Positions 1 through 42,070 of a stretch of DNA of 42,070 nt are shown here, in pieces (position 1 is the stretch's first letter; every line of letters starts with the position of its first letter). Source of the DNA: Dehalococcoidia bacterium (lineage in GTDB: Bacteria > Chloroflexota > Dehalococcoidia > SZUA-161); contig DUEY01000009.1 of assembly GCA_011174795.1 (NCBI GenBank), forward strand, positions 1 to 42,070, given 5' to 3'. Below the pieces are notes generated by a model. That model saw nothing but the letters and a program-made list of their open reading frames with translations, had not been told where the DNA came from and searched no databases. The position numbers and the translations under genes were made by a program.

Positions 1-152
1 AGCACGGGATAGCCCCTGTCCGTTGCGTCCGGCACCCTCTTTGCCGGCACGCCGTGGCAGATACAGAGTGCGGGATGGGGGCCCTGCCCTTCCGGCAGAT
101 AGACCTCCGCAACGAGGCGGATGCCCTCTACCTCGAGGTCGAATCTTTCCAT
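1..152 (-). CDS. Alpha/beta hydrolase-like protein, N-terminus (truncated by window edge)
   Basis: Reverse-strand translation from the CAT at 150-152 reads MERFDLEVEGIRLVAEVYLPEGQGPHPALCICHGVPAKRVPD..., resembling an alpha/beta hydrolase N-terminus with an oxyanion HG motif; it is open to the window edge. Confidence 0.5.
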   Translation of the reverse strand, partial: MERFDLEVEGIRLVAEVYLPEGQGPHPALCICHGVPAKRVPDATDRGYPV

Positions 153-162
153 CGGGCCGGAG

Positions 163-573
163 CTAGCCGTCTTCCCGAACCTCCTTTGCCGAGACCTTCT
201 GCTTGAAGCGGTCGATGGCATACTGGCAGGCGGCGAAAGCATCGGGACGGTGGCGGGCGGCAACAGCTATCACCAGCGTAACCTCCCCTGGCGGCACCGG
301 GCCGGTGCGGTAGCAGAACGCTAATTCCCCCACATGCCACCGCTCTCTTACCTCACCCGCTATATCCCTCAGCAGCTTCTCAGCGTCCTCACCTCCGGCG
401 TCATGCTCCAGTGAGATTACCCTCTTGCCCTCAGAGTAGCCGCGCACCTTCCCGGCGAAGGTTACAACAGCGCCACATTCCTCTCCCCTAACCCTTGAAA
501 TAACCTCCCCGGGGACGATAGGCTCGTTTGTTACCTGCAGCAGGTCGTTCTCGTTCAATCCGTCACCTCTCAC
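163..573 (-). CDS. moaE: Molybdopterin synthase catalytic subunit MoaE
   Basis: ORF protein has MoaE-like stretches: GAVVTFAGKVR, ISLEHDAGGEDAEKLL, VGELAFCYRTGPVPPGEVTLVIAVAARHRPDAFAACQYAIDRFKQKVSAKE. Confidence 0.85.
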   Translation of the reverse strand: MRGDGLNENDLLQVTNEPIVPGEVISRVRGEECGAVVTFAGKVRGYSEGKRVISLEHDAGGEDAEKLLRDIAGEVRERWHVGELAFCYRTGPVPPGEVTLVIAVAARHRPDAFAACQYAIDRFKQKVSAKEVREDG

Positions 574-678
574 AGCAGATTATAGTCCATGGCCTGGTGG
601 AAGTCGACCTCGACTAACGGGACTTGACGATGCATCGAGCAGGGACTAAACTTATTTGGTGCCCGTGAAGGAGGGAGC

Positions 679-2223
679 ATGGAAGATTTAGAGCTGATGA
701 AAAAGAAGATAGCCGAGATCAACACGATGAGGGACGCGCTCAAGCAGGGAGGTGGCGCCGCTGCCATAGAGAAGCAGCACGAGAAGGGAAAGCTGACAGC
801 GCGCGAGCGGATAGACAAGCTCCTGGACCCGGGAACATTCCAGGAGCTTGACATCTGGGGAACGCCCCTGGCTACCGGATTCGCCATCGACGAGCAGGAG
901 AGCGCCGCTGATGGCGTCGCCGTGGGGTACGGCGAGGTGAATGGCCGCCCCATCTATATCTGGGCGCAGGACGCCACCGTGATGGGCGGGACGCTGGGCA
1001 ACATACACGCCCGCAAGATAACCATGGTCATGGAGCGGGCGATACACGCCAGGATACCCATCGTCGGCATTATAGACTCCGAGGGAGCCCGTATCGAGGA
1101 CGCGATTCAGTACTACCGGTTCTACTCCACGGAGTCGATGGTCTACTACCAGACCATGGCCTCCGGCGTCATCCCCCAGATATCGCTGATTATGGGGCCG
1201 TGTGTCGGCGAAATGGCGATCTCCGCCTCGCTGGCGGATTTCGTCTTCATGGTGAGGAAGACAAGCTACATGCACGTCGCGCCGCCGCCGGAGGACAAGA
1301 CCCCCGAGGAACTGGGAGACCCCTCGGTGCACACCCGGAAAACCGGCTGCTGCGACCTGATGGCCAAGAGCGAGGAGGAGTGCTTGGAGAGCTGCCGGCA
1401 GCTTCTAGGCTACCTCCCCCCGAACAATACGGAGCCACCTCCCATAGTAGATACGGGGGACGACCCCAACCGCAGGGCGGAGGAGCTTCTGCAGATCGTC
1501 CCCTTCGACGCCATGAACCCCTACAGCATGCAGCAGATAATCACGTTGATATCAGACAACGGCGAGTTCCTCGAGTTAAGACGGCAGTGGGCAAATAACC
1601 TGATAACGGGATTCATCCGACTGGCGGGGCAGACGGTGGGTATTATAGCCAACAACCCCCAGGCGATGGGCGGCTCCCTGACGCTGGACGCTGCGGATAA
1701 GATGGCGCAGTTCGCCAGGTTCTGCGATGCGTTCAACATACCGCTGGTCTGGCTTGCAGATACTCCAGCCTTCCTGCCCGCCGTCGACGAGGAGACACGG
1801 GGGCTCATCAGGCACGGATGCAAGCTGGTGTTCTCCAACGTGGAGGCCACCGTTCCCCAGATAACCATCGCTATAAGAAAGCTCTACGGCGGCGGTCAAC
1901 TCGGCATGCCGGGAACGACGCTGGGAGGCGACCTCGACGTGGCCTGGCCCACCGTGCAGCGCGGGCTGATGGGAGCGGAGGGGGCGGTATCTATAATCTA
2001 CAAGAGAGAGTTCGCCTCAATACAGGATGAGAAAAAGAGGCAACAGCAGCAGCTGAAGCGGACCGGGGAGATGCAGCAGAAATTCGCGTCCCTGGAGCGC
2101 GAGTGGGCGCAGGAGTTCATCGACCCCAGAGACACCAGGCCGTTCCTGATTAAGGCGCTCAAGACTTTGTCAAAGAGAAAAGAGGAACGGCCCCAGCGCA
2201 AGCATGAAAACATCAGGTTATAA
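679..2223 (+). CDS. Acyl-CoA carboxylase carboxyltransferase subunit (propionyl-CoA carboxylase beta family)
   Basis: 514 aa; KQHEKGKLTARERIDKLLDPGTFQELD, carboxyltransferase fold signatures and a C-terminal EFIDPRDTRPFLIKAL; RBS ggaggg upstream. Confidence 0.9.
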   Translation: MEDLELMKKKIAEINTMRDALKQGGGAAAIEKQHEKGKLTARERIDKLLDPGTFQELDIWGTPLATGFAIDEQESAADGVAVGYGEVNGRPIYIWAQDATVMGGTLGNIHARKITMVMERAIHARIPIVGIIDSEGARIEDAIQYYRFYSTESMVYYQTMASGVIPQISLIMGPCVGEMAISASLADFVFMVRKTSYMHVAPPPEDKTPEELGDPSVHTRKTGCCDLMAKSEEECLESCRQLLGYLPPNNTEPPPIVDTGDDPNRRAEELLQIVPFDAMNPYSMQQIITLISDNGEFLELRRQWANNLITGFIRLAGQTVGIIANNPQAMGGSLTLDAADKMAQFARFCDAFNIPLVWLADTPAFLPAVDEETRGLIRHGCKLVFSNVEATVPQITIAIRKLYGGGQLGMPGTTLGGDLDVAWPTVQRGLMGAEGAVSIIYKREFASIQDEKKRQQQQLKRTGEMQQKFASLEREWAQEFIDPRDTRPFLIKALKTLSKRKEERPQRKHENIRL

Positions 2224-2250
2224 CGTAGGGTTCAGGGTAAACAGATAATA

Positions 2251-2577
2251 ATGGGGTTTTGGATCTACATTCTAGAGTGCGCAGACAACAGTTACTATAC
2301 CGGCCATACGGATGATTTGGAAAAGCGACTATACGAACATGAAAAGAACATTGTTAAATGCTATACGTCAAAAAGACTTCCCATCAGACTTGTTTATGCC
2401 TATGAATTTGAAACTAGAGAGGATGCACTTGAAAGGGAGCGGCAAATAAAGCGATGGTCACGCAGAAAGAAACAAGCATTGATAGCTGAAGATTGGAACA
2501 GTTTAATCAAGTATTCAAAGAGCAGAACCAACCGCCCTTCGACAAGCTCAGGGCGAACGGGAAAAATTCGATACTGA
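2251..2577 (+). CDS. GIY-YIG nuclease-domain protein (UPF0213/YhbQ-like); C-terminus runs into a dispersed repeat
   Basis: WIYILECADNSYYTGHTDDLEKRLYEHE is a GIY-YIG-type signature (YIL...YYTG). The C-terminal PSTSSGRTG is encoded by repeat sequence. Confidence 0.8.
   Translation: MGFWIYILECADNSYYTGHTDDLEKRLYEHEKNIVKCYTSKRLPIRLVYAYEFETREDALERERQIKRWSRRKKQALIAEDWNSLIKYSKSRTNRPSTSSGRTGKIRY
2533..2560. repeat. Dispersed repeat unit cgcccttcgacaagctcagggcgaacgg
   Basis: TTCGACAAGCTCAGGGCGAACGG-type intergenic repeat; a related inverted copy lies 25 nt downstream. Confidence 0.6.
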
Positions 2578-2584
2578 ATCATTA

Positions 2585-2623
2585 GTACCGTTCGTGGTGA
2601 GCCTGTCGAACCATGAACGGTAC
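2585..2623. repeat. Imperfect palindromic repeat gtaccgttcgtggtgagcctgtcgaaccatgaacggtac
   Basis: 13-nt arms GTACCGTTCgTGG / CCAtGAACGGTAC with one mismatch; the core TGAGCCTGTCGAA is an inverted relative of the 2533-2560 repeat. Confidence 0.7.
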
Positions 2624-2648
2624 ATAAGTAGGCACCAGGAGGAATTTG

Positions 2649-4262
2649 ATGGCAGATATGAAGGAGAAGATTAAACAACTCGAGAAAGAAAGGAAGCGGC
2701 TGCAGCCCGGTGGCGATAAGGCTGCTGTCGAGAAGCAGCACAGTAGGGGCAAGCTGACCGCGTGGGAGCGTATAGAGAAGCTCTACGACCCGGGGACGTT
2801 TCACGAGATAGGGATATGGACGCAGCCGATGAAGACCGGCTTCGATATCGACGAACGGGAGCTACCACGGGATGCCGTGATCGTGGGCTACGGCGAGGTT
2901 AACGGCCGCATGGTTTACTCCTATGCCCATGACTTCACCGTGCTGGCCGGCACGCAGTCGACGATTCAGAACAGCAAGGTTGCCCGCTCGATGGAGCAGG
3001 CGATGGAGGAAGGCATCCCCCTCGTGGGGATGGTCGACTCGGGGGCCATAAGGATACACGACCTGTTCGGCAGGTCGGGATTCAAGGTGCCCGTACGCGG
3101 CAGCCCGGTCGGCGGCGGCGGCGGATTCATGTACTACCCGCCGCTGATGTCGGGCGTCGTGCCCCACATCAGCCTCATGCTGGGGCCGTGCTATGCCGGT
3201 TCGGCGTACTCACCCATTATGGCCGACTTCGTCATCATGCGCCGGAACATAGCCTTCATGTCCGTGGCATCTCCTCCCATACTTAAAGCGGTGACCTTCG
3301 TCGATGTAACCGAGGAGGAGATCGGCGGGGCACTGTTGCATTCCGAGGTAACGGGTTCCAACGACATCCTCGTCGACAGCGACGAGGAAGCCATAGAGAA
3401 CTGTAAGGAACTGCTCAGCTTCCTGCCCTCCAACTGGCAGGAAAAGCCTCCTGTGGTAGATACCGGCGACGACCCCAAGCGGACAGACGACCGCCTCCTG
3501 GCGATCGTGCCGACAGATGCATCTCAACCGTATAACATGCACGAGGTAATCGCCTCCATTGTGGACAACGGGCACTTTTTCGAGCTTCAGGCGCTCTATG
3601 CACCCAACATGCTGATAGGCTTCGCCCGCCTCGCGGGGAAGACGGTCGGCATCGTGGCCAACAACCCTGCGGCACTGGACGGCTGCGTCGACCTCTTCAG
3701 CGCCGACAAGCAGGCGCGGTTCATCAGGTTCTGCGACTGCTACAACATACCGCTGGTCTTCCTCGTGGACACCCCGGGATTCCTGCCGAACTTCGACCAG
3801 GAGCAGCACCGGGACGGGCTGGAGCGGAACGCCGCTAAACCCGTGTTCGCCATCTGCGAGTCCACCGTGCCCAAGATAACCGTCTACGTCAGAAGGTGCT
3901 ACGGTGCAGGCCGCCTGATTATGGGCACCGAGCGCATGGGCTGCGACGCGATATACGCCTGGCCTACTGCCGATATCAGGGTGGAGAGGTACGAGCGGGC
4001 AGCGGATGCGCTGTATAAAGCCGATATCGAGACAGCAAAGGAAGTCGACAAGCTGCGGCAGGAGTTGATGCAGAGCATACACGACACCTACGCCACGCCG
4101 TACCACCTCGGCGGCATCCAGGGCACAGACGATATAATCGACCCCAGGGAGACGAGGCCGGTCCTGATTAACACGCTGAACAGGCTTTCCTACAAGCTGG
4201 AGCCCGACTGTAAATTGGGCCCGGCACAGCCCTGGAGGAAGCACTCCCTGATACCGCTCTAA
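2649..4262 (+). CDS. Second acyl-CoA carboxylase carboxyltransferase subunit
   Basis: About 537 aa, start ATGGCAGATATG after aggagg; clearly paralogous to 679..2223 (KQHSRGKLTAWERIEKLYDPGTFHEIG..., IIDPRETRPVLINTL). Confidence 0.9.
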   Translation: MADMKEKIKQLEKERKRLQPGGDKAAVEKQHSRGKLTAWERIEKLYDPGTFHEIGIWTQPMKTGFDIDERELPRDAVIVGYGEVNGRMVYSYAHDFTVLAGTQSTIQNSKVARSMEQAMEEGIPLVGMVDSGAIRIHDLFGRSGFKVPVRGSPVGGGGGFMYYPPLMSGVVPHISLMLGPCYAGSAYSPIMADFVIMRRNIAFMSVASPPILKAVTFVDVTEEEIGGALLHSEVTGSNDILVDSDEEAIENCKELLSFLPSNWQEKPPVVDTGDDPKRTDDRLLAIVPTDASQPYNMHEVIASIVDNGHFFELQALYAPNMLIGFARLAGKTVGIVANNPAALDGCVDLFSADKQARFIRFCDCYNIPLVFLVDTPGFLPNFDQEQHRDGLERNAAKPVFAICESTVPKITVYVRRCYGAGRLIMGTERMGCDAIYAWPTADIRVERYERAADALYKADIETAKEVDKLRQELMQSIHDTYATPYHLGGIQGTDDIIDPRETRPVLINTLNRLSYKLEPDCKLGPAQPWRKHSLIPL

Positions 4263-4282
4263 ACCATTAACATTCGAATGTA

Positions 4283-4317
4283 TGCAGGGGCGACCCGGCG
4301 GGTCGCCCCTGCTTTTT
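4283..4317 (+). terminator. Strong hairpin with T-tract inside the carboxylase operon
   Basis: Perfect 13-bp stem GCAGGGGCGACCC-GGC-GGGTCGCCCCTGC followed by TTTTTT. Confidence 0.7.
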
Positions 4318-4444
4318 TAGAGCGTTCAGAGGAGAGGGATTTGACACGAAAGAGCGCTGAGTATAAACTAGATACCGATTGCCTTAATAATGTCAGGGGA
4401 GAGTTATATCTGGAAGGGTAAATTCGGAAGGAGACTAAACTAGG

Positions 4445-4669
4445 ATGAGTCAAGAAGTAATCGAGGCCCCGATACCGGGAAAGATAGTCAGCGTCAGCGT
4501 CAGCGTCGGCGACACAGTGGAGGAGGACGGCGAGCTCTGCGTGCTCCAATCGATGAAGATGCAGAATCCCATCCTTTCACCGGTGGACGGCAAGGTTGTC
4601 GAGGTTAAGATCGCTCCGGAGCAGACGGTTGAGACCGGAGACGTCCTTATTGTTATCGAGGAAGACTAA
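4445..4669 (+). CDS. Stand-alone biotin carboxyl carrier (biotinyl/lipoyl attachment) protein
   Basis: 74 aa with biotinylation motif LQSMKMQNPILSPVDGKV. Confidence 0.9.
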   Translation: MSQEVIEAPIPGKIVSVSVSVGDTVEEDGELCVLQSMKMQNPILSPVDGKVVEVKIAPEQTVETGDVLIVIEED

Positions 4670-4684
4670 GCGAGGAAAATAGAG

Positions 4685-6079
4685 ATGTTCAATAAAATCC
4701 TGGTTGCCAACAGGGGGGAGATCGCCCTCCGTGCGATAAGAGAGTGCAGGGAGATGGGAATTGGCTCCGTCGCTATGTACTCGGATGCCGACGCCGATGC
4801 TCTGTTCATGAAACACGCCGATGAAGCATTCCCCCTGGGAGACCCCGAACCAGCTGCAAGCTATCTCAACATGGATAAGATCTTCGACATAGCCGATAAG
4901 TCAAAAGCAGAGGCTATTTACCCGGGGTACGGCTTCCTCGCCGAGAACCCCCAGTTCGTCGAGGCATGTGAGTCCCGCGGCATCGAGTTCATCGGACCCC
5001 CCAGCAAGTCGATGCACGCGGCGAAGCCCAAGCACAAGTCACGCGACCTGATGAAGAGCCACGGGATACCGGTTTCACCCGGCTCCGACGGCGCAATCGA
5101 GGATGAGAGCGACATGGCCAAGGCATTCGAGATCGCCGAGGGCATCGGCTATCCCGTTATCGTTAAGCCCAGCGGCGCAGGCGGCGGGATAGGGATGAAG
5201 GTGGCCAACAGCAAGGAAGAGCTGGAAGGAGCGATGGGGTATGCCAAGTCGCTGGGGAGCGAGACCTTCGGGCTGGCGGCTTTCTACCTGGAGAAGTATG
5301 TTACCCATGCCAAGCACATCGAGTTCCAGGTGATGGCCGACAAGAAGGGCAATACTGTCTATGTAAGCGACCGCGAATGCTCGGTGCAGAGAAGGTATCA
5401 GAAGCTTATCGAGGAAGCCCCCTCCCCGGTGATGACCCCCGAACTGAGGAGGGAGATGGGCGATACCGCGGTTCAAATCGCCAAGCTCTTGAACTATGTG
5501 AACGCCCTGACCGTTGAGTTCATCTACGACATGGACGAAAAGAAATACTACTTCAACGAGTGCAATACCAGGCTTCAGGTCGAGCATCCCCTCACCGAGT
5601 TGCTCACCGGCCTCAACCTGGTAAAGGAGCAAATAAGGATTGCTGCCGGCGAGGAGCTTGGCTACAGCCAGGATGATATACAGCTCCGCGGCTGGAGCAT
5701 AGAATGCAGGATAAACGCCGAGGACCCGTTCATGAACTTCATGCCCGCCCCGGCGAAAATCGAAGCCTGGGACCCGCCCGGCGGCTTCGGCGTCAGGCTC
5801 GACGCCGGCGTCTACGCCGGCTACACCATGCCGTTCTACTATGACCCCCTGGCAGCGAAGCTGCTGTCCTGGGGTAACACACGGGAAGAGGCTGTTGCCA
5901 CCATGAAGCGGGCGCTCAAGGAGTTCCATATCGAGGGGATCAAGACCAATATCCCCTTCCACCTCGTGGCCCTGGATAATGAGGTCTTCAGAAACGGGGA
6001 CTACACTACTCACTTCGTTGATGAACAGAAGCTGGTCAAACAGCTCCGCGAGATGAAGAAGGCTGGCGAGATAGCCTGA
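4685..6079 (+). CDS. accC: Biotin carboxylase subunit (acetyl/propionyl-CoA carboxylase AccC/PccA family)
   Basis: MFNKILVANRGEIALRAIRECREMG; ATP-grasp region VIVKPSGAGGGIGMK; EFIYDMDEKKYYFNECNTRLQVEHPLTE. Confidence 0.92.
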   Translation: MFNKILVANRGEIALRAIRECREMGIGSVAMYSDADADALFMKHADEAFPLGDPEPAASYLNMDKIFDIADKSKAEAIYPGYGFLAENPQFVEACESRGIEFIGPPSKSMHAAKPKHKSRDLMKSHGIPVSPGSDGAIEDESDMAKAFEIAEGIGYPVIVKPSGAGGGIGMKVANSKEELEGAMGYAKSLGSETFGLAAFYLEKYVTHAKHIEFQVMADKKGNTVYVSDRECSVQRRYQKLIEEAPSPVMTPELRREMGDTAVQIAKLLNYVNALTVEFIYDMDEKKYYFNECNTRLQVEHPLTELLTGLNLVKEQIRIAAGEELGYSQDDIQLRGWSIECRINAEDPFMNFMPAPAKIEAWDPPGGFGVRLDAGVYAGYTMPFYYDPLAAKLLSWGNTREEAVATMKRALKEFHIEGIKTNIPFHLVALDNEVFRNGDYTTHFVDEQKLVKQLREMKKAGEIA

Positions 6080-6128
6080 GAATAAACTAATTGCTGGATT
6101 TCTAAAACGCACACACTACGCACGTGCC

Positions 6129-6158
6129 GGGTCCTGCCCTGTTGCAGGACCCATTTTT
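6129..6158 (+). terminator. Rho-independent terminator after the carboxylase operon
   Basis: GGGTCCTGC-CCTGTT-GCAGGACCC followed by ATTTTT. Confidence 0.8.
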
Positions 6159-6298
6159 CATATTTACGTATGAAATCACCGGGATTTTCTCGCCTTTATC
6201 CCCCTCGGGTTGAATTGATTGACGCTATTGGCTATCCTTGACAGAAGAAATCACAGCCATTCAAGCAGCAGCGTATTTAGAGAAGAAGCAGGTGCTTT

Positions 6299-7228
6299 AT
6301 GTCAAGCCAGACCCTGATGTGGATTTGCTTTAATGTCGTTGTCCTCGTGCTGCTGTTCCTAGACCTGAAGGTCATTCACCGCAAGGCTCACGTCGTCAGC
6401 GTGAAGGAATCGCTCTTCTGGACAGCCTTCTGGATCGCCCTCTCCCTGCTCTTTAACGTGGGCATCTACTACTGGCAGGGTTCTGAGAAAGCGCTCCAGT
6501 TCTTCACCGCCTACCTTGTTGAGAAGTCCCTCAGTGTAGACAATCTCTTTGTCTTCCTGCTCATTTTCTCCTACTTCACAGTGCCCGCGCTCTACCAGCA
6601 TAAGGCTCTCTTCTGGGGCATCCTCGGGGCAATCGTTATGCGGCTTGCTTTTATCCTCGTGGGGGTAACGCTGATCGAGCAGTTCGACTGGGTGCTGTAC
6701 ATCTTCGGAGCCTTCCTCATCCTTACCTCGCTCAGAATGGCCCTCCAGAAGGAGCGGAAAATAGAGCCGGAGAAGAATCTTGTTTTACGTGTGTTCCGCA
6801 AATTCATGCCTGTAACGGCGAACTATGAGGGGGATAGGTTTTTCGTCAAGAGATCCGGACGCTACGTCGCTACGCCGTTAATCGTAGTAGTGCTTGTTGT
6901 CGAAACGACGGATATCGTTTTCGCCGTGGACTCAGTACCCGCCGTGCTCGGTATCACCGTGGACCGGTTCATTGCCTACAGCTCCAATGTGTGTGCCATT
7001 CTGGGTCTGCGTGCCCTCTACTTCGCACTCGCCGGGTTAATACCGATGTTCAAGTACCTGAAACACGGTCTTATTACTATCCTCTTTTTCATCGGTGTTA
7101 AAATGGTAATTGCAGAGGTCTACGAGATGCCGGTGGGCATCGCCCTGGGCGTGGTCGCCACCGTGCTGTTTGCTTCAGTGATATTGTCTGTACTCAGCTC
7201 ACGCAGAGTAAGCGAAGAGAGTGAATGA
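6299..7228 (+). CDS. TerC family integral membrane protein
   Basis: LVEKSLSVDNLFVFLLIFSYF and VVETTDIVFAVDSVPAVLGIT signatures, multiple TM helices. Confidence 0.9.
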   Translation: MSSQTLMWICFNVVVLVLLFLDLKVIHRKAHVVSVKESLFWTAFWIALSLLFNVGIYYWQGSEKALQFFTAYLVEKSLSVDNLFVFLLIFSYFTVPALYQHKALFWGILGAIVMRLAFILVGVTLIEQFDWVLYIFGAFLILTSLRMALQKERKIEPEKNLVLRVFRKFMPVTANYEGDRFFVKRSGRYVATPLIVVVLVVETTDIVFAVDSVPAVLGITVDRFIAYSSNVCAILGLRALYFALAGLIPMFKYLKHGLITILFFIGVKMVIAEVYEMPVGIALGVVATVLFASVILSVLSSRRVSEESE

Positions 7229-7258
7229 ATCCGGCTCCATGGTGGACAAGAGGATAAA

Positions 7259-8083
7259 GTGGAAGTGGAGACAGAGATAGCGCCCGGCGTTTATTCTATC
7301 CCGACGGCCGCTGACAGCTTTATGGGTATGTACGCGCCCAATGCCTACCTCGTGGTTGCCGGGAAAGCTGCTCTCATAGATACCGGGTATCAAGACAGCG
7401 AAGCTGCGCAACGGAATCTCGATTATATAAACCGGATGGCGCCATCGACGCTGGCATATATATTGGTTACCCATCCCCACCCCGACCATATGGGAGGATG
7501 TCACATTGTCAAAGACTCCACAGGTGCTCAAATCGTCGTTCATGCCCTCGGCGCTGCCAGAGCCGAGGATTTCAGGGTAACAGCGGACATCCTGGTCAAC
7601 GATGGTGACATCATAGATATCGACGGCGAGCGGCTGGAAGTGATTCACACGCCGGGACACACCCTGGACAGCGTCTGCTTCTACTTGAGGGGTAAGGAAA
7701 TCCTGTTCACCGGGGACAACATCCTGGGGTTCGGCACCCCCGTCATCTCGAGCAGCGGCGATATGGCACAGTATATCCAGTCTCTCCAGAAACTGCTGAA
7801 CTACCGAATCCGCCTGCTCTGCCCCGGTCACGGACCGCTGGTAAAAGAGCCTGAACGAAAGATCAGGGAGCTTATCGCCCACCGTCTGGAGCGGGAGCAG
7901 CAGCTGCTGTCACTGCTAGGACAGGGGAGGAAAAGCGTAGCGGAGCTGGTAGCAGAGATCTACCCCGAGCTTGACCGGCGCCTGGTCGAGCTTGCCGAAA
8001 AGCAGGTGCTGGCCCATATCAACAAGCTGATACAGGAAGATAAAGTAGCGCTTTCAGGAAACAGATACACTGTTAAGGAGTAA
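7259..8083 (+). CDS. MBL-fold metallo-hydrolase
   Basis: ALIDTGY, THPHPDHMGG, HTPGHTLDSVCFYL, LFTGDNILG, CPGHGPLV motifs of the metallo-beta-lactamase fold; GTG start. Confidence 0.9.
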   Translation: MEVETEIAPGVYSIPTAADSFMGMYAPNAYLVVAGKAALIDTGYQDSEAAQRNLDYINRMAPSTLAYILVTHPHPDHMGGCHIVKDSTGAQIVVHALGAARAEDFRVTADILVNDGDIIDIDGERLEVIHTPGHTLDSVCFYLRGKEILFTGDNILGFGTPVISSSGDMAQYIQSLQKLLNYRIRLLCPGHGPLVKEPERKIRELIAHRLEREQQLLSLLGQGRKSVAELVAEIYPELDRRLVELAEKQVLAHINKLIQEDKVALSGNRYTVKE

Positions 8084-8163
8084 AACACAAGCGTTGAGCT
8101 TTCGATACTATAGCTGAGCGCTAAACTTGCATCGCATTCGACGTAAGGGTATGATACAGACGA

Positions 8164-8238
8164 GCCCCTGTAGCTCAGAGGATAGAGCGCTGGCCTCCGG
8201 AGCCAGGAGCGTGGGTTCGAGTCCCGCCAGGGGCGCCA
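8164..8238 (+). tRNA. tRNA-Arg (anticodon CCG)
   Basis: Acceptor GCCCCTG/CAGGGGC, anticodon stem CTGGC-CTCCGGA-GCCAG, T arm GTGGGTTCGAGTCCCGC, encoded CCA. Confidence 0.92.
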
Positions 8239-8252
8239 CTCGCTCGATGGTA

Positions 8253-8330
8253 CGGGGTGTAGCGCAGCCAGGTAAGCGCGCATGGTTTGGGACCATGAGG
8301 TCGGCGGTTCAAATCCGCCCACCCCGACCA
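8253..8330 (+). tRNA. tRNA-Pro (anticodon TGG)
   Basis: Acceptor CGGGGTG/CACCCCG, anticodon stem CATGG-TTTGGGA-CCATG, T arm GGCGGTTCAAATCCGCC, encoded CCA. Confidence 0.92.
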
Positions 8331-8487
8331 TACTTCTGGAAAATGAGCGTAAGATCTCATGTTTCGATGAAAAAGCCACTTTAGTAGTATGGAGAATCTC
8401 CTCCCCAATTTGGCGACGTATCAGAGTATCCAATTGTTGCCTTCAATAACTTACCATAAATGAAATATTCTGATCTGTTACCTTCTA

Positions 8488-9459
8488 TTACCCCTCCCAC
8501 ATGCTAGATTCCAGGAAAGTCGCGAGATTAACATCCTGGTTCGTTATCTCGAGTTTGCGACGAATATTTTCCCGGTGGCGGTTAATGGTAGCCTCGGATA
8601 CGCCTCGCATCTCGGCGATTTCTTTGGTTCGCATTCCGTTCCGGATCATGTTACAAATAGCGATTTCAGTTGGCGTCATTGCTTTGCAGGAAAGGGACAA
8701 TTGACGAATGAACGGCGAGGTGATTTCCTCTAGGTTAGTTTGGAGCATCTCCACATATTTCTTCTGGGCAGGGGTTAGTTGGAGGGCTAGGGCGTGCAGG
8801 ATAGGCATCAGTATTTTTTCGACGTTCATGTTTATATCCTGATGGATTTCCTGTTTATCCTGCTCAATCCTGGCCAAGACCAGCCGCAGAGCGGTATTGG
8901 ACTCCTGCAAGGATTCACGCTCAAGAGTCAACTGCCTGTTTGTTTCCTGCAATTCCAAATCCGCCGATATCCGAGTTGCAATAGTTCCGATCTGCTCTGC
9001 CACCGCGTCCAGCAGAGCGCGTTCTTCTTTTAGAAAAGGACCTTCATCCGCCGGCGGGCGCTCCTCCAGGTAGAAAATGCTACACTCACCAACCGCCTCA
9101 TGATACATGTAAATCCGCGACGACTGCCGCCAATCAGTCACTTTAAATTTATCGCTCGTGTAAGTTTTTCCCTTAAAGAGGATTCGTGCGCATGTGACCT
9201 CTGGATAATGCCATGAATGGGGTAAGAAATTAACGAGCTCCTGCAGCAGATCGTCAAGAGAATATAGATAGCGCTCAGCCAGTTGAGAAATACCATAAAG
9301 GCAGTTCAATTCCTTGATGCGCTCGCGTAGCGCTAGTTCGACCTTGTCGGGTTCTATATCGGTAGGAAACGGGATACGCCACAGAAGGGCTAAGTCTTTT
9401 GAAGGGAAAGGCGGTTGCCAGCCTTTAGCTGGCAAGGGGTGGTTTCTTTTATTTTCCAT
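8488..9459 (-). CDS. LuxR-family transcriptional regulator with N-terminal GAF-like sensor region
   Basis: C-terminal HTH: MTPTEIAICNMIRNGMRTKEIAEMRGVSEATINRHRENIRRKLEITN; N-terminal region resembles a GAF-type domain followed by a coiled coil. Confidence 0.75.
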   Translation of the reverse strand: MENKRNHPLPAKGWQPPFPSKDLALLWRIPFPTDIEPDKVELALRERIKELNCLYGISQLAERYLYSLDDLLQELVNFLPHSWHYPEVTCARILFKGKTYTSDKFKVTDWRQSSRIYMYHEAVGECSIFYLEERPPADEGPFLKEERALLDAVAEQIGTIATRISADLELQETNRQLTLERESLQESNTALRLVLARIEQDKQEIHQDINMNVEKILMPILHALALQLTPAQKKYVEMLQTNLEEITSPFIRQLSLSCKAMTPTEIAICNMIRNGMRTKEIAEMRGVSEATINRHRENIRRKLEITNQDVNLATFLESSMWEG

Positions 9460-9630
9460 TAGATTCCTCCCTGTAACTGTCTATGTAGGATAGCCAATTA
9501 TTATCGTTATGGTAATTATAATACACATTTTATATAGGTATTATGGGTGCATTTATTCCGTATTTACCCGATCAATCTTATCAGGTATCTTGAAAATAAG
9601 CAAGCATACGCTCGCTCAAAGGAGGTTATG

Positions 9631-10131
9631 ATGCAAACCCGTTCGCTCAATCAAATACTAGAAGGACGTCGCAGTCAGCCAAATCAGCTTATCGAAGTGC
9701 TCCAAGACGTTCAGAAAAACTACGGCTACATTTCCGAAGAGACCATGCAATCCGTGTCCCATAGTCTCGGCGTACCGCTTATAGAAGTCTACCGAGTAGC
9801 TTCCTTCTATAAGGCATTTCGATTAAACCCATCCGGCAAGAATGTTCTCACCATGTGTATGGGCACAGCTTGTCACGTCCGTGGAGCACGTCTTCTCGTC
9901 GACCAAGCGACCTGCCAACTCGGTGTTAAAACAGGTGAGGTGACCCAAGACGGCCTTTTCTCCGTGGAACACGTCAACTGTTTGGGTGCTTGTGCTCTGG
10001 GACCAATCGTTACGGAAAATGGATCCTATTATCACCACATGACTCCTGGTAAGCTTCGAAAGCTGATCGAGACCCTCAGCCACCGCGAAAAGAAGGATAA
10101 TCAAGATGCCAATAAAAATGTCCAGGCTTAA
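9631..10131 (+). CDS. NuoE/HndA-like [2Fe-2S] thioredoxin-fold subunit
   Basis: Start ATGCAAACCCGT after AAGGAGG. LIEVLQDVQKNYGYISEETMQSVS, CMGTACHVRGA, VEHVNCLGACALGP cysteine motifs. Confidence 0.88.
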   Translation: MQTRSLNQILEGRRSQPNQLIEVLQDVQKNYGYISEETMQSVSHSLGVPLIEVYRVASFYKAFRLNPSGKNVLTMCMGTACHVRGARLLVDQATCQLGVKTGEVTQDGLFSVEHVNCLGACALGPIVTENGSYYHHMTPGKLRKLIETLSHREKKDNQDANKNVQA

Positions 10132-11971
10132 TAGTATCCGCGAAGTGGAGCACCTTCGCGAATGGCTTCGCGAGCAACGAAAAAATATTACCACTACGGT
10201 GATGGTGTGCGGAGGAACCGGCTGTCGGGCCTCGAGGTCCCAAGCAGTCATTGACGCTATAGGAGATGAATTATCCAGACAAGGACTAAACCCGAGCGTG
10301 CGTCTGTGTGTCACCGGATGCCATGGTTTTTGTGAGCAAGGGCCCGTCGTTATTATCGAGCCCGGCAATATATTTTATTGCCATGTCTCGCCGGATGACG
10401 CCTTCGAGATCGTCTACCAGACTGTAATGAATGAAGAGATAATCGAGCGACTGCTTTACACGGACCCGGTTTCTGGCAAGAAAGTTCGAACTGAATCGGA
10501 GATTCCCTTTTATCAGGCTCAGGACCGGCAGATCTTGTCCCAGAATCGCATGGTTGATCCCTGCTCGATCGAGGACTACATAGTAGTTGGTGGATATTCC
10601 GCTCTTCCTAAAGCGCTTAATGGCATGACCCCCGCAGATGTCATCAATGAAATCAAGTCCTCAGGGTTGCGGGGGCGTGGTGGTGGTGGCTTCCCAGCTG
10701 GACGAAAATGGGAAGAATGCTGGGAAGCACCTGATAATGAGAAGTACGTTATATGCAACGCTGATGAGGGCGACCCCGGGGCTTATATGGACCGGTGCAT
10801 ACTTGAGGGTAATCCGCACCTCGTTTTAGAAGGTATGATGATTGGCGCCTGGGCCATCGCTGCCCAGAAGGGATATATCTATGTCCGCAACGAATATCCG
10901 CTCGCGGTTAAGCATTCCCTGATTGCAGTCGAGCAAGCCCGCGAACTCGGACTCCTCGGCGAAAATATACTGGGCTCGTCTTTCTCGTTCGACGTCGATA
11001 TCGCCAGAGGCGGAGGAGCCTTCGTCTGTGGAGAATCAACAGCACTTATGGCTTCCATAGAAGGCAAAGTCGGCGAGCCTCGAGCCAAGGACGTCCATAC
11101 CGTAGTGGACGGGCTCTATCACAAGCCAACGACCCTCAACAACGTCGAGACCTGGGCCAACGTCCCATCCATCATCCTGAACGGTTCGTCATGGTTTGCC
11201 TCGAAAGGTACACAGAATAGCAAGGGAACCAAGATTCTCGCTCTAACCGGCCGCATTAAGAACACGGGCCTGGTCGAAATCGCCATGGGCACGCCAATCC
11301 ACGATGTAGTGTTTAACATAGGCGGTGGCGCGGTCAATGGTAATCTAATTAAGGCGGTTCAGACCGGCGGACCATCAGGCGGATGTCTTCCGGTTGATAA
11401 GTTCGACCTTGCGGTAGACTTCGATGTGCTTTCTGAAGCTGGCTCTATGGTCGGTTCAGGTGGCATGGTGGTAATGGACGAAGAGACTTGCATGGTGGAC
11501 GTCGCAAAGTATTTCCTGGAATTTCTGCAGGATGAGTCGTGCGGCAAATGCGTACCCTGCCGGCTGGGGATTGACCGCATGCTTGAGATAATTACTGACA
11601 TTACCGAAGGACGTGGGACACCGGAGCAGCTTGACCTCCTAGAGGAGTTGGCCGATACAGTTGCCCAGACCTCCCTGTGCGGTCTGGGCAAGACCGCGCC
11701 CAATCCAGTGCTTTCCACCCTGCGTTATTTCCGCTCAGAATACGAGGTACATATAAACGAAAAGAGATGTCCAGCCGGGGTGTGCAAGGCTCTGATTACA
11801 TACCAGATTGATCCCGACAAGTGTACGGGCTGCGGTGTCTGTCTGAAAGGATGCGTGTACAATGCTATTACTGGCACAAAAAAACAGGTGCACGTAATTG
11901 ACACCCAACTCTGTGAAAAATGTGGAATCTGCCGGAGTGAGTGCAAGTTTGATGCAATTCGAGTCGTCTGA
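10106..11971 (+). CDS. NuoF/HndC-like NADH-binding flavoprotein subunit with N-terminal thioredoxin-like Fd and C-terminal 2x[4Fe-4S] domain
   Basis: SGLRGRGGGGFPAGRKWE, CNADEGDPGAYMDR, ESCGKCVPCRLG...C; C-terminal CTGCGVCLKGC and CEKCGICRSEC. Confidence 0.9.
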   Translation: MPIKMSRLNSIREVEHLREWLREQRKNITTTVMVCGGTGCRASRSQAVIDAIGDELSRQGLNPSVRLCVTGCHGFCEQGPVVIIEPGNIFYCHVSPDDAFEIVYQTVMNEEIIERLLYTDPVSGKKVRTESEIPFYQAQDRQILSQNRMVDPCSIEDYIVVGGYSALPKALNGMTPADVINEIKSSGLRGRGGGGFPAGRKWEECWEAPDNEKYVICNADEGDPGAYMDRCILEGNPHLVLEGMMIGAWAIAAQKGYIYVRNEYPLAVKHSLIAVEQARELGLLGENILGSSFSFDVDIARGGGAFVCGESTALMASIEGKVGEPRAKDVHTVVDGLYHKPTTLNNVETWANVPSIILNGSSWFASKGTQNSKGTKILALTGRIKNTGLVEIAMGTPIHDVVFNIGGGAVNGNLIKAVQTGGPSGGCLPVDKFDLAVDFDVLSEAGSMVGSGGMVVMDEETCMVDVAKYFLEFLQDESCGKCVPCRLGIDRMLEIITDITEGRGTPEQLDLLEELADTVAQTSLCGLGKTAPNPVLSTLRYFRSEYEVHINEKRCPAGVCKALITYQIDPDKCTGCGVCLKGCVYNAITGTKKQVHVIDTQLCEKCGICRSECKFDAIRVV

Positions 11972-11988
11972 GAAAGCGAGAGGTCAAG

Positions 11989-12675
11989 ATGCTGCAATAT
12001 GTTAACGTTAATATAGACGGGGCTATCATTCGCGCAATCAAGGGAACCAGTGTACTCGACACCGCGCTCGAATACGGCATCTGCATTCCACATCTGTGTC
12101 ATGTCCCTTACCTGACTGATATCGGTGCGTGCCGTCTGTGCATCGTTGAACACGTAGTCAACGGCCGTTCGACAGTCACCACTTCCTGCACCTTGAAGGT
12201 TGAAGAGGGCATGGTGATTAAGACTAATACAGACAAGATTCGAAAACTGCGCCATAACCTTGCGGAGCTGTTAGTAGCCCAAGCGCCCAACTCCCGAGCT
12301 ATTCAGGACATCGCCTTGCGCTGCGGAGTGAAGGAGGTCAGGTATCCATTTCGGAACGATGACTGCGTTCTATGCGGTCGCTGCGTGCGGGTTTGCGCCG
12401 AGGTCTGGAAGGCTTGTGCCATCGGCTTTGTGGGACGAGGCAAGGATCGCCATGTAGACTACCCTTTTGGCATCCGACCAGACTTCTGTAAGCAATGCGA
12501 AAGCTGCATCCAACTTTGTCCTATGACCATACCTCCCTGTGACGGTCCCATGAAACCCGGTGAGGAACGCCTATGCGGCCAATGCGAATCACAGCTTATA
12601 CTTGCTGACGAGATGGTAGGCAGCTGTGTGTTGTGTAAACTTGGCGAAGGTTTCGGTTGCGGACGTTATACCTAG
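11989..12675 (+). CDS. NuoG N-terminal/HoxU-like Fe-S subunit (no catalytic domain)
   Basis: 228 aa: plant-type [2Fe-2S] CHVPYLTDIGACRLC, [4Fe-4S] CVLCGRCVRVC and CKQCESCIQLC, plus a C-terminal Cys cluster CGQCES...CVLCKLGEGFGC. Confidence 0.85.
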   Translation: MLQYVNVNIDGAIIRAIKGTSVLDTALEYGICIPHLCHVPYLTDIGACRLCIVEHVVNGRSTVTTSCTLKVEEGMVIKTNTDKIRKLRHNLAELLVAQAPNSRAIQDIALRCGVKEVRYPFRNDDCVLCGRCVRVCAEVWKACAIGFVGRGKDRHVDYPFGIRPDFCKQCESCIQLCPMTIPPCDGPMKPGEERLCGQCESQLILADEMVGSCVLCKLGEGFGCGRYT

Positions 12676-12926
12676 GAACCCGACCGAGAATTGTCTTCAG
12701 GTAGCCTTCCTCAATACATTTAGGCAAACGAACAAAGTGTTGATACGTACATCTTGGGAAGTGCTAGGCCCAGCGTGGCCTATTCGATCCTTTATAACAC
12801 GATTACAATGTTAAAATAGCTTATATATACTAAGAGAAAACAGGGTAAACCATTAGCTAGTTTGTCTGGCCCGAATGAAATAAGCAGAGGGTAACGCTTC
12901 TCCCCTGCATAGTCCACAGGCGCTGG

Positions 12927-13415
12927 CTACCAGAGCGCAACTACAATATTGTTGATAACGGCCGCTATGGCGACCACCGCGTACGGCACCAGCAGGGTTA
13001 CAAAAACCGCCCGCCCGTAACCTCTGAAATTGAACTTGAAGCAGAGAAGCCTCGCGCCGACAGCCAGCAGCGACAGCGCGACAACAACACAAACATCGAC
13101 GAGGAACAGCCACCCCAAGCCACCCTCCCGTATCACCCATCCCGCCAGCATACCACCCTCTTCGACGTGATCCTTGCCGCTCAGCTCTAAAACTGCGTAG
13201 GTAGTGATATAGTCGAGAAGAGCCAGCAGCGCCGCCAGGGCCGGAAGCCACTGCTCACGCCAGGGCCACAGCACTCTCGAAATCGCCTCAACATTACCTT
13301 CGGCACGCCGGTCTCGCTCCACGGCAAGGTGCACCCGGTATTTCATCCACTGCCACACCGCGCCCATATAACCCTCTTTGCCTGCAATATCATCAATATC
13401 CCCCTCCCCAGCCAC
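12927..13415 (-). CDS. Small integral membrane protein (DUF5658-like topology)
   Basis: 162 aa with about three hydrophobic segments; LLDYITTYAVLE reminiscent of DUF5658-like proteins. Confidence 0.55.
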   Translation of the reverse strand: MAGEGDIDDIAGKEGYMGAVWQWMKYRVHLAVERDRRAEGNVEAISRVLWPWREQWLPALAALLALLDYITTYAVLELSGKDHVEEGGMLAGWVIREGGLGWLFLVDVCVVVALSLLAVGARLLCFKFNFRGYGRAVFVTLLVPYAVVAIAAVINNIVVALW

Positions 13416-13621
13416 AGATATGCCTCCTTTTAAAACAGATATACTTGAATTGTACGCGTAGTTTTTAAGTATAATACATCTCCTGCTTGCATTGCACCCT
13501 GACTTTCCTACTTTACCGAACGAACAATAGTAATGTGGTGTAACCCGAACCCTGTCGCTCGCCTTGACACCGCCTGCCGCCAGTGATAGGCTGCAAAAAC
13601 AAACATTGGAGATATGATAGA

Positions 13622-14428
13622 TTGCCGATTGCGAACATCAACGGAATCAACCTCTTCTATAAGGTCCACGGCCGGGGGGAGCCACTGGTTCTGATAACAG
13701 GTCTCGGAGGAGGACACGGGGCCTGGTTTTTCCAGCTGCGCTCCTTCAAGAAGCATTTCCAGTGCATCACCATGGACAACAGGGGCATTGGGAGAACGGA
13801 CAAGCCCAGCGAACACTATACCCTCCGGACGATGGCGGATGACATCGCCGGCCTCATGAACTATCTCGGCATCGATAAAGCTCATGTGGTCGGGATATCG
13901 ATGGGAGGCATGATTTCGCAGGAGGTCGCCATCAACCACCCGGAAAGGGTGAAGAAACTGGTGCTGGGTTGCACCGCCGCCACGACGAGCGGCACCGGCG
14001 GCGTCCACTCCGACTTGATGGAAGCTTTGGGTATAGGAGAGGATGCTACCGAGGCCGATATCGATACGGTCAGCTTTAAACGGATAATAAATAATGTAAT
14101 TCCCTTAGGATTCAATAAAAGGTTCTCCAAAATATTCATAGTCCCTTTTGCCAAAATCTACATGAAGCGGCTTGCGGGAGAGGGGATTGTGGGACAGTTT
14201 AAGGCGATTATGAGCCACAATACGCTGGACAGGCTGCACCTGATCAAGGCCCCGACCTTAGTGATAACTGGGACTGCGGACAGGCTGGTGCCCCCGGAAT
14301 CCTCGGATATCCTGGCGAGCCAGATACCCAATGCCAGGCTGGTCAAGGTTGAAGGCGGCTCACATTCTTTTCTCGTGGAGATGAGCAAGAGATTCAACAG
14401 GGAAGTACTTGATTTCTTAAGGGCTTAA
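13622..14428 (+). CDS. Alpha/beta hydrolase (copy 1 of tandem pair)
   Basis: TTG start inferred by alignment to the downstream paralog: (M)PIANINGINLFYKVHGRGEPLVLITGLGG; nucleophile elbow GISMGG; C-terminal GGSHSF. Confidence 0.85.
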   Translation: MPIANINGINLFYKVHGRGEPLVLITGLGGGHGAWFFQLRSFKKHFQCITMDNRGIGRTDKPSEHYTLRTMADDIAGLMNYLGIDKAHVVGISMGGMISQEVAINHPERVKKLVLGCTAATTSGTGGVHSDLMEALGIGEDATEADIDTVSFKRIINNVIPLGFNKRFSKIFIVPFAKIYMKRLAGEGIVGQFKAIMSHNTLDRLHLIKAPTLVITGTADRLVPPESSDILASQIPNARLVKVEGGSHSFLVEMSKRFNREVLDFLRA

Positions 14429-14457
14429 CCGAAGTCTGCCCTGTATAGGAGCCAGAA

Positions 14458-15270
14458 ATGCCTCAAGCTAACGTTAATGGAATCAATCTCTTCTACAAAG
14501 TACAGGGACAGGGAGAGCCGCTGGTCATGATCCAGGGCTATAGCGGAGGTCATGAGGGATGGTTCTTCCAGACCCGCGTCTTCAAAAAGCACTATAAGAC
14601 AATAACTTTCGACCCCAGGGGCATCGGCAAAAGCGAGAAGCCCAGCGAGCCCTATACAGTGAGGACAATGGCGGATGATATTATCGGCCTTATGAACCAC
14701 CTGAATATAGAAAAAGCCCACGTGCTCGGGGTATCACTGGGAGGCATCGTTGCGCAGGAACTGGCAATCAACTACCCGCAGCGGCTGATGAAGCTCGTCC
14801 TGGCAAGCACAACAACCGGTGAAGAGAATACCAGCGATATCCACCCGGAACTGCTGCAGGCACTGGGCGTCGAGGTGGGCGCCACGGAGCTTGATGCTGA
14901 AAGCGTCGATTTCATCAAGGCGATGGACACGATTATCACCCTGGCCTTCAGCAAGAAGCTCTACAGGATGTTCTGTCTGCCCATGGCCAGGCTGCAAATA
15001 AAACGCGTTGGAATAGAGGGCCATCGCAGGCAAATGGAGGCGGTATCGGGGCACAGTACGCTGGACAGATTACACCTCATCGAGGCCCCGACACTGGTGA
15101 TAACGGGCACCGAGGACAAGATAGTGTCGCCCCGCTCCTCGGAGACGATAGCGAGCCTCATACCCAACGCCAAGCTGGTCAAGATCGAGGGAGGCTCGCA
15201 CGCCATGCTGATAGAGATGCGGGGCAGATTCAATCAGGAGATAATGGATTTTTTAGGCAACAGCCAATAA
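14458..15270 (+). CDS. Alpha/beta hydrolase (copy 2 of tandem pair)
   Basis: MPQANVNGINLFYKVQGQGEPLVMIQGYSGG; nucleophile elbow GVSLGG; C-terminal GGSHAM. Confidence 0.88.
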   Translation: MPQANVNGINLFYKVQGQGEPLVMIQGYSGGHEGWFFQTRVFKKHYKTITFDPRGIGKSEKPSEPYTVRTMADDIIGLMNHLNIEKAHVLGVSLGGIVAQELAINYPQRLMKLVLASTTTGEENTSDIHPELLQALGVEVGATELDAESVDFIKAMDTIITLAFSKKLYRMFCLPMARLQIKRVGIEGHRRQMEAVSGHSTLDRLHLIEAPTLVITGTEDKIVSPRSSETIASLIPNAKLVKIEGGSHAMLIEMRGRFNQEIMDFLGNSQ

Positions 15271-15369
15271 CGATGACTCAGCCCGAATAACACAAACTCA
15301 TATCTTTCAGGCTGAGCCAGCCTGGAATTTAACCGATCCTAAATTCCGACCGTCTATGCTCTTGTTTCG

Positions 15370-15621
15370 CTACTTGCGTTCAAGAATCTCGGCAAGCCCA
15401 GCCAGGACGCCGCCACCTAATATTGCGAAGAACAAGCCCTGGAGGAACTCTGAGAATCTGAGACTCCCCGATGCTCCCTCCCAGCCCACGGCGGCCAATA
15501 TTCCCCAGAGCAAGCCAACGATGACCGCAGCTATTGCTCCCCATTTGAGCAGCTTAAGGACGGTGAACTTAAAGGTAACCTCTTTCTCCTCTTCCATCTT
15601 CTTCTCTCCTTTTGCCGGCAT
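15370..15621 (-). CDS. Small membrane protein, unknown function
   Basis: About 83 aa, two hydrophobic segments (WGAIAAVIVGLLWGILAAV; FLQGLFFAILGGGVLAGLAEIL). Confidence 0.5.
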   Translation of the reverse strand: MPAKGEKKMEEEKEVTFKFTVLKLLKWGAIAAVIVGLLWGILAAVGWEGASGSLRFSEFLQGLFFAILGGGVLAGLAEILERK

Positions 15622-15827
15622 GTAGCACCTCCTTGCCGTATTGAGCTCCTCCGTGGCTCACCATACTGTTTGTTTGGGTAATATACTACATTAGGCATAT
15701 AAAAAGCAATATACAAAAGTACCTGAAAATGAATTATGTTCGACGAATTTCGTAGGGGCTTGAAAACAGGGGGGCATTGCCTGTATCCTAATGGCATGAT
15801 TGACGAAAGTCAATAAAAATAGTAATA

Positions 15828-15861
15828 TAAGGTATACGGAAAACGGTTTCCGTATACCTTA
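15828..15861. promoter_or_regulatory. Perfect 15-bp inverted repeat just upstream of the ferredoxin/hisH operon
   Basis: TAAGGTATACGGAAA-ACGG-TTTCCGTATACCTTA, ending 12 nt before the ATG at 15874. Confidence 0.7.
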
Positions 15862-15873
15862 GGATATTGAAGC

Positions 15874-16323
15874 ATGAAAAAGATATACGTCAGAGAAGAG
15901 GTCTGTATGGGCTGCGGTCTTTGCCGTGTCTATTGCCAGACGGAACATTCCCGCTCCAAGGACATAATAAAAGCGTTCAAGCGGGAGACGCCCCGTCCAC
16001 TGCCACGCATCCGCGTGGAGAGAAACGGTGAGACCTGCTTCTCGATTCAATGCCGCCATTGCGACGAGCCGGTATGCGTCTACTCTTGCCTGACTGGCGC
16101 CATGCGCAAGGATCCCGCAAGCGGTACCGTAACCATCGATGCCGATAGATGTACGGGCTGCTGGACATGCATCCTCGTTTGCCCCTACGGAGCATTGACG
16201 AGGGATGAGAACAGGAAGGCTGTCGCCAAGTGCGACCTTTGTCCCGACCAGGAAGTGCCCGTCTGTGTGGCTAACTGCCCCAACGAAGCGCTGGTATTGA
16301 CTATAGAGGAGATAGCTCATTGA
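15874..16323 (+). CDS. 4Fe-4S dicluster ferredoxin-like protein (DmsB/CooF type)
   Basis: CMGCGLCRVYC, CRHCDEPVCVYSC, CTGCWTCILVCPYGAL, CDLCPDQEVPVCVANCPNEAL. Confidence 0.9.
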   Translation: MKKIYVREEVCMGCGLCRVYCQTEHSRSKDIIKAFKRETPRPLPRIRVERNGETCFSIQCRHCDEPVCVYSCLTGAMRKDPASGTVTIDADRCTGCWTCILVCPYGALTRDENRKAVAKCDLCPDQEVPVCVANCPNEALVLTIEEIAH

Positions 16324-16937
16324 TTGCCGTTATCGATTATGGCGCGGGAAATCTGCGCAGCGTCACCAATGCGTTGAACACGCTTGGGTGCCCGCATAAG
16401 GTGACCAGTGAACCAGGCGATGTCCTCAACGCCACCGCGGTTATTTTTCCCGGGGTCGGCGCCGCCGCCGAGACTATGAATAACCTGCGACAATATGGGC
16501 TGGATAACGCTATACAACAGGCAATACACCAGTCCCTGCCCTTTCTCGCCATCTGCGTGGGGATGCAGGTACTGCTCTCTACCACCGAGGAGAATGGCTT
16601 GAACAAGTGCCTGGGAGTGATACCGGGAACGGTGAGAAAACTGCCCCCGGGGCTCAAGGTGCCTCACATGGGCTGGAATCAGGTGAAGCAGAGAAATGAA
16701 CACCCCATCTTCGACGGCATCCCGGATGAGGCGAATTTCTACTTCGTCCACAGCTATTACGCCGACCCCGATGACTCCAGCGTTGTGGGCGGTACCACAG
16801 ACTATGGAGTTCCGCTATGCAGTGTAATACTCCGTGATAACCTGGTGGCGACCCAGTTCCATCCCGAGAAAAGCGGCGAACTCGGTCTCAAGATGTACCA
16901 CAATTTCCTGAAAATAGCGGGGCTCAGGGGTAACTAG
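16320..16937 (+). CDS. hisH: Imidazole glycerol phosphate synthase glutamine amidotransferase subunit HisH
   Basis: IDYGAGNLRSVTNAL, FPGVGAAAETM, AICVGMQVLL, KVPHMGWN, QFHPEKSGELG; TTG start overlapping the upstream stop. Confidence 0.9.
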   Translation: MIAVIDYGAGNLRSVTNALNTLGCPHKVTSEPGDVLNATAVIFPGVGAAAETMNNLRQYGLDNAIQQAIHQSLPFLAICVGMQVLLSTTEENGLNKCLGVIPGTVRKLPPGLKVPHMGWNQVKQRNEHPIFDGIPDEANFYFVHSYYADPDDSSVVGGTTDYGVPLCSVILRDNLVATQFHPEKSGELGLKMYHNFLKIAGLRGN

Positions 16938-16938
16938 C

Positions 16939-18276
16939 ATGGCAAAAGCCAGAACGTTAAAGACCAAATACCTGATTATAGGGAATTCCGCCGGGGGCAT
17001 TGGAGCCGCCGAAGCGATACGCGAGGTGGACAAGGCGGGCTCCATTACCATTGTCTCAGATGAGCCCTACCACTGCTATTCCCGTCCCCTCATCGCCAAG
17101 TATCTAACTGGAGAGCGAACCTTCGAGGGAATGCTCTTCCGCCCGCTCGATTTCTACGAGCAGAACGCCATTGATGCCAGGCTCGGCCACACGGTGACCG
17201 GCCTGGGACTTGATAAGCGCACCGCTGCACTTGAAAGCGGCGAGCGTATCACATGGGAGAGGCTCCTCATCGCCAGCGGCGGGGTGCCTATAGTACCCGA
17301 TACCACCGGCCTGGATAAAAGAGGCGTATTCAACTTCATTAGCCTCGACGATGCCAGGGCGATCAGTGAGCTGGTGGATAGCGCCACCAAGGCTGTCGTC
17401 ATCGGCGGTGGACTCATCGGGATCAGCGCAACGGAGGCTTTGAGCAAACGGGGGCTCGAGGTCACGGTTGTGGAAATGAAGGACAGAATCCTCAATACCA
17501 TCCTCGATGAAGAGGCATCACGGATGGCTGCGGAGACACTTGAGAATGCCGGTATCCGCGTGATCACCGACAATACCGTGGCCGAGATCATGGGTAAAGA
17601 CTGGGTATCGAGCGTCGTGCTGAGCGATGGAGAGGAGATTCCCTGCAGTCTGCTGGTGGTCGCCATCGGGGTCCTACCGCGTATTGACCTTGTACAGGGC
17701 GCTGATATCAAGGTTAACCGCGGCATCGTGGTAGACCGTACCATGGCTACGAACTACCCCGACGTTTACGCCTGCGGAGACGTCTCCGAAGCCTATGACT
17801 TTGTCCTCGATACCAATCGGCTCACCCCTATCTGGCCTAACGCCCATATCGGAGGCAGGGTAGCGGGCTATAACATGGCCGGCGTCAGGACCGAATATCC
17901 CGGTGGTACAGCCATGAACTCACTCAACTACTTCGGGCTCGACATCGCAGCAGCCGGCATAGCAACACCACCAGAGAAAAATGTCTATGAATGTGTCAGC
18001 AGGAGAGAGGACGGCACCTATAAGAAGCTGGTTATGAAAGACGACATCATATTAGGCATGGTCTGTATAGGTGATATAGAAAAGTCCGGCATACTCTACA
18101 GCCTGATGAAGGATAGGGTTAACGTGCGCAAATTCAAAGGGGCCCTTTTGGCGGATAATTTCGGCCTCGTGTCACTGCCTCGCAGGTTGTGGCGGGAACG
18201 GCTGGGGGCGCCACAGCCGGAGCAGGTTGTCGAACTACCAGAAGAAGAGGAAATGGAAGACGTAATGGATGAATAA
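16939..18276 (+). CDS. FAD/NAD(P)-dependent oxidoreductase (NADH oxidase / nitrite reductase-like class)
   Basis: IIGNSAGGIGAAEAIREVD, AVVIGGGLIGISATEALSKRGLEVTVVE, VYACGDVSEAYD. Confidence 0.85.
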   Translation: MAKARTLKTKYLIIGNSAGGIGAAEAIREVDKAGSITIVSDEPYHCYSRPLIAKYLTGERTFEGMLFRPLDFYEQNAIDARLGHTVTGLGLDKRTAALESGERITWERLLIASGGVPIVPDTTGLDKRGVFNFISLDDARAISELVDSATKAVVIGGGLIGISATEALSKRGLEVTVVEMKDRILNTILDEEASRMAAETLENAGIRVITDNTVAEIMGKDWVSSVVLSDGEEIPCSLLVVAIGVLPRIDLVQGADIKVNRGIVVDRTMATNYPDVYACGDVSEAYDFVLDTNRLTPIWPNAHIGGRVAGYNMAGVRTEYPGGTAMNSLNYFGLDIAAAGIATPPEKNVYECVSRREDGTYKKLVMKDDIILGMVCIGDIEKSGILYSLMKDRVNVRKFKGALLADNFGLVSLPRRLWRERLGAPQPEQVVELPEEEEMEDVMDE

Positions 18277-18300
18277 CGATTACGCGACAGAGTAGTGATA

Positions 18301-19452
18301 ATGAAAGAGTTAAGCAAGATAAATAATCCCTATTCCGAAGGTAAGGTGATAGACGCCTGCTCCATTTTCGGAGCGATGGATACATCAGGAAAGCGCTTCG
18401 CGGGCGACGGCGTGATAAAGGCTATCGCCAACATGCATTTCCGTGGCAATGGGCTCGGAGGCGGATTTGCGATCTACGGCCTATATCCGGAGTATCGCGA
18501 GCACTACGCCTTTCACATAATGTACCTCAGCAAGGAAGCAAAGTTAGAGGTTGAATCATTCCTCGAACAGCGCTTCCGCGTCGAAGTGTCCGAGGAGGTG
18601 CCGACCCGACATACGCCTGCCATCGTCAACCCGCCCCTCGTCTGGCGCTACTTCATCAACGTCGACGCGCAGAAGTATGACTTCAAGTCAGACGACGACT
18701 ATGTCGTGGATAGAGTTATGGAGATCAACACCGGTATCAAGGACTCCTTTGTCTTCTCAAGCGGCAAGAATATGGGGGTGTTCAAGGGAGTAGGTTATCC
18801 CGAAGAGCTCGCCGAATACTTCTGTATCGAGCAGTATGAGGGCTACCTGTGGACAGCCCACGGCAGGTTTCCAACAAATACCCCGGGCTGGTGGGGCGGG
18901 GCTCATCCCTTCAACATCCTGGACTGGACCGTGATTCATAACGGTGAGATATCCTCCTACGGGACGAATCGTCGCTACCTCGAGGGGTTTGGCTATCATT
19001 GCACCATGCAGACCGATACCGAGGTGGTAGCCTACGCCATCGACCTCCTGATACGGAGGCATAACCTTCCCATCGAGATAGCGGCCAGGATACTGGCACC
19101 GCCCTTCTGGGACGATATCGAGCGCAGACCGGTACGTGAGCAGAAGCTGCTTCGTGCGCTGCGCCAGGTATACGGCAGCCTGCTGCTGAACGGCCCTTTC
19201 ACCGTAGTAATAGCCCACCAGGGCGAGATGATCGGGCTCACCGACAGGATCAGGCTGCGTCCTCTTACCGTGGGAACGAAGGGCTCCATGCTCTATCTCT
19301 CCTCTGAGGAGTCTGCCATTCGCCTGGTATGCCCCGACCTGGAGCGGGCCTGGATTCCAATGGGTGGCGAGCCCATAGTGGGCAGCCTGGAGAGGCCCCT
19401 CGTACCCAGAGAAGTTGCGATAGCAGGAGAACCGCACCCCGATGTTAACTAA
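18301..19452 (+). CDS. Glutamate synthase glutamine amidotransferase (class II) domain protein, split GOGAT
   Basis: [14 protein letters not shown] (class II Cys near N-terminus), [45 protein letters not shown]. Confidence 0.85.
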
Positions 19453-20245
19453 GAGGATTATCCCCTGCCTCGACGTGACAGAGGGCCGGGTGGTTAAAGG
19501 TACCAGCTTTACCGACCTTCGCGATGCCGGCGACCCGGTAGAGCTTGCGGCATTCTACTACCGGGAGGGCGCAGACGAGCTGGTCTTTCTCGATATCGGC
19601 GCCACGCCCGAAGGACGGGACATCATGGCAAACGTCGTTGAGCGGGTAGCAGAGCAGGTATTTATCCCGCTCACCGTGGGCGGTGGTCTGCGCAGCATCG
19701 GTGACATGCGCCGCATGCTAGAGGCAGGCGCCGATAAGATAACAATCAACACCGAGGCTGTGCGCAACCCTGAGCTTATCAGAGAAGGTGCAAAAAGGTT
19801 CGGCTCCCAGTGTATTGTGGTGGCCATCGATGCCCGGCGGTGTAACAGCGAAGACGCACCCAGATGGGAGATCCTGACCCACGGGGGACGGAAGCCAACC
19901 GGTATCAATGCTTTACAGTGGGCTGAACAGGCAGTGAGCCTCGGCGCCGGCGAGTTGCTCCTCACCAGTTGGGATGCTGACGGCCATCGGTCGGGTTATG
20001 ACCTGGAGTTGACCGCTGCTGTCAGTGAGTCAGTGACAGTCCCCGTCATCGCCAGCGGTGGCGCGGGAAATCTGGAACATCTCTATGATGCGCTTGTAAG
20101 CGGCAAGGCTGATGCCGTCCTCGCCGCCAGCATTTTTCATTATCGAACCTACTCAATTCAGCAAGCTAAAGAGTACCTGGCTGAGAGAGGAATTCCCGTC
20201 AGAAAAGTGGAGAACGCAATCGCTGGAAAAGCTTTCCAGCCATGA
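19442..20245 (+). CDS. hisF: Imidazole glycerol phosphate synthase cyclase subunit HisF
   Basis: [68 protein letters not shown]. Confidence 0.9.
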
Positions 20246-20272
20246 TAGTTGCTATAATATTAAGGTAATACA

Positions 20273-21778
20273 ATGAAAACCTATTTACCACCCAAGTTCA
20301 TCGTTGAGCGAGACCCCGAACGCTGCATCGAGTGTGAGGTGTGCATCAACCAGTGCACCTTCGACACCCACTACTACGATGCTGAGGACGACGAGGTCAG
20401 AAGCCGCGAGGGAACCTGCGTCGGCTGTCACCGCTGTGTTCTCTTCTGTCCCACTCATGCTCTGAATGTCAGAACCATTCCTCTAGACTACAGGGATAAC
20501 TATAACTGGCGCCCCGAGTTTATTGAGGACATCATCAAACAAGCTGAGACGGGAGGCGTGCTTCTCACCGGGATGGGTAACGACAAGGGGTATCGCATCT
20601 ACTGGGACCACCTGGTTCTCAACGCCAGCCAGGTAACCAACCCCTCCATTGACCCCCTTCGTGAGCCGATGGAGCTCACTACATATATCGGACGCAAACC
20701 GGACAAGATAGAGGTAGACGCCGATTCCTCAAACCTGAAAACGGATTTTGCTCCCCAGGTCAGGATCGAGGTGCCGGTCATGTTCACCGCCATGTCCTAC
20801 GGTGCGGTGAGCCTGAATGTGCATGAGTCGCTTGCCCGCGCAGCCACCGAGGCGGGGACACTGTGGAATACCGGCGAAGGAGGCCTGCATCCCAAGCTGT
20901 ACCAGTACGGGAAAAATACCATCGTCCAGGTGGCATCGGGGCGGTTCGGGGTTCACCCCGAGTATCTCGATGCAGCCAGTATCGTCGAGATAAAGATAGG
21001 ACAGGGAGCGAAGCCCGGAATAGGGGGGCATCTCCCCGGCGAGAAAGTGAGCGCCGATGTTTCAAAGACCAGGATGATTCCTCAGGGCACGGATGCTTTA
21101 TCACCCGCCCCGCAGCACGACATTTACTCCATCGAGGATCTGGCACAGCTTGTCCACGCTTTGAAAGAAGCCACCAATTACACCAAGCCGATAGCGGTCA
21201 AGATAGCTGCCGTACACAACTCTGCGGCAATCGCCAGCGGAATGGTTCGAGCCGGAGCGGATATGATAGTCCTCGACGGTCTGCGGGGCTCAACCGGCGC
21301 CGCGCCTAAAATCATTCGTGACAATGTCGGCATCCCTATTGAGATGGCACTCGCCTCCGTGGATACCCGGCTGAGGCAGGAAGGCATCCGCAACCAGGCT
21401 TCCGTTGTCATCGCCGGCGGCATCAGGAACAGCGGCGACGTGGCCAAGGCTATCGCCCTCGGAGCCGATGCCGTCTACATCGGAACAGCAGCCCTCGTCG
21501 CACTTGGCTGCTGCCTCTGCCAGCAGTGCCACACAGGCAAGTGCGCCTGGGGTATCTGCACAACCGACCTCAGTCTCACCAAGAGGATTAACCCCGACAT
21601 CGGGGCCAGACGGCTGGCTAACCTGCTCCGCGGCTGGAGCCTAGAGCTTAAGGAGATACTGGGCGGCATGGGCATCAATGCCCTCGAGAGCCTGAGGGGC
21701 AACCGTTTGCACCTGAGAGGAATTGGCCTCACCGACACCGAACTGGAAATACTGGGAGTACAGATGGCGGGCAGCTAG
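20273..21778 (+). CDS. Glutamate synthase FMN-binding domain protein with N-terminal ferredoxin domain (split/archaeal-type GOGAT)
   Basis: CIECEVCINQC, CVGCHRCVLFCP; GEGGLHPKLYQYGKNTIVQVASGRFGV; KIGQGAKPGIGGHLPGEKV; CCLCQQCHTGKCAWGICT. Confidence 0.92.
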   Translation: MKTYLPPKFIVERDPERCIECEVCINQCTFDTHYYDAEDDEVRSREGTCVGCHRCVLFCPTHALNVRTIPLDYRDNYNWRPEFIEDIIKQAETGGVLLTGMGNDKGYRIYWDHLVLNASQVTNPSIDPLREPMELTTYIGRKPDKIEVDADSSNLKTDFAPQVRIEVPVMFTAMSYGAVSLNVHESLARAATEAGTLWNTGEGGLHPKLYQYGKNTIVQVASGRFGVHPEYLDAASIVEIKIGQGAKPGIGGHLPGEKVSADVSKTRMIPQGTDALSPAPQHDIYSIEDLAQLVHALKEATNYTKPIAVKIAAVHNSAAIASGMVRAGADMIVLDGLRGSTGAAPKIIRDNVGIPIEMALASVDTRLRQEGIRNQASVVIAGGIRNSGDVAKAIALGADAVYIGTAALVALGCCLCQQCHTGKCAWGICTTDLSLTKRINPDIGARRLANLLRGWSLELKEILGGMGINALESLRGNRLHLRGIGLTDTELEILGVQMAGS

Positions 21779-21779
21779 G

Positions 21780-22553
21780 ATGACGAAGAGCGCTTACCGT
21801 AACAAAGATAAGCGGACAGTTAAAATCGATGCCTACGGTGATACCCACCGGGAGCTCAATGCCAAATTGAGGGATGCAGTTTCCAACGGTACCCTGAGAA
21901 TCGAGCTTCAGAACGTCTACGGGCAGAGATACATCGGCACCGACCTGGACAAGCCCGTGGAGATCGAGATTTTCGGCGTCCCCGGCAACGACCTAGGGTC
22001 TTTCATGGATGGCCCCATGATTATCGTTCGCGGCAACGCCCAGGACGGCTGCGGCAACACGATGAACAATGGAGAGATAATAGTCCACGGTCACGCCGGC
22101 GATATTATCGGGCATTCCGCGCGCGGGGGCAAGATTTTTATTCGCGAAGATGTCGGCTACCGGGCTGCCATTCACATGAAGGAGTACCGGGACAAGAAGC
22201 CTGTTCTGGTCGTCGGGGGTACCGCTCAGGACTTTTTCGGCGAATACATGGCAGGCGGAATTGTGATTCTGCTCGGCCTCAACCTCAAAGAGGGCGAACA
22301 CCATAAGGCAAGGTTTATCGGCACCGGTATGCACGGCGGTGTTATATACCTGCGCGGCAGCGTCGAGGATTTCCAACTGGGTAAAGAAGTGGGCGTTGCC
22401 GAGTTAGACGAGCAAGACCGCCAGGTGCTCCAGAAATATGTCGGCGAATTTGCCGCTCATTTCGGCTACGATGCCGGCGAGATCCTGAAGCACAAGTTCA
22501 CCAAGTTGTTCCCCCTCTATCTCAGGCCCTATGGCAGGCTCTACGCATACTAG
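21780..22553 (+). CDS. Glutamate synthase alpha C-terminal (GXGXG beta-helix) domain protein
   Basis: GNDLGSFMDGPMIIVRGNAQDGCGNTMNNGEIIVHGHAGDIIGHSARGGKIFIRED; start ATGACGAAGAGC. Confidence 0.88.
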   Translation: MTKSAYRNKDKRTVKIDAYGDTHRELNAKLRDAVSNGTLRIELQNVYGQRYIGTDLDKPVEIEIFGVPGNDLGSFMDGPMIIVRGNAQDGCGNTMNNGEIIVHGHAGDIIGHSARGGKIFIREDVGYRAAIHMKEYRDKKPVLVVGGTAQDFFGEYMAGGIVILLGLNLKEGEHHKARFIGTGMHGGVIYLRGSVEDFQLGKEVGVAELDEQDRQVLQKYVGEFAAHFGYDAGEILKHKFTKLFPLYLRPYGRLYAY

Positions 22554-22600
22554 GTATTGAAGTAAAGAAGCGCAATTCACAGGGCAGAGGTTGGTTAAAT

Positions 22601-23275
22601 TTGGTTAGAGTGGCAATTATATCCGATGACCTCAAACAAGCGGAGAAGCTGAGTTCGGAACTCACGGAGAGAGGTCTGAATTGCTCGGTTTCCACTGATA
22701 ATAAAATGACGCCCGATAAGGCAAATAAACAAGGCCTGGATATTATTCTGGCAACTATAAATGGCTCTCCCAGCAGCTCAGGTCAGAGCTACCTTGCTAA
22801 AAAAACCAAGCACCAGAAGAATCCGCCAGTTATTGCACTGCTCTCTCTAGAGATCCTTGACGGGCTTGACCCCGCCACTCCCATAGACGATTTCGTAATA
22901 ACGCCATGGGACGCGAATGAGGTGGCACTCAGAGTAAAGAGAGCTCTGCGAAGAATAAAAGGCATCGGCAGAGGGGAGTCGATTAAATGCGGTGACCTGG
23001 TGATAGACCTCGACAATTGTGAGTTAACAGTTGACGGCAGATTGGCAACCCTTACCTTCAGGGAATATGAACTCCTCAGATTTCTGGCAAGCAACAAGGG
23101 AAGAGCATTTACACGGGAGGCCCTGCTCGACGAGGTCTGGGGCTATGATTACTTCGGCGGCGATAGGACAGTGGATGTACACATAAGGAGACTCAGGAGC
23201 AAGATTGAAGACCCCACCCACACCTTCATCGAAACGGTTAGAAATATAGGATACCGATTCAGAAAAGACCTCTAA
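22601..23275 (+). CDS. OmpR-family winged-helix regulator with degenerate receiver (GlnR-like)
   Basis: C-terminal LTFREYELLRFLASNKGRAFTREALLDEVWGYDYFGGDRTVDVHIRRLRSKIE; receiver lacks the phospho-Asp (GLDIILATINGS) and the conserved Lys (VITPWD). TTG start. Confidence 0.85.
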   Translation: MVRVAIISDDLKQAEKLSSELTERGLNCSVSTDNKMTPDKANKQGLDIILATINGSPSSSGQSYLAKKTKHQKNPPVIALLSLEILDGLDPATPIDDFVITPWDANEVALRVKRALRRIKGIGRGESIKCGDLVIDLDNCELTVDGRLATLTFREYELLRFLASNKGRAFTREALLDEVWGYDYFGGDRTVDVHIRRLRSKIEDPTHTFIETVRNIGYRFRKDL

Positions 23276-23349
23276 TATCATTAGCGCGGTCCACAAGAAG
23301 CAACCATCTTCTCAAAGCACATCGTTCCACATTTTTCTACGATAGCCCT

Positions 23350-23365
23350 GTAATCTGTCCGTAAC
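23350..23365 (+). promoter_or_regulatory. Putative GlnR-like box upstream of small unknown gene
   Basis: GTAAT-n6-GTAAC with 11-bp period; shares TGTAATCTGTCCGTAAC with the amtB box; 10 nt before a possible -10 (TACGAT 23376-23381). Confidence 0.6.
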
Positions 23366-23452
23366 ATTACAGCCATACGATTACTATCGAAGGTGTGTTT
23401 AGAAAGCCATCTGGCATCACACCAAGTACTCAGATTTAAGAGGAGGGTAAAC

Positions 23453-23821
23453 ATGCCATACAACTGGGGACCAAATTACATTGTTCCTTCGACAGTCACA
23501 ACAACCTACTCTGGGATTGTCCAGCTTCGCGAGCAATTTGATAAGGAATTGCTGGAAAAGGAACTGGAAGAACTTACCGTCACTGGAGTTATCAAGAGAA
23601 TCACCAATCCGTGGTACTACCGTAAGAAGGATACTGATACATGGGTCAAGATTGGGGAATCCGAAGACATAGCGCAGAACTTCCCTGTAACGTGGGATAC
23701 AACAACTCTTGAAAATGGACGGTACGAGGTGATGGGGCTGATGCATGTCTTTGTTAAAAAGGAAAACGTCGAACATGCTATCGCCCGGCAAAATATCGTA
23801 GAGATCACTGTTCAAAACTAG
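23453..23821 (+). CDS. Small uncharacterised protein in nitrogen cluster
   Basis: About 122 aa from ATGCCATACAACTGG after AGGAGG; the C-terminal WDTTTLENGRYEVMGLMHVFV resembles an Ig-like strand pattern, but no family recognised. Confidence 0.75.
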   Translation: MPYNWGPNYIVPSTVTTTYSGIVQLREQFDKELLEKELEELTVTGVIKRITNPWYYRKKDTDTWVKIGESEDIAQNFPVTWDTTTLENGRYEVMGLMHVFVKKENVEHAIARQNIVEITVQN

Positions 23822-23874
23822 AGTTCGATGTATTGTCAATACCTAAGGAACAATAAGGATCGTTACACCAATTT

Positions 23875-23912
23875 GTAACAAAGCTGTAACATAATAGTAA
23901 TCTGTCTGAAAC
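23875..23912 (+). promoter_or_regulatory. Four half-site GlnR-like box array upstream of amtB
   Basis: GTAAC-aaagct-GTAAC-ataata-GTAAT-ctgtct-GAAAC, starts at 23875, 23886, 23897 and 23908 (exact 11-bp period). Confidence 0.7.
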
Positions 23913-23972
23913 AAATCCCCCGTATTGTAAAACGCAGGAAGTCCACCACAGATTAAGAAGGGGCTCCGAGAG

Positions 23973-25205
23973 ATGATAGATGCCGGCGACACAACATGGA
24001 TCCTGATATCATCAGCCCTTGTCATGCTGATGACACCGGGGCTCGCCCTATTCTATGGCGGCATGGTGCGTGAAAAGAATGTACTCTCCACCTTCATGAT
24101 GAGCTTCGCCCTCATCGGCTTGGTCGGCATGCTGTGGCTGCTTTACGGCTATAGCCTGAGCTTCGCTCCCGACCTTGGAGGCGTTATAGGTAAACTTGAT
24201 TTCCTCGGCCTCATGAATGTGGGACAAGAGCCCTCGGACATCTATGCTTCAACTGTTCCCCACCTCGCCTTCATGGTGTTCCAGGGGATGTTCGCTATTA
24301 TTACGGTTGCCCTTTGGACAGGAGGAATTGTAGAGCGAACCAGATTTAGCGGATTCCTCATTCTTGCTACGCTCTGGTTCACAATAATTTACTGCCCGGT
24401 GACCCACTGGGTCTGGGGCGATGGAGGCTGGCTCGCTAATCTCGGTGTCCTTGATTTTGCCGGCGGTATCGTGGTTCACGTAAATGCCGGAATGTCAGCT
24501 CTGGCACTGGCATTATTACTCCGACCACGCAGAGGATTCAGAGAAGGAGACCCTATGGAGCCCCATAACGTACCTATGGTAATGCTCGGTACTGGGCTTC
24601 TCTGGTTCGGCTGGTTCGGCTTTAACGCAGGAAGTGCTTTAACATCCGGTGGTCTGGCAACCAATGCATTCGTAGCAACCAACGCCTCCGCAGCCGCTGG
24701 TGCTTTTACCTGGATGCTATTGGGATGGATGAAACGCCGTCCTTCAGCTTTGGGTGCCGCTACTGGAGCTGTCGCCGGGCTTGCGGCAGTCACACCGGCA
24801 GCCGGCTTCATACATCCGCTCGTTGGCATTCCTATTGGTATCGTGGCATCAATCATCGGCTACTACTGCATATTATGGAGAACCAAGCGTGGTATAGACG
24901 AGTCCCTCGATGTCTGGGCGGTGCATGGTATGGGAGGACTCTGGGGTGCTCTGGCCACCGGCATATTCGCCAGCGTCACTATTAACTCAGCTGGGGCTGA
25001 CGGGCTGCTGTGGGGAGGAGGTCTACAATTTGCCAAGCAGATCGCTGGCGTAGCGGCTGTCGCTGCATTTGCCTTCTCTGGTACCTGGATTCTAGGAAAG
25101 CTAGTGGACGTCACCATCGGTCTCAGGGTGAAAGATGAAGAGGAGGTTGTCGGTCTGGATATTTCACAGCACGGTGAACGGGCTTACGGGGGCATACTGC
25201 CATGA
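23973..25205 (+). CDS. amtB: Ammonium transporter AmtB
   Basis: ALFYGGMVREKN, AGGIVVHVNAGMSALALALLL, GWFGFNAGSAL, WAVHGMGGLWGALATGIF. Confidence 0.95.
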   Translation: MIDAGDTTWILISSALVMLMTPGLALFYGGMVREKNVLSTFMMSFALIGLVGMLWLLYGYSLSFAPDLGGVIGKLDFLGLMNVGQEPSDIYASTVPHLAFMVFQGMFAIITVALWTGGIVERTRFSGFLILATLWFTIIYCPVTHWVWGDGGWLANLGVLDFAGGIVVHVNAGMSALALALLLRPRRGFREGDPMEPHNVPMVMLGTGLLWFGWFGFNAGSALTSGGLATNAFVATNASAAAGAFTWMLLGWMKRRPSALGAATGAVAGLAAVTPAAGFIHPLVGIPIGIVASIIGYYCILWRTKRGIDESLDVWAVHGMGGLWGALATGIFASVTINSAGADGLLWGGGLQFAKQIAGVAAVAAFAFSGTWILGKLVDVTIGLRVKDEEEVVGLDISQHGERAYGGILP

Positions 25206-25540
25206 AAAAGATTGAAGCAGTAATCAGACCTGAGAAGCTGGAAACTGTCAGGTCTGCCTTGGCCGGAATCGACATCCTCGGTATGACCGTTACCGAGGTG
25301 AGTGGGCGCGGGCGGCAAAGGGGCATTTCCCTGCAGTGGAGGGTGGGCGAATACAGGGTAGAGTTTTTGCCCAAGGTAAAAATTGAGGTCGTTGTTCTGG
25401 ATGAGGATTTAGGCAGGGCGATGAATGTTATTGTAAGTAAAGCCAGAACCGGTGAGCGAGGTGACGGCAAGATATTTGTCCTGCCCATCGATAACGCAGT
25501 ACGCATAAGAACTGGAGATGAAGGCGAGAACGCTATATAA
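25202..25540 (+). CDS. PII nitrogen regulatory protein (GlnB/GlnK)
   Basis: MKKIEAVIRPEKLETVRSAL, GRGRQRG, FLPKVKIEVVV, ARTGERGDGKIFVLPIDNAVRIRTGD; overlaps the amtB stop. Confidence 0.94.
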   Translation: MKKIEAVIRPEKLETVRSALAGIDILGMTVTEVSGRGRQRGISLQWRVGEYRVEFLPKVKIEVVVLDEDLGRAMNVIVSKARTGERGDGKIFVLPIDNAVRIRTGDEGENAI

Positions 25541-25559
25541 TTCGATGAAGGAGGCAAAA

Positions 25560-26903
25560 ATGGCGACGAAAAACAGGGATGAGAGCAAGGACTATGTCCT
25601 GAATATGGCAAAGGAGCGCGATGTAAAATTCATCAGGCTCTGGTTCACCGACATCCTCGGGTTCCTGAAGAGCTTTGCCATCACCGTGGAGGAATTGGAA
25701 GGCGCCCTAGAGCAGGGAATGGGTTTTGACGGCTCATCCATCCAGGGGTTTGCCCGGATAGATGAGAGCGATATGGTAGCGCTCCCCGACCCCGATACCT
25801 TCCAACTGCTCCCATGGCGACCGAAGGAGCACCGAGCTGTAGCCCGCATGTTCTGCGACATCATGAGGCCCGGCGGTGACCCTTTCGACGGCGACCCAAG
25901 GTACGTACTGAAATGTAACCTAAAACGGGCGGCAGATATGGGCTATACCTACTATGTAGGCCCTGAGTTGGAATACTTCTATTTCCGTAACTCAGAGGGC
26001 ACCGAAATGCTGGATGCAGGTGGTTACTTCGATATGATCCCCCGGGATGCTGCTACTGACCTGAGGAGAGACACGGTTCTCACGCTGGAGGAGATGGGCA
26101 TAGGCGTCGAATATTCCCATCACGAAGTCGCTGCCAGCCAGCACGAGATAGACATGAGGTACACAGACGCGCTGACAATGGCAGATAATGTGATGACTTA
26201 CCGTCTGGTGGTGAAGGAGATAGCACTGGAGCAAGGTGTCTATGCCACTTTTATGCCTAAACCCGTGTTCGGTATCAACGGTAGTGGCATGCACGTCCAC
26301 CAGTCCCTCTTTAAAGGGGAACAGAACGCCTTCTTCGATAAGAATGACCCCTACCACCTATCCAAGGACGCGAAGTGCTTCGTGGCAGGGTTGCTCAAGC
26401 ACGCTCCCGAAATCACTGCTATTACCAACCAGTGGGTCAACTCCTACAAACGTCTGGTTCCCGGCTACGAGGCTCCGGTCTATCTTTCCTGGGCACGGCG
26501 GAACCGCTCGGACCTGATCAGGGTTCCTGAGTACCAGCCCGGCAAGGAAAAAGCCACCAGGCTGGAATTCAGGTCGCCCGACCCCGCCTGTAACCCTTAC
26601 CTTGCCTTCAGCGTGATGCTCGCCGCCGGTCTGGAGGGGATTGAAAAGGGATACGAAGTCCCTGAACCCGTGGAGGAAAATGTATATGAAATGAGTCCTG
26701 AGGAGAGAGAGAGAAGCGGAATAAGTACCCTCCCCGGCAGCCTATGGGAGGCTATCCAGCTTACCGAAAAAAGTGAGGTGGTGCGCAAAGCACTCGGCGA
26801 CCATGTCTTCAATGCCTTCATCCAGAATAAAATAATAGAATGGGAGCAGTACCGGTCTCAAGTTACCGATTACGAATTAAAAAAATACTTGCCGATTCTA
26901 TGA
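25560..26903 (+). CDS. glnA: Type I glutamine synthetase
   Basis: FTDILGFLKSF, MGFDGSSIQGFARIDESDM, GPELEYFYF, ASQHEIDMRY, GSGMHVHQSL, LEFRSPDPACNPYLAFSVMLAAGLEGI. Confidence 0.95.
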   Translation: MATKNRDESKDYVLNMAKERDVKFIRLWFTDILGFLKSFAITVEELEGALEQGMGFDGSSIQGFARIDESDMVALPDPDTFQLLPWRPKEHRAVARMFCDIMRPGGDPFDGDPRYVLKCNLKRAADMGYTYYVGPELEYFYFRNSEGTEMLDAGGYFDMIPRDAATDLRRDTVLTLEEMGIGVEYSHHEVAASQHEIDMRYTDALTMADNVMTYRLVVKEIALEQGVYATFMPKPVFGINGSGMHVHQSLFKGEQNAFFDKNDPYHLSKDAKCFVAGLLKHAPEITAITNQWVNSYKRLVPGYEAPVYLSWARRNRSDLIRVPEYQPGKEKATRLEFRSPDPACNPYLAFSVMLAAGLEGIEKGYEVPEPVEENVYEMSPEERERSGISTLPGSLWEAIQLTEKSEVVRKALGDHVFNAFIQNKIIEWEQYRSQVTDYELKKYLPIL

Positions 26904-26917
26904 GCCCGTAGTATAAT
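26889..26917 (+). promoter_or_regulatory. Sigma70-type promoter for carAB within the glnA 3' end
   Basis: TTGCCG (26889-26894), 17-nt spacer, TATAAT (26912-26917). Confidence 0.6.
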
Positions 26918-26931
26918 TTAACACCAAGATT

Positions 26932-27044
26932 GTACCTTTAAGTCAGTTCGGTGAGGCTGGCAAGGGAAATCGCAGCATAATCAGCCTATTCATAACAATA
27001 ACGTACGATAGCTCGAATCCTCTTGCCAGCCGGCAAGAGGATTC
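26932..27044 (+). promoter_or_regulatory. PyrR-type attenuator leader upstream of carA
   Basis: CCTTTAAGTCAGTTCGGTGAGGCTGGCAAGGG resembles the PyrR-binding anti-antiterminator. GGCTGGCAAG (26955-26964) can pair with CTTGCCAGCC (27022-27031), competing with hairpin GAATCCTCTTGCC-AGCC-GGCAAGAGGATTC (27015-27044). Confidence 0.7.
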
Positions 27045-27071
27045 TATATATGGCAGCGAGGGTTCATTGAT

Positions 27072-28166
27072 ATGAATAAGAAGGCTATCTTGGTACTCGA
27101 AGATGGTTCGTTCTACGAAGGACTATCATTCGGTGCCGAGGGGTTCATATATGGAGAAATAGTATTCAATACCAGTATGGTGGGCTACCAGGAAATGCTC
27201 ACTGATCCCTCCTACGCAGGGCAAATTCTCGCTTCCACCTATCCCCTTATCGGCAACTACGGTATTAACGATCAAGACCACGAATCCGAGCGTATTCGGG
27301 TCAGGGGCTTCGTAGTCCGTGAGGAATGCCGCACGCCAAGTCACTGGCAAAGCAGCCATACTTTGCATCAATTTTTAGAAACAAGTGGTATAGGTGGGAT
27401 ATCTGGGGTTGATACCAGAGCCATTACCAGGCGTCTGAGGTCAAAAGGCGTTATGATGGGCGCTATCACCTGCGATAAATCTCCTCAGGATACCCTGAAG
27501 GAACTCAAACAACTTCCCCGCTACGATAGCACTGATTTTGTCAGGGATGTCAGCACCAAGGCGCCATATGAGTGGGACGCTACTGACAAAGGAATGTTTG
27601 AGGTAACCCATATCGCTGTGCTGGACTGTGGATTAAAGTACAGTATCCTCCGCATCCTGCGCCGCCTGGGATGTCGCGTAACGGTTGTCCCCTGTACTTT
27701 TACTGCCGAAAAGATACTCGATTGTAAGCCCGACGGCGTTCTTCTTTCACCGGGACCCGGTGACCCGGCCCTCCTTGATTATATTGTGGAAACGATAAAG
27801 ATCCTAGCGGATAAAAAACCTATTATGGGTATCTGCCTCGGAGAACAACTCATAGCCAGAGCCTTCGGTGCCACGACCTTTAAATTAAAATTCGGACATC
27901 GTGGCAGCAACCATCCCGTGCGCGACCTTGTAACCGGCAGGGTGCACATTACCTCCCAGAATCACGGCTATGCTGTGGACGCCAGTAGCCTGAAAAACGG
28001 GTTGGAGGTCAGTCACTTGAATCTCAATGACGGTACTGTGGAGGGGCTCTATCATCGAGACCTGCCTATCATCGCAATACAATACCACTCAGAAGCTTCT
28101 CCTGGCCCGCAGGACAGTGTCTACATGTTTACCAAATTCATCTCAATGGTTGAGGCAGCAAAATAG
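27072..28166 (+). CDS. carA: Carbamoyl-phosphate synthase small subunit
   Basis: LVLEDGSFYEGLSFGA, EIVFNTSMVGYQEMLTDPSYAGQIL, GVDTRAITRRLR, MGICLGEQLIARAFGA, HGYAVD, QYHSEASPGP. Confidence 0.95.
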   Translation: MNKKAILVLEDGSFYEGLSFGAEGFIYGEIVFNTSMVGYQEMLTDPSYAGQILASTYPLIGNYGINDQDHESERIRVRGFVVREECRTPSHWQSSHTLHQFLETSGIGGISGVDTRAITRRLRSKGVMMGAITCDKSPQDTLKELKQLPRYDSTDFVRDVSTKAPYEWDATDKGMFEVTHIAVLDCGLKYSILRILRRLGCRVTVVPCTFTAEKILDCKPDGVLLSPGPGDPALLDYIVETIKILADKKPIMGICLGEQLIARAFGATTFKLKFGHRGSNHPVRDLVTGRVHITSQNHGYAVDASSLKNGLEVSHLNLNDGTVEGLYHRDLPIIAIQYHSEASPGPQDSVYMFTKFISMVEAAK

Positions 28167-28213
28167 GTAACACGCAGTCGGCTAATTAGGATAAACCATG
28201 TAGGTTGTAATAG

Positions 28214-31200
28214 ATGTCAAAGACTAAAAAGGTTCTGGTAATTGGCTCAGGACCAATAATCATCGGCCAGGCGGCGGAGTTCGACTATGCTGGTACCCAA
28301 GCCTGCAAATCCCTCCGGGAGGAGGGAATAATCACCGTTTTAGTTAACTCTAACCCCGCTACTATTATGACCGACGAGGGCATCGCCGATGTGGTCTATA
28401 TTGAACCACTTAACGTAGAGATGGTATCCCGCATTATTGAGAGAGAGCTTCCCGATGGCCTCTTGCCCACTCTCGGCGGGCAGACAGGTTTGAACCTAGC
28501 TGTGGAGCTAGCCAAAGCTGGTATTCTGGACAAGCACGATGTTCGTATATTAGGTACACCCCTAGAAACAATAAAAACGGCAGAAGAGCGCTCTTTGTTC
28601 AAGCAACTGCTCATTAACATTGGAGAGCCTGTGCCGGATAGTACTACGGTGAACTCAGTTGACGAAGCAGTAAAGTTTGCCGAATCTGTGGGCTTGCCTG
28701 TGATTGTTCGCCCTTCATACACTCTAGGAGGAAGCGGGGGCGGCATCGCGTACACCACTCATGAATTAGAGGAGATTGTTAACCGCGGATTAGCTGCCAG
28801 CATAAGCCGCGAAGTGCTGATTGAAAAGTGCCTTCTGGGGTGGAAGGAGATTGAATATGAGGTGATGCGGGACTCTGCCGATAACTGTATTACTATATGT
28901 AATATGGAAAATATCGACCCCATGGGAGTACACACCGGGGATAGCATAGTAGTTGCTCCCAGCCAAACCCTATCCGACAAAGAATATCAAATGCTCAGGT
29001 CGGCTAGCCTTAAGATAATCCGTGCCCTTGGCATTGAAGGCGGGTGCAATATCCAGTTTGCTCTTGCCCCTTGTCCTACAGTAGCACAGAAGTGGATATC
29101 GGAAGCTAAAGCGGGTAACGCCTACTATGTAATCGAGGTTAATCCCAGAGTAAGCCGCAGTTCAGCCCTAGCCAGTAAGGCTACCGGATATCCCATCGCT
29201 CGCGTGGCAGCCAAAATTGCAGTGGGAAAGTGCCTTGACGAAATACCCAATAAAGTGACGGGGAAGACTATAGCCGGCTTTGAGCCAGCACTGGACTACT
29301 GTGTGGTCAAGATTCCACGCTGGCCATTCGATAAATTCGCTTTTGGAGATAGAACCCTGGGTAGTCAGATGAAAGCCACAGGTGAGGTAATGGCTATTGA
29401 CAGGTCCTTTGAGGCAGCCCTGCAAAAGGCTGTGCGCTCCCTGGACATGGGTGGCAAGTCGCTGCTCTGGGAAGATAGGAAATGGGAGGAAAATCCCCAA
29501 TCATTTTTACACCCTCATGACTTGAGATTATGGTCGATTATAGCAGCCCTGCGAAGGGGAGCAACTCCCGAGGATTTAGCCCAAAGCAGTGGAATCGATC
29601 CCTGGTTTATATATAAATTACGCAATCTGGTGGAAATGGAAAAGAGTCTTCTCTCTGAACCGCTAACCTCGGAAATGCTTCTCGAGGCAAAGCAACTGGG
29701 ATTCTCCGACGAGCAGATAGGGATACTGGCCGACAGGCTGCCGGAGCAAGTACGTCAGCTTCGCCACTATTTCAATATTCGTCCAGTGTTTAAAATGGTA
29801 GATACCTGTGCTGCTGAGTTCGAAGCTTCAACACCCTATTTCTACAGCACCTATGAGAGTGAAAACGAAGCTGAACCTGTCGAGGGACAGAAAGCAGTCG
29901 TCATTGGCAGTGGACCAATACGAATAGGCCAGGGAATCGAGTTTGATTACTGCAGTGTGCACGCGGCTTGGGCACTCCAGGAAGCACACGTTAAAAGCAT
30001 CATGGTGAACTCTAATCCGGAAACTGTATCTACCGACTTCGACACCAGTGACCGCCTCTATTTTGAAGCCCTGGATGAGGAGAGTATTCGAGATATTCTG
30101 GAGAACGAGGGTGTCCTGAATGCGATTGATACACCGGCATCGATACCACCATCAATCGTACAATTTGGCGGTCAGACTGCTATTAACCTCACAGAAACTT
30201 TAGCTCGCCACGCCCTGCCCATCATTGGCTCAAGTGCTGATACTACCGACCTTGCTGAAGACCGTAAACGATTCGAAGACTTTCTCGACCATTTGGGCAT
30301 TCCCCAGCCCCCTGGAGGTGCCGCTACCTCACTGGAAGAGGCTCAAATCATTGCCGATTCAATTGGTTATCCCGTCCTGATACGCCCCAGCTACGTTCTT
30401 GGTGGTAGGGCGATGGAGATCGTACATAATGCTAATGAACTCGAACGCTATATGAGCAATGCCCTAGAACTCGGGAGTAGCCATCCGGTCCTTGTTGATA
30501 AATACCTTCTCGGTAAAGAAGTGGAAGTAGATGCCGTTTGCGATGGCGAGACAGTCCTTATTCCAGGCATCATGGAGCATATCGAAAGAGCCGGGGTACA
30601 CAGCGGGGATTCAATAGCAATCTATCCCGGTCTGAATCTAACTTTCTCAGAAACGAATACCCTGGTTGATTGCACAGTGCGTATCGGTTTGGCACTAAAG
30701 GTAAAGGGCTTGATGAATATCCAGTTCGCTATCGTTCGAGAAGCGTTCCACTCCTCGGTATACGTATTGGAGGTCAATCCACGCGCCAGTCGTACCATTC
30801 CCTTTATCTCCAAGGTTACCGGCATTCCGATGGTCAAGATAGCTACCAAGGTTATGCTTGGAATATCACTCCGGGAGCAAGGATATGAAACAGGTTTGTG
30901 GAGATGGCAGGGAACTGTTGGCGTGAAGGCTCCTGTGTTCTCCAGTTCTAAGATGGTTGGGGTCGATACCCATCTTGGGCCAGAGATGAAATCTACCGGT
31001 GAGGTAATGGGTATCGACTACAGCTTTGAGGCTGCACTGACGAAGTCACTAATGGCGGCAGGATTGATGCTGCCACAGCGGGGTGCAATTCTTCTCAGCA
31101 TTGCTGATAGAGATAAGAACGAGGCACTGAGCATTATTCAACGACTATCGATGCTGGATTACAAGCTCTATGCCACCGAGGGCACAGCGGCAGCAATTGA

Positions 31201-31480
31201 AAAAGAGGGGATACCGGTAATGCTTGTCACCAAGAAGCTGGGAGAGGGGTACCCGAATGTCGTGGATGTTATTCAGGACGGCTGGGTAGATGGCGTGGTC
31301 AATACTATTACCGCAGGTGGCATCCCGCTCAGGGATGGCTTTACTATACGCCGTACCGCCATAGAGAAATGTATTCCTTGTTTCACCTCACTGGATACAA
31401 TCCGTGCCGCCGTGGAAGCCCTCTGGGATCAAAGTGAGGTTCTGAACATCCAACCCCTGCGTGACTATTTGAAAAGGTGA
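28214..31480 (+). CDS. carB: Carbamoyl-phosphate synthase large subunit
   Basis: 1088 aa; [42 protein letters not shown], second half [35 protein letters not shown]. Confidence 0.96.
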
Positions 31481-31573
31481 ATCAGCTTATTGCCCTGGCA
31501 TGTGCTTATACTGAAATAAAAGTTGCTCTCATGAGTGGCTAGAACATGATTTCGTATATCTGGAGGAATTAAA

Positions 31574-33304
31574 ATGCGTACACTACGAATAGGTATGGCT
31601 CAAATCAATACTACTGTTGGTGACTTCAACGGTAACACCGAAAAAATTCTCAATGCCATAACCGAGGCCAAATCTCTTGGGGTCGACCTCCTCACATTCC
31701 CCGAGCTTGCTACCTGTGGCTACCCTCCCGAGGATCTCCTGTTCAAACCGCAGTTTATCAAGGAAAACCTGAAATCCGTTGAAAAGGTTATAGATCAGTC
31801 TTCAGGAATCACCATCGTGCTTGGTTTTGTAGATGCCAAGGAGGATATCTATAATGCCGCTGCGGTAATCCACGACGGGAAACTGGTAAGCATCTATCAC
31901 AAGATTTATCTGCCCAATTATGGAGTTTTCGACGAGGATCGCTATTTCCACGTCGGCACAGAGTGTCCCGTTTATATCGTTGCGGGAGTTGGCATTGGCG
32001 TCAATATATGCGAGGACATATGGTACGAGGCCGGGCCAGCCACTGTCCAAGCATACTCCGGAGCTGAGGTTATCGTAAACATAAGCGCCTCGCCGTACCA
32101 TTTCGGCAAGGGGAACTTCAGAGAGAGGATGCTGGGTACACGTGCCTCAGATAGCGTGTCCATAGTCGCTCATAATAACCTTGTAGGCGGGCAGGACGAA
32201 CTGATTTTCGATGGCAACAGCATGGTCTTTGATGAGAAGGGAAGACTGATAGCGCGGGGCAAACAGTTCGAGGAAGATTTAATAGTAGCTGACCTCGACG
32301 TCGAGTCTGTCTTCCGGACACGCCTTCACGACTCGAGATGGAGAAAGATAACGCCTTTGGACGAAAAAAAGTGTCATATAGTTAAAATAGCGGTCTCAGA
32401 GGCTGTAGATGGCTCTCCCAAACCACAGGTTCCTCATCGAACAGTCGAGGTTCGTAATCTGCCCGGAGAAATATATGACGCATTAGTGCTGGGAACGAGA
32501 GACTATATCCATAAGAATGGTTTCGATAAGGTGCTCATAGGTCTTTCTGGAGGAATCGACTCCAGCTTAGTTGCAGTCATCGCAGTTGATGCACTGGGAG
32601 CCTCTAACGTTGTAGGAGTCGCAATGCCTTCCAGATATTCCTCACTCGGAAGCACGTCAGATGCTGAATTACTGGTTCAGAATCTAGGTATCAGGCTAAT
32701 CACAATCCCTATCGAGAGAATATTTCAGGCTTATCTAGAAGAACTGGCTGCACCCTTTGAAGGAGCCGAGCCCAATGTGGCTGAGGAGAACATCCAGGCT
32801 CGAATAAGGGGCAATATACTCATGGCGCTATCAAACAAATTCGGCTGGCTCGTACTAACCACGGGCAATAAGAGTGAGATGGCAACAGGGTATACCACGT
32901 TGTACGGTGACATGGCAGGAGGCTTTGCCGTAATCAAGGACGTTCCAAAGACCAGGGTATTCGAACTCGCCCGATACCGAAACGAGGTAGATGAGTTTGA
33001 ATTAATACCACTGGCAATCATTGAGAAGGCGCCATCGGCTGAACTCAGGCCAGAACAAAAAGACAGCGACTCACTCCCTCCCTATGACCTGCTCGACCCT
33101 GTTTTAACAGCCTATGTAGAGGATGATAAAAGCGTGGAGCAGATTATCGCGCTGGGTATAGACCAAGAAATAGTCCAGCGTGCCGCACGATTGGTGGATA
33201 TCAGCGAATACAAGCGTCGCCAAGCGCCCCCCGGTATTAAAATAACCCCGAGGGCTTTTGGTCGAGACAGGAGGCTGCCAATTACAAACCGCTTCAAGGG
33301 GTGA
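31574..33304 (+). CDS. nadE: Glutamine-dependent NAD+ synthetase
   Basis: N-terminal nitrilase domain (ELATCGYPPEDLL, NICEDIWYE, SASPYHFGK); C-terminal GLSGGIDSSLVAVIAVDALG, TTGNKSEMATGYTTLYGDMAGGFAVIKDVPKT. Confidence 0.95.
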   Translation: MRTLRIGMAQINTTVGDFNGNTEKILNAITEAKSLGVDLLTFPELATCGYPPEDLLFKPQFIKENLKSVEKVIDQSSGITIVLGFVDAKEDIYNAAAVIHDGKLVSIYHKIYLPNYGVFDEDRYFHVGTECPVYIVAGVGIGVNICEDIWYEAGPATVQAYSGAEVIVNISASPYHFGKGNFRERMLGTRASDSVSIVAHNNLVGGQDELIFDGNSMVFDEKGRLIARGKQFEEDLIVADLDVESVFRTRLHDSRWRKITPLDEKKCHIVKIAVSEAVDGSPKPQVPHRTVEVRNLPGEIYDALVLGTRDYIHKNGFDKVLIGLSGGIDSSLVAVIAVDALGASNVVGVAMPSRYSSLGSTSDAELLVQNLGIRLITIPIERIFQAYLEELAAPFEGAEPNVAEENIQARIRGNILMALSNKFGWLVLTTGNKSEMATGYTTLYGDMAGGFAVIKDVPKTRVFELARYRNEVDEFELIPLAIIEKAPSAELRPEQKDSDSLPPYDLLDPVLTAYVEDDKSVEQIIALGIDQEIVQRAARLVDISEYKRRQAPPGIKITPRAFGRDRRLPITNRFKG

Positions 33305-33620
33305 TGACCGCCACATAAAGACGGTTCGACTAGGTCTATAGCCGAGGCATGTGACAATACTCAAATCGCCTCTCATCCCACGAGGGTACTTCGGTAATAG
33401 CGCTGATTCTAAGCCTCCCCTTTTGGGGGATTGACAAAAGCAGGCAAAAGTGGTTAAATGAACCACAGTCCATATTCTTCTAATATGTCGGACTAGCAGT
33501 TGATTTACGAAGAACTTTCAGTCCCTTGACCAGTTATTCTACGGACTAAAAGTTCCTTGGGGGTAGATTTATATTTACCTACCGAGCCTGAAAAACAGCC
33601 TTTTTAAAGGAGAGTTGGTC

Positions 33621-34586
33621 ATGAAGCAAAAACGCTTCCTCACCATATTGACCCTGATCTCGATTGTAGCAATACTGTCAGGCACAACTACCGTTTATGC
33701 TCAAACACCAACACCACCCACCCCTGCTGTTATAGATACCTATACTATCAAGAACATCGATGGCAGCGATGTTACCGAGGACTACCTGATGGCTGGGGAC
33801 ACCTATGAAATTTCTCTGGAGGTCAACGTCGGCGTCGACCTGGGAAATAACACACTGATCCTCTCCACCCCTCTGGGGAAAGTGGAGGATGTATACTGGC
33901 ATCTCGAAAACGATTATCCCGGTATTAATACAGAGACGTGGCAGCCAGGCCAGTCGGCGATTGAGTTCGCAGTTCTCGAGGGAATCGCCCAGCTTACGAT
34001 AACAGGGTTCGTACCCTCCGATTACACGTGGACAGAAATAGAAGGGTATAGCTACGTCCTCCATGCCATACGCGATGTCCCCCTGATAAAACTCTCGCTC
34101 GGTCCCGAAGGTACCGAGTTGGACCGGATCTCCATGGAGGTTAAGGACCAAGCAATTATAGCTTATGAACAGACCCTGATTGAGAAAGATGCCCTCCTCA
34201 AGACCACTGACGCCGACCCTAAATATGAAAAGCTCGCCACAGACATCATAGCCCATGCTCAGATAATGTACGTCAAGGGATACGTGGAGGACGCCACGAA
34301 ATTACTCAATACCATACCTGATTCCTCGGCAGACTTCCCGGTACCGGTGGAGGAAAAAACATTCCTGCCATACCTTATCGGTATTATCGCGCTTGCAGTA
34401 CTATTAATCATCTTCATTGCCCTGCTGTTCAAAGCGAGAGCAAACAGTAGCTTCATCCGCCAGCAAGTCGACGAAGAGGCTGGCCGGCTGGATGTTCTCT
34501 CAATAAGGGTATCCAAGATAGATAAACAACTCGCCAGAGACCTCGAACAGGTCAAGGAACAACTTGAGAGGATCAGCGGGAGGTGA
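33621..34586 (+). CDS. Secreted/membrane-anchored protein with C-terminal TM and cytosolic coiled coil (tubulin-like operon)
   Basis: N-terminal signal segment FLTILTLISIVAILSGTTTVYA, Pro/Thr linker, TM YLIGIIALAVLLIIFIALLF, then a helical tail ending QLARDLEQVKEQLERISGR. Confidence 0.8.
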   Translation: MKQKRFLTILTLISIVAILSGTTTVYAQTPTPPTPAVIDTYTIKNIDGSDVTEDYLMAGDTYEISLEVNVGVDLGNNTLILSTPLGKVEDVYWHLENDYPGINTETWQPGQSAIEFAVLEGIAQLTITGFVPSDYTWTEIEGYSYVLHAIRDVPLIKLSLGPEGTELDRISMEVKDQAIIAYEQTLIEKDALLKTTDADPKYEKLATDIIAHAQIMYVKGYVEDATKLLNTIPDSSADFPVPVEEKTFLPYLIGIIALAVLLIIFIALLFKARANSSFIRQQVDEEAGRLDVLSIRVSKIDKQLARDLEQVKEQLERISGR

Positions 34587-34590
34587 CCTC

Positions 34591-37302
34591 ATGGCTAAAG
34601 CCAGAAGTTACAATTCGTCCATACAACTCGTCGGCCTAGGGGGAGCGGGGACTAACATCATTGAAGCCTTTATAAATGACCGCAGAAATCTCATACCCCT
34701 TCTTAAGAGGGAAGGCATCCGGATATCATGCCTGGCGATCGACGTGGCGGACCATGATATACAAAGCCTGGATGCCGCAGTCAGAGACCTCTCGGATGAG
34801 TTGAGAGAAGAAGGCATTCCCTCGGATAAAATCTCCATCACCGCCAAGTCGGTTAAATTCCCCACCCCGGAAAGCATGTTCGACTTCATAAACAAATACC
34901 CCGAGTATCTGAGCCGCGAGGGAGTTAAACCCCCGAAGGATTACCAGCCCTGGCTGGCATCGTCCATGGATATCCCACCGCTGGCAGGTGGCGTCGGTCG
35001 CCGACGGGCTCTTTCCAAAGCTATATACGGGCTCAACTACCATCACCTGAAACTGCTGGACAACTACATGGACACCTTCAAGGAGCACCTGTTCACCTCC
35101 ACCATACAGCCTGTTGTTTTCGTGATCTACGGCCTGGGCGGCGGTAGCGGCAGCGGTATGGTTGTAGATTTCACCAGACATTTAAGGAGAAAGCTGGGCA
35201 GCGGCGTGCCTATAATTGGTCTATGTATTCTTCCCTGCTCCGGCGACGACCCACCGGCAAAAGGCACCTCTGCCTACAGCGCCCTTATCGAAAAAGGGCT
35301 CATCATCGATAAGCAGCAGAACGCTCAGGTAACCAAGCAATTCGGCAGTGTGTATGAAAACCCGTTCAGCGCCTTCCTGGTTATGCCCCTGGGCCCCGCC
35401 TACAGCAAGACCGCCAGCTTGATAGACGCTAAAAAGGTCATTGACGATGCCATTGTCGACGTCCTGATAAACTCACTCAACTTCGATCTGGCCGACCTGC
35501 TGAGCAATATCGGCTCCAACATCGATATGGAGGGCAAATGGCTCCATGTGCTGTCCACGATTACTATCAGCTATCCGGTAACCGAATTCATAGAGCTCTC
35601 TAAGATATACCTTGACCAGTTGGACAAAGTGCGCGCGCTGAGAAGAGAGAAGCGGGAAGTATACGGGGGAACTCACCCGACGGAAGCCGGCGGCGTCATT
35701 AAAATACTAGATATCTGCTACGGGGACCTGAAAGACATCTACCGCCAGCGACTAATCGATACGGGTAAGTACAATGCCGACAGCTTCGACGAAGCAGTTG
35801 ACAGCATGATAAACGCCGACCGCTCTGTGGAGACAGAATACATTATGCACCTCAAGGGGGTAGACGATCCCATCAGAAGCCAGATTAATGAGCTGGGTCG
35901 AGCGGTTATGGCGATAGGTCTTGATTCACCCGAAGGGACTGTTGAAGCGTTGATTCGCAAACAGTCATCAAAGCTCATCTCTTTAGGAGATTGCATCTCC
36001 AAGAACTACAGCGAGTTCCTGGCCGAAGTTAATGATATCCTCGATAACCTGCGGGATAGCCTGCCCAGTGCACAGCAGTTGACCGCCAAAGAAGTGCAAT
36101 TAGTCAACGATGTAACTGATCTTGCCTCGATGATAAGAAACTACCTTGTCGGCCTCAGAAACTATCTTGAGATTAAAAAGCTTGCCGACAGGCTTCAGAA
36201 AGAGCTTCTCAAAGGCAAGGACAGCGAGTCCCAACAGCTGGCGCTGAGCAAGGTAGAACGTATTATAAACCCCGAGCTGGTGGTGTTGTTCTCGTTATTG
36301 TCCTCTATGTTCACCCCAACGACTACCCAACTTAAAAGTATAGACTCGCTGCTGGTCAACTGCCGCCGTGTTAAGAGGGTAATAGAGGAGGAAATCGCGA
36401 GAATCACCTCCGACATCGATAACCTCGAACTCAACCGCAAGGCCAAGCAAGTCGAGAAGGGCCGGGCCGAGCGGGAGATGAAAGATATCAGATTTGGACT
36501 GTTCTCCGGCGGCAAGAAGAAGCTCTGGGACGAGCGTAAAAGGAAATTGGACCACGCCCTGGCATCGGTGGACGAGGACATCCGAATACTGAGTGAAGAC
36601 CTGGTCAAAGCCCAAGAGAAGATGTCCGAGTACTCGAACATTGAAAAAAGGTTCGAGGTCAATTCCGACTACCGTAAGCTTCTGGCGAATATCACAGATA
36701 TCTCCAACATCCACTACGAGAAGATGAACGAGATGGTCAAGGACAAGGGATTCTACAACCGAACAGCCGAGCTGACCGAGGACGTGCAACTGCGACTCAT
36801 GCAACGGATCCTGATTGAAGACGAGGCATCTCTCTCTAGCGAAAACATCCTCAGGGAGATAATCGACAAGGACCGCCTCAAGGAATACCTGTCGAGCGTG
36901 CTCGGCATCTTCAGGGTCCCGGGCGTCATGGGCCTGACCTCTGAATACAAGACGGACTATATCTGGTTTGCGGTAGTATCGCCACGCGGCATCTGGGACC
37001 ACGACCTGGCCGCAGACGTACGGGCGACGATGTCAGGATATGTAAAGGAGGACGCCTCGAGGAGTATAGCTATAAGAGAGATCGACTCTACCGACCCCTG
37101 GACGGTTCGGTTCATGGTAATTGCGGCAAAGGCAGAGCCACAGTATCTGGAATGCTTCGGCGAGATGAAGCATATATACCAGCACGCCACCGCCGAGGAA
37201 AGGGCGCTGGCACACTCATTCTTGCTGGAGCACGGCGTTCATGCGGCTGAGAGTAAGCCCAGTGCAGACAAGCCTGGAGCCACCATAAATGCTGAGCGGT
37301 GA
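34591..37302 (+). CDS. Tubulin/FtsZ-superfamily protein 1, large with C-terminal coiled-coil extension
   Basis: T1-like LVGLGGAGTNIIEAF; T4 signature YGLGGGSGSGM (35131-35160); T7-like NFDLAD (35479-35496) followed by LLSNIGSN; long charged helical C-terminal half; 903 aa. Confidence 0.8.
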   Translation: MAKARSYNSSIQLVGLGGAGTNIIEAFINDRRNLIPLLKREGIRISCLAIDVADHDIQSLDAAVRDLSDELREEGIPSDKISITAKSVKFPTPESMFDFINKYPEYLSREGVKPPKDYQPWLASSMDIPPLAGGVGRRRALSKAIYGLNYHHLKLLDNYMDTFKEHLFTSTIQPVVFVIYGLGGGSGSGMVVDFTRHLRRKLGSGVPIIGLCILPCSGDDPPAKGTSAYSALIEKGLIIDKQQNAQVTKQFGSVYENPFSAFLVMPLGPAYSKTASLIDAKKVIDDAIVDVLINSLNFDLADLLSNIGSNIDMEGKWLHVLSTITISYPVTEFIELSKIYLDQLDKVRALRREKREVYGGTHPTEAGGVIKILDICYGDLKDIYRQRLIDTGKYNADSFDEAVDSMINADRSVETEYIMHLKGVDDPIRSQINELGRAVMAIGLDSPEGTVEALIRKQSSKLISLGDCISKNYSEFLAEVNDILDNLRDSLPSAQQLTAKEVQLVNDVTDLASMIRNYLVGLRNYLEIKKLADRLQKELLKGKDSESQQLALSKVERIINPELVVLFSLLSSMFTPTTTQLKSIDSLLVNCRRVKRVIEEEIARITSDIDNLELNRKAKQVEKGRAEREMKDIRFGLFSGGKKKLWDERKRKLDHALASVDEDIRILSEDLVKAQEKMSEYSNIEKRFEVNSDYRKLLANITDISNIHYEKMNEMVKDKGFYNRTAELTEDVQLRLMQRILIEDEASLSSENILREIIDKDRLKEYLSSVLGIFRVPGVMGLTSEYKTDYIWFAVVSPRGIWDHDLAADVRATMSGYVKEDASRSIAIREIDSTDPWTVRFMVIAAKAEPQYLECFGEMKHIYQHATAEERALAHSFLLEHGVHAAESKPSADKPGATINAER

Positions 37303-37353
37303 CGAAAGTCCTCACCGTATTATCCTGGTCCTAAAGGCACGGGGAATTACAAA

Positions 37354-39711
37354 ATGGAAAACCTCCTGCCGCTTCTGCAAGCGGATGAAGGCTCAACCGA
37401 GCAACGGTTGCTCGAGCAGCAGTGGCAAATCAGGAGTAGCGAGACCGCTTTCCGAACACTGCTAAGCAGAGCGACTACAGTACTCATCTTCCTGGCATGC
37501 TCCCTCATTATCTACTATATGCTGCCCTTCTATCCGCCAGCGATGTCCATCTTCCTGGCAATAATATTCGCGCTTATCTCCTATCGCTGGCCCGCGGTAG
37601 CTCTATCACTAATGTTGCTATTCGCAGCACCCGCTTACTCATATCAACTCGGGGGCGCATTCTGGGCTCTGGGCGTCTTTATCGCTATAGCAGTGGTACT
37701 CCCGTTCTGCGTCAGCAGGCTGCCCGGCGCAATCCTGGGTTGCGCCGTCGGCACGGCTGCGGGCGTGCTCATGCTCACCCCCTATTTCCTGCTCTCCGTG
37801 CCGCTGCTTGCAGGTATCATCCTGTTCAGGCTGCCAGGGTCAAGTGCCAGTGGGGGGTGGGGGTTGTTCATGTTCCTTACTATCTACCTGCCCTTCCTCT
37901 TTATGGTGCAGCCCCCAGTCGCCCAGGGCGAGACTATCCCTCTCTTCACCACCGTCGACTACCCTAAACAACCATCCTTAAGCAACCTTGACCTGACCTC
38001 GCTGAAAACCGCTTTCCAGGGTCATACGAACGACGGTTTCAGCGGGTTCCCCGCAGCCTCGACCTATTTCGTGCAGGGCTGGAGCGGTATTGTTCTCATC
38101 CTGACAATGTTGATGGCAATCGTCGTCGCCCCACTAGCTTTGAAACTATCAACACGGATAGAAGAGACCAGGATCCTGCTTCGCGCGTTATCACCCTTCA
38201 TTATGCTATCAGCGATCAGCCTGATATTCCTGCTGCCACTGCAGCTACTGGAGAAGCCACTGGGCTATCACACCGGCTTTGACAGTTGGAACAACATCGG
38301 TATCTTCATCGGCATAATGCTTGCCTTCGGCAGCATAGGGCTTATCATGGAAGTCTGGTTCTGCCGTCGCAACATCAAGGTAAGACTCAGAGGCGACCTG
38401 GCTTACCTCTCCATAGAGCTTTACAGCCTTCTGGACAATGCCAAGAAGCGCCTGCGAGAGGTTTCCGCAGTATGTCACAATAAAGCTTTTGGTGACGAAA
38501 CGGCAGCAATTAAACAATGCGAAGAGAAAGTCTCACTCACGCTCGAAAGCGAAGCTGCAATGGGACTTCCGCGGTTGGAGATAAGCTGTAGCGAATTCCA
38601 GAATATGCAATCCCAGCTCTCGGACCTCCACCTCCGTCTCGAGACCAAACTATTGGATCATCTCGAAGAGTCAAGGCGCACCTACAAAGCTACGTTTGAT
38701 AAGGCGCTTGCACTGGGTATACCCTCCCTTCAGGATGTCACTCAGACGCTGCCACTCACCTCTAAAAAGCCGGACTATGAAAGCGCCCTCATGGAACAGC
38801 AAACGCTGAACAGAGCCCTCCGGGACCTCGCGGGCAAGCTCGTCTCAGCCGGAGACATGCTGGCCAAGACCATCAAGGAAGAGGTCGACCCCGAGTTCTC
38901 ACTGACCACCATTGATATCGGCCACGGCTTTATCGAGCAGGGAAGGTTCGACGAGGCGGCACGTACCATCTCAGAGGACCTGCAAATCATCGACGGCAGG
39001 ATAGAACGTTCCATTGTTGAGCTCTCAAGCAGAGTGATAAAAATAGCTAATGAATTCCAAAAAGTTGTCGCCTCACACCTGATACCCGTGTTTGAAACAA
39101 TCGGAGATTCTGACGCAATAAACAGATACAATGAGAAAGTTGATGCGCTGAAAACAGCGGCAACCTCCGTTCAGGGTTCCAGAACCCTTGCCGATATGAT
39201 TAAGATAGTCGAACAGAGCCGCAAGCTTACCGACCTCGCCACCACCACGGTGAACGAGCTTAGTAACCGGATTGATGTTATGGCGGAAGCTAACGACCGC
39301 AGATGCCCGGCAAGATACAACTGGGGGAAGAACACCCATACCGCTGGTGAAGCGCACCAGCTCCTGGAATCAATCGAATCCACACCCTCGGAAACCACCA
39401 TAAGCAGGCGCTTCGAGCTGATCGAGAAGTCAGTGAAAACAATAGAACAGCAGGCCAGGGTAGTCAAACAATACAGCCAGGCCAGCGAGTTCCTGGTCAA
39501 CTATCCCAACATTGAGTATACACTTCAGGATAAGCTGAGAACAAACGGCGGTATATCCAGTTCAGAGCTTCCTGTTAAGGCTAGATATGCTCTGGAATAT
39601 CTGAAGCTGCATGCAGCCTTGAATTATAACGATGTCACGTTCGACCCTAAGACCGGCAGCATCCAGCACACCCCTGATAAAAATAAAGGCCAGGACGAGA
39701 CAGCGAAATGA
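37354..39711 (+). CDS. Large polytopic membrane protein with long C-terminal coiled-coil domain
   Basis: 785 aa: multiple hydrophobic segments over the first ~340 residues, then ~440 residues of charged/helical sequence. Confidence 0.8.
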   Translation: MENLLPLLQADEGSTEQRLLEQQWQIRSSETAFRTLLSRATTVLIFLACSLIIYYMLPFYPPAMSIFLAIIFALISYRWPAVALSLMLLFAAPAYSYQLGGAFWALGVFIAIAVVLPFCVSRLPGAILGCAVGTAAGVLMLTPYFLLSVPLLAGIILFRLPGSSASGGWGLFMFLTIYLPFLFMVQPPVAQGETIPLFTTVDYPKQPSLSNLDLTSLKTAFQGHTNDGFSGFPAASTYFVQGWSGIVLILTMLMAIVVAPLALKLSTRIEETRILLRALSPFIMLSAISLIFLLPLQLLEKPLGYHTGFDSWNNIGIFIGIMLAFGSIGLIMEVWFCRRNIKVRLRGDLAYLSIELYSLLDNAKKRLREVSAVCHNKAFGDETAAIKQCEEKVSLTLESEAAMGLPRLEISCSEFQNMQSQLSDLHLRLETKLLDHLEESRRTYKATFDKALALGIPSLQDVTQTLPLTSKKPDYESALMEQQTLNRALRDLAGKLVSAGDMLAKTIKEEVDPEFSLTTIDIGHGFIEQGRFDEAARTISEDLQIIDGRIERSIVELSSRVIKIANEFQKVVASHLIPVFETIGDSDAINRYNEKVDALKTAATSVQGSRTLADMIKIVEQSRKLTDLATTTVNELSNRIDVMAEANDRRCPARYNWGKNTHTAGEAHQLLESIESTPSETTISRRFELIEKSVKTIEQQARVVKQYSQASEFLVNYPNIEYTLQDKLRTNGGISSSELPVKARYALEYLKLHAALNYNDVTFDPKTGSIQHTPDKNKGQDETAK

Positions 39712-40688
39712 GCACCGATAATGGCACAGATATTAACGGGACAATAGCAGGGCTGGAAGAGGAGCAACCGCTTGCCGAGTTTAAAAATGTGAAATTAGAG
39801 GGTAAAGGCAAGGGCAGGCTCTCCCTCACCAACAAGCGGATAGAGTTCGAGAATAAGAGCAGCCTCTTCTCCTCACAGCATGTTGAGTTCTCCGTGGAAC
39901 TCCCCAGGGTCTCCTCAGCCAAAGTGAAGAACTCATCCCTCGTCCTGGAATGGCTGGATGAGAACAACGAGCTTGTAGTCAGCCACCTGCATATGCCGAA
40001 AGGCGCTGATACCTCTAAACTGTGCCAAACCCTGAACAATATCATTAAATTTCTCAAATACGAAATCGATCAGCAAGACCAGAGGGCCCGCTATCAGGCG
40101 TTCCTGTGGAAAACCGCTCACCTCGTATGGGTTACGACAGGGTTGCTTTTACAGGTCGTCCGTGAACTTACCTATGAAGACTGGGAGTCAGTTGATGCCA
40201 CCCTCGCCGAAGCGAGAGAAGCAGCAAAAACCCTTGCCACAGAGGCCTCAATCGATATCACAGACCCGGTTCAGACGCTGGTAGCGACATCATCTTCCCG
40301 TGATGCGCCACTGGTACTGCAAACGATAATATCCACGCTGAAGGCCATAGGCACTTCCTTAAAAGACGGAGGTCCTGCTGCCAGCGAATGGCGGGAAGTA
40401 CCTCTCGATGACCCGTCAGGGCTGAATTGGCGTGATCTCCAGTATATTTTCCTCTTCGCCAGCAGGTACCGGCTCCTCTCCCTGTGGCACCAAATAGGTG
40501 ATACCAGGAAGATAAAGGATTCCCAGCCCCGTTTGGATACACTTCTCTCCATTCTGTCGGCGAGGACGGCTGTGGACCTGCAAGGCGGGATTGCGTCTAC
40601 AGATGAGCCTTCTGCCATAGCGGGCCCCACAGGCAAAGCAGCTCAGAACCTTGAATCATTACTGAAGACAAACGCAGGGATACCTTAA
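39708..40688 (+). CDS. GRAM/PH-like domain protein with helical C-terminus
   Basis: 326 aa; EFKNVKLEGKGKGRLSLTNKRIEFENKSS...ELPRVSSAKVKNSSLVLEW resembles a bacterial PH/GRAM beta pattern; ATGA overlap with the upstream gene. Confidence 0.65.
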   Translation: MSTDNGTDINGTIAGLEEEQPLAEFKNVKLEGKGKGRLSLTNKRIEFENKSSLFSSQHVEFSVELPRVSSAKVKNSSLVLEWLDENNELVVSHLHMPKGADTSKLCQTLNNIIKFLKYEIDQQDQRARYQAFLWKTAHLVWVTTGLLLQVVRELTYEDWESVDATLAEAREAAKTLATEASIDITDPVQTLVATSSSRDAPLVLQTIISTLKAIGTSLKDGGPAASEWREVPLDDPSGLNWRDLQYIFLFASRYRLLSLWHQIGDTRKIKDSQPRLDTLLSILSARTAVDLQGGIASTDEPSAIAGPTGKAAQNLESLLKTNAGIP

Positions 40689-40689
40689 G

Positions 40690-42048
40690 ATGGTTATCAA
40701 GAACCACGAGAATAGAGTTGTTAGTTGCCCCGCCAACCACCAGAATCCAGAAGGCTCCGAGCGCTGCAATACCTGCGGTCTACCCATTATAGATTATGAG
40801 AAGGAACTCGACCTCCTGCTGAAAACCCTGGCCGAGGAGGACCAGCATATTCGATTTGCCAAGGAAAAGATATTCCTGGGGATAGGGGACCAGGGCTGCA
40901 GGCTTGTCTATGACTTCTACCGTTCATGGGGTAAGAGCCTGCTGGGCTCAGAGTTCCTGATGATCGAGTCATCCGGTGAGTCCAAACGGTTTCTTAACTC
41001 GAGTACCGAGATGCCCTCGAAACAGCAGTACACAAGCCCGTTACTCTCACTCCATCTTCTGCCAATGGCTGCAAGCAAGCAGGTTGGATACTACGGCTTA
41101 GGCGAGCGCCTGGCCGCCAATGACCCAACGCTGGACGACCGCCTGCGCCGTTCTGGCATCAAGGCCTCGACTAAAAAGCAGTCCATCTTCCTGCTATCGG
41201 CCTTAGGTGGCGGTACCGGCAGCGGGGCTAGCCCCTTTACCCTCCAGCGGGCCAAGTCCATTAACCCCCACAGCAGGAGCATGGTTATAGCGGTGATGCC
41301 CGCCGCTGAGGAACCGGATAGCTCACACTTCAACGCCTATTGTTCGCTCTCACGTTTCATCAACTCCAGTAAGGGGCCTCTCGCGGATATGATAATCCTC
41401 GTTGACTACGACCGACTGATGAAGTTAAGGGGTGTAAGCAGCATGGGCGACGAAATGACAGGGGAATCGCTGCTATCCTACATGATAGCAACCTTATCAA
41501 GCGCTATTCCCGATATTAACTCCAGCCAGGTAGATCCCAGCTATCTGACCAAGATGAGCCGCTCCATGGGTGTTCACGCTTTCGTCCCCTGCATGGCTGT
41601 GGGTCGAAGTATGGAGATATTCGGCAGTATCGCCAACATCCTCGAGAGCGCCATGTCCTGTCCGCTGGCCCACATAGAAAAAGATTCAGTCATGATATCC
41701 TATATACTGATACAGGTGCCTGAAAGGTTAGCTTCATCCCTTCAAGAGGACAAAATCAAATCCGCACTCAATAAATGGAATAAAAACAATTTCCCACGCC
41801 TCAAGGGAAGCATCCTCCAACTTTCTCACTCCACCAATAAAGCAGACCGCATCGACCTCTTCCTCCTGCTCGGTGGCAATGGACTGGCTACAACAGCAAG
41901 GTCTGCCAAAGAAGGCTTCGACCGGTTCAAGGCAGTCGTTGATAGAAAGGACTGGGAGCAAGAGTTCGGGGTAACATCAAAAATAGTGCCCGAGGTGGAG
42001 AAGGCCATCAATTCGTACGACAGCAAGCTTGCGGAGATGGCAAATTAA
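40690..42048 (+). CDS. Tubulin/FtsZ-superfamily protein 2 with N-terminal zinc ribbon
   Basis: Zinc-ribbon-like CPANHQNPEGSERCNTCG; T1-like FLGIGDQGCRLVYDF; T4 signature LGGGTGSG (41206-41226). Confidence 0.75.
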   Translation: MVIKNHENRVVSCPANHQNPEGSERCNTCGLPIIDYEKELDLLLKTLAEEDQHIRFAKEKIFLGIGDQGCRLVYDFYRSWGKSLLGSEFLMIESSGESKRFLNSSTEMPSKQQYTSPLLSLHLLPMAASKQVGYYGLGERLAANDPTLDDRLRRSGIKASTKKQSIFLLSALGGGTGSGASPFTLQRAKSINPHSRSMVIAVMPAAEEPDSSHFNAYCSLSRFINSSKGPLADMIILVDYDRLMKLRGVSSMGDEMTGESLLSYMIATLSSAIPDINSSQVDPSYLTKMSRSMGVHAFVPCMAVGRSMEIFGSIANILESAMSCPLAHIEKDSVMISYILIQVPERLASSLQEDKIKSALNKWNKNNFPRLKGSILQLSHSTNKADRIDLFLLLGGNGLATTARSAKEGFDRFKAVVDRKDWEQEFGVTSKIVPEVEKAINSYDSKLAEMAN

Positions 42049-42070
42049 GGCCAGCGATGCTGCAACCGGG

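Follow-up and report, generated by a model that had tools for sequence, protein, structure and literature searches.

A conserved five-gene operon of Dehalococcoidia encodes two divergent tubulin homologues with unlike T7 loops

A five-gene operon of Dehalococcoidia, O1-O5, encodes two tubulin homologues, O2 and O5, that differ at the catalytic T7 loop, together with two membrane proteins and one soluble protein. Judged by sequence, and for O5 also by a structural model, both are GTP-binding members of the tubulin superfamily. The initial annotation had called them two divergent tubulin-superfamily proteins, which is borne out by family models, by synteny in three orders and by the model of O5. 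There is roughly an even chance that the five genes make up a self-contained membrane-cytoskeleton module, in which O2 and O5 co-assemble, are held at the membrane, and act as an envelope scaffold or in membrane shaping.

The operon occupies positions 33621-42048 of the window, which is the entire 42,070-base contig (C76) of a source genome of 1.8 Mb and 89.6% completeness. The five ORFs are co-directional on the + strand, to which all coordinates below refer. The ORF coordinates bear out the tight packing that was first described: gaps of 4 bases between O1 and O2, 51 between O2 and O3, and 1 between O4 and O5, and an overlap of 4 bases between O3 and O4. The genes carA, carB and nadE lie 5' of O1, followed by a gap of ~310 bases. 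The suspicion that the operon continues past the window end is ruled out; O5 is the last gene of the operon in the relatives, so the operon in the window is complete and not cut. Since the flanking genes vary between loci and the operon ends at O5, the five genes constitute the unit.

Conservation of gene order in related genomes had been named as a test of the proposal, and the order O1-O5 is indeed kept at ~11 loci in three orders of Dehalococcoidia. The module is present in 6 of the 9 sampled genomes of the window's family; four relatives have the whole operon, with O1 frameshifted in one of them, and in one further genome a break separates O2 from O3. Two families, f11 and f12, each of another order, also carry O1-O5 in order, and O2 was found in 4/4 sampled genomes of the two other orders. 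Profile searches with O2 and O5 in 400 genomes across the phylum gave no further orthologue; the O2 profile matched the source genome alone, and the matches of the O5 profile were mostly FtsZ. The named close relatives of O2 are metagenome genomes of Chloroflexota/Dehalococcoidia. O2 is the best-conserved member of the operon (identity 80% near, 44% far) and O4 the least conserved (46% near, 16% far).

Several loci depart from the common arrangement. The frameshifted O1 is read in two frames (L073:15842-16804), reflecting either a frameshift or an assembly error. The broken operon belongs to a single-contig metagenome genome (G008:C1, CP070819.1; L071 and L072, at ~978 kb and ~648 kb), where ~330 kb separate O1 and a truncated O2 from O4, O5 and a truncated O3; this split is due to rearrangement or misassembly. 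A second copy of the module (G025:C185, L061) has O2-O5 and no detectable O1. We also note small homologous genes of no recognised family that overlap the start of O1 at two loci (L075:8897-9427 and L076:8687-9181).

O2 (34591-37302, 903 aa), whose start codon is backed by orthologues, is a Tubulin_2-type tubulin homologue. It scores above the cut-off for PF13809 Tubulin_2 (E 2.4e-10, 40.6 bits against 27) and also matches PF00091 (E 4.2e-7); PF13809 is matched by 9/9 O2 orthologues. The alignment reveals a near-invariant T1 loop with invariant glycines, GLGGAG (residues 15-20; 34633-34650), and a T4 signature loop (residues 183-189; 35137-35157) that is likewise near-invariant as GGGSGSG but reads GGGSGGG in one relative. 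The structural model of O2 has low confidence in the N-domain, so the identity of O2 rests on its sequence. Foldseek with this model returned nothing below 1e-3 and only weak CetZ/TubZ matches, and is uninformative because of the poor N-domain.

The predicted secondary structure of O2 follows the order of FtsZ: H7, T7, H8, S7 and H9 are followed by ~430 aa of helices, and then by S8, H10, S9, S10 and two helices. The helical, coiled-coil stretch (~345-775; 35623-36915) is missing from contiguous short relatives, and the elements from S8 onward (776-882; 36916-37236) complete the C-terminal domain as its second half. A direct profile alignment of the C-terminal part with FtsZ gave no match. The Rhodococcus protein RHA1_RS41540 matches the N-domain of O2 (E 1.5e-46) and also a stretch of 116 aa shortly before the O2 tail (770-885; E 1.2e-5 with a database size of 1e6), and has no coiled coil between the two regions. 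As this short relative matches both ends of O2, the coiled coil appears to be an insertion inside the C-terminal domain, and O2 is best read as a two-domain tubulin with its C-terminal domain split by a helical insert of ~430 aa.

O5 (40690-42048, 452 aa) is a full-length, two-domain tubulin homologue. It matches PF00091 (E 1.3e-9, 39 bits, cut-off 33), as do 11/11 O5 orthologues. Prediction of a tubulin fold had also been named as a test, and the full-length model of O5 is confident (mean pLDDT 82.9, pTM 0.80); Foldseek aligns it over ~450 columns with CetZ, OdinTubulin, BtubA and eukaryotic tubulins at E ~1e-16 to 1e-17. The model confidently predicts a complete tubulin fold. The T4 loop GGGTGSG (173-179; 41206-41226) is invariant in 11/11 orthologues, and the T1 loop is near-invariant. 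The N-terminus carries the motif C13-x3-H17-x8-C26-x2-C29 (40726-40794), in which H17, C26 and C29 are invariant and C13 is nearly so in the alignment. Modelled as short strands, this motif looks like a zinc ribbon and may bind a metal.

The best solved-structure matches of O5 are CetZ entries 4b45, 4b46 and 3zid; O5 shares the T1/T4/T5/T6 pattern with CetZ, and its GTPase domain and two-domain fold are close to those of CetZ. Unlike CetZ, O5 has the zinc-ribbon-like start and lacks the T7 acids. CetZ-like proteins of Dehalococcoidia have been noted (PMC9871819), and the source genome encodes one besides O5 on contig C67 (G000:C67; L077:4302-5414, L029). This gene scores 82 bits against the FtsZ model and has a GGGTGSG motif; its CetZ-like group is spread through Dehalococcoidia, and another genome of the class (L070, G368:C38) has two such genes in tandem, of 387 and 392 aa. 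A 50-row tree without archaeal CetZ and eukaryotic tubulin puts O5 in a long-branched clade of its own (100/100), apart from FtsZ and from the Dehalococcoidia CetZ-like clade, and makes O2 sister to the short Tubulin_2 pair. The two tubulins score 17.2 and 14.1 bits against TIGR00065 (FtsZ), far below the cut-off of 295. That O5 is a second ordinary FtsZ is rejected by this score and by the tree, and that it is a copy of the local CetZ-like protein is rejected by the tree.

The T7 loop sets the two tubulins apart. In O2 it reads NFDLAD (297-302; 35479-35496), with the N-x-D-x-x-D pattern of FtsZ; the position is [NS]FDL[ATQ]D in 9/9 orthologues, with both aspartates (D299 and D302) invariant, and Chloroflexota FtsZ has N[LV]D[FYL][AS]D. 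Alignment of profiles with hhalign places the O2 [NS]FDLxD at T7 of FtsZ. The corresponding region of O5 has no conserved acid among 11 orthologues, and the profile alignment sets Lys288 (41551-41553; T7/H8 position), which is K or R in 11/11, opposite the second FtsZ aspartate. By these alignments, O2 retains an FtsZ-type catalytic T7 loop, and O5 is without the T7 acid and has Lys or Arg instead. At the same place, alpha-tubulin carries the catalytic Glu and beta-tubulin a Lys, by which O2 would correspond to alpha and O5 to beta. A T7 acid in O2 with Lys/Arg in O5 resembles alpha/beta, BtubA/BtubB and AtubA/AtubB in logic. Unlike these heterodimers, O2 and O5 come from different branches of the superfamily and are not recent duplicates. 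Paired O2 relatives of Rhodococcus and Agrobacterium lack the T7 acids, and the catalytic assignment therefore rests on the Dehalococcoidia clade.

The same features bear on another arrangement, in which only O2 polymerises; O5 would be no filament subunit but serve as cap, nucleator or regulator, brought to a partner via its zinc-ribbon-like start. The complete T4 and T7 set is found in O2 alone, and O5 has the extra N-terminal module and evolves faster (within-family identity 61% vs 80% for O2). We nevertheless consider this arrangement unlikely, as O5 keeps the full two-domain fold, and the C-terminal domain is usually needed for longitudinal contacts.

O1 and O3 were described as an anchored protein with a single TM and a polytopic protein of 785 aa, and hydropathy agrees, giving one TM in O1 and ~8 in O3. 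O1 (33621-34586, 321 aa) is a bitopic protein by hydropathy, conservation and alignment; it comprises a signal-like N-terminal segment, an extracytoplasmic part (~30-245), the TM (252-270) and a cytosolic tail (272-321; 34434-34583). The tail is the best-conserved part of O1, with 84% identity within the family vs 57% for the ectodomain. Binding to a conserved partner in the cytoplasm would account for this, and the tail is a candidate docking site for such a partner. O3 (37354-39711) has its TMs, conserved among relatives, between residues 35 and 332, followed by a soluble domain of ~450 aa that appears helical with coiled coil. O4 (39708-40688, 326 aa) is a soluble protein whose N-terminus is rich in strands and resembles PH by eye only; the remainder is probably helical. 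The GRAM/PH label first given to O4 was not confirmed; no PH/GRAM match with statistical support was obtained in 11 orthologues or the PDB.

The membrane proteins would also suit a GTP-dependent transport or secretion device, with O3 as its channel or transporter and the tubulins as a static ring or gate on the cytosolic side. The ~8 TMs and large cytosolic domain of O3 and the extracytoplasmic domain of O1 fit such a device; no Pfam family, transporter or other, matches O3, and no conserved substrate or export genes adjoin the operon, which makes a device of this kind quite unlikely.

O2 belongs to a known family that was predicted earlier to act in membrane remodelling. This is the FtsZl1 family of Makarova and Koonin 2010, as first described with a coiled coil appended after the GTPase domain and a T7 loop that could not be identified (PMC2875224). 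Like FtsZl1/Tubulin_2 proteins, O2 passes the PF13809 cut-off, combines an N-terminal FtsZ-like domain, a long coiled coil and a C-terminal domain, and is encoded in an operon with uncharacterised membrane proteins in a host with a separate FtsZ. In contrast to FtsZl1, O2 has a recognisable T7, its coiled coil lies inside the C-terminal domain, and its alpha/beta end is continuous with the tubulin C-domain of the short relatives. A further difference is the distantly related second tubulin, O5, as a fixed partner. The genes for vWA, P-loop GTPase, kinase and OmpA proteins of FtsZl1 systems are absent from the operon; none of these domains was found in O1, O3, O4 or their orthologues.

Tubulin homologues also occur in the tubulin/GTPase conflict systems of Kaur et al. 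2020, who noted coiled-coil two-tubulin neighbourhoods in firmicutes (PMC7159879). Some GAP1-N2 systems resemble the operon in having two coiled-coil tubulins per neighbourhood; their GTPase, vWA and FNIII partners were not found around O1-O5. A related anti-phage or conflict function would accord with the patchy presence of the module within the window's family. We regard it as very improbable, because the operon lacks a TRAFAC GTPase, HSP70, vWA, MoxR or effector gene, PADLOC gives no match, and the five genes are constant and in fixed order with no variable effector.

Beyond the class, the nearest O2 relatives that were found are short paired proteins of ~510-570 aa on Rhodococcus and Agrobacterium plasmids. 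Such pairs, e.g. RHA1_RS41530/41540, are similar in that two tubulin homologues adjoin. They differ in that both members are of Tubulin_2 type with neither coiled coil nor T7 acids, and in their neighbours, which include amidase, CbbQ and vWA. On the Rhodococcus and Agrobacterium plasmids (L099, L100) the tubulin pair surrounds a ~100-aa protein, with an aliphatic amidase gene nearby. A segregation or positioning system of a mobile element or virus, of the TubZ/PhuZ type, would likewise employ tubulin-superfamily proteins, and a few viral contigs have a distant match, in the T4 region only. The virus scan gave no O2 relative, the phage set contained neither O2 nor O5, and no O5 was found on plasmids; the operon adjoins carAB and nadE, includes membrane partners, and has no DNA-binding adaptor by Pfam. 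A system of this type is extremely improbable, and a phage or plasmid origin of the module finds no support in the virus, phage and plasmid searches. The viral contigs (L102, L103 and L104) encode a protein ~35% identical to the O5 T4 region, possibly phage tubulins.

The source genome has a separate canonical FtsZ on contig C2. MreB and MurA were not found above cut-off in any of 13 operon-bearing or related genomes (13/13); going by their sizes, the weak matches would be DnaK, FtsA and EPSP synthase. This absence is consistent with a published survey, made with the same models, which reports that the ancestor of Dehalococcoidales and SAR202 lost genes for wall synthesis (PMC10608941). The three module-free genomes among the nine sampled from the window's family also lack MreB and MurA, and so the module is not needed for wall-less life; a link between the module and wall loss is suggestive only.

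For the membrane-cytoskeleton module, the following working model is proposed. O2 and O5 would assemble together, head to tail; in the resulting filament the acidic T7 of O2 would complete the active site over the GTP bound to O5, and the T7 of O5, with Lys/Arg in place of the acid, would leave the GTP bound to O2 unhydrolysed, as in alpha/beta-tubulin. The helical insert of O2 may extend outward from the filament and act as a spacer or cross-linker. The O1 cytosolic tail and the O3 cytosolic domain would hold the filament at the cytoplasmic membrane, with O4 as a putative adaptor. Of the membrane-anchored two-tubulin machine first envisaged, the tubulins and their membrane partners in a conserved operon stand, and the anchoring is a reasonable supposition; the O2 insertion, the O5 zinc-ribbon-like start and the T7 asymmetry were absent from the initial annotation. 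Given that the host retains an FtsZ of its own and that neither MreB nor MurA is detectable in it, the module would most likely scaffold the envelope or shape the membrane, and not carry out division.

In the literature searched, which included few subscription papers, neither the five-gene module nor the pairing of a Tubulin_2 protein with a tubulin of the O5 type is described, and the same holds for the inserted coiled coil and the T7 asymmetry; nor does it contain an experimental study of any FtsZl1/Tubulin_2 member. The module and its T7 asymmetry look new. The module offers a complete and compact parts list, with an expected location for the active site and a predicted two-tubulin polymer. 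A bolder and more tentative possibility is an independently evolved heteromeric tubulin cytoskeleton, in which tubulins of different branches co-polymerise with alpha/beta-type asymmetry, one of them carrying a large built-in coiled-coil arm, to form a cortical scaffold in cells without peptidoglycan synthesis or MreB. If true, catalytic asymmetry of paired tubulins would have arisen more than once, and bacteria that lack MreB or peptidoglycan synthesis would gain a candidate cortical cytoskeleton.
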